Assembly (NCBI RefSeq): GCF_014395785.1
Contig: NZ_CP060713.1
Span: 3,438,501 to 3,502,500, forward strand
Direction of reading: 5' to 3'
Source: Nocardioides mesophilus
Lineage (GTDB): Bacteria; Actinomycetota; Actinomycetes; Propionibacteriales; Nocardioidaceae
DNA: 64,000 nt
In this document: piece by piece, positions 1-64,000 of the stretch
Layout of the letters: each line of letters opens with the position of its first letter
Numbering within the stretch: position 1 is the first letter of the stretch
Translations under genes and position numbers: made by a program
Notes under the pieces: model-generated
Database searches by the model: none
Told to the model about the DNA's origin: nothing
Seen by the model: only the letters and a program-made list of their open reading frames with translations

Positions 1-1093
1 GCTGCAGGTCCTCCGCGACGCCGGGGTGGTCGACGCCGGCGGCCGCGGCCTCTGCGTGATCCTCGACGCCGCCGAGACCGCTGTGACCGGCCGGCGTCCG
101 GTCTCGGACCACGTGCCGATCGGGACCCGGGCGATCGCGATGCCGCTGCCGACCGGCGACCTGCGGGCCAGCGGCCCGGCGTACGAGGTGATGTTCCTGC
201 TCGACGCCGCCGACGCCGCCATCCCGACCCTCAAGCAGCGGCTGGCGCCGCTGGGGGACTCGCTGGTGGTGATCGGCGGCGAGGGCCTGTGGAACGTGCA
301 CGTGCACGTCGACGACGTGGGCGCCGCGGTCGAGGCGGGCATCGAGGCCGGACGGCCGCACCGGATCCGGGTCACCCACTTCGCCGAGCAGGACGGCCGC
401 TGGTCGGGCGACGCCGCGGGCGCCGAGCGGCAGGGGCGCAAGGTGGTCGTCGTCGCGGCCGGCAGCGGCCTGGCGGAGCTGTTCGGCCAGGCCGGGGCCG
501 TCGTCCTGCGCGGCGGGCCGGGCAGCCGTCCCTCGACCGCCGAGGTCCTGGAGGCGATCACCGGCAGCGGTGCCGCGGAGGTGGTGGTGCTCCCCAACGA
601 CCGGGACTCGGTGCCGGTGGCCGAGGCGGCCGCCCAGACCGCGCACGAGGAGCTCGGGCTGCGGGTGAGGGTGATCGCGACCAGCACCCAGGTGCAGGGT
701 CTCGCCGCGCTGGCCGTGCACGAGCCCGGACGCGGCTTCGACCAGGACGTGCTGGAGATGACCGCGGCGGCCCGCCATGCCCGCTCCGGTGGTGTCACCG
801 TGGCCGCGCGCCGGGCGATGACCACCGCCGGACCGTGCGAGCCCGGCGACGTGCTCGGCGCGATCGAGGGAGACTTCACCGTTGTCGGTGCCGACCTGTT
901 CACTGTGGCCGTGGAGGTGCTGGAGCGGCTCCTCGGCGGAGGCGGGGAGCTGGTGACGCTGGTGACGGGGCAGGGGGCCGGCGACCTGCCCGACCGGTGC
1001 TCGAAGCACCTCGCGTCCCGGCACCCCATGGTCGACGTCGTCGTCTACGACGGCGGCCAGGACCGCTACCCGCTCCTGGTCGGCGTGGAGTAG
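1..1093 (+). CDS. DAK2/FakA-like kinase-family protein, 3' part only
   Basis: The frame is open from base 2, so the gene begins before the window. The first visible residues (LRDAGVVDAGGRGL) match the end of a DAK2 (DhaL-like) domain, the ATP-binding half of dihydroxyacetone and fatty acid kinases. About 340 further residues form the C-terminal region typical of the FakA/YloV family, including a VVVLPNDRDSV segment. In Firmicutes FakA phosphorylates fatty acids bound to a FakB partner; in actinobacteria this gene regularly sits just upstream of recG, as it does here (9 bp gap). An internal GTG at 26 is not a plausible start because it lies inside the DAK2 domain. The substrate cannot be told from this fragment. 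Confidence 0.85.
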   Translation, partial: LQVLRDAGVVDAGGRGLCVILDAAETAVTGRRPVSDHVPIGTRAIAMPLPTGDLRASGPAYEVMFLLDAADAAIPTLKQRLAPLGDSLVVIGGEGLWNVHVHVDDVGAAVEAGIEAGRPHRIRVTHFAEQDGRWSGDAAGAERQGRKVVVVAAGSGLAELFGQAGAVVLRGGPGSRPSTAEVLEAITGSGAAEVVVLPNDRDSVPVAEAAAQTAHEELGLRVRVIATSTQVQGLAALAVHEPGRGFDQDVLEMTAAARHARSGGVTVAARRAMTTAGPCEPGDVLGAIEGDFTVVGADLFTVAVEVLERLLGGGGELVTLVTGQGAGDLPDRCSKHLASRHPMVDVVVYDGGQDRYPLLVGVE

Positions 1094-1102
1094 GGAGGAA
1101 CC

Positions 1103-3313
1103 GTGCCTGCTGTCACCTGGGACTCCAAGCTCCGCGTCGTCGCCGGCTCCGCCGCGCCCAAGATCGAGAAGGCCTTCGGCTACCTCACGGTCGGGGAGCT
1201 GCTCACCCACTACCCGCGGCGCTACGTCGAGAAGGGCAGCGTGAGCGACCTCGGCGACCTCACCATCGGCGACCAGATCACCTGCGTCGCCATGGTGCTC
1301 AGGTCCGAGCAGCGGCCCTACCAGGACAAGCGCACCGGGCGGCGTGCCTACCGGCTCGAGGTGACCGTGGCCACCGAGCGCGACACCTTGACGTTGACCT
1401 TCTTCGACCGGACCCAGCACACGGCCAGCTGGCGGGCCTCGCGGATGAAGAAGGGCAGCATGGCGCTCTTCTCCGGCAAGGTGGGCCGGTTCCGCGACGG
1501 CTGGCAGCTGGTCAACCCGCAGACGGAGGTGTTCGAGGGCGACGACGCCGTCGAGGAGGCCGACCTGGGCCTGGCCGCCTTCGACGCGATGCCCGACCTG
1601 GTCACGCTCTACCCCGCCACCGCCTCGCTGCACTCGTGGCAGATCCAGAAGGCGATCCACCTCGCGCTCGCGATGATCGAGGAGGTCCCCGAGCCGCTGC
1701 CCGAGGACGTACGTCGTCGGCACGACCTCGTCGACGCCCGGACCGCCCTGGAGTGGATCCACCGCCCCGACTCCGTCGAGCAGCGCCGGGCGGCGGAGGA
1801 GCGGCTGCGCTTCCAGGAGGCCTTCGTCACGCAGGTGGTCCTCGCCGGTCGCCGGCAGGAGCTGCGGGCCCTCGCCGCCGAGCCGCGCACCGGCCGGCCG
1901 GACGGGCTGCTGGACCGCTTCGACGCGCGGCTGCCGTTCACCCTGACCGCGGGCCAGGAGCAGGTGTCGGCGGAGATCCTCGGCGACCTCGCGGCCGGTC
2001 ACCCGATGCACCGGCTGCTCCAGGGCGAGGTCGGCTCCGGCAAGACGGTCGTGGCGCTGCGGGCGATGCTCCGCGTCGTCGACTCCGGGGGACAGGCGGC
2101 GCTGCTGGCGCCGACCGAGGTGCTCGCCCAGCAGCACCATCGTTCCGTCACCGCGCTGCTCGGCGACCTCGCCGCCGGCGGCATGCTCGGCGGCGCGGCC
2201 GACGCCACCACGGTCGCCCTGCTCACCGGGTCCTCGGGGGCCGCCGCCCGGCGCAGCGCGCTGCTCGACGCCGCCTCGGGCGCGGCCGGCATCGTGATCG
2301 GCACGCACGCGCTGCTCGAGGAGCGGGTCCAGTTCGCCGACCTCGGTCTGGTGGTCGTCGACGAGCAGCACCGCTTCGGCGTCGAGCAGCGTGCCGCGCT
2401 GGCCGAGAAGGCCGGGGTCACCCCGCCGCACGTGCTGGTGATGACCGCGACGCCGATCCCGCGGACGGTGGCCATGACCGTCTTCGGCGACCTCGAGACC
2501 TCGACACTCAGCGAGCTGCCGGGAGGCCGGGCCCCGATCCAGACCACCGTGGTCCCGCTCGCGGAGCAACCCGCCTGGATCGACCGGGTGTGGGCCCGGG
2601 TGCGCGAGGAGGTCGAGGCCGGCCGCCAGTGCTACGTGGTGTGCCCCCGGATCGGCGACGACGCCCGGCGCACCGGGGAGGAGACGGGCAGCGACGAGGC
2701 GGGGCTGACCGCGGTGGAGGAGCTCGCCCCGATGCTGGCCACCGGCCCGCTCGACGGTCTGCGCGTGGAGCCGCTGCACGGCCGGCAGCCGGCGGACCGC
2801 AAGGAGCACACGATGCGTGACTTCGCCGCCGGCCGGGTGGACGTGCTGGTGTCCACGACCGTCATCGAGGTGGGGGTCGACGTCGCCAACGCGACGGCCA
2901 TGGTGATCTTCGACGCGGACCGCTTCGGGGTCTCCCAGCTGCACCAGCTGCGCGGCCGGGTGGGCCGCGGGGGGCATGCCGGGCTCTGCCTGCTGGTCAC
3001 CTCGGCGGAGCAGGGGTCGCCGGCCCGCGAGCGGGTCGGCGCGGTGGCCGCGACGACCGACGGCTTCGAGCTGTCCCGCCTCGACCTCGAGCAGCGCCGT
3101 GAGGGGGACGTCCTCGGAGCCTCGCAGTCCGGGACGAGGTCCGGTCTGCGGCTGCTGTCGGTGCTCCGCGACGAGGACGTGATCGCCCGGGCGCGGGCCG
3201 CGGCCGAGACCCTCGTCGAGGCGGACCCGACGCTGGGGGAGCAGCCCGACCTGCGCGCCGCCGTGCAACGGCTCCGCGAGACCGAGCAGGCCGACTTCCT
3301 CGAGAAGGCGTGA
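1103..3313 (+). CDS. recG: ATP-dependent DNA helicase RecG
   Basis: RecG is a superfamily 2 helicase that remodels stalled replication forks and branched recombination intermediates in the cytoplasm. The 736-residue protein has an N-terminal wedge/OB region (roughly 50-150), a Walker A motif GEVGSGKT near residue 308, a DEQH Walker B box near 419, and the C-terminal motif QLRGRVGRG near 615, all in the expected order. The GTG start follows GGAGGAACC with good spacing. Length is within the usual range for actinobacterial RecG. It is 9 bp behind the DAK2 gene and 7 bp ahead of rsmD, so the three are probably cotranscribed. Confidence 0.97.
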   Translation: MPAVTWDSKLRVVAGSAAPKIEKAFGYLTVGELLTHYPRRYVEKGSVSDLGDLTIGDQITCVAMVLRSEQRPYQDKRTGRRAYRLEVTVATERDTLTLTFFDRTQHTASWRASRMKKGSMALFSGKVGRFRDGWQLVNPQTEVFEGDDAVEEADLGLAAFDAMPDLVTLYPATASLHSWQIQKAIHLALAMIEEVPEPLPEDVRRRHDLVDARTALEWIHRPDSVEQRRAAEERLRFQEAFVTQVVLAGRRQELRALAAEPRTGRPDGLLDRFDARLPFTLTAGQEQVSAEILGDLAAGHPMHRLLQGEVGSGKTVVALRAMLRVVDSGGQAALLAPTEVLAQQHHRSVTALLGDLAAGGMLGGAADATTVALLTGSSGAAARRSALLDAASGAAGIVIGTHALLEERVQFADLGLVVVDEQHRFGVEQRAALAEKAGVTPPHVLVMTATPIPRTVAMTVFGDLETSTLSELPGGRAPIQTTVVPLAEQPAWIDRVWARVREEVEAGRQCYVVCPRIGDDARRTGEETGSDEAGLTAVEELAPMLATGPLDGLRVEPLHGRQPADRKEHTMRDFAAGRVDVLVSTTVIEVGVDVANATAMVIFDADRFGVSQLHQLRGRVGRGGHAGLCLLVTSAEQGSPARERVGAVAATTDGFELSRLDLEQRREGDVLGASQSGTRSGLRLLSVLRDEDVIARARAAAETLVEADPTLGEQPDLRAAVQRLRETEQADFLEKA

Positions 3314-3320
3314 GTCATCT

Positions 3321-3893
3321 GTGACCAGGATCATCGGGGGCTCGGCCGGCGGCCGACGGATCCGCACGCCCCAGGGCGAGAACACCAGGCCGACCTCCGA
3401 CCGGGTGCGCGAGGCGCTCTTCTCCTCCCTCGAGGCCGAGCTCGGCTCGGTGGCCGGGCTGCGGTTCCTGGACCTGTACGCCGGCTCCGGCGCGGTCGGT
3501 CTGGAGGCGGTCTCCCGCGGCGCCGGCATGCTGACCAGCGTCGAGCAGGACCGACGCACCGCCACGCTGGTGCGCGACAACGCCCGGAACCTCGGCTTCC
3601 GCTCGGTGGAGGTGGTCGCCGCGGCGGTGCGCCGGACGCTGCAGGCGCCGCCGCGGGCGCCGTACGACGTGGTCTTCTCCGACCCGCCCTACGCCCTGTC
3701 GGCCGCGGAGGTCGAGGCCGACCTCGGCGCGCTGGTCGCGCACGGCTGGCTCGCGCCGGAGGCCGTCGTGGTGGTCGAGCGGTCGGTGCGCGGGGTCGCG
3801 CCGACCTGGCCGGACGGGCTCTTCGCCGGCCGATCGCGTCGCTACGGCGAGACCGTGCTTTGGTACGGTCACGCAGCGGCCGGGACCTCCTGA
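3321..3893 (+). CDS. rsmD: 16S rRNA (guanine-966-N2)-methyltransferase RsmD
   Basis: RsmD methylates G966 of 16S rRNA during assembly of the small subunit. The 190-residue protein opens with the family-typical RIIGGSAGGRRI, has a SAM-binding motif LDLYAGSGAVGLEA around residues 49-62, and the N6/N2-methyltransferase catalytic motif as DPPY near residue 121. The GTG start lies 7 bp after the recG stop. The adjacent coaD gene is the usual partner in bacteria. Confidence 0.94.
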   Translation: MTRIIGGSAGGRRIRTPQGENTRPTSDRVREALFSSLEAELGSVAGLRFLDLYAGSGAVGLEAVSRGAGMLTSVEQDRRTATLVRDNARNLGFRSVEVVAAAVRRTLQAPPRAPYDVVFSDPPYALSAAEVEADLGALVAHGWLAPEAVVVVERSVRGVAPTWPDGLFAGRSRRYGETVLWYGHAAAGTS

Positions 3894-3933
3894 GCCGCCG
3901 CCCGCCGGCCGCCCCCAGCCTCAGGAGCCACTC

Positions 3934-4425
3934 GTGCGCAGAGCCGCGTGCCCAGGATCGTTCGACCCGGTGACCAACGGACACCTCGACATCGTCCGGC
4001 GCGCCGCCACGCTGTTCGACGAGGTCGTCGTCGCGGTCGGGGTGAACAAGTCCAAGCGCCGCCTGTTCACGCCGGAGGAGCGCATCGAGATGCTCACCGA
4101 GGTGTGCGCCGACCTCGGCAACGTGCGGATCGCCGGCTTCACGGGGCTGCTCACCGACTTCTGCCGCGAGCAGGGGGTCGTCGCCATCGTCAAGGGACTC
4201 CGGGCGGTCAGCGACTTCGACTACGAGCTGCAGATGGCCCAGATGAACTCCAGCCTCGCCGACATCGAGACGGTGTTCGTGCCGACCAGCCCGGAGTACT
4301 CCTTCCTCGCCTCCAGCCTCGTCAAGGAGGTGGCCACCTTCGGCGGGGACGTCTCCTCGCTGGTGCCGGCCTCGGTGCTCGAGCGGATGACCGTCCGGCT
4401 GCGGGAGCGGGCCGAGGAGGCCTGA
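3934..4425 (+). CDS. coaD: Phosphopantetheine adenylyltransferase
   Basis: CoaD transfers AMP from ATP to 4'-phosphopantetheine, the penultimate step of coenzyme A synthesis. The 163-residue protein has the nucleotidyltransferase motif GSFDPVTNGH at residues 8-17, the RAVSDFDYELQM substrate segment and the SSLVKEVATFGGDV segment that replaces the HxGH-partner ISSS motif. The GTG start gives an N-terminus MRRAACPGSFDP that aligns with the family. The length is standard, so the protein should be active. Confidence 0.97.
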   Translation: MRRAACPGSFDPVTNGHLDIVRRAATLFDEVVVAVGVNKSKRRLFTPEERIEMLTEVCADLGNVRIAGFTGLLTDFCREQGVVAIVKGLRAVSDFDYELQMAQMNSSLADIETVFVPTSPEYSFLASSLVKEVATFGGDVSSLVPASVLERMTVRLRERAEEA

Positions 4426-4470
4426 GGGCTGCTCTTGCAGCCTCCGCGGGCGCGTACCCTCGGGAGGAAC

Positions 4471-4548
4471 ATGCTGTGTCGGGTGCTCAGGGGGAGGGTA
4501 CAAACGGCCGGGGATTCCCCCGAGCGCCACTGGAAAGGGACAACGTGA
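4471..4548 (+). CDS. Possible 25-residue leader ORF before the coiled-coil gene
   Basis: An ATG at 4471 sits 5 bases after GGGAGG (4462-4467) and opens a 25-codon frame whose TGA overlaps the GTG start of the next gene (GTGA at 4545). This arrangement would couple translation of the two. The peptide (MLCRVLRGRVQTAG...) is basic and unlike anything I recognise. A TACCCT hexamer lies just upstream at 4455-4460 but has no convincing -35. The downstream gene has its own good ribosome site (GGAAAGGGA), so the leader may be chance. Confidence 0.25.
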   Translation: MLCRVLRGRVQTAGDSPERHWKGTT

Positions 4549-5054
4549 ACGTGCACGACAAGCTGGCCGAGATCCGCCGGGCGATCGAGGAAGCCCGATC
4601 GATGCCGATGTCGGCGTCGGCGGTCGTGAACCGGGCCGAGCTGCTGGCCCTGGTCGACGAGCTCGGTGCTGCGGTCGACACCGCCTTCAGCGACGCGCAG
4701 CAGGTGGTGGCCGAGCGGGAGGTCGTGGTCGAGGAGGGCCGCAAGGAAGCCGCCGAGATCGTCGCGGAGGCCAAGAACGAGCGCGAGCACATCGTCTCCG
4801 ACACCGAGGTCTTCCGGCTCGCCAAGCGCGAGGCGGACCGGGTCCTCGAGCAGGCGCACGCCGAGGCGGACGGGTTGCGGCAGGAGACCGACGACTACGT
4901 CGACGCGAAGCTGGCCAACTTCGAGATCACCCTGGAGCGGACCATGGACGCGGTCAAGCGCGGCCGTGAGCGGCTGGCGGGCCGCACCGAGCTCAGCTCG
5001 CTGACCGACGCCGAGGTCGACAAGATCCGGCTGCCCGAGCACCTCGAGCGCTGA
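4545..5054 (+). CDS. Coiled-coil protein related to DivIVA/ATP synthase b-subunit-like cell-division factors
   Basis: This 169-residue protein is almost entirely charged helix: after a short N-terminal stretch (residues 1-50) it runs as a long Glu/Ala/Lys/Arg-rich coiled coil (about 55-150), with EAAEIVAEAKNERE-type heptads resembling DivIVA and the b-subunit of F-type ATPases. No membrane segment or catalytic motif is visible. In actinobacteria a gene of this type (often annotated as cell division initiation protein or hypothetical) lies between coaD and DUF177/rpmF, as here. The GTG start at 4545 is preceded by GGAAAGGGA (4532-4540). A scaffold role in polar growth or division is inference from the coiled coil only. 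Confidence 0.8.
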   Translation: MNVHDKLAEIRRAIEEARSMPMSASAVVNRAELLALVDELGAAVDTAFSDAQQVVAEREVVVEEGRKEAAEIVAEAKNEREHIVSDTEVFRLAKREADRVLEQAHAEADGLRQETDDYVDAKLANFEITLERTMDAVKRGRERLAGRTELSSLTDAEVDKIRLPEHLER

Positions 5055-5066
5055 GGCCGCGACGTT

Positions 5067-5096
5067 TTGGTCGCAAGGGGCACCGTTCGGTACCCT
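5067..5096 (+). promoter_or_regulatory. Candidate promoter for the DUF177-rpmF-rnc-mutM group
   Basis: TTGGTC (5067-5072) and TACCCT (5091-5096) are separated by 18 bases, a good match to vegetative actinobacterial promoters. It lies in the 147-bp gap before the DUF177 gene, about 105 bases upstream of its start. The assignment rests on pattern only. Confidence 0.4.
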
Positions 5097-5201
5097 TGTC
5101 GACGGTCCTGCGTGCCCCGTCTCGACGTCAACCAGGTTGACCCGGGCCGACGGTGGGCGGGACTGTGATCTGTTGGCTCCACTGACCTGAACGGACATGC
5201 T

Positions 5202-5777
5202 GTGCGTCTCGACCCGAGAGCGCCGCTCGTGCTCGATACCCGCGAGCTCGGCCGCCGCCCGGGGTCGCAACGCCTGCAGACCGTGACGGTGCCGGCGCCG
5301 GCAGATCTCGGTATCGAGGTGCTTCGCGTCCCCGAAGGGTCGCCTGTCGAGCTGGATCTCCGGCTCGAGGCGGTCATGGAGGGCGTCCTCGTCACAGGCA
5401 CGGCCACGGTCGTCCTGGAGGGGGAGTGCGTCCGGTGCCTGGAGGAGATCCGTGACGAGGTCACGGTCGACTTCCAGGAGCTCTTCGTCTACGAGGAGAG
5501 CGACACCGCCGCAGGCGAGGAGGACGGCGCTACCAGCCGGCTCGTGGGCGACCTGGTCGACCTCGAGCCACTGCTGCGGGACACGGTGGTGCTTGCACTG
5601 CCGTTCCAGCCGCTGTGCCAGGACGACTGCCCGGGGTTGTGCATCGAGTGCGGTGCACGTCTCGCAGACGATCCGGGCCACCAGCACGACGAGCCGATCG
5701 ACCCCAGGTGGGCGGCGCTCCAAGAGCTGGCCGACGACGACGTACCCGGCCGGATCACCGGCGGACAAGAGGAGTGA
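5202..5777 (+). CDS. DUF177 (YceD-like) protein
   Basis: The 191-residue protein belongs to DUF177, the family whose gene is coupled to rpmF in most bacteria. A role in 23S rRNA metabolism or large-subunit maturation has been proposed for the family (YceD in E. coli). Two cysteine pairs are visible: C-x-x-C in GECVRCLEE and C-x3-C-x3-C-x2-C in [12 protein letters not shown], the second of which looks like a metal-binding knuckle. The stop is 5 bp ahead of the L32 start, so translation is probably coupled. The GTG at 5202 has only a weak upstream ribosome site, but the N-terminus [19 protein letters not shown] fits the family. Confidence 0.9.
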
Positions 5778-5782
5778 GTTAA

Positions 5783-5968
5783 GTGGCTGTTCCGAAGCGG
5801 AAGATGTCGCGCAGCAACACGCGTCACCGTCGCTCGCAGTGGAAGGCCGTCGCGCCCTCGCTGGTGAACTGCGCCAACCCGGCCTGCGGTGCGAAGCACC
5901 TGCCGCACCGCGCCTGCCCGGAGTGCGGCCAGTACGGCGCGCGCACCGAGCGTCGCCAGGTCCTCTGA
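5783..5968 (+). CDS. rpmF: 50S ribosomal protein L32
   Basis: L32 is a small zinc-ribbon protein of the large ribosomal subunit. The 61-residue sequence starts [20 protein letters not shown], the family hallmark, and keeps all four cysteines of the zinc ribbon (two in CANPAC, two in CPEC). Because the Cys form is present this is the zinc-binding (C+) version. The GTG start follows GAGGAGTGAG immediately downstream of DUF177. Confidence 0.97.
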
Positions 5969-5982
5969 ACGACGGACGCGAC

Positions 5983-6741
5983 ATGAGCCAGCGCAGCCAG
6001 GACCCGCAGGACCTGCGGGACCCCCCTGAGCTGCGCAGTGCCCTCGGCGACCCGGTCCTGGAGCCAGAGCTCCTGGACCGGGCGCTGACGCACCGCTCGT
6101 TCGCGTACGAGAACGGTGGACTGCCCACCAACGAGCGCCTGGAGTTCCTGGGCGACTCGGTGCTGGGCGTCGTCATCACCGACACGCTGTTCCGCACCCA
6201 TCCCGACCTCTCCGAGGGACGGCTGGCGAAGCTCCGGGCGGCGGTCGTGAACGCGCGAGCCCTCGCCGAGGTGGCTCGCACCATCGGCCTCGGCGAGCAC
6301 GTGAAGCTCGGCCGCGGCGAGGAGTCGACCGGCGGCCGCGACAAGTCCTCCATCCTCTCCGACACGGTGGAGGCAGTCATCGGAGCGGTCTACCTCTCCG
6401 GCGGCTTCGAGGCGGCCAGCGACGTCGTGCACCTGCTCTTCGACCCGCTGATGGTCAACGCCGCGCGCCTCGGTGCAGGTCTCGACTGGAAGACCAGCCT
6501 CCAGGAGCTGGCCGCCGAGCACGGGCTCGGTGTGCCGGAGTACGTCATCGAGGACGACGGTCCGGACCACGAGAAGACCTTCACCGCGCAGGTGCAGGTG
6601 GGCTCCGAGCTCTACGGTCACGGCACCGGCAGGTCCAAGAAAGAGGCCGAGCAGCAGGCAGCGGAGACGGCCTACCGGCACATCGCGGAGGCCTACGGCG
6701 AGGTGCCGGGCCTGGCCCAGCCCGCCGCCACCTCCGACTGA
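5983..6741 (+). CDS. rnc: Ribonuclease III
   Basis: RNase III cleaves double-stranded RNA and processes the rRNA precursor. The 252-residue protein has the catalytic domain with the signature [12 protein letters not shown] from residue 50 and the second acidic cluster [11 protein letters not shown], followed by a C-terminal dsRNA-binding domain (from about residue 168, ending in [13 protein letters not shown]). I chose ATG 5983 because the sequence upstream in this frame belongs to DUF177 and L32 and because [10 protein letters not shown] gives normal family length. It lies 14 bp after rpmF and 14 bp before mutM. Confidence 0.95.
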
Positions 6742-6755
6742 GGTCGGAACACGCC

Positions 6756-7607
6756 GTGCCCGAGCTCCCCGAGGTCGAGGTCGTCCGCCGCGGGCTGGAG
6801 GCCCACGTCGTGGGCCACACCTTCACCGACGTCACCGTGCTGCACCCGCGGCCCATCCGCCGGCACGTCGCCGGGGCCGACGACTTCGCGGCCCGACTGA
6901 CCGGGCGGAGCGTGCTCGACGCCCGCCGTCGCGGCAAGTACCTCTGGCTGCCGCTCGACAGCGGCGACGCGCTGCTCGGCCACCTCGGCATGAGCGGTCA
7001 GATGCTGGTGCAGCCCTCGGCGGCCCCCGACGAGCGGCACCTGCGCGTGCGGCTGCGCCTCGACGCGCCGTACGAGCTGCGGTTCGTCGACCAACGGATG
7101 TTCGGCGGACTGGCGATCTCCGAAGGGGGCGCGCAGCTACCGCCCGAGATCGCCCACATCGCCCGGGACCCGATGGATCCGCTGTTCGACGAGGACGTCT
7201 TCGTCTCCCGGGTCCGCAAGCGCAGCTCGGGTATCAAGAGGATCCTGCTCGACCAGGGCGTGATCTCCGGCGTCGGCAACATCTACGCCGACGAGTCGTT
7301 GTGGCTGGCCCGTCTGCACGGTGACCGGCCCGGCACCCGGCTCACCAAGGCCCAGGTGCGCGAGGTGCTCGCCGGTGTCCGGCAGGTGATGACCTCGGCG
7401 CTGGCGCAGGGGGGCACCTCCTTCGACGCGCTCTACGTCAACGTCAACGGCGAGAGCGGCTACTTCGACCGGTCGTTGGAGGTCTACGGGCAGGTGGGCC
7501 TGCCGTGCTCGCGCTGCGGCACGCCGATCGTGCGCGTGTCGTTCATGAACCGGTCGTCCTACTTCTGTCCCCGCTGCCAGCCGCGGCCCCGGCTGCGCGC
7601 CCGCTGA
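6756..7607 (+). CDS. mutM: Formamidopyrimidine-DNA glycosylase
   Basis: MutM (Fpg) removes oxidised purines such as 8-oxoguanine and nicks the resulting abasic site. The 283-residue protein begins [13 protein letters not shown] after the initiator, so the catalytic Pro and Glu are in place; GKYLWL carries the conserved lysine. A C-terminal zinc finger (CSRCGTPIV ... FCPRC) is complete. In many actinobacteria the next genes in the block lead directly to smc; here about 12 kb of accessory genes intervene. Confidence 0.97.
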
Positions 7608-7609
7608 CT

Positions 7610-7652
7610 CCGCCCATCCGCGGGCCGACACAGCCTCGGCCGCGAGGGGCGG
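7610..7652. terminator. Hairpin between the convergent mutM and STAS-ANTAR genes
   Basis: CCGCCC (7610-7615) pairs with GGGCGG (7647-7652), and inside it CCGCGGGCCGA pairs with TCGGCCGCG with a one-base bulge. The structure lies in the 51-bp gap between converging genes and could act in both directions. No uracil run follows, which is common for actinobacterial terminators. Confidence 0.45.
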
Positions 7653-7658
7653 GACTGG

Positions 7659-8429
7659 TTATGTCTTGAAGAGCGTCGCGAGTCCGGTCATTGCGAGCAG
7701 TCGCGCGCACACCGGGTTGTGGCTGATGACCAGGGTCCCGTGTGACCGTCTGATCTCGCGGTGTGCGATGACCAGGGCGCTGAGGGCAGAGGCATCCATG
7801 AAGGTCACGCCGTCGAGGTTCATGATGATGCGGTTGCGGCCTTGGGCGAGGAAGCCCTGGATGACCCGGCTCATCTGCGGAGCCGTGGAGAGGTCGAGCT
7901 CTCCGGTGAGGGCAACGACGTCGTGTCCGGCTCCCGGGAGCACGGTGACGCAGCTCAACGCGATCCCGGCCTCACTCCCGTAGGCCGATGATGTGTGGGC
8001 GGGGAGTGCGAAGGCTCGGTCCGTCGCGGCGGGGGCTTCACTTGGCTGAGGTAGTTCACGTTCCCAGAGCCTCGTGATGATCTCGGTGATGGCGGCGGCG
8101 GGTTCAGGAAGGTGGGGTACCCCACCGAAGAGTTTGACGATGCCTTCCGCGATGACACGCACCTTCACGTTCGCGGTCACGGATAGTCGCACGAGCACCT
8201 GAAGGGCAGCGTCAGCGTCGATGACGTAGCGCTGCATGAGCATGCCTCTTGCCTGGTCGATCAGCGGGCGGGTCGCCAGGGCCACTTGCAGCGCTGCCAC
8301 CTGCTGTCGGAGTGCGTCGACTTCGCTGCCCGCCTCGTCCGTTGTGCTGTGGACTTCGCCTACCTCGCGCGCGGCGCTGGTGACGTCCGTGACCGGCGTA
8401 GAGGTGGCGTCAGGCGGGGGATGCGTCAT
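7659..8429 (-). CDS. ANTAR-STAS fusion regulator
   Basis: The 256-residue protein combines an ANTAR RNA-binding antiterminator domain (about residues 38-100, with the core LIDQARGMLMQRY) and a C-terminal STAS domain (about 160-256) of anti-sigma-antagonist type. The STAS loop reads FMDASALSALV, so the position equivalent to the phosphorylated serine of SpoIIAA is kept (second residue after Asp). ANTAR domains bind paired hexanucleotide stem-loops in nascent RNA and prevent termination; STAS domains bind anti-sigma kinases or sensory partners. I chose ATG 8429 because the 37 residues upstream in frame look non-coding. It is divergent from two GAF-ANTAR genes, suggesting a shared regulatory module. 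Confidence 0.85.
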   Translation of the reverse strand: MTHPPPDATSTPVTDVTSAAREVGEVHSTTDEAGSEVDALRQQVAALQVALATRPLIDQARGMLMQRYVIDADAALQVLVRLSVTANVKVRVIAEGIVKLFGGVPHLPEPAAAITEIITRLWERELPQPSEAPAATDRAFALPAHTSSAYGSEAGIALSCVTVLPGAGHDVVALTGELDLSTAPQMSRVIQGFLAQGRNRIIMNLDGVTFMDASALSALVIAHREIRRSHGTLVISHNPVCARLLAMTGLATLFKT

Positions 8430-8897
8430 CGTGTCCGTTCGCAGAGAACGGGCGCAAGTAGCGCGCGCCCACGGAGGGCCCCCGGACCACGGGTAGCCGG
8501 AGGCGACCCAGATCTTGTGCTCAGCCGGACCTGCCAACATCAGACGGGCTGGACGGGCGTGGCCTCTCGTTCACGGAGAGTGAGAGTGTCGCGCCGCCAC
8601 GTTTGCGCCTGCGGTCGTTGGAGAAGCCCGCGAGGCTCCGTGAGACGGGGTCCAGATCAAAACGGGGACCGCAAGGTATCGCTCTATTCCCGTTTGCCAC
8701 GTCTTCAAACCTGACGCGGGTGTATTGCTCTCAGGTCCGTGGGCTCTGGTGGGAACGGTATGCTCCGATCACAGACAACCGCAACGCTCTGCCCCGGACC
8801 CGGCAGTGTCTCTGGAAGGCACGGTCGAGAACATCATGGGGTCCGCGGCATCGCGTCACGTCGGCGCTCGCAGGCGCGGGCGCGGCTGGAGCACGTC
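8430..8897. other. Divergent intergenic region between ANTAR genes
   Basis: These 468 bases separate the STAS-ANTAR gene (minus) from the first GAF-ANTAR gene (plus). An in-frame GTG at 8739 would extend the GAF protein by 53 residues, but those residues are not GAF-like. A short hairpin CCGTTC-gcaga-GAACGG lies near the minus-strand start (about 8435-8451). A GTTTG (8692) and GGGTGT (8718) pair recalls stress sigma factor promoters but the 21-base spacing is too long. I see no gene here. Confidence 0.5.
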
Positions 8898-9629
8898 GTG
8901 ACGGGCTCCGATGGCCAGTTCGACCGTGTGTGGGCATTGATCGCTGCCGAGCCGGAGAGCCGTGACGACAAGCCCGACGTAGTCGGCTGGATGCAGCGCC
9001 TGTGTCGCGCGGCGTCCGCAGCTCTTCCGTCCACTGGGGTCGGGGTAAGCGTGATGGACAGCGAGGGCCGTCCGGCAACCGTTGCCGCCTCTGATCCGCA
9101 CAGCGCGACCCTGGAGGACCTCCAGTTCACCGTCGGTGAGGGACCTTGCATCGACGCCTACAGGACCGGAAGGCCCGTGATGGCCCCGGACCTGTCGGTC
9201 GCCGCCAGGGTCCGCTGGCCTGGCTACGCGGCCGCCGCACAGGAACACGGCATCCAAGCTGTGTTCGCGGTCCCGCTCCAGATCGGAGCAGCTCGACTTG
9301 GCGCGTTGGATATCTACAACGACCGGCCAGGGAGCCTTTCACCCGAGACCATCGCCCAGGCCCTTACCTTCGCCGACGCCGCGATGACGGGACTGCTGAA
9401 CGCGCAACAGCGCTCGAACGAGGATGGCTGCGCACCAGCCCTCGACGACGCACTCGACAACCGGTTCGAGCTGTACCAAGCCCAGGGCATGGTCGCGGTC
9501 CAGCTCGGAATCAGGCTCCATGAGGCGATGATCCGCATTCGCGCCTACGCCTTCGCCCACGGCCGCGCCCTGAGTGATGTCGCCGACGACATCATCGCCC
9601 GCAAAATCGTTCTTGAGACGGACTCATGA
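8898..9629 (+). CDS. GAF-ANTAR transcription antiterminator (first copy)
   Basis: A 243-residue cytosolic regulator with an N-terminal GAF sensor (about residues 30-165, containing VGEGPCIDAYRTGRPV) and a C-terminal ANTAR domain (about 180-240, core LYQAQGMVAVQLG ... LSDVADDII). GAF-ANTAR proteins are abundant in actinobacteria; the signal and RNA targets are usually unknown. GTG 8898 was chosen over GTG 8739 because GGAG precedes it by 6 bases and the resulting length is typical. It is followed 42 bp later by a second GAF-ANTAR gene of the same strand; the two are likely cotranscribed. Confidence 0.85.
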   Translation: MTGSDGQFDRVWALIAAEPESRDDKPDVVGWMQRLCRAASAALPSTGVGVSVMDSEGRPATVAASDPHSATLEDLQFTVGEGPCIDAYRTGRPVMAPDLSVAARVRWPGYAAAAQEHGIQAVFAVPLQIGAARLGALDIYNDRPGSLSPETIAQALTFADAAMTGLLNAQQRSNEDGCAPALDDALDNRFELYQAQGMVAVQLGIRLHEAMIRIRAYAFAHGRALSDVADDIIARKIVLETDS

Positions 9630-9671
9630 ACGCGCCCACCGCCCCTCTAGGGCACGTGAAGGGATGTTGAC

Positions 9672-10397
9672 ATGATCGCCGCTGAACGACTGGCAGAGGT
9701 GTTCGTCGAGGTAGCCGACACCCTCATCGACGACTTCGACCTGATCGAGTTCCTGCAGATGCTTGCCACCCACACCTCCGACCTCTTCGATGCTCGCGCC
9801 GCCGGTCTGCTCCTAGCCGACCATCGAGGCAAGCTGCAGGTCATGGCCGCCTCGGATGAACGATCCGAGATGATCGAGCTGTTCCAGGTCCAGGCCCAAG
9901 AAGGTCCCTGCCAGGACTGCTTCACCAAGGGTGAAGCCGTCATCAACGCAGACCTGAAAGACGCCACCGACCGGTGGCCGAACTTCGCCCCCCGCGCCGT
10001 CGCCGCAGGCTACCGGTCGGTCCACGCCTTCCCCCTACGCCTACGCACCCAGACCTACGGGGCCCTCAACCTGTTCGGCACCCACACCGGACAGATGGAC
10101 CCCGCCGACGCCAAGATCGTCCAGGCACTCGCAGACATCGCCACGATCGGCATGCTCCAACAACGCACCATCCAACGAAGTGACGACCTCACCGAGCAGT
10201 TGCAGGGCGCACTCAACACCCGCATCGTCATCGAGCAAGCCAAAGGCATGATCGCGCAAACGCACACCATCACCCCAGACCAAGCCTTCGAGATGCTGCG
10301 CGCCTACTGCCGCAAGAACAACCTGCCCCTCAGCGACGTCGCCAACCGAGTGATCTCCGACCCGCTGAGCCTCGACCAACTCATGAACCCAGGCTGA
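9672..10397 (+). CDS. GAF-ANTAR transcription antiterminator (second copy)
   Basis: The 241-residue protein has the same two-domain plan as its upstream neighbour: GAF sensor (about residues 10-160, with QEGPCQDCFTKGEAV) and ANTAR output (about 175-235, core IEQAKGMIAQTH). The GAF motif here has the two-cysteine form EGPCxDC that is widespread in actinobacterial GAF-ANTAR proteins, whereas the first copy has only one cysteine (GPCIDAY). The two copies are clearly divergent, so they are old paralogues rather than a recent duplication. AAGGGATGTTGAC precedes the ATG. Confidence 0.9.
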   Translation: MIAAERLAEVFVEVADTLIDDFDLIEFLQMLATHTSDLFDARAAGLLLADHRGKLQVMAASDERSEMIELFQVQAQEGPCQDCFTKGEAVINADLKDATDRWPNFAPRAVAAGYRSVHAFPLRLRTQTYGALNLFGTHTGQMDPADAKIVQALADIATIGMLQQRTIQRSDDLTEQLQGALNTRIVIEQAKGMIAQTHTITPDQAFEMLRAYCRKNNLPLSDVANRVISDPLSLDQLMNPG

Positions 10398-10531
10398 GAC
10401 TCCCGCACACAACCCCGCGAGCGTGGCTGGCGCAGTCTGGTGACTCGCGTCGCAGCCCGACCAGGTCGGCCGCTGTCCGCGCGTCTGGACATAGCCGATG
10501 AGCGTGGGTTGGTGGCAGGGCATGATGGCTC

Positions 10532-11125
10532 ATGCCCGATTTCACGTGGCTCCCGGCCAATCAAGCCTCGGCAGAGGACGTCGAGGCGGTGTTCGCCACG
10601 GGCGGAGCCCACAAGTGTCGTTGTCAAGCGCTGAAGGTGCCTGGCTGGATCTGGCGGGACACGACGCAGGAGCAGAGGGATGCCGCGCTGCTGGAGCAGA
10701 CCGCCTGCGGCATCACCGGACCGACGTCGGGGCTGATCGGGTACGTCGACGGCGAGGCGGCCGGCTGGGTCGCGGTCGAACCGCGGGAGAACTACCCCAG
10801 GCTGTGGAGCCGGAAGCAGGCGTGGATGCGGATGGACCCCGAGCTTGAGGGCGTCTGGTCTGTCACGTGTTTCGTCGTGCGCAAGGGCCGACGTCAGTCA
10901 GGGCTGACCTACGAGCTCGCCGCCGCCCCCGTCGAGTACGGCGAGCAGGTGGGCGCCCGCGTCCTGGAGGGGTACCCGATCGAGCCGCCGCCGGGAAAGA
11001 CCGTGATCTGGGACGAGGCGTCGGTCGGACTGGTGCAGGTCTTCCTCGAGGCTGGTTACGAGGTCGCGGCCTCGCCCACGCTACGGCGGCGTGTGGTGCG
11101 GCGACGACTGGGCAATCGCTCGTGA
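10532..11125 (+). CDS. GNAT-family N-acetyltransferase
   Basis: A 197-residue GNAT protein of a type common in actinobacteria, with an N-terminal CRCQ segment followed by VPGWIWRDTTQEQRDA. The acetyl-CoA binding region reads VTCFVVRKGRRQSGLTYEL (about residues 111-129); relatives usually have an RGRG-type glycine pair here, so the first glycine is replaced in RRQSG. That may weaken cofactor binding. No substrate can be named. It converges with an MBL-fold gene 115 bp downstream. Confidence 0.75.
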   Translation: MPDFTWLPANQASAEDVEAVFATGGAHKCRCQALKVPGWIWRDTTQEQRDAALLEQTACGITGPTSGLIGYVDGEAAGWVAVEPRENYPRLWSRKQAWMRMDPELEGVWSVTCFVVRKGRRQSGLTYELAAAPVEYGEQVGARVLEGYPIEPPPGKTVIWDEASVGLVQVFLEAGYEVAASPTLRRRVVRRRLGNRS

Positions 11126-11240
11126 CGGTCGCCAGACCGGCTCGACGAAAGGACCAAGTCGCGCCGATCTGCCGCTGATGGTGAAGACCGAGGAGCGCGC
11201 CCCGCCCGCCTCCAAGTGCTTCACGCGACAAGCGGTGCCC

Positions 11241-11846
11241 TCAGAGCTCACGTCCGGGTTCGACCCAGCAGTACGCCGTGCCTCCGGACCCGGCCAGCCA
11301 CCGGCCGATGCTGGTCGTTGCGCGGTCGTTGACCTGACCGTCATGGATGCCGGTCGCACGCTCTGGACCGACGGCCCGGACGAAGTCCACGGCCTCCACG
11401 GTCTTGAGCCACGATGCCTGCAGCGGTACCAGCAGGGTGTGCACCGCCTCGCTGGGGTGGTCCAGCGCGTCTCCGGGGTGGTAGACCGGGCCCGACGCCG
11501 TCTCGATGACATAACCGAGGTTGGCGCATGTCTCCTGGTCCGGCAGTACTGCAGCGTGCCGACCGCCCACGGCCCGCACCGTGAAGCCGGCCACCTTCAC
11601 CTCGTCACCGGGGCTGATCGGGGTGTAGGGCACACCATGCAGGTCTGCTCCTTCCGGCGCCCAGACCGGAAGCTCGGAACCAATGATGCGAAGCATGTCG
11701 GCATGGTCGCTGTGCTCGTGAGTGATGAGCACAGCATCGGCGCCCAGCAACGCCTGCGGCTCGCTCCAGACGCCTGGGTCGACTACCACCACGCCGAACC
11801 CGTCGTCGATGGTCACGCACGAATGCGTCCAGCGAGTCAGTGCCAT
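11241..11846 (-). CDS. MBL-fold metallo-hydrolase
   Basis: A 201-residue metallo-beta-lactamase-fold enzyme of the small YtnP/UlaG-like type. The metal-binding motif is HEHSDHAD (HxHxDH, about residues 43-50), with further ligands expected in GGRHAAV, YHPGDALDHP and GIHDGQ. It lacks any signal peptide and should be cytosolic. The fold covers hydrolases of many substrates, so no reaction is assigned. It converges on the GNAT gene and is followed by an FBP gene on the same strand. Confidence 0.85.
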   Translation of the reverse strand: MALTRWTHSCVTIDDGFGVVVVDPGVWSEPQALLGADAVLITHEHSDHADMLRIIGSELPVWAPEGADLHGVPYTPISPGDEVKVAGFTVRAVGGRHAAVLPDQETCANLGYVIETASGPVYHPGDALDHPSEAVHTLLVPLQASWLKTVEAVDFVRAVGPERATGIHDGQVNDRATTSIGRWLAGSGGTAYCWVEPGREL

Positions 11847-11927
11847 GTCGTCACGCTAGGCCAATGAGACTACGACCGCTCCGAGTCTCAACATGATTGG
11901 TATTGCCGCGAGCACCCGCCGTCCTGG

Positions 11928-12422
11928 CTACGACGGTCGCGTCACCCTGGCGACGAAAGACTCGAGGTTGCCGACCAGCCGATCGATCCGCTGGTCCAGG
12001 GTGAGCGTCTCGCGCATGCCCGGCGTACCCGTCTGCAGCTTGCCGCGCACGTAGAGCGAGCAGGAGAGGTCGGCGCAGATGTCGGTGCCGACCGAATGGC
12101 CCTGCTTGCCGGCCTTGCCCGCCCGGGGCGCCACCATGAGCGCGACCCCGCCGGAGCGCACGGTCAGGCAAACAGAGCACATGCTGGGCCTCGAGAAGCC
12201 GACGCTCGACGCGGGCGCGCGGAGCGCAACACCGACGAAGCGGTCGCCGATCGGGGCGACGAGGTAGCCCCGCGCGGGCGACTGCGGATCTCGCCAGCCG
12301 AGGTAGTCGAGGTCGTCCCACGGGCGCTGGGCGAGATCGCGCGGCACGTTCAGGCGCTGCGCCTCCCCTTTGGTCAGGTTCACGAAGGCAGCACGGATCT
12401 GGGGCTCGGTGAGGGGATTCAC
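11928..12422 (-). CDS. FBP-domain (FusB-like) zinc-finger protein
   Basis: The 164-residue protein matches the FBP family, relatives of FusB/FusC, which bind elongation factor G and release it from fusidic-acid-stalled ribosomes. The C-terminal treble-clef zinc finger is seen as C82-S-V-C85 and C116-A-D-L-S-C121, and the N-terminus PLTEPQIRAAFVNLTKGEAQRL is typical. The GTG at 12422 is the only suitable start. Only 60 bp separate it from a divergent TetR gene, and that gap carries repeated TAGG/CCTA motifs, so the TetR protein may control it. Whether it gives fusidic acid tolerance in this organism is inference. Confidence 0.85.
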   Translation of the reverse strand: MNPLTEPQIRAAFVNLTKGEAQRLNVPRDLAQRPWDDLDYLGWRDPQSPARGYLVAPIGDRFVGVALRAPASSVGFSRPSMCSVCLTVRSGGVALMVAPRAGKAGKQGHSVGTDICADLSCSLYVRGKLQTGTPGMRETLTLDQRIDRLVGNLESFVARVTRPS

Positions 12423-12432
12423 GTCGGCCGAT

Positions 12433-12470
12433 GCTAGGTTTCCTATGCTCTTTAGGCAAATTCCTATGTT
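12433..12470. promoter_or_regulatory. Candidate TetR operator between FBP and TetR genes
   Basis: The 60-bp divergent gap contains TAGG-ttt-CCTA (12435-12445) and TAGG-caaatt-CCTA (12453-12466). TTCCTATG is repeated directly at 12440-12447 and 12461-12468, 21 bp apart, which is two helical turns. The stretch is strikingly AT-rich for this genome. Such repeats are what a TetR dimer pair would bind to shut both promoters. Confidence 0.5.
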
Positions 12471-12482
12471 ACGGAGGATGGG

Positions 12483-13061
12483 TTGCCACGCGCCGGACTG
12501 ACCACAGAACGAGTCGTACGCGCCGCCGCCGATCTGGCCGACGAGAAGGGCTTCGTCGCGGTGACGGCCTCGGCCGTCGCCCGGCTCTTCGATGTGAGGG
12601 CCGCGAGCCTGTACACGCACGTCGCGGGCACCGACGACCTGCGCACCCGGGTGGCCCTCCTCGCCCTCGAGGAGCTCGCCGACCTGGCGGCCGCCGCGGT
12701 CGCGGGAAGAGCGCGCGCCGACGCGCTGGTCGCCTTCGCGAACGTCTACCGCGACTATGCCCGCACCCATCCGGGACGGTACGACGCCACGCGGCTGCGG
12801 CTGGACGCAACAACCGCCGCGGCGAGCGCCGGCGGTCGCCACGCCGCACTCACCCGCGCGATCCTGCGCGGCTACGGCCTCGCCGGCGATGACGAGACGC
12901 ACGCCGTCCGGTTGGTCGGCAGCGTGCTGCACGGCTACGCCAGCCTGGAGCTGGCCGGCAGCTTCGACCACAGCGATCCACCCGGCGACACGACGTGGCC
13001 GCGGATCCTCGACGGACTCGACCGCATGCTGCGCACCTGGACAGACACCGATCGATCCTGA
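12483..13061 (+). CDS. TetR-family transcriptional regulator
   Basis: A 192-residue regulator with an N-terminal helix-turn-helix (about residues 8-52: TTERVVRAAADLADEKG ... SLYTHVAGTDDL) and a C-terminal ligand/dimerisation domain of the type seen in TetR proteins with a WHG-like C-terminus (HGYASLELAGSF). The TTG start at 12483 follows GGAGG (12473-12477) with 5 bases spacing. It is divergent from the FBP gene and probably represses it and itself. Confidence 0.85.
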   Translation: MPRAGLTTERVVRAAADLADEKGFVAVTASAVARLFDVRAASLYTHVAGTDDLRTRVALLALEELADLAAAAVAGRARADALVAFANVYRDYARTHPGRYDATRLRLDATTAAASAGGRHAALTRAILRGYGLAGDDETHAVRLVGSVLHGYASLELAGSFDHSDPPGDTTWPRILDGLDRMLRTWTDTDRS

Positions 13062-13131
13062 CGCAGTTCGGTCGGGCGGTCCTCGCCGTGGAACCTCCTA
13101 CGGTCTCGGTGAGAGCGCGCTGCCAGATGCG

Positions 13132-13217
13132 GCAGATGAACAGGCAGGTTGACATCTCGCGCTGTGCTGCTGAGCGTGGACTTCGATCACAAGTGCCCGA
13201 TGTGCCTGTTCATCTGC
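13132..13217. repeat. 15-bp perfect inverted repeat, 56-bp loop
   Basis: GCAGATGAACAGGCA (13132-13146) is the exact reverse complement of TGCCTGTTCATCTGC (13203-13217). Because the arms are inverted, both strands can encode the peptide CLFIC across them. The loop also holds GCTGTGC (13161-13167), matching GCACAGC at 13216-13222 in inverse orientation. Function unknown. Confidence 0.7.
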
Positions 13218-13400
13218 ACAGCACGACAACGCCGCGGAGAGCAAAGGAGCAGAGTCCTTCACCCCTGGGCCGGGAAGTGGGTCGTGACGGATGCCGAGGT
13301 GAACATCATCGAGCGCTTCGCGGACTTCGACGGAAAGTGACGCTTCTCCGGTACGTCCGGTCATGACACCGTGAGGGCGCGCTGCGGAGTCGGCCCGGGT

Positions 13401-13490
13401 TTAGCGGCGCGAGAGGAACCGAACTGCCACGCCGGCGGCGACGAGCACCAACAGGATGAGAATGAGTTCCGGTACTCCGATGCCGAACAT
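13401..13490 (-). CDS. Putative 29-residue TatA-like membrane microprotein
   Basis: The minus strand encodes MFGIGVPELILILLV... followed by a hydrophobic run and ending RFLSRR and TAA. The first residues closely resemble the N-terminus of TatA/TatE (MFGxGxPELxxIL), the short membrane anchor of the twin-arginine translocase, but the FGP hinge and amphipathic helix are absent. It would be a single membrane-spanning peptide with a basic cytosolic end. There is no strong ribosome site. It could be a real microprotein, a Tat-related relic or a coincidence. Confidence 0.4.
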   Translation of the reverse strand: MFGIGVPELILILLVLVAAGVAVRFLSRR

Positions 13491-13642
13491 GACCAGAGGC
13501 TAGCCCACACCGACCGGCGCCGTCGTCGTGCCACAACGCATCGCTGCCTTGCGGTGTTCCGACTGCAGAACGTCCGGCTCGCAGAAGCCATCGTCATCGA
13601 CATGCACGTGTGAGCTGGGCACCAGTGGCAGGGTGCTGTCCC

Positions 13643-14221
13643 ATGATTGACGACGCTGCGAAGGCCAACCTGTACAACTACCTGAAGCACGAGCGCGAGG
13701 CGGTTCTTGCCAAGCTCGACGGGCTGTCCGAGTACGACGTGCGTCGCCCGATGACCGTCACCGGGACCAACCTTCTGGGTCTCATCAAGCACCTGGCGAC
13801 ATGGGAGGCCAGGTACCTCGGCGAGGTCTTCGAGCGTCCCTTTCCTGAGCCCCTGCCTCGGTGGGACGTCGAAGCCGAGCGACTCGCCGACATGTGGGCG
13901 ACCGAGTGGGAGTCCCGCGCCGACATCATCGACCGCTACCGACGGGTGTGGGAGCACAGCGACGCGACGGTGGACGCACTCACCCTGGATGCCACGGGCC
14001 GCGTGGCCTGGTGGCAGAACGCCGAGGTGCCCCTCTTCAACATCCTCGTCCACCTGCTTGCCGAGACCAGTCGGCACGCCGGCCACGCCGACATCCTGCG
14101 CGAAGCAGTCGACGGAGCCGTAGGAACCGACGCGGAGGACATGGCCGGCGAGCGGCACGACCCAGCCTTCTGGGCGGAACGGTGCGAAGAGATTGAGGCG
14201 TCCGCCAGGTCAGCCAGCTGA
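13643..14221 (+). CDS. DinB-like (DUF664) metal-dependent protein
   Basis: A 192-residue four-helix-bundle protein of the DinB/DUF664 superfamily, which includes thiol transferases for mycothiol and bacillithiol. Candidate metal-ligand histidines are H50 (LIKHLATW) and H137, H145 and H148 (LVHLLAETSRHAGHAD). The ATG at 13643 was chosen over the upstream TTG 13610 because the added 11 residues look random. A mycothiol-dependent transferase role is possible in an actinobacterium but unproven. Confidence 0.8.
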   Translation: MIDDAAKANLYNYLKHEREAVLAKLDGLSEYDVRRPMTVTGTNLLGLIKHLATWEARYLGEVFERPFPEPLPRWDVEAERLADMWATEWESRADIIDRYRRVWEHSDATVDALTLDATGRVAWWQNAEVPLFNILVHLLAETSRHAGHADILREAVDGAVGTDAEDMAGERHDPAFWAERCEEIEASARSAS

Positions 14222-14316
14222 TAGTTTCATGGTGCCGACCTGGGAGAGGGTCGCAGCTGTCCCCCCCAGGAACACCCGGTTGCCGAATCGTGGAGACCGG
14301 GGAAGCATGCGGTCGC

Positions 14317-15291
14317 ATGACTGCCGACAAGGCGTTCGACCTGGGTCCTGTGCCGACCCGCATGCCGGTCACCGAGGAGCTGGCGCGGAGTCTGGTGTCT
14401 GCGCAGTTTCCGCAGTGGGCTGATCTTCCGGTCGAACCGGTAGCCAATGGTGGCTGGGACAACTGGACGTTCCACCTTGGCACCGCAATGGTGGTGCGCC
14501 TGCCCAGCGCCGCGGAGTACGCCCAGGCGGTCGAGAAGGAGCACCGCTGGCTGCCGGCGCTGGCTCCCCAGCTGCCGCTTCCCATCCCGATCCCGCTGGC
14601 GAAAGGCAAGCCGAGTGGCGAGTTCCCCCACGCGTGGTCGGTCTACGAGTGGCTGGACGGCGTCACCGCGACCGGGGACCGCATCGCCGATCAGGTCCAG
14701 TTCGGCCGCGACCTGGCCGACTTCCTGGCCGCCCTGCGAAGCATCGAGGCCGGGGAGGGTCCTCAGCCAGGAACTCACAACTGGTTCCGGGGCGGCACCC
14801 TGCGCACCTACGACAAGGACACCCGGCGCGCGCTGGAGGAACTGGCCGACGTCGTCGATGTCGAGCTGGCTCGCGAGATCTGGACGAACGCACTCAACGC
14901 ATCCTGGAACGGCGTGGACCGCTGGTTCCACGGAGACCTCGCCGAGGGAAACCTCTTGCTCGACGACGTTCGGTTGGCCGCAGTCATTGACTTCGGGACG
15001 TGCGGCGTCGGCGACCCGGCTTGCGATCTGGCCGCCGCGTGGACATTGCTCACCGCCGAGGTCCGGCAGACGTTCCGGGATCGGCTGTCGCTGGACGACG
15101 ACTCCTGGGCACGCGGGCGGGGCTGGGCCCTGTGGAAGACACTCGCCACCTGTTCACACGCCTACCAGGACCCCGAGCACATGGAGGTGTACGCGAGGAC
15201 GATGCGCATCCTTCACGAGATCTTCGAGGAGTACACGGCAAGCCGACATGCGTGCGTCGGGGTCGCGCCCGCACCGTCCGTGGCACGCTGA
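14317..15291 (+). CDS. Aminoglycoside phosphotransferase (APH)-family kinase
   Basis: A 324-residue protein-kinase-like small-molecule kinase. The catalytic loop reads HGDLAEGN (near residue 205) and the metal-binding motif is VIDFGTCGVGDPACDLA. The N-lobe begins around residue 20 (FPQWADLPVEPVANGGWDNWTF). The family includes aminoglycoside kinases but also many housekeeping kinases of sugars, choline and macrolides, so antibiotic resistance should not be assumed. ATG 14317 was chosen; GTG 14290 is an alternative. The stop is 5 bp ahead of the NTF2-like gene, suggesting an operon. Confidence 0.8.
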   Translation: MTADKAFDLGPVPTRMPVTEELARSLVSAQFPQWADLPVEPVANGGWDNWTFHLGTAMVVRLPSAAEYAQAVEKEHRWLPALAPQLPLPIPIPLAKGKPSGEFPHAWSVYEWLDGVTATGDRIADQVQFGRDLADFLAALRSIEAGEGPQPGTHNWFRGGTLRTYDKDTRRALEELADVVDVELAREIWTNALNASWNGVDRWFHGDLAEGNLLLDDVRLAAVIDFGTCGVGDPACDLAAAWTLLTAEVRQTFRDRLSLDDDSWARGRGWALWKTLATCSHAYQDPEHMEVYARTMRILHEIFEEYTASRHACVGVAPAPSVAR

Positions 15292-15296
15292 CCTGT

Positions 15297-15671
15297 ATGG
15301 ACGCGGCACAGCTGGTCATCAGGGCTGCCGAAGCGCGAGCATCGGCTCTCGCCGAGGGCGATGCCGAGAGACTGTTGGAGCTCCTGCACGAAGACTTCAG
15401 GTGGACGACACACGTGGGTGAGACCTACAGCCGTCGGGAGTACATACGTCGTAACACCGAGGGGCACACGCGTTGGCAGTCGCAAGAGCTGCGCAGCCCC
15501 GAGGTTGTCATCGTTGGGGAGACCGCCGTTCTCAACGCGGAGGTGATTGACGTGGTGCTGTCGGGGGACGAGGGCTCCAAGACGTTCCGCATGCCGATGA
15601 CGCAGGTGTGGGTCTGTCTGGGCGGTGACTGGAAGTGCCTCGCAGGTCACGCAGGTCCGCGCCTGATCTGA
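15297..15671 (+). CDS. NTF2-like (DUF4440/SnoaL-type) protein
   Basis: A 124-residue single-domain protein of the NTF2-like cone fold: helix 1 with RAAEARASALAEGDAERLLELLHEDFRW, then a strand-rich half ending in QVWVCLGGDWKCLAGH. This is the usual pattern of DUF4440/SnoaL-like proteins, which are small binding proteins or isomerase-like enzymes. Substrate unknown. It is the last intact gene before the IS-disrupted gene. Confidence 0.8.
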   Translation: MDAAQLVIRAAEARASALAEGDAERLLELLHEDFRWTTHVGETYSRREYIRRNTEGHTRWQSQELRSPEVVIVGETAVLNAEVIDVVLSGDEGSKTFRMPMTQVWVCLGGDWKCLAGHAGPRLI

Positions 15672-15900
15672 CGGTCACAGATCGCCGATCACGAGTTCGA
15701 TCTCCCCGCGTGCCCTTGCCTTGTGGAATCGAGGGGACGGCTGCCAAAACCACCACCCGACCGGCACGATCCGTGTGACGATTCGTCCCGAGCGACCCGC
15801 GGCCGTGCATCCCGCGAGGCTGGTTGAAGACGCTGGGGGGGGCCGTGAGCAGCACCGACACTCTGAACCGCGGACCGGACTTCCCGACCAGCGCCCCGCG

Positions 15901-15908
15901 GCCCCGGT
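15901..15908. repeat. Target site duplication, left copy
   Basis: GCCCCGGT directly abuts the left end of the IS256-family element and is repeated identically at 17333-17340. IS256 elements make 8-9 bp duplications. Confidence 0.85.
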
Positions 15909-15936
15909 AGTTGAGTCCCCGATAGTGGTGTAGCGC
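15909..15936 (+). repeat. Left terminal inverted repeat of the IS256-family element
   Basis: Starts AGTTGAGTCCCC and ends GTGGTGTAGCGC; pairs with 17305-17332 in inverse orientation with five mismatches. Confidence 0.85.
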
Positions 15937-16038
15937 GGTCGCCAGGATCGTCACCGGCGTGTACGGCAGACGAAGACGCGGCCACCGCGTGATCCTTCGA
16001 GTGAACCTCTCACAGCACTCTCGAATGGAGTCATCACG

Positions 16039-17286
16039 ATGACCGCACCACACATTGTCGACCCTGCGCGCCTGCTCGGCGAAGCCCTTGCCGAGGCGAG
16101 TCCGGATCTGATGCGCGGGTTGTTGCAGACGATCATCAACGCCCTGCTGTCCGCGGACGCCGATGCCGTGGTCGGGGCCGAGTACGGGCGTCCCTCTCCG
16201 GGTCGGGTCGCGCAGCGCAACGGCTATAGGCATCGGGACCTGGACACCCGGGTCGGCACGATCGAGGTCGCGGTGCCGAAGCTGCGCAGGGGCACCTACT
16301 TTCCCGAGTGGCTGCTCGAGCGCCGCAAGCGTGCCGAGGCCGCGCTGATCACCGTGGTCGCGGACTGCTACCTCGCCGGCGTGTCCACCCGGCGGATGGA
16401 CAAGCTGGTCAAGACCCTCGGCATCGACTCGCTGTCGAAGTCGCAGGTCTCGCGGATGGCCGCCGAGCTCGACGAGCACGTCGAGCAGTTCCGCCACCGG
16501 CCCCTCGACACCGCCGGACCGTTCACGTTCGTCGCTGCCGACGCGCTGACGATGAAGGTCCGCGAAGGCGGACGCGTGATCAACGCCGTGGTGCTCTTGG
16601 CGACCGGGGTCAACGGCGACGGGCACCGCGAGGTCCTCGGCATGCGGGTCGCGACCAGCGAGACCGGTGCAGCATGGAACGAGTTCTTCGCCGACCTGGT
16701 CGCCCGCGGCCTGGCCGGGGTCCGCCTGGTCACCAGCGACGCCCACGCCGGGCTCGTCGACGCCGTCGCGGCGAACCTGCCCGGCGCCGCCTGGCAACGC
16801 TGCCGGACCCACTACTCAGCGAACCTCATGAGCGTGACACCGAAGAGCATGTGGCCAGCGGTCAAGGCGATGCTGCACAGCGTCTACGACCAGCCCGACC
16901 GACCCGCGGTGCACGCCCAGTTCGACCGGCTGCTCGACTACGTCGACGGCAAACTGCCCGAGGTCCACAACCACCTCGACACCGCCCGCGCCGACATCCT
17001 GGCCTTCACCGAGTTCCCCAAAGACGTCTGGACCCAGATCTGGTCCAACAACCCCGCCGAACGACTCAACCGCGAGATCCGCCGCCGCACCGACGCCGTC
17101 GGCATCTTCCCCACCCGCGAAGCCATCGTCCGGCTCGTCGGCGCCGTCCTGGCCGAGCAGACCGACGAATGGGCCGAAGGACGCCGCTACCTCGGACTCG
17201 AAGTCCTCGCCCGCTGCCGCGTCACCATCGTCCCCGACAACGACACCGAGATCGGAGCTGATCAACTGCCCGCACTCACCGCCTGA
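16039..17286 (+). CDS. IS256-family (mutator-type) transposase
   Basis: A 415-residue DDE transposase. The expected catalytic residues are D168 (VAADALTMK), D234 ([10 protein letters not shown]) and E341 ([22 protein letters not shown]); the last motif is diagnostic for the IS256/mutator family. The N-terminal DNA-binding half includes [25 protein letters not shown] lies 9 bases before the ATG. No frameshift or stop is present, so the enzyme looks functional. Confidence 0.96.
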
Positions 17287-17304
17287 CCCGACAGAAGGAA
17301 CGCA

Positions 17305-17332
17305 GCGCTACACCACTACCTGGGACTTGACC
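17305..17332 (-). repeat. Right terminal inverted repeat of the IS256-family element
   Basis: Read on the minus strand it starts GGTCAAGTCCCA and ends GTGGTGTAGCGC, matching the left end at 23 of 28 positions. Confidence 0.85.
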
Positions 17333-17340
17333 GCCCCGGT
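17333..17340. repeat. Target site duplication, right copy
   Basis: GCCCCGGT, identical to 15901-15908, directly follows the right end of the IS256-family element. Confidence 0.85.
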
Positions 17341-17357
17341 GGCGACGGCCGTCGCGG

Positions 17358-17870
17358 TTGCTTGCGGCGCTGCTGGTGCTCGCCGTCCTTGCCGGCCCGG
17401 TCGCCGGGCTCTGGTGGTGGCGGCACCCGACCGTGTATCAGTCAGCGGCGCAAGCGTGGAGTGTCGGCGGTGGTGAGACCTTTCCGGTCGACGGCGAGCC
17501 GATGAGCATCGGCATGACCTGGTTCCGCGATCCCCGCCCCGGCGAGTCGGTGACCCTGCACGCCGCCGCCCCGCACGTGCTGGTCAACACCGCCGAGGCG
17601 ACCGTCACCTTCTCGGTCTGCCAGGTCGCCGGCCGCAGCAGCATCAGCTCCGTCCGCGGTGACCTCCGCCGGCGGTGCTCGAAGCTCCTACCGATCAAGG
17701 ACACCCGTCTGGCGTTGACCTATCAGCACCCTCGCCGCCAAATGCTGATGACGATCACCCCCACCCGTCCGGGCGTCGTCAAGATCCAGGGCATGGACCT
17801 CACCTACTCCTACCGACACCAGAGCGGAACCCAGCGCGTCGGTGAGTACGCCTGGTTCCGCTACCGGTGA
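17358..17870 (+). CDS. Residual 3' frame of the IS-split membrane protein
   Basis: A TTG at 17358 is the first start codon downstream of the element and would give 170 residues beginning MLAALLVLAVLAGPVAGLWWW, that is the membrane helix and the whole outer domain but not the 27-residue cytosolic N-terminus of the original protein. The outer domain is rich in beta-strand-like segments, has two cysteines (VCQVAG, RRCSKL) and shows no motif I recognise. Translation from TTG without a good ribosome site may be poor. Best regarded as a fragment of the pseudogene rather than an independent gene. Confidence 0.55.
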   Translation: MLAALLVLAVLAGPVAGLWWWRHPTVYQSAAQAWSVGGGETFPVDGEPMSIGMTWFRDPRPGESVTLHAAAPHVLVNTAEATVTFSVCQVAGRSSISSVRGDLRRRCSKLLPIKDTRLALTYQHPRRQMLMTITPTRPGVVKIQGMDLTYSYRHQSGTQRVGEYAWFRYR

Positions 17871-18047
17871 CCTCTTCGGACTGAGTGTCCGGGGGAGCGC
17901 GCGGTGTTGGCGGCTCGGCCGCTGGTTGGCAGTCACGGACCTGCCACGCGATTGCGTCCTTCGTCCCGGACCGCGAAGCAAGGCATCGGACCCGTCGCCG
18001 CCGACGAGGAACGACCCAACCGGCCGGCTCGAGAACCGGCGCGGTCG

Positions 18048-19043
18048 TCAGCGCTTGCTGGCGTTCGAGGGCTCTACGCGTCGGCCGAGCCTGCCGGCGT
18101 AGCCGTCGAACGCTGCCCGGACCCCGAGCCTCAGGTGGGCGGCGGCGTACCGCGGATGCCGGGGCAGATTGATGATCGGTTTGACCAACACACGTCGCAG
18201 GACGACCCGTGCGGCGCCCAGCGCCGAACGTCGGCGGAGGATCCAGATCAGGTTGCGGGTGGCGTAGTAGTCGCGCCAGCCGGGCGCACCCAGCTCCCTG
18301 GCCGGCGCCTGTGTGAGCCCCAGCCGACCCCGGACGCGACGCTCCTCGAGCCACAACTGCCCGCTCACGAACAGGGGGTAGCCCGCCGAGGCGAGGCGTA
18401 GGCCGAACTCGAGATCGTCAAAGCCGAAGAACAGCGGTGCCGACGGCCCTCCCGCGGACCGCACGGCGCCGACGCGGTAGCAGGGGAACTGTCCCCCGCC
18501 GATGTAGGACACCTGCACAGGGCCCTCGAGCTCCGGGTCGGGAAGACGCGTCCCCAGGCCGCGACGGGTGTCGAAGCGACCGCCTACCAGACCCACACCC
18601 CCCACGCCGCCAGGCCCCCCGCTGTGGTGGTCGAGCATTTCGTCGGCGAACGTCGTGACATCGGCGAAGACGTGGTCGGTGCGGGGTGGGTCGTCGTCGT
18701 CGAGGAACATCACCCAGTCCTCGTCGGCGGCTGCGTCGAGCACCGATTCCACCCCCAGCGCGAGGCCGCCTGCCGGACCGAGGTTGTCGGGGGCGGCGAG
18801 GTAGCGGACCTCGCCCGCGACGTGCGGGTGCTGGCTCACCAGCCGCTCGGTCTCCACCTCGGCGGCGTTGTCGACGACCAGGAGGGTGTCGAGAGGCCGG
18901 GTCTGGCTGCCGATCCGTTGCAGCGAGTCGGCCAGGTCGAGGGGGCGGCGGAACGTGACCAGCACTCCGTGCACGCGGCTATGGCTCCCCAACGTGACCC
19001 CCTCCGAGTGCGCAATGGCCCGAAGCCCCTGTGGGTCCATCAT
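18048..19043 (-). CDS. Family 2 glycosyltransferase
   Basis: A 331-residue GT-A fold glycosyltransferase. It begins with VLVTFRRPLDLADSLQRI, has the nucleotide-sugar binding segment LLVVDNAAEVE and NLGPAGGLALGVE, and a metal-binding DxD-type cluster in MFLDDDDPP (residues near 125). After the catalytic half (FFGFDDLEFGLRL) it ends in a basic region without a clear membrane helix. Proteins of this shape transfer rhamnose, galactofuranose or similar sugars to cell-wall glycans; which sugar is unknown. The start is uncertain: ATG 19043 and ATG 19040 are adjacent, and neither has a strong ribosome site. Confidence 0.8.
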   Translation of the reverse strand: MMDPQGLRAIAHSEGVTLGSHSRVHGVLVTFRRPLDLADSLQRIGSQTRPLDTLLVVDNAAEVETERLVSQHPHVAGEVRYLAAPDNLGPAGGLALGVESVLDAAADEDWVMFLDDDDPPRTDHVFADVTTFADEMLDHHSGGPGGVGGVGLVGGRFDTRRGLGTRLPDPELEGPVQVSYIGGGQFPCYRVGAVRSAGGPSAPLFFGFDDLEFGLRLASAGYPLFVSGQLWLEERRVRGRLGLTQAPARELGAPGWRDYYATRNLIWILRRRSALGAARVVLRRVLVKPIINLPRHPRYAAAHLRLGVRAAFDGYAGRLGRRVEPSNASKR

Positions 19044-19093
19044 GGCCGAGACGGGCGGCCTGTACCCCGGAATCCAGACAGCCGGGATGGGGC

Positions 19094-19285
19094 TCAGCGC
19101 AGGTGCCGCGCCGCCCGGACCGTCTCCGGCACGGTCCCCGTCCAGTCGACCGGGGTCCACGGCTCGGAGGGCACCCACTCGCTGCCGCACCCGGCACAGG
19201 CGAACAGCGGCTCGTCATCGAGGTGGCTGCCGGTGGCGGACCAGCTGCACTCCGAGCGGCAACCGGAGATCTGGAGGGGGCGCAC
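19094..19285 (-). CDS. Small zinc-ribbon-like conserved protein
   Basis: A roughly 63-residue protein with a CRSEC motif followed by CAGCGSEW, giving four cysteines spaced like a small zinc ribbon, within SGCRSECSWSATGS and DDEPLFACAGCGSEW. The sequence is well formed and the four cysteines suggest a real gene. The start is uncertain: GTG 19285, GTG 19294 or ATG 19318 are all in frame. It lies just upstream of the glycosyltransferase on the same strand, so the two may be cotranscribed. Function unknown. Confidence 0.55.
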   Translation of the reverse strand: MRPLQISGCRSECSWSATGSHLDDEPLFACAGCGSEWVPSEPWTPVDWTGTVPETVRAARHLR

Positions 19286-19441
19286 TGACCGCACGTTACC
19301 GCCCCGGACCCCGGCCATTGACCGTCCCAAATGTGCGTGGGACTCTAGGAGTCGAACACCACCACACTTCCTGGCTGCGACCCAGCCGGCTCCCGAGTGT
19401 GTCCGGTGTGCCTTCTTCACCTCCAACGAAGGACTCTCCCT

Positions 19442-19636
19442 ATGGCCAAGGCGCTCCTCGGCACCACCATGAGCAGCACTGACCCCCGTCTCCTTGCCTC
19501 ACTCGTCGCTGAGAACCGACGCCTGCGACAGCGCGTCACCGACCTCGAGGCCCACGTCCTGCGACTGCAGGCGGAGAACGACACCCTGGAAGCGGCGTTC
19601 CAGGACGAGCCGCTGCTCACCCTCGAGCACGCCTGA
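19442..19636 (+). CDS. Small coiled-coil protein
   Basis: A 64-residue protein starting MAKALLG with a helical core VAENRRLRQRVTDLEAHVLR and an acidic end (DEPLLTLEHA). Leucines spaced by seven suggest a short coiled coil or zipper. Similar short MAKALLG-type proteins are common in high-GC actinobacteria and remain uncharacterised. GAAGGA lies 9 bases before the ATG. It converges with the lytic transglycosylase gene. Confidence 0.7.
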   Translation: MAKALLGTTMSSTDPRLLASLVAENRRLRQRVTDLEAHVLRLQAENDTLEAAFQDEPLLTLEHA

Positions 19637-19762
19637 GCCTCGCCGCCCCGCCGTCTCGCGCCCGCGACGCTGAGCCGGACCGCGACGACGGCGTCCGCTC
19701 GAGAAGACTCGTGACACCCCCTCGACCCACCTGATTCCCAGGAAGTCGCGTCGAGGCGACCT

Positions 19763-21220
19763 CTACGAGGTCGGGGCGGTCGTCCCCCCGGCCGATGTCC
19801 CGTCGGCCGGAACAGCGGTGCACTCCGCGGTCGGGCTCTGCGTCCCGCTCGGCGGGTCCGTCGGCGAAGGACAGGGGTCCGCGGGCGAGGTGCTCGGCGA
19901 CGGGCTGGGTGACGGGCTGGGCGAGGGACTCGGGCTGGGTTTCGGGCTGGGCGAGGGACTCGGGCTGGGTTTCGGGCTGGGCGACGGACTCGGGCTGGGC
20001 GACGGGCTCGGCTTGGGGTTGGGACTGGGAAGCGGGCTCCCCGGGGACGGCGCCGGGCTCGGAGCGGCCGGTGTGCCGCTGCTGCCCGGGGCTGCGGGTG
20101 AAGGCGTCGCAGATCCTGCAGCGGGGGCCGGTCCGACGGCGGCAGCGGGACCCGGGCCTGCCGCCGTGCCACGCCTGGTTCCCCCGGGTCGGCCCGGACG
20201 GGTGGTGCGCAGGTCCACGGATCCGGCCCTCGCGGGCCGGGCCGCCGCCGGAACGACCAGCGTCCCCGACGGCGGGGCGACGTTCAGCAGCGCCGACATC
20301 GGCACGCCGGAGCCGACGGGCAGGGCGCCGAGGTCGAAGCGGGCCTTCCACTGCAGCACCAGCGCCAGGTACGCCCTGGAGTGGTTGTAGGCCAGGATCG
20401 CCGACCGGAGACCGGACGTGGTGGCGAGGTCCAGGCCCCCCGAGCAGAGGTACGCCGCGGCCGAGGCGGCTGCGTCCTCGACGTCCTGGGGGTCGGCCAC
20501 CCCGTCACCGTCACCGTCGCGCCCGAAGACCCTCCAGGTGGACGGGATGATCTGCATCGGACCGACCGCGCGGTCCCAGGTGCGGTTGCCGTCCCAGCGG
20601 CCGTGGTCGGTGTCCGGCACCGCCGCGAACCCGTTGCCGTCGAGGACCGAGCCCAGCACCAGCGTCCGGTGCCCGCGGTCCAGCGGGCGCCCGAGGAGCG
20701 AGCCCGACTCCACCTGGCCGATGGCGGCGAGGAGGCTGGCCTCGAGGTGACAGGACTCCGGTGCAGCCGCGGCCGCCCGTGAGTAGGCGCGGGAGAGGAT
20801 CTCGGGAACGCCCGCCTGGCGCCACTGCACGGTCGAGGCGCCGGCATCAGTGCCGGGGTAGGGCGCGATCACGACGGGGTCCGGCCACGCCGGTGCGCCG
20901 GGTGTCCCGGCCGACCCGTCGTCGGGCACCACCGTCACCGAGGCGGGACCCGCGTCGCGCGGATCTGCCGCGGTGGCGGTGGGGGCGCTCGGCACCGTGG
21001 TGGTCGTCACCGTCGTGGCACGCTCCGGCGGCACCGGCACGAGCTGGGGCATTCCCGGCGCAGTGGTCCCCGCAAGGACGAGCAGCACGGCCACGAAGCT
21101 CGGACCGGTCACCCCCTGCAGACGGCTTCCGCTGCCCCCGTCCGTGACCCGGCCGCGACGCACCCGGGAGAACCACCGTCCTGCGCTGCCCCGGCCGCTA
21201 CCGCGGCGGGGGGTCCCCAT
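19763..21220 (-). CDS. Lytic murein transglycosylase with Pro/Ser-rich tail
   Basis: A 485-residue exported or membrane-anchored peptidoglycan lyase. A hydrophobic segment (about 38-57) follows an Arg-rich N-terminus; the SLT domain (about 138-310) has the catalytic glutamate in AIGQVESGS (E171) and the motifs GPMQIIPSTW and AYNHS. The last 130 residues are low-complexity, rich in Ala, Gly and then PSPSPSPKPSPSP repeats that should form an extended wall-spanning linker. The start is uncertain (ATG 21220, 21232 or 21244); 21220 has GGGGGATGGG just upstream. It is divergent from smc. Confidence 0.9.
   Translation of the reverse strand: MGTPRRGSGRGSAGRWFSRVRRGRVTDGGSGSRLQGVTGPSFVAVLLVLAGTTAPGMPQLVPVPPERATTVTTTTVPSAPTATAADPRDAGPASVTVVPDDGSAGTPGAPAWPDPVVIAPYPGTDAGASTVQWRQAGVPEILSRAYSRAAAAAPESCHLEASLLAAIGQVESGSLLGRPLDRGHRTLVLGSVLDGNGFAAVPDTDHGRWDGNRTWDRAVGPMQIIPSTWRVFGRDGDGDGVADPQDVEDAAASAAAYLCSGGLDLATTSGLRSAILAYNHSRAYLALVLQWKARFDLGALPVGSGVPMSALLNVAPPSGTLVVPAAARPARAGSVDLRTTRPGRPGGTRRGTAAGPGPAAAVGPAPAAGSATPSPAAPGSSGTPAAPSPAPSPGSPLPSPNPKPSPSPSPSPSPSPKPSPSPSPSPKPSPSPSPSPSPSPSPSTSPADPCPSPTDPPSGTQSPTAECTAVPADGTSAGGTTAPTS
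19921..20010. repeat. Tandem repeat encoding the Pro/Ser tail
   Basis: Three 30-bp units (19921-19950, 19951-19980 identical; 19981-20010 degenerate) encode the PSPSP/PKPSP repeats of the lytic transglycosylase tail on the minus strand. Such units change copy number by slippage. Confidence 0.8.
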
Positions 21221-21514
21221 CCCATCCCCCATGCGCTGAAGCATGCCATCGGCTGCAAGGGCAGGGGGAGGCGAAGTTCGCAACGTCCGGGTACGGCGGC
21301 AATGCGCGAGGCGCCCGATCCGGGAGCATGCCCCGCGGGGAAGCCTCCGAGATGCGCGGAACCACCTGTCCGGACCGGTAGGGTCGGACCCGCTGGTCTT
21401 CCCCACGGCAGCAGCGCAGACCCCTCGGGCGCCATGCCCGGCGTGGCTGCGAGAATCCGTCGTCAGCTCAGGTGGTCCGACACCGGTCCGCCGGCGAACC
21501 GTGAGGAGTCCTCG

Positions 21515-24500
21515 TTGTACCTCAAGAGCCTGACGCTCCGGGGATTCAAGTCCTTCGCGTCCGCGACCACCTTGCAGCTCGAGCCAGGCATCACCTGCAT
21601 CGTGGGGCCCAACGGCTCCGGCAAGTCCAACGTCGTCGACGCCCTCGCCTGGGTGATGGGCGAGCAGGGCGCCAAGTCCCTGCGCGGCGGCAAGATGGAG
21701 GACGTCATCTTCGCCGGCACCTCCGGCCGGCCGCCGTTGGGCCGCGCCGAGGTGGCGCTGACCATCGACAACTCCGACGGCGCGCTGCCGATCGAGTACT
21801 CCGAGGTCACCATCAGCCGGACGATGTTCCGCAACGGCGGCTCGGAGTACGCCATCAACGGCCAGTCCTGCCGCCTCCTCGACGTCCAGGAGCTGCTCTC
21901 CGACTCCGGCATCGGCCGGGAGATGCACGTCATCGTCGGCCAGGGCCAGCTCGACTCGATCCTGCGTGCGACGCCGGAGGAGCGACGCGGCTTCATCGAG
22001 GAGGCCGCCGGGGTCCTCAAGCACCGCAAGCGCAAGGAGAAGGCGCTGCGCAAGCTGGACTCCACCGAGGGCAACCTGACCCGGCTCAGCGACCTGCTCA
22101 GCGAGATCCGCCGTCAGCTGAAGCCGCTCGGCCGTCAGGCAGAGGTGGCGCGCCGGGCCGCGGTCGTGCAGGCCGACGTCCGTGACGCCCGGGCCCGGTT
22201 GCTCGCCGACGACCTCGTCGCAGCGCGCACGTCGCTCGAGCAGGAGCTCGCCGACGAGAGCGTGCTGGTACGCCGACGCGCCGAGGTCGAGGGAGCGCTC
22301 GAGCGCACCCGGGAGGCCGAGGCGGCCCTCGAGGCAGCGCTGCGCGAGGACCTCCCCGCACTGGCGGCCGCCCAGGAGACCTGGTTCGGCCTGTCCGGGC
22401 TGCGGGAGCGTCTCAAGGGCACCGCGGGGCTCGCCGCGGAGCGGGCCCGCAACGCCGCGGAGAGCACCCAGGAGCCGGCCGCCGGCGGTCGCGACCCCGA
22501 GCAGCTGGTCGCCGAGGCCGAGCGGGTCCGCGGCCAGGAGCAGGAGATCGCCGCCGAGGTCGAGCGGCACCGCGCCGCGCTCGACGCCGCCCTGGCCGCG
22601 CGCCAGGCCGCCGAGGAGGCGCACACGGCGGAGGACCGCCGGATCGCCGGGTTGCTGCGCGCCGCTGCCGACCGGCGGGAGGGACTCGCCCGGCTGCACG
22701 GCCAGGTCAACGCCCTCAAGAGCCGTGCCGCCGCGGCCGACGACGAGGTCGGCCGGCTCGGCGCCGCCCGGCAGGAGGCCGTGGCGCGGGCCGAGCGCGC
22801 GCAGCGCGACTTCACCGCGCTCGAGACGCGGGTCGCCGGCCTGGACGCCGGGGAGGAGGGGCTGGACGCGGAGCACGAGGGCGCCAGCTCCACGCTCGCC
22901 GACATCGAGGAGCGGCTGGCCAAGACCCGTGAGGAGACCCAGGCCGCCGAGCGGGAGCGCAGCGCGCTGGGAGCCCGCAAGGAGGCGCTCGAGCTCGGCC
23001 TCAACCGCAAGGACGGCGCGGGCGCGCTGCTCGCGACCACCGGCACCGTGTCCGGGCTGCTCGGCTCGGTCGCGGCCCTGGTCAGCGTCCGGAGCGGTTT
23101 CGAGACGGCGGTCGCCGCAGCGCTCGGGTCGGCCGCCGACGCGGTCGCGGTCGAGCACGTCGATGCGGCGATGGGCGCCCTGGAGCACCTCAAGTCCGAG
23201 GACCTCGGTCGCGCCGGCCTGCTGCTCGGCGGGCTCGACGGCGAGGACGGAAGCGCCGCAGACCCGGCCGGCTGGCCGGGCCTGGACGGCACCGGCAGCT
23301 ACGCCGTGGACGTCGTCGACTGCCCCGAGACGCTGCACCCGGCGCTGCACCGCCTGCTGTTCAAGGTGGCGGTCGTCGAGGACCTCGAAGCGGCCCGCGA
23401 CCTGGTGCACCGGCTTCCCGACCTGACCGCGGTCACCCGGGAGGGAGACCTGGTCGGCACCCACTTCGTCTCCGGAGGCTCCTCGGCGCAACCCAGCCTC
23501 CTGGAGGTGCAGGCCGCCGTGGACGAGGCGACCGAGCAGCTCCAGGCCTCGAGCCACGCCTGCGAGCGGCTCGGCTTCGACCTGGCCCGGCTCGAGGAGG
23601 AGCGGGCGCAGGCCCAGCACCGGGTCGACGTGGCCCTCGCCCGACTGCACGAGTCCGATGCGACGCTGGCAGCCGTCGCCGAGGAGCTCGGCCAGCTCGG
23701 CTCGCTGGCCAGGTCCGCCAAGGGCGAGGCGGACCGGCTGCAGGGGGCGATCGCCGCTGCCGAGGCCGCCCGCGACCAGAACCTCGCCGGTCTCGCCGAG
23801 CTCGAGCAGCGGCTGCTCAGCGCCGAGGAGGCACCCGACGAGGAGCCCGACACCGAGGAGCTCGGCCGGCTCGCCGACGCGGCCAGGACCTGCCGGGCCC
23901 AGGAGATGGATGCCCGCCTGGCGCTGCGGACCGCCGAGGAGCGCGCCCGGGCGCTGGCCGGGCGGGCCGACAGCCTGATGCGGTCGGCGCAGGCCGAGCG
24001 TGAGGCCCGTGCCCGGGCGGCTGCCCGTCGCGAGCGGCTCCGGCGGGAGGGTCGTGCCGCCGAGGCGGTCACGCGGGGCGTCACCGTGGTGCTGCAGCGG
24101 CTCGAGGTCTCGATCGCGGCTGCCGCCCAGCAGCGCACCGACGTCGAGGAGTCCCGCCGTGGCCGCGAGCAGGAGCTGATGGCGGTCCGCGCCCGGCTGC
24201 GCGACCTCGGCAAGGAGCACGACGAGCTGGTCACCACCGTCCACCGTGACGAGATGGCCCGCGCCCAGCAACGGATGCGCATCGAGCAGCTCGAGGAGCG
24301 GGCGCTCGAGGAGCTCGGTCTCGACCCCGAAGCCCTGGTCGGCGACTACGGCCCCGACCAGCTGGTGCCGCCGGTGCTCGGCCCGGACCACGAGGGGGAG
24401 GCCCCCGAGCCGGTGCCGTTCGTGCGCGAGGAGCAGCAGAAGCGGCTCCGCGCGGCCGAGCGGGCCCTGGCCACCCTCGGCCGGGTGAACCCACTGGCGC

Positions 24501-25093
24501 TGGAGGAGTTCACCGCGCTGGAGGAGCGGCACAAGTTCCTCACCGAGCAGCTCGAGGACCTCCGCAAGACCCGCAAGGACCTGCTCGACATCGTCCGCGA
24601 GGTCGACGACCGCGTCCAGCAGGTCTTCACCGAGGCGTGGGAGGACGTGCGCGCCGCGTTCGACTCGGTGTTCTCGCGGCTGTTCCCGGGGGGAGAGGGC
24701 AGGCTGGTGCTGACCGACCCCTCGGACATGCTCACCACCGGCATCGAGGTCGAGGCCCGGCCGCCGGGCAAGAAGGTCAAGCGGCTCTCCCTGCTCTCCG
24801 GCGGAGAAAGGTCGCTGGTGGCGGTCGCCTTCCTGGTCGCGCTGTTCAAGGCCCGGCCGTCGCCCTTCTACATCCTCGACGAGGTGGAGGCAGCCCTCGA
24901 CGACACCAACCTCGGCCGGCTCCTGGAGATCTACGAAGAGCTGCGCGAGAACAGCCAGCTGCTCGTGATCACCCACCAGAAGCGGACGATGGAGGTCGGC
25001 GACGCGCTCTACGGCGTCACCATGCGCGGCGACGGGGTCTCGGCGGTGATCTCCCAGCGGCTGCGCGAGACGGCGGGGTCGTCGCCGGCATGA
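21515..25093 (+). CDS. smc: Chromosome segregation protein SMC
   Basis: SMC is the ATPase core of the bacterial condensin, acting on DNA with ScpA and ScpB. The 1192-residue protein has the Walker A motif GPNGSGKSN at residues 31-39, two long coiled-coil arms, a glycine-containing hinge in the middle (around 505-660, LLATTGTVSGLLGSVAALV), and the C-terminal signature LSGGERSLVAVA (near 1095) followed by Walker B FYILDEVEAALDD. TTG 21515 was chosen because GAGGAG precedes it by 6 bases and the N-terminus YLKSLTLRGFKSFA is canonical. The stop overlaps the next start (ATGA). Confidence 0.97.
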   Translation: MYLKSLTLRGFKSFASATTLQLEPGITCIVGPNGSGKSNVVDALAWVMGEQGAKSLRGGKMEDVIFAGTSGRPPLGRAEVALTIDNSDGALPIEYSEVTISRTMFRNGGSEYAINGQSCRLLDVQELLSDSGIGREMHVIVGQGQLDSILRATPEERRGFIEEAAGVLKHRKRKEKALRKLDSTEGNLTRLSDLLSEIRRQLKPLGRQAEVARRAAVVQADVRDARARLLADDLVAARTSLEQELADESVLVRRRAEVEGALERTREAEAALEAALREDLPALAAAQETWFGLSGLRERLKGTAGLAAERARNAAESTQEPAAGGRDPEQLVAEAERVRGQEQEIAAEVERHRAALDAALAARQAAEEAHTAEDRRIAGLLRAAADRREGLARLHGQVNALKSRAAAADDEVGRLGAARQEAVARAERAQRDFTALETRVAGLDAGEEGLDAEHEGASSTLADIEERLAKTREETQAAERERSALGARKEALELGLNRKDGAGALLATTGTVSGLLGSVAALVSVRSGFETAVAAALGSAADAVAVEHVDAAMGALEHLKSEDLGRAGLLLGGLDGEDGSAADPAGWPGLDGTGSYAVDVVDCPETLHPALHRLLFKVAVVEDLEAARDLVHRLPDLTAVTREGDLVGTHFVSGGSSAQPSLLEVQAAVDEATEQLQASSHACERLGFDLARLEEERAQAQHRVDVALARLHESDATLAAVAEELGQLGSLARSAKGEADRLQGAIAAAEAARDQNLAGLAELEQRLLSAEEAPDEEPDTEELGRLADAARTCRAQEMDARLALRTAEERARALAGRADSLMRSAQAEREARARAAARRERLRREGRAAEAVTRGVTVVLQRLEVSIAAAAQQRTDVEESRRGREQELMAVRARLRDLGKEHDELVTTVHRDEMARAQQRMRIEQLEERALEELGLDPEALVGDYGPDQLVPPVLGPDHEGEAPEPVPFVREEQQKRLRAAERALATLGRVNPLALEEFTALEERHKFLTEQLEDLRKTRKDLLDIVREVDDRVQQVFTEAWEDVRAAFDSVFSRLFPGGEGRLVLTDPSDMLTTGIEVEARPPGKKVKRLSLLSGGERSLVAVAFLVALFKARPSPFYILDEVEAALDDTNLGRLLEIYEELRENSQLLVITHQKRTMEVGDALYGVTMRGDGVSAVISQRLRETAGSSPA

Positions 25094-25545
25094 GCACCCC
25101 CCGGGCGCCCCGGCCGACGCGGGGAGACTTCGCCGCCTGGCGTCTGGCCACCACCCGGTGGGCCGACGATGACATCTACGGGCACATGAACAACGCGACG
25201 TACTTCGAGCTGATCGACACCGCCGTGAACGCGCACCTGCTCGAGGCCACCGGCACCGATATCCGCGTCCAGCGCGCGATCGGGGTGGTCGCAGAGGTCT
25301 CCTGCCGCTACTTCCGTGAGATCGGCTTCCCCGACCCGGTCGACGTCGGACTGGCCGTGGAGCGGCTCGGCACCTCGTCGGTGACCTATCGGATCGGCAT
25401 CTTCCAGGGACCCGGCGAGGAGGCGGCCGCCGAGGGCCGCTTCGTGCACGTGTACGTCGACAACGCCGGCGGGCCGGGGGAGCGGCCGGTGTGCCCGGTG
25501 CCCGCGGAGATCCGCGCCGCTGTCGAGCCGCTCGTCCGCGGCTGA
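25090..25545 (+). CDS. Acyl-CoA thioesterase (hotdog fold, 4HBT type)
   Basis: A 151-residue hotdog-fold protein of the 4-hydroxybenzoyl-CoA thioesterase family. The catalytic aspartate region reads ADDDIYGHMNNATYFELIDTA, the family hallmark. It hydrolyses acyl-CoA thioesters; the chain-length preference is not visible. Its ATG overlaps the smc stop, so it is translationally coupled to smc although the functions are unrelated. Gene order smc-thioesterase is seen in other high-GC actinobacteria. Confidence 0.88.
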   Translation: MSTPRAPRPTRGDFAAWRLATTRWADDDIYGHMNNATYFELIDTAVNAHLLEATGTDIRVQRAIGVVAEVSCRYFREIGFPDPVDVGLAVERLGTSSVTYRIGIFQGPGEEAAAEGRFVHVYVDNAGGPGERPVCPVPAEIRAAVEPLVRG

Positions 25546-25670
25546 CCGGCGGAGGGCCACGGCCGGAACCGGCGCCGGGGGAGAGGTCCAGGGACGAACG
25601 GCCTGAGGCCCGTTCACCACGGGCTGTCATGATGGGTCGGTCCGCGTCACCTCTCGGAAGGTCAGTCCCG

Positions 25671-25859
25671 TTGCTCAGCATCCTGTTCGCCATGCTCGTG
25701 ATCCTCGCGCTCGCCGGGACGGTCGTGGTCTACGTCGCCTTCCCGCACCGCGGTGAGCAGGTGCCCCACGCCCCGGGTCTCGCGGAGGCGATGCGCCGCG
25801 GGGTGAACGCGCTGCCGACGCTGGACAACCAGCGCGAGCGTGAGCACCAGCACCACTGA
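25671..25859 (+). CDS. Small single-pass membrane protein
   Basis: A 62-residue protein: a hydrophobic N-terminal helix (LSILFAMLVILALAGTVVVYVAF) followed by a short cytosolic or outer tail ending NQREREHQHH. GGAAGG lies 9 bases before TTG 25671; in-frame ATGs at 25629 and 25632 have no ribosome site and are less likely. Not recognised as a named family. It precedes ftsY by 139 bp. Confidence 0.6.
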   Translation: MLSILFAMLVILALAGTVVVYVAFPHRGEQVPHAPGLAEAMRRGVNALPTLDNQREREHQHH

Positions 25860-25998
25860 CGCCAGGCGGTCGTCAGGACCGCCCCTCCCGTCCCTCGCAC
25901 CGCGGTGCGGACCGGCCGTCTCGACGTCGGTCCCGCGCCCGGTCGCGCTCTGTCCCGGCGCCCTCCGGGCCCCCCTTCTCGTCTGATTGGATGCACCC

Positions 25999-27144
25999 GT
26001 GGAGTACCTCTGGCTGATCGTCGCCGTCGCTGTCGTCCTGATCGGAGCCCTCGCCGGCCTGGTCACCACCCGGACCCGGCGCCGGCCCCCGGTGGGCGGC
26101 GCCTCCACCGACCTGCTTGCCCCGCCGGAGCCGCGGGTCGGGGAGGACGCCGAGACCCCGCGCGACACCGCGACCCGGACCATCGAGGACGCCGCCCTTC
26201 CCACGATCGAGCGGCCGGAGTCGACCGCCAGCCGGCTGGTGCGGCTGCGGGAGCGGCTCTCGCGCTCGCAAGGTCCGCTGGGTCGCGGTCTGCTCGCGCT
26301 GCTCTCCCGTGACGTCATCGACGAGGACACCTGGGAGGAGATCGAGGACACCCTGCTCACCGCGGATGTCGGCGTCGCGCCGACCCAGGAGCTGGTCGCC
26401 CGGCTGCGCACCCGCGTGAAGGTGGAGGGCACCTCCGGCGTCTCGATCAAGGACATCCTGCGTCAGGAGCTGCTCACCCTGGTGGATCCGAGCATGGACC
26501 GCAGCCTGCACGTCGAGGGCGTCGACGGCGCGCCGGGGGTGGTGCTGATGGTCGGGGTCAACGGCACCGGCAAGACCACCACGGTCGGCAAGCTGGCCCG
26601 GGTGCTGGTGGCCCAGGACAAGACCGTGATCCTCGGTGCCGCGGACACCTTCCGCGCCGCCGCCGCGGAGCAGCTCGCCACCTGGGGGGAGCGGGTCGGC
26701 GTGCCGGCCGTGCGCGGTCCCGAGGGCGGCGACCCGGCCAGCGTGGCCTTCGAGGCGGTCCGGGAGGGCATCGCGACCGGGGTGGACGTGGTCCTGGTGG
26801 ACACCGCCGGCCGGCTGCAGAACAAGGCCGGCCTGATGGACGAGCTGGGCAAGGTCAAGCGGGTCGTGGAGAAGCAGACCCCCGTCACCGAGGTGCTGCT
26901 GGTGCTCGACGCGACGACCGGCCAGAACGGGATGTCGCAGGCCCGCGTCTTCCGCGAGGTCGTCAACGTGACCGGCATCGTGCTGACCAAGCTGGACGGA
27001 TCGGCCAAGGGCGGGATCGTGGTGGCCGTGCAGCGCGAGCTGGGCGTCCCGGTGAAGCTGGTCGGTCTCGGCGAGGGTGCCGACGACCTGGCCCCGTTCA
27101 GCCCGGACGACTTCGTCGACGCGCTGCTCGGCGAAGGGGCCTGA
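25999..27144 (+). CDS. ftsY: Signal recognition particle receptor FtsY
   Basis: FtsY receives ribosome-SRP complexes at the membrane and, with Ffh, delivers nascent membrane proteins to the translocon. The 381-residue protein has an N-terminal membrane helix (YLWLIVAVAVVLIGALAGLV, residues 3-22), a linker, the N domain, and the G domain with GVNGTGKTTTVGKLA (near 186), DTAGR and TKLDG. GTG 25999 starts it just before the helix. A membrane helix replaces the acidic A domain of E. coli FtsY, as usual in actinobacteria. The partner gene ffh is also in this window. Confidence 0.96.
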   Translation: MEYLWLIVAVAVVLIGALAGLVTTRTRRRPPVGGASTDLLAPPEPRVGEDAETPRDTATRTIEDAALPTIERPESTASRLVRLRERLSRSQGPLGRGLLALLSRDVIDEDTWEEIEDTLLTADVGVAPTQELVARLRTRVKVEGTSGVSIKDILRQELLTLVDPSMDRSLHVEGVDGAPGVVLMVGVNGTGKTTTVGKLARVLVAQDKTVILGAADTFRAAAAEQLATWGERVGVPAVRGPEGGDPASVAFEAVREGIATGVDVVLVDTAGRLQNKAGLMDELGKVKRVVEKQTPVTEVLLVLDATTGQNGMSQARVFREVVNVTGIVLTKLDGSAKGGIVVAVQRELGVPVKLVGLGEGADDLAPFSPDDFVDALLGEGA

Positions 27145-27156
27145 CGCTGCGGGTCC

Positions 27157-27181
27157 CGGTCGGCCCCGACGGGCGCGACCG
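27157..27181. terminator. Hairpin between convergent ftsY and tetR genes
   Basis: CGGTCG-GCCC (27157-27166) pairs with GGGC-g-CGACCG (27171-27181) around a 4-base loop, with one bulged G. It lies in the 63-bp gap between converging genes; no uracil run follows. Confidence 0.4.
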
Positions 27182-27207
27182 GCGCCCGGACCTCGCTCCC
27201 GGTGCCG

Positions 27208-27843
27208 TCAGCGGAGCGAGGAGCCGCTCATCCGGCTGACGTCGAGGATGCCGCGCAGCGTGAAGTCGACGTACCGATCGAGGTCATCGATCGTCGGCAG
27301 CGGCCGGCCCACGATGGCGCGGGCGACGATCACGCCGCCCATCCACTGGATCGCGGTGTCCAGGTCGGCGTCGGCGCGCACCTCGCCCCGGGCGACCGCC
27401 CGCTCGAAGGTACGCCGGGCCTGCTCCTCCCGCCGGACCGTCGAGCCGCGGTAGAGGGCGGCGATCCGCGGGTCGCGCATCGACTCCGAGATCGACATCC
27501 GGATGAAGGCCTCGCCCTCGGCGCTGCCGACGAAGGCCAGGATGGCGCGGTAGCTCTCGGTCAGGTCGGCGACCAGCGAGCCGGTGTCGATCTCGGGGAA
27601 CTCCGAGTCGTAGAGCGACTCCATCGCCGCGACCGCGAGGTCCTCCTTCGAGGGCCAGCGGCGGTACACGGTGGCCTTGCCGACCCCGGCCCGGGCGGCC
27701 ACGTCGTCCACCGTCGTCTTGTCGAAGCCGTTCTGGAGCAGCAGCTCGGCCGCGGCGCGGATGATCCGGCCGTCGGTCAGCGGGTCTCGGGGACGCCCGC
27801 GACCCCTCCGGGGCGCCGGGGCGACTTCCAGGTCGTGTGCCAT
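27208..27843 (-). CDS. TetR-family transcriptional regulator
   Basis: A 211-residue TetR protein. The N-terminal helix-turn-helix reads TTVDDVAARAGVGKATVYRRWPSKEDL (about residues 43-69) after a basic Arg/Pro-rich start; the C-terminal domain is of the TetR_C_16-like type common in actinobacterial regulators. It is divergent from amt, with 224 bp between, but TetR proteins of this kind more often control efflux or lipid genes, so a link to nitrogen control is not implied by position alone. Confidence 0.88.
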   Translation of the reverse strand: MAHDLEVAPAPRRGRGRPRDPLTDGRIIRAAAELLLQNGFDKTTVDDVAARAGVGKATVYRRWPSKEDLAVAAMESLYDSEFPEIDTGSLVADLTESYRAILAFVGSAEGEAFIRMSISESMRDPRIAALYRGSTVRREEQARRTFERAVARGEVRADADLDTAIQWMGGVIVARAIVGRPLPTIDDLDRYVDFTLRGILDVSRMSGSSLR

Positions 27844-27862
27844 GCGGCAACGATACGACCAG

Positions 27863-27881
27863 TTCCGAAACGGCCGCGGAA
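27863..27881. promoter_or_regulatory. Possible operator upstream of the TetR gene
   Basis: TTCCG-N9-CGGAA forms an inverted repeat 20 bases upstream of the tetR start codon, where an autoregulatory TetR site is often found. Half-sites are short, so the call is weak. Confidence 0.25.
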
Positions 27882-28067
27882 ACCCCGTCCGAAATCAGGA
27901 TGCGCAACACGGCCGTAACACAGCGGGCGGAAGCGTCACCCGGGCGCAACGTACGCCGCCGTACCGGGTAACACCGCTGCCCGAGAGTTCAGGGCATCGA
28001 GCGCCGGTCGCGGGACACCGCTGTCAGCCGGGTCGGCGCCCCCTGGTCTCGATCCACTGGAGGTTTC

Positions 28068-29791
<1,724 letters not shown>

Positions 29792-29807
29792 GCGGTCCCG
29801 AGCCCTC

Positions 29808-32066
29808 ATGGCCGCGGCCGAACGGACCGGGCGCACCGCCGCAGCCGACCGGCTGTGCGAGTCGGCGTTGCGCTCGGTCCTTCCCGGGGACACGGACACC
29901 GCCCCCGGGATCGCGCTGGTCGCCGTGGGTGGCTACGGCCGCGGCGAGCTGGCCCCGTTCAGCGACCTGGACGTGGTGCTGCTGCACGAGGACGGCGTCG
30001 ACGTCCGGGCCGTCGCCGCCGGGGTCTGGTACCCGCTGTGGGACGCGCGGGCCGATGTCGACCACGCGGTCCGGGCCCTGCCGGAGGTCGTCGCCACCGC
30101 CCGGGCAGACGTCCGGGTCGCCCTCGGCCTGCTCGACGCCCGGCACCTGGCCGGCGACCCCTCGCTCACCCTGCGGCTGCGCAGCGAGGTGCTCGCCCAC
30201 TGGCGGCGCGACGCCCGTCGCCAGCTGCCCGAGCTCCAGAGGCTGGTCACGGCCCGCACCGAGCGGGTCGGCGAGCTCGCCCATGCGGCGGTGCCCGACC
30301 TCAAGGAGGCGTACGGCGGCCTCCGCGACGCCACGGTCATGAAGGCCCTCGTCGCGTCGTGGACCGTCGACGTCCCCCACACCGACCTCGAGCGCAGCCG
30401 GCTGGCGCTGCTCGACGTGCGTGACGAGCTGCACGCGGTCACCGGCCGGCCCGGCGACCGGGTGGCCCCGGAGGTCTGGGCCGACCTGGGCCGGCGGCTG
30501 GGCCTGGCCGACGCCGCGGCCGCGCAGCGGCACGTCCGCGAGATCGGGCGCCGGCTGACCCACCTCTCGCGCCTCACCTGGCGCCGGGTCGAGGCCGCGC
30601 TCGACCGGCCGGTGACCCCGCGCCGCCGGGTGCCGGACCTGCGGCCGGTCGGCCGGGGGGTGGCGGTCTCCTCCGGCGAGGTCGTCCTCGCGGCCCGCAC
30701 CGACCCCGGCGGCGACCCGCACCTGCTGCTGCGGGCCGCCGCGGAGGCCGCCGAGCGGTCGCTCGTGCTCAGCCCGGTCACGGCCGCCCGGCTGGCCCGC
30801 GCCGGCGTACCGCCCCCGGAGCCGTGGGACGAGGAGGCGCGCAACCTGCTGACCCGGCTGCTGGCCGCGGGTCCCGGTCTGCTCGAGGTGTGGGAGACGC
30901 TCGAGGAGACCGGCGCGCTGGACGCCCTCCTGCCGGAGTGGCAACGGGTGCGGCTGCTGCCGCACGCCTCGGTGGTGCACCGGTTCACCGTGGACCGGCA
31001 CCTCGTCGAGACCTGCATGGAGGCGGCCCGGCTGATCCGCCGGGTCGGCCGGCCCGACGTGCTGATGGCGGCGGCCCTGCTCCACGACCTCGGCAAGGGC
31101 ACCGGGCAGGACCACAGCGTGGCCGGCGAGCCGCTCGCCGGCGCCGCCGCTGCCCGGCTTGGCTTCGACGAGCGGGAGCAGGCCCTGGTCCGCCGACTGG
31201 TCCGCCACCACCTGCTGCTCGCCGAGACCGCCACCACGCGCGACCTCGAGGACCCGGCGACCGTCGCGCTGGTGGTCGAGCGGCTGGGCGACGTCGAGAC
31301 GCTGGATCTCCTGGCGGCCCTCACCGAGGCAGACGCCCGGGCCACCTCGGCGAAGGCGTGGACCGGCTGGCGGGCCCGGCTCGTCGACGACCTGGTCCGG
31401 CGGTCCCGGGCCGTGCTCGAGGGCCGGACCCCGGCCGCCGGCGGCGCCCGCGTCGGGCCGCCGGCGGTGCCGGACGGCGCGCGGACCGCGTTGCGCGCCG
31501 ACCCCGCCGCGGTCCACGTGGCGGTCGAGCGCACCGGGCACGGCGCCACCCTGACGATGAGTGCGCACGACCGGGTCGGCCTGATCGCGGACACCGCGGC
31601 CGTGCTGGCGCTGCTGCGCGTCGGCATCCGCTCCGCCCGCGCCTGGGTCGAGGAGGACCTCGCGGTCTCCACCTGGGAGGTCGCCGAGCCCTCGATCGAC
31701 CCGGCGATGGTGCGGCAGCGGCTCGAGGCGGTCCGGTCCGGGCGGCTGGACCCGCGCAGCCGTCTGCGGCCGCCGGCGGACCGGCTGCCGCCCTCGGTGC
31801 TGCTGCGGCCGGACGCCTCGGCCGGTGCCGCGGTGATCGAGGTCCGGATGGAGGACCGCCCCGGCGTGGTCTACGTCGTGTGCCGTGCGCTGGCCGACCT
31901 CGGGCTCTCGGTCGGCTCCGCGCACGTCAGCACCCTGGGCCCCCAGGCGGTCGACGTCTTCTACGTGCGGGAGCCGGGCGGCGAAGCGCCGTCGGCCGCA
32001 CGCGCCGGGGCAGCCGTCCACGCGATCGAGGCGGCGCTGTCGGCGACGGCTACCCTTGACGCCTGA
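29808..32066 (+). CDS. glnD: [Protein-PII] nucleotidyltransferase GlnD
   Basis: GlnD modifies and demodifies PII according to glutamine level; in actinobacteria it is usually an adenylyltransferase. The 752-residue protein has the nucleotidyltransferase motif GGYGRGELAPFSDLDVVLL near residue 43, the HD removal domain with LLHDLGKGTGQDH (near 424), and two C-terminal ACT domains (starting VGLIADTAAVLALL and PGVVYVVCRALADLGL) for glutamine sensing. ATG 29808 lies 16 bp behind glnB. The amt-glnB-glnD operon is standard in the phylum. Confidence 0.95.
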   Translation: MAAAERTGRTAAADRLCESALRSVLPGDTDTAPGIALVAVGGYGRGELAPFSDLDVVLLHEDGVDVRAVAAGVWYPLWDARADVDHAVRALPEVVATARADVRVALGLLDARHLAGDPSLTLRLRSEVLAHWRRDARRQLPELQRLVTARTERVGELAHAAVPDLKEAYGGLRDATVMKALVASWTVDVPHTDLERSRLALLDVRDELHAVTGRPGDRVAPEVWADLGRRLGLADAAAAQRHVREIGRRLTHLSRLTWRRVEAALDRPVTPRRRVPDLRPVGRGVAVSSGEVVLAARTDPGGDPHLLLRAAAEAAERSLVLSPVTAARLARAGVPPPEPWDEEARNLLTRLLAAGPGLLEVWETLEETGALDALLPEWQRVRLLPHASVVHRFTVDRHLVETCMEAARLIRRVGRPDVLMAAALLHDLGKGTGQDHSVAGEPLAGAAAARLGFDEREQALVRRLVRHHLLLAETATTRDLEDPATVALVVERLGDVETLDLLAALTEADARATSAKAWTGWRARLVDDLVRRSRAVLEGRTPAAGGARVGPPAVPDGARTALRADPAAVHVAVERTGHGATLTMSAHDRVGLIADTAAVLALLRVGIRSARAWVEEDLAVSTWEVAEPSIDPAMVRQRLEAVRSGRLDPRSRLRPPADRLPPSVLLRPDASAGAAVIEVRMEDRPGVVYVVCRALADLGLSVGSAHVSTLGPQAVDVFYVREPGGEAPSAARAGAAVHAIEAALSATATLDA

Positions 32067-32102
32067 CCCACCCGGCACCTGCCTCCCAAGGACTGACCAC
32101 CA

Positions 32103-33671
32103 TTGTTCGCGACACTCTCCGACCGCCTCGCTGACACCTTCAAGAACCTGCGAGGCAAGGGACGGCTCTCCGAGGCCGACATCGACGCCACCGCCCGGGA
32201 GATCCGGATCGCGCTGCTCGAGGCCGACGTCGCCCTGCCCGTCGTCAAGGTGTTCGTGGCCGCGGTCAAGGACCGGGCCCGCAGCGAGGAGGTCAGCGCC
32301 GCCCTGAACCCGGCGCAGCAGGTCGTCAAGATCGTCAACGACGAGCTGGTCACGATCCTGGGCGGGGAGACCCGCCGGCTCCGGTTCGCGAAGAACCCGC
32401 CGACGGTCATCATGCTCGCCGGCCTCCAGGGGTCGGGCAAGACCACGCTGGCCGCCAAGCTCGCCCTGTGGCTGAAGGAGCAGGGCAACAGCCCGCTGCT
32501 GGTCGCCGCCGACCTGCAGCGTCCCAACGCGGTCGGCCAGCTCCAGGTGAACGGCGAGCGGGCCGGGGTCAAGGTGTTCGCTCCCGAGCCGGGCAACGGC
32601 GTGGGCGACCCGGTGGCCGTCGCGCGGGCCGGTGTCGAGGAGGCCCGCCGTACCCTCCACGACGTCGTGATCGTCGACACCGCCGGCCGTCTCGGCGTGG
32701 ACGCCGAGATGATGCAGCAGGCAGCCGACATCCGCGACGCGGTCAGCCCGGACGAGATCCTCTTCGTCGTCGACGCGATGGTGGGCCAGGACGCCGTCAA
32801 CACCGCGCAGGCCTTCCTCGACGGGGTCGGCTACGACGGCGTGGTGCTCACCAAGCTCGACGGCGACGCGCGCGGCGGCGCGGCGCTGTCGATCGCCTCC
32901 ATCACCGGCCGGCCGGTGATGTTCGCGTCGGCGGGTGAGAAGCTCACCGACTTCGACCTGTTCCACCCCGACCGGATGGCCTCGCGCATCCTCGACATGG
33001 GCGACATGCTCACCCTGATCGAGCAGGCCAAGAAGACCTTCGACGCCGACCAGGCCGCGAAGGCCGCGGCCAAGCTGACCGGCCAGGGCGGCGACTTCAC
33101 GCTCGATGACTTCCTCGAGCAGATGCAGCAGATCCGCAAGCTCGGCTCGCTGTCGAAGATCATGGGGATGCTGCCCGGGATGGGGCAGTTCCGCGAGCAG
33201 CTCGAGAACTTCGACGAGCGTGAGATCGACCGGATCCAGGCGATCATCCAGTCCATGACGCCCGGGGAGCGCGCGAACCCCAAGATGATCGACGGCTCCC
33301 GTCGGGCCCGGATCTCCAAGGGCTCCGGCACCCAGGTCTCCGACGTCAACCAGCTCGTGGACCGGTTCTTCGAGGCCCGCAAGATGATGATGTCGATGGC
33401 CAAGGGCGGCGGCATCCCGGGCATGCCCGGGATGCCCGGCATGGGCATGGGCGGCAAGCGGGGCAAGACCCGGCCGGCCCCCAAGAAGGGCAAGGCCAAG
33501 CGGGTCTCCGGCAACCCGGCGAAGCGGGCCGCGCTCGCGAAGTCGGCCTCGGAGAAGCCGGCCGCCGACGGTGCCGGCGCGAACCCGTTCGGCGTCCCCG
33601 CGGGTGCCGAGCAGGACTTCGACCCCTCGCAGCTCGACCTGCCCGCCGACCTGTCGAAGTACCTCAAGTAG
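32103..33671 (+). CDS. ffh: Signal recognition particle protein Ffh
   Basis: Ffh binds 4.5S RNA and the signal sequence of nascent membrane proteins. The 522-residue protein has the N domain, the G domain with GLQGSGKTTLAAKLA (near 108), DTAGRLG and TKLDGDARGG, and a C-terminal M domain with methionine-rich helices (MQQIRKLGSLSKIMGMLPGMGQ) and a GMPGMPGMGMGG run. AAGGA precedes the TTG start. A lysine-rich tail beyond the M domain is longer than in E. coli. No 4.5S RNA gene was recognised nearby. Confidence 0.96.
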   Translation: MFATLSDRLADTFKNLRGKGRLSEADIDATAREIRIALLEADVALPVVKVFVAAVKDRARSEEVSAALNPAQQVVKIVNDELVTILGGETRRLRFAKNPPTVIMLAGLQGSGKTTLAAKLALWLKEQGNSPLLVAADLQRPNAVGQLQVNGERAGVKVFAPEPGNGVGDPVAVARAGVEEARRTLHDVVIVDTAGRLGVDAEMMQQAADIRDAVSPDEILFVVDAMVGQDAVNTAQAFLDGVGYDGVVLTKLDGDARGGAALSIASITGRPVMFASAGEKLTDFDLFHPDRMASRILDMGDMLTLIEQAKKTFDADQAAKAAAKLTGQGGDFTLDDFLEQMQQIRKLGSLSKIMGMLPGMGQFREQLENFDEREIDRIQAIIQSMTPGERANPKMIDGSRRARISKGSGTQVSDVNQLVDRFFEARKMMMSMAKGGGIPGMPGMPGMGMGGKRGKTRPAPKKGKAKRVSGNPAKRAALAKSASEKPAADGAGANPFGVPAGAEQDFDPSQLDLPADLSKYLK

Positions 33672-33703
33672 TCCGGCCCCGGTCGCTGGGTAAGGTCCCG
33701 GAC

Positions 33704-34780
33704 ATGACTGCTGCCCTGCGCTTCCGCGGCCCGGTGCTGCCCGAGGGGGAGACCCGCGACCTGTACGTCGTCGACGGCCATGTCACCTACGAGCCGCAGG
33801 CCGGCGCCGAGCTGGTCGCCGAGGGCTGGATCGTCCCCGGGCTCGTCGACGCGCACTGCCACATCGGTCTCGACGAGTTCGGCGCGGTGCCCGAGGACGT
33901 CCAGGAGCAGCAGGCACTGACCGACCGCGACGCGGGCACGCTGCTGATGCGCGACTGCGGCTCGGCCGCCGACACCTCCTGGATCCACGGCCGCGACGAC
34001 CTGCCCCGGCTGATCCGGGCCGGCCGGCACATCGCCCGCACGCGTCGCTACATCCGCAACTACGCCAACGAGATCGAGCCCGACGAGCTGCCGGAGTACG
34101 TCGCGCAGGAGGCGCAGCGCGGCGACGGCTGGGTGAAGCTGGTCGGTGACTGGATCGAGCGAGAGGCCGGCGACCTGACCCCGAGCTGGAGCCGGGACGC
34201 GCTGGACAAGGCGATGGCGGCCGCGCACGAGAACGGCGCCCGGGTGACCGCGCACGTGTTCGGCGAGGCGGCGCTGCCCGACCTCATCGGCGCCGGCATC
34301 GACTGCATCGAGCACGGCACCGGGCTCACCCAGGACCTCGTCGAGACGATGGCCGAGCGTGGCGTCGCGCTGGTGCCGACGGTGCGGCAGCTGCAGAACT
34401 TCCCGACCTACGCCGCCGCGGGCCGCGAGAAGTTCCCGGCCTACGCGGACCACATGGAGGCGCTGTTCGCCTCCCGCCGCGAGACGATCGGCGCGGCGTA
34501 CGACGCGGGCGTCCAGATCTACGCCGGCACCGACGCCGGGGGAGTGCTGCCGCACGGCCTGATCGCCGAGGAGGTCCTCGAGCTCACCACCTACGGCCTC
34601 ACGGCGTACGACGCGCTCGGCGCCGCCTCCTGGCGCGCACGCACCTGGCTCGGGCTCGACGACAACCTCGCGGAGGGCACCACCGCCGACTTCGTGGTCT
34701 TCGACCGGGACCCGCTCGCGGACCTGTCCGCGCTGCGGGAGCCGAAGCGGATCGTGCTGCGCGGCGCCGTCGTCGCCTAG
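33704..34780 (+). CDS. Amidohydrolase-family metal-dependent hydrolase
   Basis: A 358-residue TIM-barrel amidohydrolase. The metal-binding HxH is in GLVDAHCHIG; further ligands are expected in TAHVFGEAA, IDCIEHGTGL and YAGTDAGGVLPHGL. It matches the subgroup annotated imidazolonepropionase/prolidase-like. The reaction cannot be named. It lies between ffh and rpsP, 33 bp after the ffh stop. Confidence 0.85.
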   Translation: MTAALRFRGPVLPEGETRDLYVVDGHVTYEPQAGAELVAEGWIVPGLVDAHCHIGLDEFGAVPEDVQEQQALTDRDAGTLLMRDCGSAADTSWIHGRDDLPRLIRAGRHIARTRRYIRNYANEIEPDELPEYVAQEAQRGDGWVKLVGDWIEREAGDLTPSWSRDALDKAMAAAHENGARVTAHVFGEAALPDLIGAGIDCIEHGTGLTQDLVETMAERGVALVPTVRQLQNFPTYAAAGREKFPAYADHMEALFASRRETIGAAYDAGVQIYAGTDAGGVLPHGLIAEEVLELTTYGLTAYDALGAASWRARTWLGLDDNLAEGTTADFVVFDRDPLADLSALREPKRIVLRGAVVA

Positions 34781-34827
34781 GCCCGAGCGCGAGGCGCGGC
34801 CCCGGAGGTTGCCTCGCGCGGGCACGA

Positions 34828-34858
34828 TTGGAGGAAGACGGGCCGTGCATGGCAGAAT
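34828..34858 (+). promoter_or_regulatory. Candidate promoter for the rpsP operon
   Basis: TTGGAG (34828-34833) and CAGAAT (34853-34858), 19 bases apart, lie about 130 bp upstream of the rpsP start. A TGGCAGAAT motif also lies upstream of rplS (37274-37282), and TAGAAT occurs upstream of rpsB (46218-46223), so this may be a shared ribosomal-protein -10 element. The spacing is on the long side. Confidence 0.3.
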
Positions 34859-34988
34859 GTCGCCCTGAGTCCTGCGTGCCCGGCCCCTCTCATCCGGCCA
34901 CGCAGACACCACGCAGCGCTTCCGGCCTGGCCCCACCTGGCACGGCGGCGCTCACCCACTCACAATTCGTCAAGGAGACACCACACTC

Positions 34989-35597
34989 GTGGCCGTCAAG
35001 ATTCGCCTGAAGCGCATGGGCAAGATCCGCGCGCCGTACTACCGCGTCGTCGTCGTCGACTCCCGCAAGAAGCGGGACGGACGCGTCATCGAGGAGATCG
35101 GCAAGTACCACCCCAAGGAGGAGCCGTCGGTCATCGACGTGACCTCCGAGCGTGCGCAGTACTGGCTGGGTGTGGGTGCCCAGCCCTCCGAGGCCGTCGA
35201 GGCACTGCTGAAGATCACCGGTGACTGGCAGACGTTCAAGGGCCTTCCGGGCACCGAGGGCACCCTGCGGACCGCCGAGCCGAAGCGGGACAAGGCAGAG
35301 ATCTTCAACGAGGCGCTCAAGGAGTCCTCGAGCGAGCCCCGTGCCGAGGCCGTCACGAAGAAGTCTGCGGCCAAGAAGGCCGACAAGGCCCCCGCGGCTG
35401 CCGAGGAGTCCCCGGCCGAGGCGCCCGCCGCCGAGCAGGCCGCCCCCGAGGCTGTCGCCGAGGAGGCACCGGCTGCCGAGGCTCCCGCCGAGGAGGCTGC
35501 TGTCGAGGCTCCCGCCGAGGAGGCTGCTGTCGAGGCTCCCGCCGACGAGGCCGCTGCCGAGGCTCCGGCCGCCGACGACAAGCCCGCCGAGGCCTGA
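34989..35597 (+). CDS. rpsP: 30S ribosomal protein S16 with long acidic tail
   Basis: S16 is an early-assembling small-subunit protein. The 202-residue sequence has the S16 core in residues 1-80 ([20 protein letters not shown] and [22 protein letters not shown]). After a Lys-rich linker comes a low-complexity tail (about 115-202) of Ala, Glu and Pro, including three copies of EAPAEEAAV-like units. Typical bacterial S16 has about 80-90 residues, so more than half of this protein is disordered extension. GTG 34989 is the start; AAGGAG precedes it. Confidence 0.96.
35478..35558 (+). repeat. 27-bp tandem repeat in the S16 tail
   Basis: Units 35478-35504 and 35505-35531 are identical and encode EAPAEEAAV; 35532-35558 is a degenerate third copy. 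Confidence 0.85.
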
Positions 35598-35599
35598 GC

Positions 35600-35842
35600 A
35601 TGCTGGCCGAGGCGCTCGAGCACCTGGTGCGCGGCATCGTCCGTCACCCCGACGACGTGAGCGTCCGCGACAAGGAGCTCCGTCGCGGCTCGGTCCTCGA
35701 GGTGCGGGTCAACCCCGAGGACCTGGGCAAGGTCATCGGACGCAACGGTCGCACCGCGACCGCGCTGCGCACGGTGATCGGCGCGTTGGCGGGCAAGGGC
35801 GGGGCACGCGTCGACTTCGTCGACGTGGACCGCCGCCGCTGA
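35600..35842 (+). CDS. KH-domain RNA-binding protein (KhpA-like)
   Basis: An 80-residue protein that is almost only a KH domain, with the RNA-binding loop as [20 protein letters not shown] (residues 43-62, containing the GxxG motif GRNG). KhpA proteins bind RNA with KhpB and affect cell size and translation; the gene is standard between rpsP and rimM. Stop-to-start gap from rpsP is 2 bp. Confidence 0.92.
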
Positions 35843-35854
35843 GCAACATGCACG

Positions 35855-35891
35855 AGCGGGGAGGTCGCCCACACCGGGCGGCCTCCCCGCT
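35855..35891 (+). terminator. Strong hairpin between khpA and rimM
   Basis: AGCGGGGAGGTCGCCC (35855-35870) pairs with GGGCGGCCTCCCCGCT (35876-35891) across a 5-base loop; the single non-Watson-Crick position is a G-U pair. No uracil run follows. Inside this operon it may be an attenuator or processing site. Confidence 0.5.
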
Positions 35892-35918
35892 TCGTCGTCC
35901 CCGGAGGAGGGGTCATCC

Positions 35919-36476
35919 ATGAGCACCACGCAGGTCGTCGTCGGCCGCACCGGTCGCCCGCACGGCATCCGGGGTGAGCTCTCGGTCGAGCCGCGCACCG
36001 ACGAGCCCACGCGGCGCTTCGTCGTCGGGGCCGTGCTGGCCACCGAGACACCGCGGGGAACCCCGCCGCACGGGCCGGGCCGCCCGGCCGCCCTCACCGT
36101 CGCCGGCGTCCGCTGACACCAGGACCGGCTCCTGGTCCGGTTCGAGGAGGTCGACGACCGCGACTCGGCCGAGGCGGTGCGCGGCCTGCTGCTGCTCGCG
36201 GAGGTCCCGCTCGACGAGGTCCCCGAGGACCCCGAGGAGTTCTACGACCACCAGCTCGTCGGGCTGCGCGTGCAGACCGAGGACGGCGTCGACGTCGGGG
36301 AGCTGACCGCGGTGCAGCACGGCACCGCCCAGGACCTGCTGGTGGTCCGGCGCAGCGACGGCACGGAGGCGCTGGTGCCGTTCGTCAGCGCCCTGGTGCC
36401 GACCGTGGACCTCGCCGGTGGCCGCGTCGTGGTGGCGGACCGGCCGGGGCTGCTCACCCCGCTGGAGGAGGGCTGA
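35919..36476 (+). pseudogene. rimM: 16S rRNA processing protein RimM, interrupted by an in-frame TGA
   Basis: RimM helps mature the 30S head and the 3' end of 16S rRNA. The frame from ATG 35919 reads [20 protein letters not shown], runs to codon 65 and meets TGA at 36114-36116. The same frame then continues without shift through [24 protein letters not shown] and the PRC-barrel part ([15 protein letters not shown] ... [13 protein letters not shown]) to 36476, giving 185 codons as in normal RimM. Relatives often have Trp at this place, and TGG to TGA is one base change. It may be a nonsense mutation, readthrough or a sequencing error. Both halves are otherwise intact. Confidence 0.85.
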
Positions 36477-36478
36477 GG

Positions 36479-37267
36479 ATGCGCATCGACGTGGTGAGCA
36501 TCTTCCCCGACTACCTGGCGCCGCTGTCGCTGTCGCTCCCGGGCCGGGCCCAGGAGAGCGGCCTGCTCGAGGTACACGTGCACGACCTGCGGGACTGGAC
36601 CCACGACCGGCACCGCACGGTCGACGACACCCCGTACGGCGGCGGGGCCGGCATGGTGATGAAGCCGGAGCCGTGGGGGGAGGCGCTCGAGGCCGTGACC
36701 GGCCGGGGCGCCGGCACGACGAACGACGCGACGGACGGGGCAGACCCCGCCGGGCCGGTGGTCGTGGTGCCGACGCCGTCGGGAGAGCCGTTCTCGCAGG
36801 CGGCCGCCGCCGAGCTGGCGCAGCGGACCCACCTGGTCTTCGCCTGCGGTCGCTACGAGGGCATCGACCAGCGCGTGGTCGACGACGCCCGGACCCGCTG
36901 GGAGGTGCGCGAGGTCTCGATCGGCGACTACGTGCTCAACGGCGGCGAGGTGGCCGCGCTCGTGATGATCGAGGCGGTGGTCCGGCTGCTGCCCGGCTTC
37001 ATGGGCAACCCGGAGTCGCTGGCCGAGGAGTCGCACGGCGTGGAGGGGCTGCTGGAGTACCCCGTCTACACCAAGCCGCCCGAGTGGCGGGGCCTCGAGG
37101 TGCCCGAGGTCCTCTTCTCCGGCCACCACGCCAGGATCGCCCGCTGGCGGCGGGACCAGGCGCTGCGCCGTACCGCACAGCGCCGCCCCGACCTGGTCGC
37201 GCGGCTCGACCCGGACCGGCTCGACGGCCGGGACCGTGAGGTCCTCGCCGATTTCCCCGACGCCTGA
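36479..37267 (+). CDS. trmD: tRNA (guanine-37-N1)-methyltransferase
   Basis: TrmD methylates G37 of tRNAs read by CNN codons and prevents frameshifting. The 262-residue SPOUT-fold protein shows [41 protein letters not shown] and [19 protein letters not shown]. The ATG lies 2 bp after the rimM stop. All family motifs are complete. Confidence 0.97.
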
Positions 37268-37437
37268 CCGCTGTGGCAGAATCGAGCCTCGATCCGTCGC
37301 GTCGCGACCGCTGCTCCCTCGTGGAGGAGGGTCGGCGGTCCACCTGCCACAGGGGGAGCTCCGCACGACGCCTCCGTCGGGTCGCTCCGTTCCAGAACTG
37401 ACTCCGTGGCTGACCTGTGGCGTCCATGAGGAGAAAC

Positions 37438-37797
37438 ATGACCAACGTCATCGACACGCTCGCCGCTGCCGCCCAGCGCGACGACGTCCCCGCCTTCCGG
37501 GCCGGCGACACGCTCAAGGTCCACGTCAAGGTGGTCGAGGGCAACCGCTCGCGTCTCCAGGTGTTCCAGGGCGTCTGCATCCGCGTCCAGGGCTCCGGCA
37601 TCGGCCGCACGTTCACCGTGCGCAAGGTCTCCTTCGGTGTCGGCGTGGAGCGCACCTTCCCGCTGCACACGCCGATCATCGACCACATCGAGGTCGTCAC
37701 CCGCGGTGACGTCCGTCGCGCGAAGCTGTACTACCTGCGCAACCTGCGCGGCAAGGCGGCCAAGATCAAGGAACGCCGCGACGCGCCCGCCAGCTGA
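37438..37797 (+). CDS. rplS: 50S ribosomal protein L19
   Basis: L19 sits at the interface of the ribosomal subunits. The 119-residue protein contains [28 protein letters not shown] and [23 protein letters not shown] 37438 follows GAGGAG with 6 bases spacing; an in-frame GTG 21 bp upstream is rejected. TGGCAGAAT at 37274-37282 may be the -10 of its own promoter inside the trmD end region. Confidence 0.97.
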
Positions 37798-37820
37798 GCA
37801 CCGCAGCTAACCTCGTCCGC

Positions 37821-38561
37821 GTGAGCCCCACGTCCGACGACCGCGACCCCGCCGAACCGGCCCCGGATCACTCCGGGTCCACCCCGGCGGGGTCGTCGGC
37901 TCTGCAGCGGCGTCAGCTGCCGCTCTGGCAGGAGCTCACCCTCCTGCTCGCCGTTGCCCTCGTGCTGGCGGTCGGGATCAAGGCGCTGTTCCTGCAGGCG
38001 TTCTACATCCCCTCCGGCTCGATGAACGACACGCTGGTCCTGAACGACCGGATCCTGGTGCAGAAGGTCTCCTACTGGGGCGACGGCACCCCGCAGCGCG
38101 GCGACATCGTCGTCTTCGACGACCCGGGCGGCTGGCTGGAGGGCTCCGCGTCGTCCCCCGGGACGGCGAGCCCGATCGTCAGGGCGCTCGAGGTGTTCGG
38201 CCTCTATCCCACCGGCGGGCACCTGGTGAAGCGCGTCATCGGCGTGGGCGGCGACCGCGTGCGCTGCTGCGACGGCCGCGGCCGGATCACCGTCAACGAC
38301 GTACCCCTCAACGAGAAGGGCTACCTGGCCGAGGGGGAGAAGCCCTCGCTGATCGACTTCGACGTCGAGGTGGCGCCCGGGTTCGTGTGGGTGCAGGGCG
38401 ACAACCGCTCCAACTCTGCCGACTCGCGCGTGCACCTCGGCGACCCCGGCGGTGGCCAGGTCCCGGTGGAGGACGTCGTCGGCAAGGTGTTCGCAGTGGT
38501 GTGGCCCCTGGCGCACGCCACCACCCTGCACCGGCCGGCCACCTTCGACGCCGTCGGCTGA
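37821..38561 (+). CDS. lepB: Signal peptidase I
   Basis: LepB cleaves signal peptides from exported proteins outside the membrane. The 246-residue protein has a disordered N-terminus, one membrane helix (about residues 38-58) and an outer catalytic domain with the serine in FYIPSGSMND (S67) and the lysine in HLVKRVIGVGGDRV. The box GDNRSNSADSR is also present. It follows rplS by 23 bp. Confidence 0.95.
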   Translation: MSPTSDDRDPAEPAPDHSGSTPAGSSALQRRQLPLWQELTLLLAVALVLAVGIKALFLQAFYIPSGSMNDTLVLNDRILVQKVSYWGDGTPQRGDIVVFDDPGGWLEGSASSPGTASPIVRALEVFGLYPTGGHLVKRVIGVGGDRVRCCDGRGRITVNDVPLNEKGYLAEGEKPSLIDFDVEVAPGFVWVQGDNRSNSADSRVHLGDPGGGQVPVEDVVGKVFAVVWPLAHATTLHRPATFDAVG

Positions 38562-38615
38562 GATGCCGTCCCCGGCACCCGGCCCGCGCGCCGGCCGGGA
38601 CACAATGGGGCTGTC

Positions 38616-39398
38616 ATGACCGAACTTCCCCGTGGCCTGACCGTCCGCCGCGACGCCGGCCTCTACGGCTACGAGCGGGCCCTGCGCCGCGCCGGCCTCG
38701 AGCCGGTCGCCGGCGTCGACGAGGCCGGCCGAGGAGCCTGCGCGGGTCCCCTGGTCGCGGCCGCCGTGATCCTGCCCGACGGCCGGCGGGGGCAGGTCCC
38801 CGGCCTCGCCGACTCCAAGCTGCTGACGGCCCGTGCCCGCGAGCGCTGCTACGAGCAGGTGCTGCTGCGGGCCGCGGCCTGGTCGGTGGTCGTCATCGAG
38901 CCGGAGGAGTGTGACCGGCTCGGGATGCACGTGGCCAACCTGGAGGCGCTGCGGCGGTGCACCGCGCTGCTCGACGTCCGCCCGGCGTACGTCCTCACCG
39001 ACGGCTTCCCCGTCGACGGCCTGCAGGCCCCTGGGCTCGCGGTCTGGAAGGGCGACCGGGTGGCGGCCTGCATCGCCGCGGCCTCGGTGGTCGCCAAGGT
39101 CACCCGGGACCGGATCATGGGTGAGCTGCACGAGCGCTACCCGGTCTACGACTTCGCGACCCACAAGGGCTACATCACCGAGACCCACACCGCGGCGCTG
39201 CGGCAGCACGGACCCTGCGAGATCCACCGGCGCCGGTTCGTCAACGTACGTCGGGTGGAGGGCGCGTCCCTGACCGTCGCCGGGACCGGGCTGGACGACA
39301 ATGGTGCCGACGAGCCCGACAACGACCCGGTCACCGAGCGTGACCCCGGCAACGACCACGGCCTCCTGCAGGCCGGTGACTTGGAGAGTGTCCGATGA
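38616..39398 (+). CDS. rnhB: Ribonuclease HII
   Basis: RNase HII removes ribonucleotides incorporated into DNA. The 260-residue protein has the catalytic motif VDEAGRGACAGPL (Asp35, Glu36) and the further acid in YVLTDGFPVDG, then DFATHKGYIT. A C-terminal extension of about 40 acidic residues (NDPVTERDPGNDHG) goes beyond the usual end. The stop overlaps the DUF2469 start (ATGA). Confidence 0.95.
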   Translation: MTELPRGLTVRRDAGLYGYERALRRAGLEPVAGVDEAGRGACAGPLVAAAVILPDGRRGQVPGLADSKLLTARARERCYEQVLLRAAAWSVVVIEPEECDRLGMHVANLEALRRCTALLDVRPAYVLTDGFPVDGLQAPGLAVWKGDRVAACIAAASVVAKVTRDRIMGELHERYPVYDFATHKGYITETHTAALRQHGPCEIHRRRFVNVRRVEGASLTVAGTGLDDNGADEPDNDPVTERDPGNDHGLLQAGDLESVR

Positions 39399-39703
39399 GC
39401 GCCGAGGATCTCGAGAAGTACGAGACCGAGATGGAGCTCCACCTCTACCGCGAGTACCGCGACGTGGTGGGCATCTTCAAGTACGTCGTCGAGACCGACC
39501 GGCGCTTCTACCTCTGCAACCAGGTCGAGGTGAAGGCGCGCACCGAGGCCGGTGACGTGTTCTTCGAGGTCACGATGACCGACGCCTGGGTGTGGGACAT
39601 GTACCGACCGGCCCGGTTCGCCAAGAACGTCAAGGTGCTCACGTTCAAGGACGTGAACGTCGAGGAGCTCGCCCCCGCGGAGATCGAGCCTCCCAAGGCC
39701 TGA
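39395..39703 (+). CDS. DUF2469 family protein
   Basis: A 102-residue protein of an actinobacterial family of unknown function, with MSAEDLEKYETEMELHLYRE, the aromatic-rich middle and a WVWDMYRPARFAKNVKV segment. The family is near-universal in actinobacteria and sits next to rnhB, as here. The only strong clue is conservation. Confidence 0.92.
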   Translation: MSAEDLEKYETEMELHLYREYRDVVGIFKYVVETDRRFYLCNQVEVKARTEAGDVFFEVTMTDAWVWDMYRPARFAKNVKVLTFKDVNVEELAPAEIEPPKA

Positions 39704-39831
39704 CCCGGGTCGGGCACCGCCGCGCCGGGTTCCGTCCCCAGCGCCACACCGTCGGCACCTGTCCACAGCGACGGCCACCGCCACCCGCCGCACCCCCACC
39801 CGAGGGCACCCTCGGGTCAGGAGGTGGGCGG

Positions 39832-40215
39832 ATGAGCGAGACGACCGAGCAGGCCCGCGCGGCGCGGGGCAGGAGCCTGGGGGAGTACGGCGAGGCCTGC
39901 GCCGCACGGCACCTGGTCGACGGCGGGATGGTGGTCCTCGACCGGAACTGGCGCTGCGACCTCGGCGAGATCGACCTCGTGCTGCGGGACGGCCGCGTGC
40001 TCGTGGTCTGCGAGGTGAAGACCCGGACGTCGGCCCGCTTCGGTCATCCCGTGGAGGCGGTCGGCGAGCAGAAGGCGCGGCGGCTCCGCCGGCTCGCGGC
40101 CCGCTGGCTGGCCGAGCACCCGCTGCGGCCGGCCGAGGTGCGCCTCGACGTGGTCGGCGTGCTCGTGACCGGCTCCGGCGCCCCCGAGATCGAGCACGTG
40201 CAGGGGGTGGGCTGA
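39832..40215 (+). CDS. YraN/UPF0102 nuclease-fold protein
   Basis: A 127-residue protein of the YraN (UPF0102) family, which has a restriction-endonuclease-like fold. The putative active-site residues are in GEIDLVLRDGRVLVVCEVKTR (Asp, Glu, x, Lys arrangement). Cellular role is unclear; the gene cluster with comM and dprA suggests DNA uptake or repair. AGGAGG lies 11 bases before the ATG. Confidence 0.9.
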   Translation: MSETTEQARAARGRSLGEYGEACAARHLVDGGMVVLDRNWRCDLGEIDLVLRDGRVLVVCEVKTRTSARFGHPVEAVGEQKARRLRRLAARWLAEHPLRPAEVRLDVVGVLVTGSGAPEIEHVQGVG

Positions 40216-40216
40216 G

Positions 40217-41815
40217 GTGAGCTTCGCGACCGCCCGGACGATCACCCTCGACGGCGCCGACGGCCACCTCGTCGACGTCCAGGTCGACCTCGCGCAGGGG
40301 GTGGTCAAGACGGCGCTGGTGGGGCGCCCCGACGCCGCGATCACCGAGGCGCGTGACCGCTGCCGGGCCGCGGTCATCAACAGCAGGTTCGAGTGGCCCA
40401 GCACCCGCCGGGTGACGATCCTGCTCTCGCCGGCCGACCTGCCCAAGCGGGGCTCGCACTTCGACCTCGCGATCGCCGTCGCGGTGATCGCCGCGCACGA
40501 GAAGCGCGCGAAGCTCAAGGCAGCGCTCGAGGGCGTCGTGTTCCTCGCCGAGCTGACCCTCGACGGGCGGCTGCGGGCGGTGCCCGGCGTGCTGCCGATG
40601 ACGATGGCGGCGCGCTCGCGCGGCATCACCCGGGTGGTGGTGCCCGAGCCCCAGCGCGAGGAGGCCGCGCTGGTCCCGGGGGTGGACGCGGTCGGCGCCC
40701 GGTCCCTGGCCCAGGTCGTGGCGCTGCTCTCCGGGGAGCCGCTGCCCACGGCCGCACCGGTGGAGCCGCTGGCGACCAAGAGGCTGCTCAGCTGGCGGGG
40801 GGACCGGCGCACCGAGGACCTCGACATGGCCGACGTGCTGGGCATGGCCGACGCCCGCTACGCCCTCGAGGTCGCCGCCGGCGGCGGTCACCACCTGCTC
40901 CTCTCCGGGCCCAAGGGAGCCGGGAAGACCACGTTGGCGGAGCGGCTCCCGGGTTTGCTGCCCGACCTGCCCTTGGAGGAGGCGCTCGAGCTGACGGCCG
41001 TCTACTCGCTCGCAGGTGGGCTTCCTCCGGGCCAGGCGCTGCTGACGCGGCCGCCGTTCCGCGCCCCGCACCACTCCGCGACTCGTGCCAGCGTGCTCGG
41101 CGGCGGCAAGGGGCGGGTCCATCCCGGCGAGATCAGCCGGGCGCACCACGGCGCGCTGTTCCTCGACGAGTTCCCGCTCTTCACCTCCGACATCGTCGAG
41201 GGGCTCCGCGAGCCGCTGGAGAGCGGCGAGGTGACGATCGCCCGAGGCGAGGAGGCGGCCACCTTTCCGGCACGGGCGATGGTGGTGCTGGCCTGCAACC
41301 CCTGCCCCTGCGGGGACTACCACCCGCAGAACCCGGAGCACCACTGCACGTGCAGCGAGGTGGCCCGGCGGGAGTACCGCCGCAAGCTCACCGGCCCGGT
41401 GATCGACCGGATCGACATCACCCGACACATCGAGCCGGTGCGCCCGCACGAGCTGGCGGATCCGTTGGCCAGTCCGGAGCCGTCCGAGGCGATCCGGGCC
41501 CGGGTGGCTGCCGCCCGCGCCCGGCAACGCGAGCGGTACGACGGCACGCCCTGGCGGCTGAACGCCGACGTCCCGGGCCCGGCGCTCCGCGCGACCTGGC
41601 CGCTGACGAGCCCGGCGGCGGCCCTGCTCGACGCCCAGGTGCGCGACGGCCGGCTGACCAGGCGCGGCGCCACCCGGGTGCACCGTCTGGCCTGGACGGT
41701 GAGCGACCTGTCCGCTGCGAGTCGTCCCGACCTCGACGAGGTGGAGACGGCGCTGCGGCTGCGCAGCGGCGCTCCGTTGCTGCTGGCCAGCCTCCCGTCG
41801 GGGGCGTCTGCATGA
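40217..41815 (+). CDS. comM: YifB/ComM-type AAA ATPase (Mg-chelatase-like)
   Basis: ComM is a hexameric helicase that branch-migrates DNA during natural transformation. The 532-residue protein has an N-terminal Lon-like domain (MSFATARTITLDGADGHLV), the Walker A motif GPKGAGKTTLAERL (near residue 232), Walker B LFLDEFPLF, and NPCPCGDY with the conserved cysteines. GTG 40217 is adjacent to the yraN stop. Together with dprA it suggests competence functions, although most com genes lie elsewhere. Confidence 0.93.
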   Translation: MSFATARTITLDGADGHLVDVQVDLAQGVVKTALVGRPDAAITEARDRCRAAVINSRFEWPSTRRVTILLSPADLPKRGSHFDLAIAVAVIAAHEKRAKLKAALEGVVFLAELTLDGRLRAVPGVLPMTMAARSRGITRVVVPEPQREEAALVPGVDAVGARSLAQVVALLSGEPLPTAAPVEPLATKRLLSWRGDRRTEDLDMADVLGMADARYALEVAAGGGHHLLLSGPKGAGKTTLAERLPGLLPDLPLEEALELTAVYSLAGGLPPGQALLTRPPFRAPHHSATRASVLGGGKGRVHPGEISRAHHGALFLDEFPLFTSDIVEGLREPLESGEVTIARGEEAATFPARAMVVLACNPCPCGDYHPQNPEHHCTCSEVARREYRRKLTGPVIDRIDITRHIEPVRPHELADPLASPEPSEAIRARVAAARARQRERYDGTPWRLNADVPGPALRATWPLTSPAAALLDAQVRDGRLTRRGATRVHRLAWTVSDLSAASRPDLDEVETALRLRSGAPLLLASLPSGASA

Positions 41816-42960
41816 GCGACCGGCTGGCCCGGGTCGCTCTGAGCAGGCTCAGCGAGCCCGGTGACCTGAGGCTGCGGCGGGTGGTCCGCGAGCTGGGGGC
41901 GGTCCGGGTCCACGACCTGCTCCGCGAGGAGCACGACGTCCGCGGCGTCTACGCCGACGTGGCCGAGCGGCTGCGGGGGCTCGACCCCGAGCGGGAGCTG
42001 GAGCAGGCGGCCGGGCGCGGGATCCGGTTCGTCTGCCCCGGCGACGCCGAGTGGCCGGACCAGCTCGCCGCCCTGGACGCTGCCGGTGACGTGAACGGCC
42101 GCGGCGGCGAGCCGCTGGGGCTGTGGGTCCGGGGTCCGCTCGACCTCGCCGCGGTGACCGACCAGGCGCTGGCCGTGGTCGGCTCGCGGTCGGCGACGAC
42201 GTACGGTGCCGATGTCGCCGGGCAGATCGCCTGCGAGGCGGCCGGCGCCGGCTTCGCCGTGGTCTCCGGGGCGGCCTTCGGCATCGACGTCGCCGCGCAC
42301 CGGGGGGCACTCGCCGGGCGTGGACCGACCGTCGCGGTGCTCGCCTGCGGGGTCGACCGCGCCTATCCCGCGGCGCACCGCACCGTCCTCGACTACATCG
42401 CCGGGACGGGACTCCTGGTCAGCGAGCTCCCTCCGGGCTGCGCCCCGACCAGGCTCCGGTTCCTCAGTCGCAACCGGGTCATCGCGGCGCTGTCCCGGGG
42501 GACCGTGGTGGTCGAGGCCGCGGTGCGCAGTGGCGCCCTCAACACCGCCCACTGGGCCAACCGGATGGGACGGATCGTGATGGGGGTCCCTGGGCCGGTG
42601 ACCAGCGCTCCGTCGGCCGGAGTGCACGACCTGATCCGCCGGGGCGAGGCGCAGCTGGTCACCGGCGGCGCGGACGTGCTCGAGCTGGTCGCCGCGGTGG
42701 GCGACCATCTCGCGCCGGTCCCCCGGGGGGAGGAGCGGGTCGACGACCGGCTGTCCCTGGCGGTCCGGCAGGTCCTCGACGCGGTGCCGGTCGCCCGGCC
42801 GGCCGGCGAGACCTCGATCGCCCGCACCGCAGGGCTCTCCGTCCATGCGGTCGAGCAGGCGCTGCGCCGGCTGCGCGGTGCCGGTCTCGTCGAGCGGGTC
42901 GACCACGGGTGGCGGCGGACCCCCGACACGGTCTCCTCGCCGGAGGCGCCCGCGTCCTGA
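41812..42960 (+). CDS. dprA: DNA processing protein DprA
   Basis: DprA binds incoming single-stranded DNA and loads RecA during transformation. The 382-residue protein has an N-terminal helical part and a Rossmann-like DprA domain with [30 protein letters not shown] and [20 protein letters not shown], and a winged-helix C-terminus ([30 protein letters not shown]). The ATG overlaps the comM stop. It is the last gene of the yraN-comM-dprA group. Confidence 0.96.
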
Positions 42961-43136
42961 GCGCGGTCCCGCCCGTCCGCCCCCACGCCCCACCGCGGTC
43001 CCGCCCCGCGCCGCCCGCCCCGCCCCACCGCCCGCCGCCCGCCGCGCTGGTCCCGCCGCGACCGCGCCTCGCCTCGCCGCGCCGCCCAGCGCCGCCGCGC
43101 CGCGCCTCCTACCGCCGCCGCGCCGCGCCTCCCAGC

Positions 43137-43218
43137 GCCGCCGAACACCATGGTCCCGTGGTGTTCTGATGCTTCCCATGGCAGACAGCCCATGGGAAGC
43201 GTCAAACTCCCTGGGGAA
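43137..43218. repeat. Double-hairpin repeat, first copy (82 bp)
   Basis: It contains hairpin A, GAACACCA (43143-43150) with TGGTGTTC (43159-43166), and hairpin B, TGATGCTTCCCATGG (43167-43181) with CCATGGGAAGCGTCA (43190-43204), a 15-bp stem with one G-T pair and an 8-base loop. It ends with CTCCCTGGGGAA. The second copy 144 bp away differs at a single base. Confidence 0.9.
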
Positions 43219-43280
43219 GCCGAGCCGTCGCCGCGCCGGGCCTCCCGCCGCCGCCTCGCCGCCCAGCGCCGCCGCGCCGC

Positions 43281-43362
43281 GCCGCCGAACACCATGGTCC
43301 CGTGGTGTTCTGATGCTTCCCATGGCAGACGGCCCATGGGAAGCGTCAAACTCCCTGGGGAA
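43281..43362. repeat. Double-hairpin repeat, second copy (82 bp)
   Basis: 81 of 82 bases match 43137-43218; the one difference is in the loop of hairpin B (cagacagc versus cagacggc). Both copies have the same orientation. See the first copy for the hairpin arms. Confidence 0.9.
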
Positions 43363-43480
43363 CCCCAGGCGCCGTGCCGGCCCGCCGTTTCCGCGCACAG
43401 CCATGCCAGACGCACACCGTCACCAGGGCAGGGCGGCGCGCCCACCGGTGAACCGGCAGCCGCGGTTCTACCCTCGGGGC

Positions 43481-44437
43481 ATGGGTGAGCCCGAGGAGGA
43501 CGAGCCGCAGGCAGTCGCCGCCGGGCTGCCAGAGGCGATGGCTGCGGTGCTCGCCGACTACGAGCGGCACCTCCTCTCGGAGCGTGACCTGACCGAGCAC
43601 ACGGTGCGGGCCTACCTCGGCGACGTCGCCGCCATGCTGGAGCACGCCCATCGCCTGGGACACCGAGACGTCTGCACGCTGGATCTCCGGACGCTCCGCA
43701 GCTGGCTGGCCCAGCAGCAGGTGCTGGGACGCGCCCGCACCACGCTGGCCCGGCGCGCCACAGCGGTGCGGGTGTTCACCTCCTGGGCGCACCGGACCGG
43801 GCTGGCCCAGACGGACGCAGGGGCGCTGCTCGGCTCGCCGAAGGCACGGCGCACGCTGCCGGCGGCGCTGCGGGCCGACGAGGCGCGCGCCCTGCTGGAA
43901 GCGGCAGCGGTCCACGCCGACGACGGCAGTCCGCTGGGTCTGCGGGACGTTGCGCTGCTCGAGATGCTCTACGCCACCGGGATCCGGGTCGGTGAGCTCT
44001 GCGGCCTCGACCTCGACGACGTCGACCGGGAGCGGCGGGTCGTGCGGGTGCTCGGCAAGGGGCGCAAGGAGCGCACCGTGCCGTTCGGGGTGCCGGCGGA
44101 GCGGGCGCTCGACGCCTGGGTGCACCGGGGTCGACCCCGGCTGGTGGCGGACGACTCCGGGTCGGCGCTCTTCCTGGGCGCCCGAGGCCGCCGACTCGAC
44201 CAGCGAGCCGTCCGGACGGTGGTGCACCGACGCCTCGCCGAGGTGCCTGGCGCCCCCGACCTGGGGCCGCACGGGCTGCGCCACACCGCCGCCACGCACC
44301 TGTTGGAAGGGGGCGCGGACCTACGCAGCGTGCAGGAGCTGCTCGGTCACGCCTCGCTGGCCACCACGCAGATCTACACGCACGTCACCAACGAGCGGCT
44401 GCGGCAGGCCTACCGGCAGGCGCACCCGCGAGCGTGA
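43481..44437 (+). CDS. xerC: Tyrosine recombinase XerC
   Basis: XerC with XerD resolves chromosome dimers at dif. The 318-residue protein has an N-terminal SAM-like domain (from about residue 25) and a catalytic domain with ATGIRVGEL (Arg), [10 protein letters not shown] (Lys), [12 protein letters not shown] (His-x-x-Arg), [13 protein letters not shown] (His and the nucleophile Tyr). The ATG at 43481 was chosen because upstream in-frame codons fall in the repeat region. No transposon or phage genes adjoin, which supports a housekeeping XerC. Confidence 0.93.
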
Positions 44438-44767
44438 GCATCGGTTCCCGGACGGAGCTGATCCATGCCGGGCGGCTGGCTGCTCAACCAGACCCGGCAC
44501 GGACCGCTCTCCGTCCGCGGGGGCGCGGCCGGAAACCACGGCGTCGCACAGGGTCTGGATGCAACGTCTCCATGACATCACAAGAGGCGTCCGCGCGCTT
44601 CCACCCGAGCGGGGCGCCGGATGAGGGCTACCCCGGTCGAAGGGATCGAAGACGTCGCCCATCGGGCGGGCAGTTCCGATCGGGGGTGCTGGACCAGCCC
44701 GCACCGGCCATTGACCCTCGATCCCGAGCCCGACTTCGATGGAGTCTCCCACCACGAGGAGGCTGCC
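44438..44767. other. Intergenic region without visible genes
   Basis: Between xerC and the GYD gene I see no frame with a ribosome site. ACGAGGAGG precedes the GYD start. TTGACC at about 44712 has no convincing -10. Confidence 0.5.
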
Positions 44768-45091
44768 ATGGCCAAGTACCTGCTCAAGGTCTCGTACTCC
44801 GCACAGGGACTGAAGGGCGTCATGAAGAGCGGCGGCACCAGCCGGGTCAAGGCGGTGGAGCATGCGCTCGCGGGTGTCGGGGGATCGCTCGAGTCGTTCT
44901 ACTTCGCGTTCGGCGGTGACGACGTCTACGTGATCGCCGACGTACCCGACCACGCCGCAGCGATGGCGATGGCCGCTGCAGTGGCCAGCTCGGGCGCGAT
45001 CAGCAGCTACGAGACGGTGGTCCTGCTCTCGCCCTCGGAGGTCGACGACGCCATGAAGGTCGCCGTCGACTACGCCCCGCCTGGTTCCTGA
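44768..45091 (+). CDS. GYD-domain protein
   Basis: A 107-residue GYD-family protein: MAKYLLKVSYSAQGLKGVMKSGG at the start and FAFGGDDVYVIADVPDH in the middle. GYD proteins are small ferredoxin-like dimers of unknown role. GAGGAGG precedes the ATG by about 7 bases. It stands alone between xerC and a minus-strand peptidase. Confidence 0.85.
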   Translation: MAKYLLKVSYSAQGLKGVMKSGGTSRVKAVEHALAGVGGSLESFYFAFGGDDVYVIADVPDHAAAMAMAAAVASSGAISSYETVVLLSPSEVDDAMKVAVDYAPPGS

Positions 45092-45200
45092 CGTCGGCTG
45101 GGGCCAGTGGCTGCCGCGGCACCCGGGCCCGCGGTCCCATCGCCGGTGCCCTCGGGCTGCCCGCGCAGCTGCGGGACTTCCGGGGAAGCACCGTCAGCAC

Positions 45201-46085
45201 TCAGAACACGACGGCCGGGGTGAGGCCGGCCGTGCCGGCCCCCGGGAGGTGAGCAAGTAGCCGGACAGGTCCCGCACCGACCAGCACCAGCGGGTTCTCG
45301 TAGACCTTGCCGCGCAGGAGTCCCCAGTGCAGGCAGGCGGCGGGGAGGCAGTGCGACCCGAGCATCTGCAGCCGCCCCAGGAGGGAACCCGTCTCGACCA
45401 CGTCCCCGACGCGGACCGTCGCGGCGACCGGTTGGTACGTCGTGCGGAAGTCACCGTGGTCCACGACGACCACCCCGACCCCGGCGAGAGGACCAGCGAA
45501 CGTCACGGTCCCGCTCAGAGCGGCGCGGACCGGCTGACCCACGGCGCCGGCCAGGTCGACGCCGCGGTGACCCGACGACCACGGTTGCGCCGGAGGGTCG
45601 AACCCCGCCACCACGGCAGGGGCCGGCGACAGCGGCCACGTGCCCGTGGCCGATGCACTGCTCGCGGTTGCGTTGCCGCCCGCCCGAGTCGGGAGCCACG
45701 ACAGCGGGGAGGGCGACCTCACGGTGTGCTCGACGGCAGACCGGCGCGCGCCCGATCCCGTCCCCGAGCTCACCGTCGCGACGGTGGCTGAACGGGCTGG
45801 TCGGGGCTCGAAGGACGCGGCCGGTGCGGCGACGGCCAGCTGCAGGAGCGTTCCGAGCGCCACGGCCGCCCCGAGCAGACGACCTCGCGGGACGGTCCGC
45901 CGGAGCGACCTGCCTGGTGCGTCGGGCCGGCGGATGCGCCGGACCCGGCGGCCGGGGCGGGCACTGCGGGCCGGGGCACCACGGGCCGGACGGGCACGGT
46001 GGTGCGGGCGGGCGCCGTGGGCCGGGGCACCGGGGGCGGGGCGGGCTCGGGAGACGAGCGGGGTGCTGGAGTGTGGCGCGGTCAT
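45201..46085 (-). CDS. M23-family peptidoglycan metallopeptidase
   Basis: A 294-residue LytM-type endopeptidase or LytM-domain regulator. It has a very Arg-rich N-terminus, a hydrophobic export segment (about 70-88) ending AAPAAS, and the M23 domain (about 170-285) with HRGVDL (zinc His and Asp), HGDFRTTYQPV and LHWGLL (second zinc His). GGTGGAG precedes ATG 46085. The zinc ligands are present, so it may be catalytic. It is divergent from rpsB. Confidence 0.9.
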   Translation of the reverse strand: MTAPHSSTPLVSRARPAPGAPAHGARPHHRARPARGAPARSARPGRRVRRIRRPDAPGRSLRRTVPRGRLLGAAVALGTLLQLAVAAPAASFEPRPARSATVATVSSGTGSGARRSAVEHTVRSPSPLSWLPTRAGGNATASSASATGTWPLSPAPAVVAGFDPPAQPWSSGHRGVDLAGAVGQPVRAALSGTVTFAGPLAGVGVVVVDHGDFRTTYQPVAATVRVGDVVETGSLLGRLQMLGSHCLPAACLHWGLLRGKVYENPLVLVGAGPVRLLAHLPGAGTAGLTPAVVF

Positions 46086-46491
46086 CGCTCCACCCTGGCC
46101 CTGGGCGCAGGCTGGGCCGGTGACCACGGCTGGCCCGGGGGAGGACCGGCCGGAGCGACGTCCTGGGGACGAAATCCGGCCCGACCCGCGGATTAGCGGC
46201 TCCCGGCGGCGTCGGGCTAGAATCACCGCAGCGACCCGTCTGTGCGGGTCGACTTCGCACGCCCGTCTCCGTGTCGGGCCGTCGGAACCGGGTCACCGGT
46301 CGAGGCGGACCATCGCGGGTGCCGTCCCTCAGTCTTCCAGGCTCCAGCCCGGGAGTCCGGCCGGCACTGGGCGTCAGGGCAGGCGGCACCCGCTCGCCTG
46401 CGACAACTGAGAGAAGACCTGGTCCGGTGCGCCCAGCGGTCACCCGCTGCGCACTGACACCCGGTCACGACTGAAAGAGGGATCGACAGCC
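46086..46491 (+). promoter_or_regulatory. rpsB upstream region with candidate promoter and leader
   Basis: The 406-base divergent gap contains TAGAAT (46218-46223), a plausible -10 for rpsB, and an approximately 260-base untranslated leader. The leader has a hairpin CGACCCG-tctgtg-CGGGTCG (about 46232-46251) just after the expected start. S2 commonly autoregulates through its own leader, so this region may be an S2-binding site; that is inference. AAAGAGGGA precedes the ATG. Confidence 0.35.
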
Positions 46492-47541
46492 ATGGCCGTC
46501 GTCACCATGCGCCAGCTCCTCGAGAGCGGCGTCCACTTCGGGCACCAGACCCGTCGCTGGAACCCGAAGATGAAGCGCTTCATCATGACCGAGCGCAACG
46601 GCATCTACATCATCGACCTGCAGCAGTCGCTGGCCTACATCGACCGCGCCTACGCGTTCGTCAAGGAGACCGTCGGCAAGGGCGGCACCGTGATGTTCGT
46701 CGGCACCAAGAAGCAGGCCCAGCAGGCGATCTCCGAGCAGGCCACCCGCGTCGGGATGCCCTACGTGAACCAGCGCTGGCTCGGCGGCATGCTCACCAAC
46801 TTCCAGACGGTGCACCAGCGGATCAACCGCCTCAAGGAGCTCGACGAGATCGACTTCGACGACGTGGCCGGCAGCGGCCGCACGAAGAAGGAGCTCCTGG
46901 GCATGAAGCGGGAGCGTGACAAGCTCGACAAGACCCTGGGTGGCATCCGCGAGATGACCCGGACCCCGTCCGCGGTCTGGATCGTCGACACCAACAAGGA
47001 GCACCTGGCCGTCGAGGAGGCGCGCAAGCTGCGCATCCCGATCATCGGCATCCTGGACTCCAACTGCGACCCCGACCAGGTCGACTTCCCGATCCCGGGC
47101 AACGACGACGCGATCCGCGCCGTCAGCCTGCTGACCCGCGTGGTCGCCGACGCCGTCGCCGACGGCCTGATGTCGCGTTCGGGCGCCAAGGCCGAGGGCG
47201 CTGCTGCCGAGGCCGAGCCGCTCGCCGAGTGGGAGCGTGAGCTCCTGCAGGGCGACGCCGACCAGGCCGCCGTCGCCGCCACCGGTGGCACCACCGAGGC
47301 CACCGCCGCGGACGCCGGCACCGCGACCGAGACTCCGGCCAGCGAGGCCACCGGCGCCTCCTCCGAGGCTGCGGACGTTCCCGCCGCAGAGGCTGTGGCG
47401 GCCCCCGAGGCCCCCGCGGCCGAGACCGCTGTCGCCGAGGCGCCCGCGGCCGACGCCGCCGCGGCCGAGACCGCTGCGGCCGAGGCCCCCGCGGCCGACG
47501 CTGCCGCGGAGCAGGACGGCGCGGAGACCAGCCAGGCCTGA
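46492..47541 (+). CDS. rpsB: 30S ribosomal protein S2 with long Ala/Glu tail
   Basis: S2 binds late to the small subunit. The S2 core spans residues 1-230 ([34 protein letters not shown]). It is followed by about 118 residues of Ala/Glu/Thr/Pro-rich low complexity ending GAETSQA, making the protein 349 residues against about 240-290 usually. The tail resembles the tail of S16 in this window. ATG 46492. Confidence 0.96.
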
Positions 47542-47544
47542 CCC

Positions 47545-47602
47545 GACCGTCGAGGACACGGGTGCGCGGCTCTCCAGGAGCCGCGCACCCGTGTCCACGG
47601 TC
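47545..47602 (+). terminator. Very stable hairpin between rpsB and tsf
   Basis: GGACACGGGTGCGCGGCTC (47554-47572) pairs perfectly with GAGCCGCGCACCCGTGTCC (47578-47596), a 19-bp stem with a 5-base loop; GACCGT and ACGGTC (47545-47550, 47597-47602) extend it after a 3-base bulge. A partial terminator between rpsB and tsf is known in other bacteria and would set the S2:EF-Ts ratio. No uracil run follows. Confidence 0.6.
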
Positions 47603-47660
47603 AGCGCTGCCGCGCACCAGCCCGGAACGACCCACCACCAGCACGAGGGAGTGCACAGAC

Positions 47661-48476
47661 ATGGCGAACATCACCGCCGCTGACGTCAAGAAGCTCCGCG
47701 ACCTCACCAGCGCGGGAATGATGGACAGCAAGAAGGCGCTCGAGGAGGCCGACGGCGACTTCGAGAAGGCCGTCGAGATCCTGCGCATCAAGGGGGGCCA
47801 GAAGGCCGCCAAGCGCGGTGCCGAGCGCACCGCCTCCGCCGGTCTCGTCGCCACCTCCGGCGAGGCGCTGGTCGAGCTCAACTGCGAGACCGACTTCGTC
47901 GCCAAGAGCGACGAGTTCATCGCCGTGGCGCAGCAGATCGCCGACGCCGCCGCGGAGGCCAAGCCGGCCGACCTCGAGGCGCTCAAGAGCGTCCCGCTCG
48001 GCGGCTCCACCGTCGGCGGGACCGTCGAGGGCCTCGCGGTCAAGATCGGCGAGAAGATCGAGCTCGGCCGCGTTGCCGTGTTCGACGGCCCGGTGGCGAC
48101 GTACATGCACCGTCGCGCCTCGGACCTTCCGCCCGCTGTGGGCGTTCTGGTCGAGTACGACGGTCCGGACGAGGACGCCGCCCGCGGCGCCGCGATGCAG
48201 ATCGCGGCCATGCGCCCGGAGTACGTCTCCCGCGACGAGGTCCCCGCCGACGTGGTGGCCAAGGAGCGCGAGATCGCCGAGGCGACCGCCCGCGAGGAGG
48301 GCAAGCCCGAGCAGGCGCTGCCGAAGATCATCGACGGTCGCGTCAACGGCTTCTACAAGCAGGTCGCGCTGCTCGACCAGCCCTCGGTCCAGGACTCGAA
48401 GAAGACGGTCAAGGCCGTGCTCGACGAGGCCGGCGTCACGGTCAAGCGCTTCGCGCGCTTCGAGGTCGGCGCCTGA
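47661..48476 (+). CDS. tsf: Elongation factor Ts
   Basis: EF-Ts exchanges GDP for GTP on EF-Tu. The 271-residue protein starts [27 protein letters not shown], the UBA-like domain, and has the conserved core segment [16 protein letters not shown] and two dimerisation subdomains. ATG 47661 follows GAGGGAG. It is coupled to rpsB upstream and pyrH downstream. Confidence 0.97.
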
Positions 48477-48600
48477 CGGGTTAGGGTTCTCGACAACGAG
48501 ACGACACGAGGAGGCCGGTTCCGTGGAAGGCAACACACCCACGCAGGACCGGCCTTCTCCGCTGTCCGGCCGTCTCGCCTCCACCCCGAAGGGATCTCCC

Positions 48601-49317
48601 GTGAGCGCCTACCGACGAGTCCTGCTCAAGCTGTCCGGCGAGGTGTTCGGTGGAGGCCGCGTCGGCCTCGACGTCGGCGTGGTCCGCAGCATCGCCAAGG
48701 AGATCGCCGCGGTGGTCAACGGCGGCACCGAGGTGGCCATCGTCGTCGGTGGCGGCAACTTCTTCCGCGGCGCCGAGCTCCAGCAGAATGGTCTGGACCG
48801 TTCCCGCGCCGACTACATGGGCATGCTCGGCACGGTCATGAACTGCCTGGCGCTGCAGGACTTCCTGGAGCAGGAGGGCGTCGAGACCCGGGTGCAGACC
48901 GCGATCACGATGGGCCAGGTCGCCGAGCCCTACATCCCCCGCCGCGCCATCCGGCACCTGGAGAAGGGCCGGGTCGTGATCTTCGGCGCCGGTGCCGGGA
49001 TGCCGTACTTCTCCACCGACACGGTCGCCGCGCAGCGGGCGCTGGAGATCCACGCCCAGGTGATCCTCATGGGCAAGCAGGGGGTCGACGGGGTCTACGA
49101 CGCCGACCCGAACAAGACCCCCGACGCGGTCAAGTTCGACCACCTGACCTACGACGAGTTCCTCACCCGCGGCCTCCAGGTCGCCGACGCCACCTCGGTG
49201 AGCCTCTGCCGCGACAACGACATCGACATGATCGTGTTCAACCTCTCCGAGGAGGGGAACATCGCCCGCGTCGTCGCGGGTGAGAAGATCGGTACGACGG
49301 TCGCGCGGAACGCCTGA
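48601..49317 (+). CDS. pyrH: Uridylate kinase
   Basis: PyrH makes UDP from UMP with ATP. The core starts [15 protein letters not shown] and includes [11 protein letters not shown] and [17 protein letters not shown]. The N-terminus is uncertain: GTG 48601 (238 residues, GAAGGGA upstream) is chosen, but GTG 48523 (264 residues) has an excellent GAGGAGG and would add a hydrophilic extension like that of the M. tuberculosis enzyme. An inverted repeat AGGCCGGT/ACCGGCCT spans the upstream ribosome site. Both starts could be used. Confidence 0.95.
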
Positions 49318-49410
49318 GCGCGGCCGCCACGACGACGTACGCCGGGGCCGCGCGGTCCCGGGGCCACCCCTGCCCGACCACAGCACCAGCAGAACCGACG
49401 AGGAGCAGCC

Positions 49411-49968
49411 GTGATCAGTGACACCCTCAACGAGGCCGACGCCAAGATGAAGAAGGCCGTCGAGGTCACCCGTGAGGACTTCGCGGCGATCCGCACCGGG
49501 CGGGCGAACCCGTCGATGTTCCACAAGCTCACCGCCGACTACTACGGCACCCCGACCCCGCTGCAGCAGCTGGCCTCCTTCACCGTCCCGGAGGCGCGCG
49601 TCATCATCGTCGCGCCCTACGACATGAGCGCGATGTCGGCCATCGAGCGCGCGATCCGCGACTCCGACCTCGGCGTGAACCCCACCGACGACGGCAAGAC
49701 GATCCGGGTGGTGCTCCCCGAGCTCACCGAGGAGCGGCGCAAGGACTACATCAAGATGGCCCGCGTCAAGGCCGAGGACGGCAAGATCTCGGTGCGCAAC
49801 GTCCGTCGCCACGCGAAGCAGAGCCTCGAGAAGCTCGAGAAGGACGGCGAGGTCGGCAAGGACGACGTCACCGGCGCCGAGAAGCGGCTCGACGGGATGA
49901 CCAAGAAGCACACCGACGAGATCGACGAGATGCTCAAGCACAAGGAAGCCGAGCTGCTCGAGGTCTGA
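49411..49968 (+). CDS. frr: Ribosome recycling factor
   Basis: Frr splits the post-termination ribosome with EF-G. The 185-residue protein contains the signature RTGRANPSMFHKL and the long helical C-terminus (RRHAKQSLEKLEKDGEVGKDD). GAGGAGC precedes the GTG start. Part of the tsf-pyrH-frr cluster. Confidence 0.97.
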   Translation: MISDTLNEADAKMKKAVEVTREDFAAIRTGRANPSMFHKLTADYYGTPTPLQQLASFTVPEARVIIVAPYDMSAMSAIERAIRDSDLGVNPTDDGKTIRVVLPELTEERRKDYIKMARVKAEDGKISVRNVRRHAKQSLEKLEKDGEVGKDDVTGAEKRLDGMTKKHTDEIDEMLKHKEAELLEV

Positions 49969-49986
49969 GCACCTCGTCCGCCTGCC

Positions 49987-50850
49987 ATGACCTCCCCCGA
50001 CCAGCCGGCCACCCCGGCGCCGCCGATGCAGTCCGTGCCCACGCCGAGCCGGGCCGGGCGCAACCTGCCCGCCGCGATCGCCTCCGGCGTGGTCCTCGGG
50101 GCGGCGATCATCGTCTCGCTGCTGTTCTGGAAGGCAGCGTTCATGGTGATCGTGGTCGCCGCCGTCCTGGTGGCGATCTGGGAGCTCGGGCAGGCGTTCG
50201 CCACCGGTGACATCCGGCTGACCCGCGAGCCGCTCTGGGTCGGCGGTGCGGTGATGGTGCTCACCGCCTACGTCTTCGGAGCGCCGTCGCTGGTCACCGC
50301 GACCGCGGTGACGGTGCTGGCCTGCATGCTCTGGCGGCTGCGCGGCGGCATCTACGGTTACGTCCGCGACGTCACCGCGACGGCGTTCACCGCCTTCTAC
50401 GTGCCGTTCCTCGGTGGCTTCGTGGCGCTGATGCTGGCCGAGCCGCTCGGCGAGCGCGCGGTGATCACGTTCATCGTCGTGACCATCGCCTCCGACATCG
50501 GCGGGTACGCCGTCGGCGTGGTCGCCGGCAAGCACCCGATGGCTCCGGTGATCTCGCCGAAGAAGTCCTGGGAGGGCTTCGCCGGCTCGGCGGTCTCCTG
50601 CGTGGTCGCCGGCTGGCTGCTGGTGGTCTTCCTGCTCGAGGGCGACTGGTGGGTCGGCGCGCTGCTCGGGCTGATCGCCGTCGTCACGGCCACGCTGGGC
50701 GACCTCTGCGAGTCGGTGATCAAGCGCGACCTCGGCATCAAGGACATGTCCCAGATCGTGCCCGGGCACGGCGGACTGATGGACCGGCTGGACTCGTTGC
50801 TGGCCACGGCGGCGCCGACCTGGCTGCTGCTGCACTACCTCGTGTTCTGA
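49987..50850 (+). CDS. cdsA: Phosphatidate cytidylyltransferase
   Basis: CdsA makes CDP-diacylglycerol for phospholipid synthesis. The 287-residue protein has about eight membrane helices and the C-terminal signature SPKKSWEGFAGS followed by DLGIKDMSQIVPGHGGLMDRLDS. The N-terminal 25 residues are cytosolic and Pro-rich. The TGA overlaps the next start. Confidence 0.95.
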   Translation: MTSPDQPATPAPPMQSVPTPSRAGRNLPAAIASGVVLGAAIIVSLLFWKAAFMVIVVAAVLVAIWELGQAFATGDIRLTREPLWVGGAVMVLTAYVFGAPSLVTATAVTVLACMLWRLRGGIYGYVRDVTATAFTAFYVPFLGGFVALMLAEPLGERAVITFIVVTIASDIGGYAVGVVAGKHPMAPVISPKKSWEGFAGSAVSCVVAGWLLVVFLLEGDWWVGALLGLIAVVTATLGDLCESVIKRDLGIKDMSQIVPGHGGLMDRLDSLLATAAPTWLLLHYLVF

Positions 50851-51416
50851 TGCCACGACTGCACCTGGTGCGCCACGGCCGCTCCGCCGCCGACCCGGCG
50901 ACCGCGCCGGACACCTGGGGGCTGGACCCTGCCGGTCGGGGAGACCTCGACGCGCTCCGGGACGGCTCCGCGCTGCCGCGAGGGGCGGTTTGGTTCAGCA
51001 GCCCGGAGGCGAAGGCGCTCGAGACCGCCTGCTGGCTCACCGACACTCCGGTGACAGTGGTCCCCGAGCTGGCCGAGCACCGTCGCGGGGTGCACTGGTT
51101 CGCCGACCAGGCCGACTTCCGGGCCGCGGTACGACGTGCCTTCGCACGTCCCGAGGAGCGGGCGGTCCCGCAGTGGGAGCCGCTGAGCGCGGCGCGGGAC
51201 CGGCTGGTCCCGGCCGTCCGCACGCTGCTCGCGGCGCACCCGGACGACGACGTGGTCCTGGTCGGGCACGGCACCGCCTGGACCCTGCTGGTCTCCGAGC
51301 TGACCGGTCGGCCGCCGGACCTCGAGGCCTGGGCGGCGCTGCGGATGCCGGACGTGTGGGAGGTGCCGCGCCCGGCGGCGCCGCCGGACCGGCCGGCGTC
51401 CTACGGCACCGCCTGA
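50850..51416 (+). CDS. Histidine phosphatase-family protein
   Basis: A 188-residue histidine phosphatase (phosphoglycerate-mutase-like) with [11 protein letters not shown] at the N-terminus (RHG motif) and the second histidine in VLVGHGTAW. Both catalytic His are present. Substrate unknown. Its ATG overlaps the cdsA stop (TGATG), so it is coupled to cdsA. Confidence 0.85.
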
Positions 51417-51519
51417 GCCCTCGGGCACGGCCGGCGCCGTCGGTCCCGGCCGTCGCGCGACGGTGCGCGGAGGCGACGATTGGGGCCGACCGGGGGGCGG
51501 GTGGGAGGATGGGCGGGTC

Positions 51520-52701
51520 ATGAATGAGCCCCCTGCCCAGCCCAGCACCCCCGAACCGACGGTCGAGGCCCCCGAGCCGACCGGTCGGGGCACCCTTCCC
51601 CTCGTCTTCGACGAGCCGCGCGGCCGCCGCAAGCCGCCGCGGCACCTCGCCGACCTCACGGCCGCCGAGCGCAAGGAGCTCGTGGCCGGCCTCGGCCTGC
51701 CGGGCTTCCGGGCCAAGCAGCTCTCCACCCACTACTTCTCCCGGCTGGTCGACGACCCCGCGCTGATGACCGACCTGCCGGCCGCCGAGCGCGAGCAGCT
51801 GGTCGCCGGGCTGCTCCCGGAGCTGATGACCTCGCTGCGCACCCTCGAGGCGGACAAGGGCACCACCCGCAAGACCTTGTGGCGGCTCTTCGACGGCGCC
51901 CTGGTCGAGTCGGTGCTGATGCGCTACCCGGACCGGGTGACGATGTGTGTCTCGTCCCAGGCGGGCTGCGGGATGGCCTGCCCGTTCTGCGCGACGGGGC
52001 AGGGCGGCCTGCAGCGCAACATGTCCACTGCCGAGATCGTCGAGCAGGTGGTCGCCGGGGCCCGGTCGCTGGCCCGCGGCGAGGTGCCCGGTGGCCCCGG
52101 GCGGGTCTCCAACGTGGTGTTCATGGGCATGGGGGAGCCGATGGCCAACTACAAGGCGGTCATGGGAGCCATCCGGCGGATGACGGACCCTGCCCCCGAC
52201 GGCCTGGGCATGTCCGCGCGGGGCATCACGCTGTCGACCGTCGGACTGGTGCCGCGGATCGAGCAGCTGGCGACCGAAGGCATCCCGGTCACCCTGGCGC
52301 TGTCGCTGCACGCCCCCGACGACGAGCTCCGCAACGAGCTCGTGCCGATCAACACCCGCTGGTCGGTGCACGAGGCGGTGGCGGCGGCGTGGAACTACGC
52401 CCGCGTGAGCAAGCGCCGCGTCTCGATCGAGTACGCCATGATGCGCGACATCAACGACCAGGGCTGGCGGGCCGACCTGCTCGGCGACGTGCTGACGTCG
52501 TACGGCGACTGGGGCTGGGTGCACGTCAACCTGATTCCGCTGAACCCGACGCCGGGGTCGAAGTGGACCGCGTCGCGCCGCGAGGACGAGCGCGAGTTCG
52601 TCCGCCGGCTGGAGGCCAAGGGCGTGCCCACCACCGTCCGCGACACCCGCGGCAGCGAGATCGACGGTGCCTGCGGCCAGCTCGCCGCCACGGACGCCTG
52701 A
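51520..52701 (+). CDS. rlmN: 23S rRNA (adenine-2503-C2)-methyltransferase RlmN
   Basis: RlmN is a radical SAM methyltransferase of A2503 in 23S rRNA and of A37 in some tRNAs. The 393-residue protein has the FeS cluster triad C150-x3-C154-x2-C157 in [13 protein letters not shown] and the GEP-type motif GMGEPMANY. The N-terminus carries a 40-residue Pro-rich extension before [16 protein letters not shown] 51520 was chosen; GTG codons upstream lie in GC-rich linker. Confidence 0.94.
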
Positions 52702-52710
52702 GGGCGGCCG

Positions 52711-53349
52711 GTGACCGGGAGCCGCCGGTACTACGACGCCGAAGCCGCGGACTACGACGAGTCCCGCGGAGGCCGGGCGAGGGCCCGCGCCGCCGCGGCG
52801 GCCGTCGTGGAGCTGGTGCCTCCGGGCGGGACGCTCCTCGACGTGGCCGGCGGCACGGGCATCGTCTCCAGCGAGCTCAGCGACCTGGGCTGGTCCGTGC
52901 TGGTGCTCGACGGCTCGCACGGCATGTTGCGGGTCGCGGCCGACCGGCTCCCGGGCCGGCAGCTGCAGGCCGTCGCGGACCGGATGCCGGTCCGGGACGG
53001 GTCCGTCGACGTGGTCACGGTGGTGTGGCTGCTGCACCTGCTCGACGTGCCCACCGCGGACCGGGTCCTGGCCGAGGCGGCACGGGTGCTCCGGCCCGGT
53101 GGTCACCTGGTCACGACGGTGGACAAGAGCCTCGCCCACGGCAGGGTGCCGAAACGACCCTCCGACAACCGCGAGCGCGTGGACCTCGTCGCCCGTCGCC
53201 TCGGTCTCGGCCTGGTCGGCGGTACGTCGTTCTCCGGGCGCAGCGACTGGGGGTCGGCCACGTCCGGGGACCCGGTCTTCCCGGTGGTCGGCTACCGCAA
53301 GCTCAGCACGGCCGGCCCGATCGGCCCGGTCGGCAAGGCGACCGCCTGA
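52711..53349 (+). CDS. Class I SAM-dependent methyltransferase
   Basis: A 212-residue methyltransferase: motif I LLDVAGGTGIVSSEL (about residues 40-54), then VLDGSHGMLRVAADRL and VRDGSVDVVTVVWLLHLL, in the usual Methyltransf_11 order. It follows rlmN by 9 bp, probably in an operon, but rRNA or tRNA methylation is not implied. Substrate unknown. Confidence 0.85.
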   Translation: MTGSRRYYDAEAADYDESRGGRARARAAAAAVVELVPPGGTLLDVAGGTGIVSSELSDLGWSVLVLDGSHGMLRVAADRLPGRQLQAVADRMPVRDGSVDVVTVVWLLHLLDVPTADRVLAEAARVLRPGGHLVTTVDKSLAHGRVPKRPSDNRERVDLVARRLGLGLVGGTSFSGRSDWGSATSGDPVFPVVGYRKLSTAGPIGPVGKATA

Positions 53350-53397
53350 GGTCGGACCCGCGGCGGCGTGGCGAGCCGGCGACGGACCTCCGCACCG

Positions 53398-53483
53398 GCG
53401 CTCGGACATGCACTCGCGCCGGTCCTGCGGGCGTCCTGCGCCTGCGTCGCGCCCCGGCCGCTTCGGTGTGCATGTCGGAGCGC
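53398..53483. repeat. 16-bp inverted repeat in the convergent gap
   Basis: GCGCTCGGACATGCAC (53398-53413) and GTGCATGTCGGAGCGC (53468-53483) pair with one mismatch across a 54-base loop. The repeat lies between the converging methyltransferase and LOG genes, where it could form a loose terminator or be a remnant of a repeat element. Confidence 0.6.
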
Positions 53484-53532
53484 AGGCGCCGCCGGGACTC
53501 CGCCCGCGCCGGCCTCCGACCGGCGCCCGGAG

Positions 53533-54627
53533 TCAGCGCGACGTGAGGTGCGGCAGCACGTCCTCGGTGGAGTCGACGAGGTGCACCCGGTCGGCCATCT
53601 GACGCCCGGCGGCCAGCGCCTCGAGCAGCGGCCAGGCCGGCAGCACCCGGGTCCAGTGGTCGACGCCCACCAGCACCATCGAGGCCACCGTGTCCGGCGT
53701 GGAGTAGTAGTTCTCGCAGGCGTCCTGGAAGACCTCCTGGACGGTGCCGGCGCGCCCCGGGAGGAAGACGATGCCGGTGTCGCAGAGGTGCAGCAGGATG
53801 TCCTCGCGGATCGCGTTCTTGAAGTACTTCGCGATGCGGGTGGCGAAGGCGTTGGGCGGCTCGTGCCCGTAGAACCAGGTGGGGATGCCCAGCGAGTCAC
53901 CGCCGGCCGGCCAGCGCCGGAGCACCTCGAACGACGCGCGGGCCCACGCCGACACCGAGGGGCTGAAGGCCGGCACCGCGGCCAGGACCTCGACGGCGTC
54001 GTCGAGGGCGGCGTCGTCGTAGGGCGCGAGGTAGGCGCCCAGGTTGGCTGCCTCCATCGCCCCGGGTCCGCCGCCGGTGGCCACGAAGAGCCCGGCCCGG
54101 GCGAGCGTCCGTCCCAGGCGCGCGGCGTCGAGGTAGGCCCGGGTATCGCGCTCCAGCTCGTGTCCCCCCATCACCCCGACCAGCCGCAGGTCCGCGACCG
54201 TCTCGGACAGGGCGTCGTCGATGGCATGGTCGTGCAGTGCCCGGGCGAGGTCGTGGGCCAGGTCGCGGGACCCGCGGGACCAGGCGTAGGCCCGGGCGTC
54301 CGGCGTCGCGTCGTAGGAGGTCTCCAGGCCTTGGTAGAGCTCTGCGGGCGTGTAGAGGTGGGCCCGATAGGGGTTCACCGGCACGTCGGGCACCTGCGGG
54401 AAGATCAGGGCGCCCCGCTCGCGCAGGTCGCTCTCGGCGTCGCTCTCCAGGTCGCAGCCGAGGAGCACCGAGCCGTCGGCGTCGAGCTTGCCGAGCGCCT
54501 CGGAGCGGTCCCGGAGGTCGACGTCTTGCAGCCGCCAGCCGGCCATCGACGTCGCCCCGGCCGCCACCAGCGCGTCGAACTGCTCGAGGCTCTCCACCTC
54601 GGTGATCCCTCGTTGCCGGTTCCCCAC
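53533..54627 (-). CDS. LOG-family Rossmann protein (lysine decarboxylase-like)
   Basis: A 364-residue protein of the LOG family (nucleotide 5'-monophosphate phosphoribohydrolase-like). The motif pair is ATGGGPGAMEAAN and PGRAGTVQE; the second is normally PGGxGTxxE, so the second glycine is changed. It also has about 110 residues before the Rossmann core, more than in the cytokinin-activating LOG enzymes. True LOG activity is doubtful; a nucleotide-binding role is safer. Confidence 0.8.
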   Translation of the reverse strand: MGNRQRGITEVESLEQFDALVAAGATSMAGWRLQDVDLRDRSEALGKLDADGSVLLGCDLESDAESDLRERGALIFPQVPDVPVNPYRAHLYTPAELYQGLETSYDATPDARAYAWSRGSRDLAHDLARALHDHAIDDALSETVADLRLVGVMGGHELERDTRAYLDAARLGRTLARAGLFVATGGGPGAMEAANLGAYLAPYDDAALDDAVEVLAAVPAFSPSVSAWARASFEVLRRWPAGGDSLGIPTWFYGHEPPNAFATRIAKYFKNAIREDILLHLCDTGIVFLPGRAGTVQEVFQDACENYYSTPDTVASMVLVGVDHWTRVLPAWPLLEALAAGRQMADRVHLVDSTEDVLPHLTSR

Positions 54628-54647
54628 GGCGTCGAACCTAGTCGACC

Positions 54648-55523
54648 TCAGAACGCGGAGGCGACCAGCTCACCGAAGAGGGCGTGCTCGTCGGCCACCG
54701 CGGGGTCGAGCCCCCGGGCACGGAACCATCCGCACACGTTGGTGCAGTCGCGCATCAAGAAGTCCGTGCCGGTCGGGTTCGCCACCACGTCGACCGCCTG
54801 CGGCAGGTCGATGATCACCAGCCGCTCGCCGGCGGCGAGGACGTTGTACGGCGACAGGTCGCCATGGGCGACGCCGTGCCGGGCGAGGATGATCATGGCC
54901 TCCCGCAGCTGCTCGAAGTAGGACCGCAGCAGCTCCGGGTCCGGTCGCGTCTGGGCCAGCCGGGGCGCCGCCTCCCCGTCGACGGTGACGAGCTCCATGA
55001 GGATCTCGGTGCCGTCGATCTGCACCGGGTAGGGGACCGGGACGCCGGCGGACCAGAACCGTGTCAACGCCTCCCACTCCGCCCAGGCCCACTGACCGGC
55101 CGCGACGGCACGACCGTGGGCGGTCTTCTTGGCCAGGGCCCGGGCGTCGCGGCTGTTCCGGGTCCGGCGGCCCTCGGTGTAGGCGGTGCTGCGGTGGAAC
55201 GAACGGTGCTGCTCGTCGCGGTAGCGCTTGGCGGCGAGCACCACGCTCTGGTCGGGGTCGTCCGGGACGGCGCGCTCGAGCAGGAAGACGTCGGCCTCCT
55301 TGCCGGTCTTGAGCACGCCGAGCTCGGTGTCGAGCGCGGCCTGGGAGGTGACCACCCAGTCCGGACGGGGCTCGGGGCCGCGCGAGAGCGGCTCCACGCT
55401 GAGCCAGGTCGACCAGCGCTGACCCTCGTCGGGGTCGTCGGCGGTGCGGAAATCGAAGACGAAGAACGGGTCGAGATCGGAACCGGCGGGGCCGAACTCA
55501 GGTGAGGCGGTGTCGGAAGACAA
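54648..55523 (-). CDS. RIO-family serine kinase
   Basis: A 291-residue RIO-type atypical kinase, similar to RIO1, which is common in archaea and eukaryotes and present in some bacteria. Visible motifs: the P-loop-like TGKEADVFLLERA, the Lys in VVLAAKRYRDE, the catalytic loop HGDLSPYNVL, and the metal-binding VIIDLPQAVD. TTG 55523 is chosen because AGGAG lies 8 bases upstream; a TTG at 55574 has no ribosome site. Function in bacteria unknown. A short upstream ORF overlaps its start. Confidence 0.88.
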   Translation of the reverse strand: MSSDTASPEFGPAGSDLDPFFVFDFRTADDPDEGQRWSTWLSVEPLSRGPEPRPDWVVTSQAALDTELGVLKTGKEADVFLLERAVPDDPDQSVVLAAKRYRDEQHRSFHRSTAYTEGRRTRNSRDARALAKKTAHGRAVAAGQWAWAEWEALTRFWSAGVPVPYPVQIDGTEILMELVTVDGEAAPRLAQTRPDPELLRSYFEQLREAMIILARHGVAHGDLSPYNVLAAGERLVIIDLPQAVDVVANPTGTDFLMRDCTNVCGWFRARGLDPAVADEHALFGELVASAF

Positions 55524-55587
55524 CGGAGGAGCTCCTGGAGTGAGAGGGGGAGAGGGCTGCAGACAGGCAGACAACGTCGACGCGCAT
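55498..55587 (-). CDS. Possible 29-residue leader peptide of the RIO kinase gene
   Basis: ATG 55587 lies 6 bases after AGAGGAG (55594-55600), the strongest ribosome site in the region. The frame encodes MRVDVVCLSAALSPSHSRSS... and stops at 55498, inside the kinase gene and out of its frame. Translation of the leader would pass over the kinase start, so it could couple or attenuate expression. The single Cys and the serine cluster recall amino-acid-sensing leaders, but the resemblance is weak. Confidence 0.35.
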   Translation of the reverse strand: MRVDVVCLSAALSPSHSRSSSVVFRHRLT

Positions 55588-55784
55588 GCTCATCTCCTCT
55601 CACTCGGCCCGCTGGGCGCGGGACCGCGACGCTCCGTCGCGGTGGCTGGACCCAGGATGGAGGAGCCGACCGGTCGGCCGCAACGCATTTTCCGGCCCGA
55701 CCCCCTCGGTAGACTCCTCCCACCTGCCTCGGGCAGCGCGGCGATGCCGCGCGACCCGGGCCGGAGCAGAGGAGAGGGGACCCC

Positions 55785-57674
55785 GTGGACCACCGGACCG
55801 CGCACACCAGGAGCATCGAGGACCCGGACGGCTTCTGGGGCGAGCAGGCAAGCCTCGTCGACTGGATCCGCAGACCCACGCAGATCCTCGACCGGTCGAA
55901 CCCGCCGTTCTACCGGTGGTTCCCCGACGGCACCCTCAACACCTGCTACAACGCTCTCGACCGGCACGTGGTCGCCGGACACGCGGAGCGGCCCGCGCTG
56001 GTCCACGACAGCCCGGTCACCGGCACCGTCCGCAGCTACTCCTACGCCGAGCTGCTCGAGCAGGTGGCTGCCTTCGCCGGAGCGCTGCGCACCTTCGGCG
56101 TCGACAAGGGCGACCGGGTGGTCATCTCGATGCCGATGATCCCCGAGGCGGTGATCGCCATGCTGGCCTGCGCCCGGCTCGGGGCGGTGCACTCCGTGGT
56201 CTTCGGCGGCTTCGCTCCCCACGAGCTGGCGATCCGCATCGACGACGCCCGGCCCAAGGTCGTGGTCAGCGCCTCCTGCGGGATCGAGCCGACCCGGATC
56301 GTGGAGTACAAACCGATGCTGGACCGGGCCCTCGAGCTCGCGGAGCACCAGCCGGACGTCTGCGTGATCAAGCAACGTCCCGAGCACCTGGCCACGATGG
56401 TCGAGCCCCGCGACGTCGAGTGGGACGTGGCGATGCGCGCAGGGCGCAGTTCGCCGGCCGAGTGCGTCGAGGTGGCGGCCACCGACCCGCTCTACATCCT
56501 CTACACCTCGGGAACCACCGGGAAGCCCAAGGGGATCGTGCGGGACAACGGCGGCCATGCCGTCGCGATGGCCTGGTCGCTGCCGAACGTGTACGACGTC
56601 CACGCCGGCCAGGTCTGGTGGGCCGCCTCCGACGTCGGCTGGGTGGTGGGCCACTCCTACATCGTCTACGCGCCGCTGATCTGCGGGGCGACCACGGTGC
56701 TCTACGAGGGCAAGCCGGTCGGCACCCCCGACGCCGGCGCCTTCTGGCGGGTCATCGCCGAGCACGGGGTGGAGGCGCTGTTCACCGCACCGACCGCGAT
56801 CCGGGCGATCAAGAAGGAGGACCCGGACGCGAGCCTGCTCGCCGGCCACGACCTCTCCCGGTTCCGCACCCTGTTCCTCGCCGGGGAACGGCTCGACCCG
56901 GACACCTACGAATGGGCCAAGGACCGGCTCGGCGTCCCGGTCGTCGACAACTGGTGGCAGACCGAGACCGGCTGGCCGATCGCCTCGAACCTGCGCGGTC
57001 TGGACCCGATGCCGATCAAGCCCGGCTCCCCGAGCGTCCCGGTGCCCGGCTACGCCGTGGAGGTGCTCGACGAGCTCGGCCGTCCGGCACCGCCCGGCAC
57101 CGAGGGCGCGATCTGCCTGCGGCTGCCGTTGCCGCCGGGCACGCTGCCCACGCTGTGGCAGGACGACGACAGGTACGTCGCGTCCTACCTCTCGGTCTTC
57201 GACGGGTACTACCTCTCCGGCGACGGCGGCTACTTCGACGAGGACGGCTACCTCTACGTCATGGGCCGCACCGACGACGTCATCAACGTCGCCGGGCACC
57301 GGTTGTCGACCGGTGCCATGGAGGCGGTGATCGCCACCCACCCGGCTGTGGCGGAGTGCGCGGTGATCGGGGTGGCCGACTCGCTCAAGGGCCAGCTGCC
57401 GCGCGGACTCGTGGTGCTCAAGACCGGCGTGGACACCGACCCCGAACAGATCGGCCGCGAGCTGGTGGCGCTGGTGCGTGACCAGATCGGCGCCGTGGCC
57501 GCGCTGCGTGAGATCACCGTGGTGCCCGGCCTGCCCAAGACCCGCTCCGGGAAGATCCTGCGCAAGACGATGCGCGAGATCGCCGACGGCGGTGAGCCTG
57601 CTGTCCCGTCGACGATCGAGGACGCCGGTGTGCTCGACGCGCTGCGTCCGGCGCTGCGCGGCACCGGCGTCTGA
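55785..57674 (+). CDS. Propionyl-CoA/acetyl-CoA synthetase (PrpE/Acs-like)
   Basis: A 629-residue acyl-CoA synthetase of the ANL superfamily. It has the AMP-binding motif YTSGTTGKPKGIVRD, an aromatic-rich acyl pocket at VYDVHAGQVWWAASDVGWVVGHSYIVYAP, NWWQTETGWP, GRTDDVINVAGHRL and the acetylation-controlled lysine in TRSGKILRK. WWAASD-type residues fit short-chain acids, with propionate or acetate the likely substrate. GGAGAGGGGA precedes the GTG. Confidence 0.9.
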   Translation: MDHRTAHTRSIEDPDGFWGEQASLVDWIRRPTQILDRSNPPFYRWFPDGTLNTCYNALDRHVVAGHAERPALVHDSPVTGTVRSYSYAELLEQVAAFAGALRTFGVDKGDRVVISMPMIPEAVIAMLACARLGAVHSVVFGGFAPHELAIRIDDARPKVVVSASCGIEPTRIVEYKPMLDRALELAEHQPDVCVIKQRPEHLATMVEPRDVEWDVAMRAGRSSPAECVEVAATDPLYILYTSGTTGKPKGIVRDNGGHAVAMAWSLPNVYDVHAGQVWWAASDVGWVVGHSYIVYAPLICGATTVLYEGKPVGTPDAGAFWRVIAEHGVEALFTAPTAIRAIKKEDPDASLLAGHDLSRFRTLFLAGERLDPDTYEWAKDRLGVPVVDNWWQTETGWPIASNLRGLDPMPIKPGSPSVPVPGYAVEVLDELGRPAPPGTEGAICLRLPLPPGTLPTLWQDDDRYVASYLSVFDGYYLSGDGGYFDEDGYLYVMGRTDDVINVAGHRLSTGAMEAVIATHPAVAECAVIGVADSLKGQLPRGLVVLKTGVDTDPEQIGRELVALVRDQIGAVAALREITVVPGLPKTRSGKILRKTMREIADGGEPAVPSTIEDAGVLDALRPALRGTGV

Positions 57675-57692
57675 GCAGCGCCGGGGGACGCC

Positions 57693-59924
57693 TCAGCCGC
57701 GCCCGGTCGTCGGGCGGCGGATGCGGTTCGGCCGGGGGATCTCGGTGCGGAGCCGCTGCCGCGGGACCCCGGAGCGGAGCAGGTGGTGGGCGGCGGCCAG
57801 CTCGACCGGCTGGGACCACAGGTAGCCCTGTCCCATCGTGCAGGCGGCGCCCTGCAGCCAGGCCGCCTGCTCGGGCAGCTCGACGCCTTCGGCGACCGTC
57901 GTCAGCCGCATGGTGCGGCCCATCGCGATGATCGCCTCGGTCACGGACGCCCCGTGGCTTCCCGAGCACACCTCGTCGACGAAGGACTTGTCCACCTTCA
58001 AGATGTCCACGGGCAGCCGGGAGAGGTAGGACAGCGAGCTGTAGCCGGTGCCGAAGTCGTCGATGGCCACGTGCACGCCGATGGAGCGCAGGGCGGCCAG
58101 CCTCTCGATCGCCCCGGCCATGTCGTCGAGCAGCATGCTCTCGGTGATCTCCAGGGTGAGCTGCTGCGGCTCCAGCCCGGCGTCCTCGAGCGCGTCGATC
58201 ACCAGGTCCACGAAGTCGTTCTGGACGACCTGCTGGGCGGCGATGTTCACCGCGATCGTCGGGTGCTGGACCGGGGTCTGCATCGTGACGGCGGCATGAC
58301 AGGCCTCGCGCAGCACCCATTCGCCGAGCGGGACGATCAGCCCGCTCTGCTCGGCGATGGGGATGAACGTCGCGGGCGGGAGCAGTCCCCGCAGCGGGTG
58401 CTGCCAGCGCACCAGCGCCTCGAAGCCGGTGATGGTCTCAGTGGCGAGGTTGACGGTGGGCTGGTAGTGCAGCACGAACTGCTGCTCCCGGATCGCCACC
58501 TGCAGCTCGCCGCGGATCGCCATCTTCTCCAGGGCGAGGGCGTGCAGGCCGGACTCGTAGACCGCGACCGTGCTCTTGCCGCGGTCCTTGGCCCAGTACA
58601 TCGCCACGTCGGCGTTGCGGAGCACCTCGTCGCCGGTGCTGGTGCCGGGAGCAGCCTCTGCGATGCCGATGCTCGCGCGCAGCGACAGCGACGCGCCTTC
58701 GACGAGGAACGGCTCGGAGAGCAGCTCCTGGACCCGCCGGGCGACCTTCTCGGCCTGCGCCGCGTCGCTGCCCTCGAGGAGCACCGCGAACTCGTCGCCG
58801 CCCAGCCGGGCAGCGGTGTCGCCGGGTCGCAGCGCCCGCAGCAGCCGGACCCCCACCTCCACCAGCAGCTGGTCGCCGGCGCTGTGGCCCCGGCTGTCGT
58901 TGAGGTGCTTGAAGTCGTCGAGGTCGCAGACGAGCACGCTGAGCGGCTCCGCGCGGCGCACCTGCCGGGCCAGGGCGTGCCCGAGCCGGTCGGTGAGAAG
59001 CTGACGGTTGGCCAGCCCGGTCAGCTGGTCGTGGAACGCCTGCTGGGCGAGCTGCTCCTGCAGCGACTGCCGGTCGGTCACGTCGCGGAGGGTGAGGACC
59101 CAGCCCCGGACGGACGGATCATCGGCGAGGTTGGTCAGCGAGCCCTCGAGCACGAGCGTCCGCCCGTCGGCGTGCCCGAGCCGGACCTGGAGGTCGTGGT
59201 CGCCCTCGCGCTGCGTGACCAGGTGCCGCGCGAGCGTCGCCGCGTCCTCCGAGGGCAGCATGTCGACGAGGCGACGGCCCAGCAGGCGTTCGGGCTCCCA
59301 GCCCAGGACGGTGGCCGAGGAGGGGCTGGCGAACGAGACGCTGGAGTCGTGGTCCAGCACCAGGATCAGGTCGGCGCTGTTCCTCACCAGCGAGAGCAGC
59401 CGCTGCTCGGAGTCGTCGAGCGCCTGCTTGTGGGTGAGGGCCCGCTCCATCACCCGGTGCCGGCGTACCAGCCGGCGGAACCAGACGAACCAGCCGAGGC
59501 AGACGATGATCAGCAGGGCTGCCAGCACGCCGGCTGCGACGAGGTCGGTGCGGGCCTGGTCGGCCGCGATGTCCTCGCCGATCCGGTTGGTCTCCGCGCG
59601 CAGGTCCTCTAGTGCCACGGTGTCGGAGGTGTCGGAGATCCACGTGTTGTAGAGCTCGGTCATCCGCACCGCGGGCCCGTCGGCGATGCCCGAGTCGACG
59701 AGGTTCTGCACCGCGCGCCCGGAGGAGGAGGCGACCTGCGGCTCCGGCTGCGACCCGAGGGTGGACAAGATGCCGGAGACGCGGGCGTACGCCGCGTGCT
59801 GGCGGGCCACGTCGTCGTCGAGGTGGTAGACGTACACGAGCAGCGCGAACTGGGTCAGCACGACGAGCAGGGTCGTGAGGACGGCGCTGCGAGCTCGCGT
59901 CCGCGCAGGCGCAACCTCGTCCAT
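57693..59924 (-). CDS. Membrane GGDEF-EAL protein
   Basis: A 743-residue cyclic-di-GMP enzyme: helix 1 (14-34), an extracytoplasmic sensor segment, helix 2 (128-149), a PAS domain (about 170-285), GGDEF (296-455, with intact GGDEF at 375-379) and EAL (470-725, with FEALVRW and DDFGTGYSSLSYL). Both active-site motifs look intact, so synthesis and hydrolysis of c-di-GMP are both possible. ATG 59924 is chosen (AGGGG upstream); GTG 59957 would add 11 residues. Confidence 0.93.
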   Translation of the reverse strand: MDEVAPARTRARSAVLTTLLVVLTQFALLVYVYHLDDDVARQHAAYARVSGILSTLGSQPEPQVASSSGRAVQNLVDSGIADGPAVRMTELYNTWISDTSDTVALEDLRAETNRIGEDIAADQARTDLVAAGVLAALLIIVCLGWFVWFRRLVRRHRVMERALTHKQALDDSEQRLLSLVRNSADLILVLDHDSSVSFASPSSATVLGWEPERLLGRRLVDMLPSEDAATLARHLVTQREGDHDLQVRLGHADGRTLVLEGSLTNLADDPSVRGWVLTLRDVTDRQSLQEQLAQQAFHDQLTGLANRQLLTDRLGHALARQVRRAEPLSVLVCDLDDFKHLNDSRGHSAGDQLLVEVGVRLLRALRPGDTAARLGGDEFAVLLEGSDAAQAEKVARRVQELLSEPFLVEGASLSLRASIGIAEAAPGTSTGDEVLRNADVAMYWAKDRGKSTVAVYESGLHALALEKMAIRGELQVAIREQQFVLHYQPTVNLATETITGFEALVRWQHPLRGLLPPATFIPIAEQSGLIVPLGEWVLREACHAAVTMQTPVQHPTIAVNIAAQQVVQNDFVDLVIDALEDAGLEPQQLTLEITESMLLDDMAGAIERLAALRSIGVHVAIDDFGTGYSSLSYLSRLPVDILKVDKSFVDEVCSGSHGASVTEAIIAMGRTMRLTTVAEGVELPEQAAWLQGAACTMGQGYLWSQPVELAAAHHLLRSGVPRQRLRTEIPRPNRIRRPTTGRG

Positions 59925-60079
59925 CACCACCCCTGTCAGAACCCCCGTCTGCCACACAGACGAGACGAAGGTAACGGCTTTATGCCATATATCGGCCTAA
60001 CTCCGGTTTCGACACACCAGGTTTGACCTTGCGCCCGAGGTGTCGGCTCGCGGGGGTTGCTCCCGGCACGCCGCCGGGC

Positions 60080-61372
60080 TCAGTGGCCGCCGGTCAGGGG
60101 TGCCATGGCGCGCGCGATCCGGCTCGGGCGGCCCGTGAGCCGTTCCTCGACGTCGGCGAAGGTCATCGCCCGCAGTCCGGCGTTGACGCCGAGCCAGCGC
60201 AACGGTTCCGGCTCCCAGCGGCGCGAGCGGTGGTCGACCCAGGGCAGCCGGGTGAGCTCGGTGTCGTCTCCGAGCACCAGGTCGCGCAGGGTGCGCCCGG
60301 CCAGGTTCGTGGTGGACACGCCGTCGCCGACGTACCCGCCGGCCCAGGCGATCCCGCTGCGACGGTCGAGCCCCACCGAGGCGCACCAGTCCCGGGGGAT
60401 GCCGAGGACGCCGCCCCACGCGTGGGTGAACTCGGCGCCGGCGAGCGCGGGCAGCATCTCGACCGCGGTCCGCCGCAGCCGGGCGAAGACGGCGGAGTCG
60501 CGGTCGTACCCGCGAGGGATCCGCGATCCGAAGCGGTACGGCGCCCCGCGGCCGCCGAACACCAGCCGGCCGTCCGCGGTCCGCTGGCCGTAGACGATCA
60601 GGTTCCGGTGGTCGGAGAAGGTCTCGCGCTCGCGCAGCCCGATCCGCTCCCACACCTCGTCCGGGAGCGGTGCGGTGGCGACGACGAGGGAGGAGACAGG
60701 CACGACGTCGCGACGCAGCCCGTCGAGGTCGGGGGTGTAGCCCTCGGTGGCGCGCACCACGATCTGCGCGCGCACCGTTCCCCGGTGGGTGCGCACCGAT
60801 CCGGGGGAGACCGCGAGCGCCCGGGTCTGCTCGTACACGGTGCCGCCGAGGCGCTCGACGACCCGTGCCAGCCCTCGCACCAGGCGCGCGGGATGCACCG
60901 CGGCGCAGTCGGGGGTGTAGGTGCCGCCGAGGGTCCCCGCGGCGTCCAGGCGGCGCCGCGCCGCGGCCTCGTCCAGCAGCACCAGGTCGTCCTCGCCGCG
61001 CCCCCAGGTCCGGGCGGCGGCGACCTCGGCGCGGGCGCTCGCCAGCTGGGCCGGGGAGCGTGCCACCACGACGGTGCCGCCCTTGTGGGCCGCGGCGTCG
61101 ATCCGCTCCACGGCGGCGACGCGGAGCACCTCGTCGACGGTGGCCCGCATCGCGCGGTGCTGGGCGAGGGCAGCCTCCCGGCCTGAGCCGGGGAGGCGCG
61201 AGAGCGAGGAGAGCGAGGAGGGGAACAGCGCCGAGCACCACCCGCCGTTGCGGCCGGAGGCGCCGAACCCGGCCGTCTCGGCCTCGAGCAGCACCACGCG
61301 CAGGGTCGGGTCGGCGCGCAGCAGGTAGTAGGCGGTCCAGAGGCCGGTGAGACCCGCGCCGACCACGGCCAC
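60080..61372 (-). CDS. FAD-dependent oxidoreductase (DAO family)
   Basis: A 430-residue flavin amine/amino acid oxidase of the DAO fold, similar to gamma-glutamylputrescine oxidase. The FAD-binding GAGLTG is at the extreme N-terminus of the conservative frame. GTG 61372 is the only standard start, but 33 in-frame codons upstream read AGYAGLSLWHESAGEDW and look like the normal family N-terminus; no ATG, GTG or TTG precedes them, so a CTG at 61471 may be used. The stop of the Lrp gene overlaps. Near potD/potA and Lrp, polyamine oxidation is likely, but this is inference. Confidence 0.85.
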   Translation of the reverse strand: MAVVGAGLTGLWTAYYLLRADPTLRVVLLEAETAGFGASGRNGGWCSALFPSSLSSLSRLPGSGREAALAQHRAMRATVDEVLRVAAVERIDAAAHKGGTVVVARSPAQLASARAEVAAARTWGRGEDDLVLLDEAAARRRLDAAGTLGGTYTPDCAAVHPARLVRGLARVVERLGGTVYEQTRALAVSPGSVRTHRGTVRAQIVVRATEGYTPDLDGLRRDVVPVSSLVVATAPLPDEVWERIGLRERETFSDHRNLIVYGQRTADGRLVFGGRGAPYRFGSRIPRGYDRDSAVFARLRRTAVEMLPALAGAEFTHAWGGVLGIPRDWCASVGLDRRSGIAWAGGYVGDGVSTTNLAGRTLRDLVLGDDTELTRLPWVDHRSRRWEPEPLRWLGVNAGLRAMTFADVEERLTGRPSRIARAMAPLTGGH

Positions 61373-61467
61373 GTCCGCGCTGGTGTCGCCGGGCAGCGGC
61401 GCGCGCGCCGTCCAGTCCTCCCCGGCGCTCTCGTGCCACAGCGAGAGCCCGGCGTAGCCGGCGTCGC

Positions 61468-61956
61468 TCAGCGCACACCCCAGGAGTAGGTCTGCTTGCG
61501 GAGCTCGAGATACATGAACGTCTCGGTGGAGACGACGTTCTCCAGGGTGCGGATCTTGGAGGAGAGCACGTGCAGCAGCGCCTCGTCGCTCTCGCAGACC
61601 ACCTCGACGAGCAGGTCGTAGGCGCCGGCGGTGATCACCACGTAGTCGACCTCGGCGATCTGGGCGAGGGCGTCGGCGACCGGCTCGAGCTCACCGCGGA
61701 CCTTGATCCCGATCATGGCCTGCCGGGCGAAGCCGAGCTCGAGGGGGTCGGTGACGGCGACCACCTGCATCACACCGCTGTCGATGAGCCGTTGCACCCG
61801 TTGCCGCACGGCGGCCTCGGAGAGTCCGACCACCTTGCCGATGGCGGCGTACGAGCGCCGGCCGTCCTGCTGCAGCTCCTCGATGATCGCCTTGGAGACC
61901 TCGTCGAGGACCGCGGGACTGCCCGCGGCGCCGTTTCGTCCATTGCGGGTGCTCAC
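61468..61956 (-). CDS. Lrp/AsnC-family regulator
   Basis: A 162-residue regulator with an N-terminal helix-turn-helix (about 25-65, AIGKVVGLSEAAVRQRVQRLID) and a C-terminal ligand domain (RAM, from about residue 80, ending FMYLELRKQTYSWGVR). GTG 61956 is chosen over TTG 61992, giving normal length. It is divergent from potD and directly upstream of the oxidoreductase, so it probably regulates both according to an amino acid or polyamine. Confidence 0.9.
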   Translation of the reverse strand: MSTRNGRNGAAGSPAVLDEVSKAIIEELQQDGRRSYAAIGKVVGLSEAAVRQRVQRLIDSGVMQVVAVTDPLELGFARQAMIGIKVRGELEPVADALAQIAEVDYVVITAGAYDLLVEVVCESDEALLHVLSSKIRTLENVVSTETFMYLELRKQTYSWGVR

Positions 61957-62135
61957 GGAAGGGATCCTGTCAGCGGGGGCCGCGCGCGTCAAAGGTTTCG
62001 GGCCGACAAACTGATGGATTTCGTTGCCTCGAGGTTACGTATCGACCGAATCCCTTGTCGGGACCGGCACCCTCTGCCAAGATCCTCAGCAGAGCGTGAC
62101 CATGCGTGGTACGGCCCCAGAGAGGAACTGCTCGG

Positions 62136-63371
62136 ATGTCGCAGACCGATGCCCACCTTCGCGAGCTCCTGCGCGCGACCACCGGCCGGGGCGTCAGTCG
62201 CCGCGGCTTCCTGCGCGGTGCCGGCCTCGCCGGTCTCGCCGTGGGAGCACCCAACCTGCTCGCCGCCTGCGGCACCCAGGGCGCCAAGCAGGCTGCCGGC
62301 GAGTGCGTCAGCAAGGACCTGTCGGCCACGGAGAAGAAGATGAAGTTCTCCAACTGGCCGCTCTACATCGACGAGAAGCGGGTCAAGCAGGGTGGCAGCA
62401 AGGTCACCGTCTACCCGACGTTGCAGAAGTTCGAGGACCAGACCGGGATCACGGTCGACTACGTCACCGACATCAACGACAACAACGAGTTCTTCGGCAT
62501 CGTGCGCAACCAGCTCGCCGACTGCCAGAGCACCGGGCGTGACATGTTCGCCCTCACCGACTACATGGCCGCCCGGATGATCGACCTCGGCTGGATCCAG
62601 GAGCTCGACAAGGCGAACATGCCCAACGTCGAGGCGAACCTCTCCGAGAGCCTGCGGAGCCCGTCGTGGGACCCCGAGCGGAAGTACTCCGCCCCGTGGC
62701 AGAGCGGCCTGACCGGGATCGCCTACAACGCCGACCTGACCGGCGAGGTGAAGAGCTTCGACGAGCTGCTCACCCGCAGCGACCTCAAGGGCAAGGTCAG
62801 CCTGCTCTCGGAGATGCACGACACGATGCTCTTCATGCTGCTGCTCGAGGGGGCGGACCCCGCCGACTTCACCGCCGACGAGTACGCCGCGGCGATCGAG
62901 CGGCTCGACAAGTCCGTGCAGGCCGGTCAGATCCGTGCCTTCACCGGCAACGAGTACGCCCAGGACCTGTCCAAGGGCAACATCGTGGCCTGCGAGGCGT
63001 GGTCCGGCGACATCATCCAGCTTCAGTTCGACAACCCGAACATCAAGTTCATCGCTCCCGAGGAAGGCCTCGCGATCTGGAGCGACAACATGATCGTGCC
63101 GAACAAGGCCACCCACAAGGCGAACGCCGAGAAGTGGATGGACTTCTACTACCAGCCGGAGATCGCCGCCGAGCTGGCCGCCTGGGTGAACTACATCTGT
63201 CCCGTCGACGGAGCCAAGCAGGCGATGGAGAAGATCGACCCGAGCCTGGTCGACAACGAGCTGATCTTCCCCGGGCAGGACCTGCTGGCGAAGACCTACT
63301 CGATGATGGGTCTGGACAGCAAGACCGAGCAGGACTACCAGCAGCAGTTCGCAGCCGTGACCGGAGCATGA
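62136..63371 (+). CDS. potD: Polyamine ABC transporter substrate-binding lipoprotein
   Basis: A 411-residue spermidine/putrescine-type binding protein. It has a twin-arginine signal ([15 protein letters not shown] at 22-23) and a lipobox LAAC (cysteine at 45), so it should be exported folded and lipidated. The mature part has the PotD elements [23 protein letters not shown] and AWSGD. The potA gene follows with an ATGA overlap. Substrate specificity is not proven. Confidence 0.93.
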
Positions 63372-64000
63372 GCATGAGCACGTCCTCGCACGACACCCCG
63401 GGCACCGAGGCGGGAGCCGATCTCAGCCTCCGCGCCCTGACCAAGAAGTTCGGCGCCTTCACGGCGGTGGACGAGCTCGACCTCGAGGTCGGCAGCGGGC
63501 GCTTCTTCGCCCTGCTCGGCCCGTCGGGGTGCGGCAAGACGACCACGCTGCGCATGGTGGCCGGTCTCGAGGAGCCCACCAGCGGCCGGATCGTGCTCGG
63601 CGGCGACGACATCGGCCGCCTCAAGCCTTACAAGCGACCGGTCAACACGGTGTTCCAGAACTACGCGCTGTTCCCGCACCTCGACATCACCGAGAACGTC
63701 GCGTTCGGCCTGCGCCGCCGCGGCGTCAAGGACGTCAAGAACCAGGTCCAGGAGATGCTCGACCTGGTCGAGCTGGGGGCGTACGGCGGCCGCCGACCCG
63801 CGCAGCTCTCCGGCGGCCAGCAGCAGCGGGTCGCGCTGGCCCGGGCCCTGATCAACAAGCCGCGGGTGCTGCTGCTCGACGAGCCGCTCGGGGCGCTGGA
63901 CCTGAAGCTGCGCCGGCAGATGCAGATCGAGCTCAAGCGGATCCAGACCGAGGTCGGGATCACCTTCATCCACGTCACCCACGACCAGGAGGAGGCCATG
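63368..64000 (+). CDS. potA: ABC transporter ATP-binding protein, polyamine type, 5' part
   Basis: The frame runs to the window end without a stop, giving the first 211 residues of an ABC ATPase. Walker A is GPSGCGKTT, the Q-loop is [10 protein letters not shown], the signature LSGGQQQR, Walker [12 protein letters not shown], and the switch region [10 protein letters not shown] ends the window. The motif set and [12 protein letters not shown] start fit PotA. It is coupled to potD (ATGA overlap); permease genes should follow outside. Confidence 0.93.

Follow-up and report, generated by a model that had tools for sequence, protein, structure and literature searches.

Loss of RimM, the 30S ribosome maturation factor, has been described in Escherichia coli, where deletion of rimM slows growth and impairs 16S processing (PMC9032327). 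UGA codons can be read as Trp by an unusual tRNA-Trp whose anticodon stem has 4 bp (PMC13092985). A third described system concerns errors of the consensus itself: in unpolished nanopore assemblies of Neisseria, 199 of 208 mismatching SNPs were G/C-to-A/T and 152 of the 208 lay at 5mC calls (PMC12506013), and modification-mediated mismatches have also been described (PMC10687267). A further report finds substitution errors without a dominant sequence context and lends no support to methylation as a cause (PMC12007338). For rimM itself, a limited search of the literature found no report of a natural nonsense codon, which is no proof that none exists.

The window analysed here is a stretch of 64,000 nucleotides from Nocardioides mesophilus, whose genome is a single contig of 4,488,624 bases with a completeness of 100 and a contamination of 0.04. 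On its forward strand, frame reading and Pfam place the rimM reading frame at 35919 to 36476, with one interruption: 65 codons (35919 to 36113), an in-frame TGA at 36114-36116, and 119 further codons (36117 to 36473) that lead to a terminal TGA at 36474-36476, with no other stop in the frame. Both RimM domains were matched by Pfam when the two pieces were searched separately. The 5' piece holds the first half of the N-terminal barrel (PF01782, positions 1-37 of 84), and the 3' piece holds the remainder of that barrel (RimM profile positions 53-80) and the PRC_RimM barrel (positions 2-69 of 69). An intact trmD (36479 to 37267, forward strand; Pfam tRNA_m1G_MT) follows, with its ATG at 36479, 2 bp past the end of rimM. 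The domains and the adjacency to trmD are those of a RimM gene, and only the TGA at 36114-36116 keeps it from being one uninterrupted frame. A sequence-only reading of this DNA had proposed exactly this picture – a TGA splitting an otherwise intact rimM, a 2-bp gap to trmD and a complete PRC-barrel part – and our analysis bears it out.

A search of the whole genome returned no second RimM match, and a scan of 35800-36600 for promoters and terminators found nothing. For the second half of RimM, the best matches in named records were from Nocardioides and other Nocardioidaceae, at identities of no more than 67%. The gene names rpsP, KH, rplS, ffh, lepB and rnhB are our own assignments from gene order or sequence, as are the roles given to the release factors, S13 and S19 beyond their Pfam matches; all of these are presumed. 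The frame that we take to be rpsP (S16; 35340-35597) ends in a long low-complexity tail of Ala/Glu/Pro repeats.

Alignment with relatives identifies the codon that was changed. At the site where the window has CGC TGA CAC, all six other genus genomes have CGC TGG CAC, and between the window and the closest relative (G001) 38 of 39 bases are identical, from that CGC through GAG GAG. The sole mismatch is the third base of the stop codon, which indicates a single G-to-A change. It had been suggested from the sequence alone that relatives often have Trp-His at this point, one base away; with RimM of the close relatives aligned at the codon, Trp is there in every genus genome, and in the wider set the residue is more varied. 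That wider alignment comprised 110 relative loci (111 rows with the window), 106 of them non-redundant as judged on the protein core. TGG was found in 47 of the 106 and a Val codon in 44, and the remaining 15 have Pro, Arg, Met, Ser, Ala, Leu, Glu, His or Asn; the position therefore tolerates several residues. Neither a stop nor Cys occurs at this column in any of the 110 aligned loci.

The same holds on a larger scale. RimM was matched in 55 of 58 genomes, our own included, and the other 54 have no stop inside the match. A family-wide tally gave a RimM match in 327 of 341 genomes, with no stop among the matches listed, and a 33-base pattern of the site had 0 matches in viral contigs. Because the stop is absent from the RimM of those 54 genomes and the codon is TGG in the genus, it is not a chance pattern. 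Programmed readthrough of a conserved stop was rejected on the same grounds.

Our preferred reading, to which we assign a probability of roughly 0.55, is that the assembly carries a wrong base in this TGA and that the codon in the cell would be TGG. A G would have been called as A in the consensus at the third base of codon 36114-36116; the rimM of the cell would keep its Trp codon, as in the genus relatives, and would work as an ordinary RimM. We infer a miscall at this base in place of a real change, and we favour this reading because E. coli pays for the loss of RimM, because no other part of the gene is damaged, and because the change, had the platform been nanopore, would fall in a known class of miscalls. 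Moreover, rimM is present in a single copy and its deletion carries a growth cost in E. coli, so that selection should oppose a real stop. Against an error, the assembly looks good by the contig number, completeness and contamination given above, and there is no sign of frequent stop-type errors in the 621 kb that we surveyed.

That survey comprised the window together with 28 stretches selected because they surround tRNA genes; at 621,227 bases it takes in 14% of the genome and is not a random sample of it. A first filter, which called for a coding signal in the same frame on both sides of a stop with a cut-off of 12, retained 18 candidates from 15,542 stops; rimM passed it narrowly, with an upstream score of 14.8. 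Ten of the 18 had a start codon 0-5 codons past the stop and were read as ordinary same-frame neighbours, and five lay opposite long frames with a GC3 of 0.94-0.99 and were shadows of those opposite-strand frames. Two more were gene ends according to Pfam, in one case a response regulator followed by RNase PH and in the other the end of a DUF881 gene followed by 40 matchless codons. The last was rimM.

A coarser second scan listed 73 stops within predicted coding segments, rimM included; another 45 segments had no stop nearby. An ATG or GTG lay at most 8 codons downstream of 35 of the 73. Among the other 38, six besides rimM, with gaps that were long or of coding appearance, were searched in Pfam, one lies in the window at 32094 and is described below, and the remaining 30 were judged by composition or by the shortness of what follows the stop. 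The stops in stretches L133 and L138 are gene ends (Pfam). In L113, the stop at 7963 separates a complete NIF3 gene from a coiled-coil/zinc-ribbon gene, and that at 19370 a complete KAS III gene from an acyl carrier protein; the stop at 18026 in L122 ends a GAF-domain gene, with no match after it. Elsewhere in L122 (11657-13999), frames of 585 and 195 codons stand in register with one TAG (13412) between them and have no Pfam match on either side; they may be one split gene or two frames.

Within the window, 34.3 kb is covered by homologous matches from G001 and a second relative, G003. Besides that of rimM, the stops met by the dominant matches are at 25543, 35775, 37399, 37411 and 46408, and none splits a gene in its own frame: 25543 closes the listed frame 24637-25545, beyond which the match extends 3 codons; 35775 lies within the preceding KH gene but out of the KH frame; 37399 and 37411 lie upstream of the rplS match, which starts at 37438; and 46408 lies upstream of the ATG at 46492. 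A further stop, at 32094, is 2 codons 5' of TTG 32103, whose frame is matched by G001 from 32097. In the 621 kb surveyed, then, an in-frame stop could be shown to interrupt a gene only in the case of rimM. The lack of a second such case speaks against poor polishing of the assembly as a whole, but is compatible with one leftover error. As an observation on another genome, the trmD of G003 (L144:11540-12896) matches that of the window at 51% in one frame, with about 100 middle residues matching at 71% from another frame, as if by two compensating frameshifts; indel errors in the single-contig assembly of G003 are a possible cause.

The sequence is accounted for equally well by an error of the consensus and by a nonsense mutation of very recent date, between which the alignment of relatives cannot decide. 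We regard a real TGG-to-TGA change, arisen very recently in the sequenced strain or its culture, as a serious possibility, if one that we rank second. RimM would be cut at 65 residues, and the resulting defect in 30S assembly would be eased by basal misreading of UGA or by suppressors elsewhere. Transitions of a single base are common among real mutations, and the single contig and high completeness of the assembly count on this side. The trmD gene has its own GGAGGAGG-type site 6 bases 5' of its ATG, so that polarity need not be lethal. Finally, E. coli lacking rimM is slow-growing yet viable, and suppressors exist (PMC9032327).

What limits such a mutation is its age. Outside the stop, rimM evolves like its neighbour genes and shows no decay, so that the stop, if real, must be very young. 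Against G001, pN/pS is 0.335 for rimM, 0.331 for trmD, 0.326 for rnhB, 0.343 for rpsP, 0.316 for the KH gene, 0.256 for ffh and 0.213 for rplS. Inside rimM it is 0.178 on the 5' side of the stop (65 codons) and 0.443 on the 3' side (116 codons); the latter exceeds every other value here and might point to relaxed selection on the 3' part, but we give it no weight, because the codons are few and the comparison integrates over all the time since divergence from G001. At otherwise invariant RimM columns, deviations confined to one genome number 2 in the window, 3 in G001, 8 in G003 and 2 in each of the other four genomes. An old pseudogene was rejected on this evidence: there is no other stop in the frame, pN/pS is ordinary, and only 2 deviations are unique.

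In E. coli, S19 and S13 are known sites of suppressors of rimM loss. The copies of both in this genome look ordinary beside those of five relatives each, which weighs against a nonsense mutation compensated in this way; G006, with no S19 match and an S13 match below the cut-off, was left out of the comparison. As to a release-factor defect, the three genes with an RF-1 domain contain no stops.

We also asked whether the TGA, if real, might be read. In the features tested, we found no sign of recoding by the cell. In the surveyed 621 kb, TGA is the main stop codon, terminating 365 of 419 gene-like frames, 126 of these as TGAC. UGA reassignment was rejected because TGA is the usual terminator and in-frame UGA does not recur at Trp codons; the predicted coding segments of the survey hold 2581 TGG codons, with rimM the one gene shown split. 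ARAGORN typed 47 tRNA genes, drawn from the stretches with all 45 RF00005 matches and from two further loci, one of which repeats a stretch. Among these a UCA anticodon occurs only in tRNA-Sec, and there is one gene for tRNA-Trp (CCA), with an ordinary anticodon stem of 5 bp and a sequence 100% identical in all seven genus genomes, our own included. A suppressor tRNA or altered tRNA-Trp was rejected accordingly: by anticodon none of those typed but tRNA-Sec reads UGA, and for tRNA-Trp, the one tRNA for which mutations outside the anticodon were also considered, the stem has its 5 bp.

The surroundings of the codon are equally plain. The local fold 3' of the rimM stop has a z of -0.43, no better than shuffles. 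A short inverted repeat, ACCAGGA/TCCTGGT, lies directly 3' of the stop (36118 to 36136, forward strand), and the same bases are found in G001, which bears TGG; the repeat is therefore not a recoding signal. Readthrough had been raised in the sequence-only reading, and a dedicated form of it finds no support in the tRNAs, in stop usage or in sequence context.

This leaves a tolerated readthrough, by which the near-cognate tRNA-Trp (CCA) would insert Trp at a low rate and a low supply of RimM would be enough or would be regulatory. The base after the rimM TGA is C, and UGA-C is a leaky context. The residue inserted would be the Trp conserved in the genus, and rimM is, to present resolution, under purifying selection. 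UGA is also the leakiest stop, and for Salmonella and E. coli a readthrough rate of at least 10^-2 to 10^-3 has been reported (PMC4989110). Basal misreading of this kind could, in the case of a real stop, give a trace of RimM, with the conserved Trp inserted if tRNA-Trp is the tRNA that misreads. Nevertheless, we judge the explanation improbable, given the normal and genus-wide identical tRNA-Trp, the restriction of UCA to tRNA-Sec, the frequent use of TGA and of TGAC to end genes, the ordinary fold and shared repeat downstream, and the lack of a stop in the domain in all 54 other RimM-matching genomes. A real TGA in a strain that subsists on RimM from near-cognate Trp misreading, with the supply of RimM set by the efficiency of termination, we rate slightly lower still.

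The genome does contain a gene for tRNA-Sec (G000:C1:3844872-3844962; 75.5 bits; anticodon TCA by ARAGORN), and from its presence the genome probably encodes at least one selenoprotein. The same gene is what speaks for insertion of selenocysteine at the rimM UGA. RimM is not known to have a redox active site, and none of the 110 relative loci has Cys at this column, where only W, V, P, R, M, S, E, A, L, H and N are found. For a SECIS element, the analysis covered the fold (z -0.43) and the repeat shared with TGG-bearing G001; this hairpin is not specific to this genome. Selenocysteine at this codon was accordingly rejected, and we hold it to be the least probable of the explanations considered.

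It had further been suggested that the second half of the protein starts at an internal GTG. The first ATG, GTG or TTG 3' of the rimM stop is a GTG at 36177 to 36179 (forward strand), and a frame of 99 aa from it contains the PRC barrel, the part needed for interaction with S19 in E. coli (PMC9032327). A free PRC-barrel protein might in principle be made from this start, with or without the 65-residue N-terminal piece. However, the stop cuts the N-terminal barrel in mid-domain, the profile breaking at 37/53 of 84. The GTG is also not conserved: of the 111 aligned rows, 81 have Leu at its column and 3, the window among them, have Val, which withdraws support from the proposed start. A GAGG sits only 2 bases 5' of the GTG, too close for a good ribosome-binding site. 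Finally, the stretch from stop to GTG looks coding, with a score of 10.8 for its first 15 codons and a GC3 of 1.0 and GC2 of 0.30 over 20 codons. We regard restart as very improbable.

The rimM TGA thus most probably reflects a miscalled base or a mutation of very recent date, and not novel decoding. For annotation, we recommend that rimM be marked as carrying either a suspected error of the consensus or a recent nonsense allele, and not be counted as gene loss or as evidence of recoding. Should the TGA prove real in a healthy strain, the locus would show how little RimM a bacterium needs, or would be a natural case of a tolerated nonsense codon in a factor for ribosome assembly.

Set beside the known systems, the locus has a resemblance to each. 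As in the E. coli loss-of-function mutants, a single-copy rimM is broken; those are deletions or point mutants with slow growth or a 17S rRNA phenotype (PMC9032327), whereas here the gene shows no decay. As with the 4-bp-stem tRNA-Trp, a UGA stands at a Trp position; in contrast to that system (PMC13092985), UGA is here the main stop, and the five stem pairs of the tRNA-Trp, together with its identity across the genus, mean that it is not of the UGA-reading type. Long-read consensus errors, of the G/C-to-A/T kind seen at methylated cytosines, differ in that no other stop-type error was shown here in 621 kb, and they share with this locus a lone G-to-A that breaks an otherwise intact, conserved gene.
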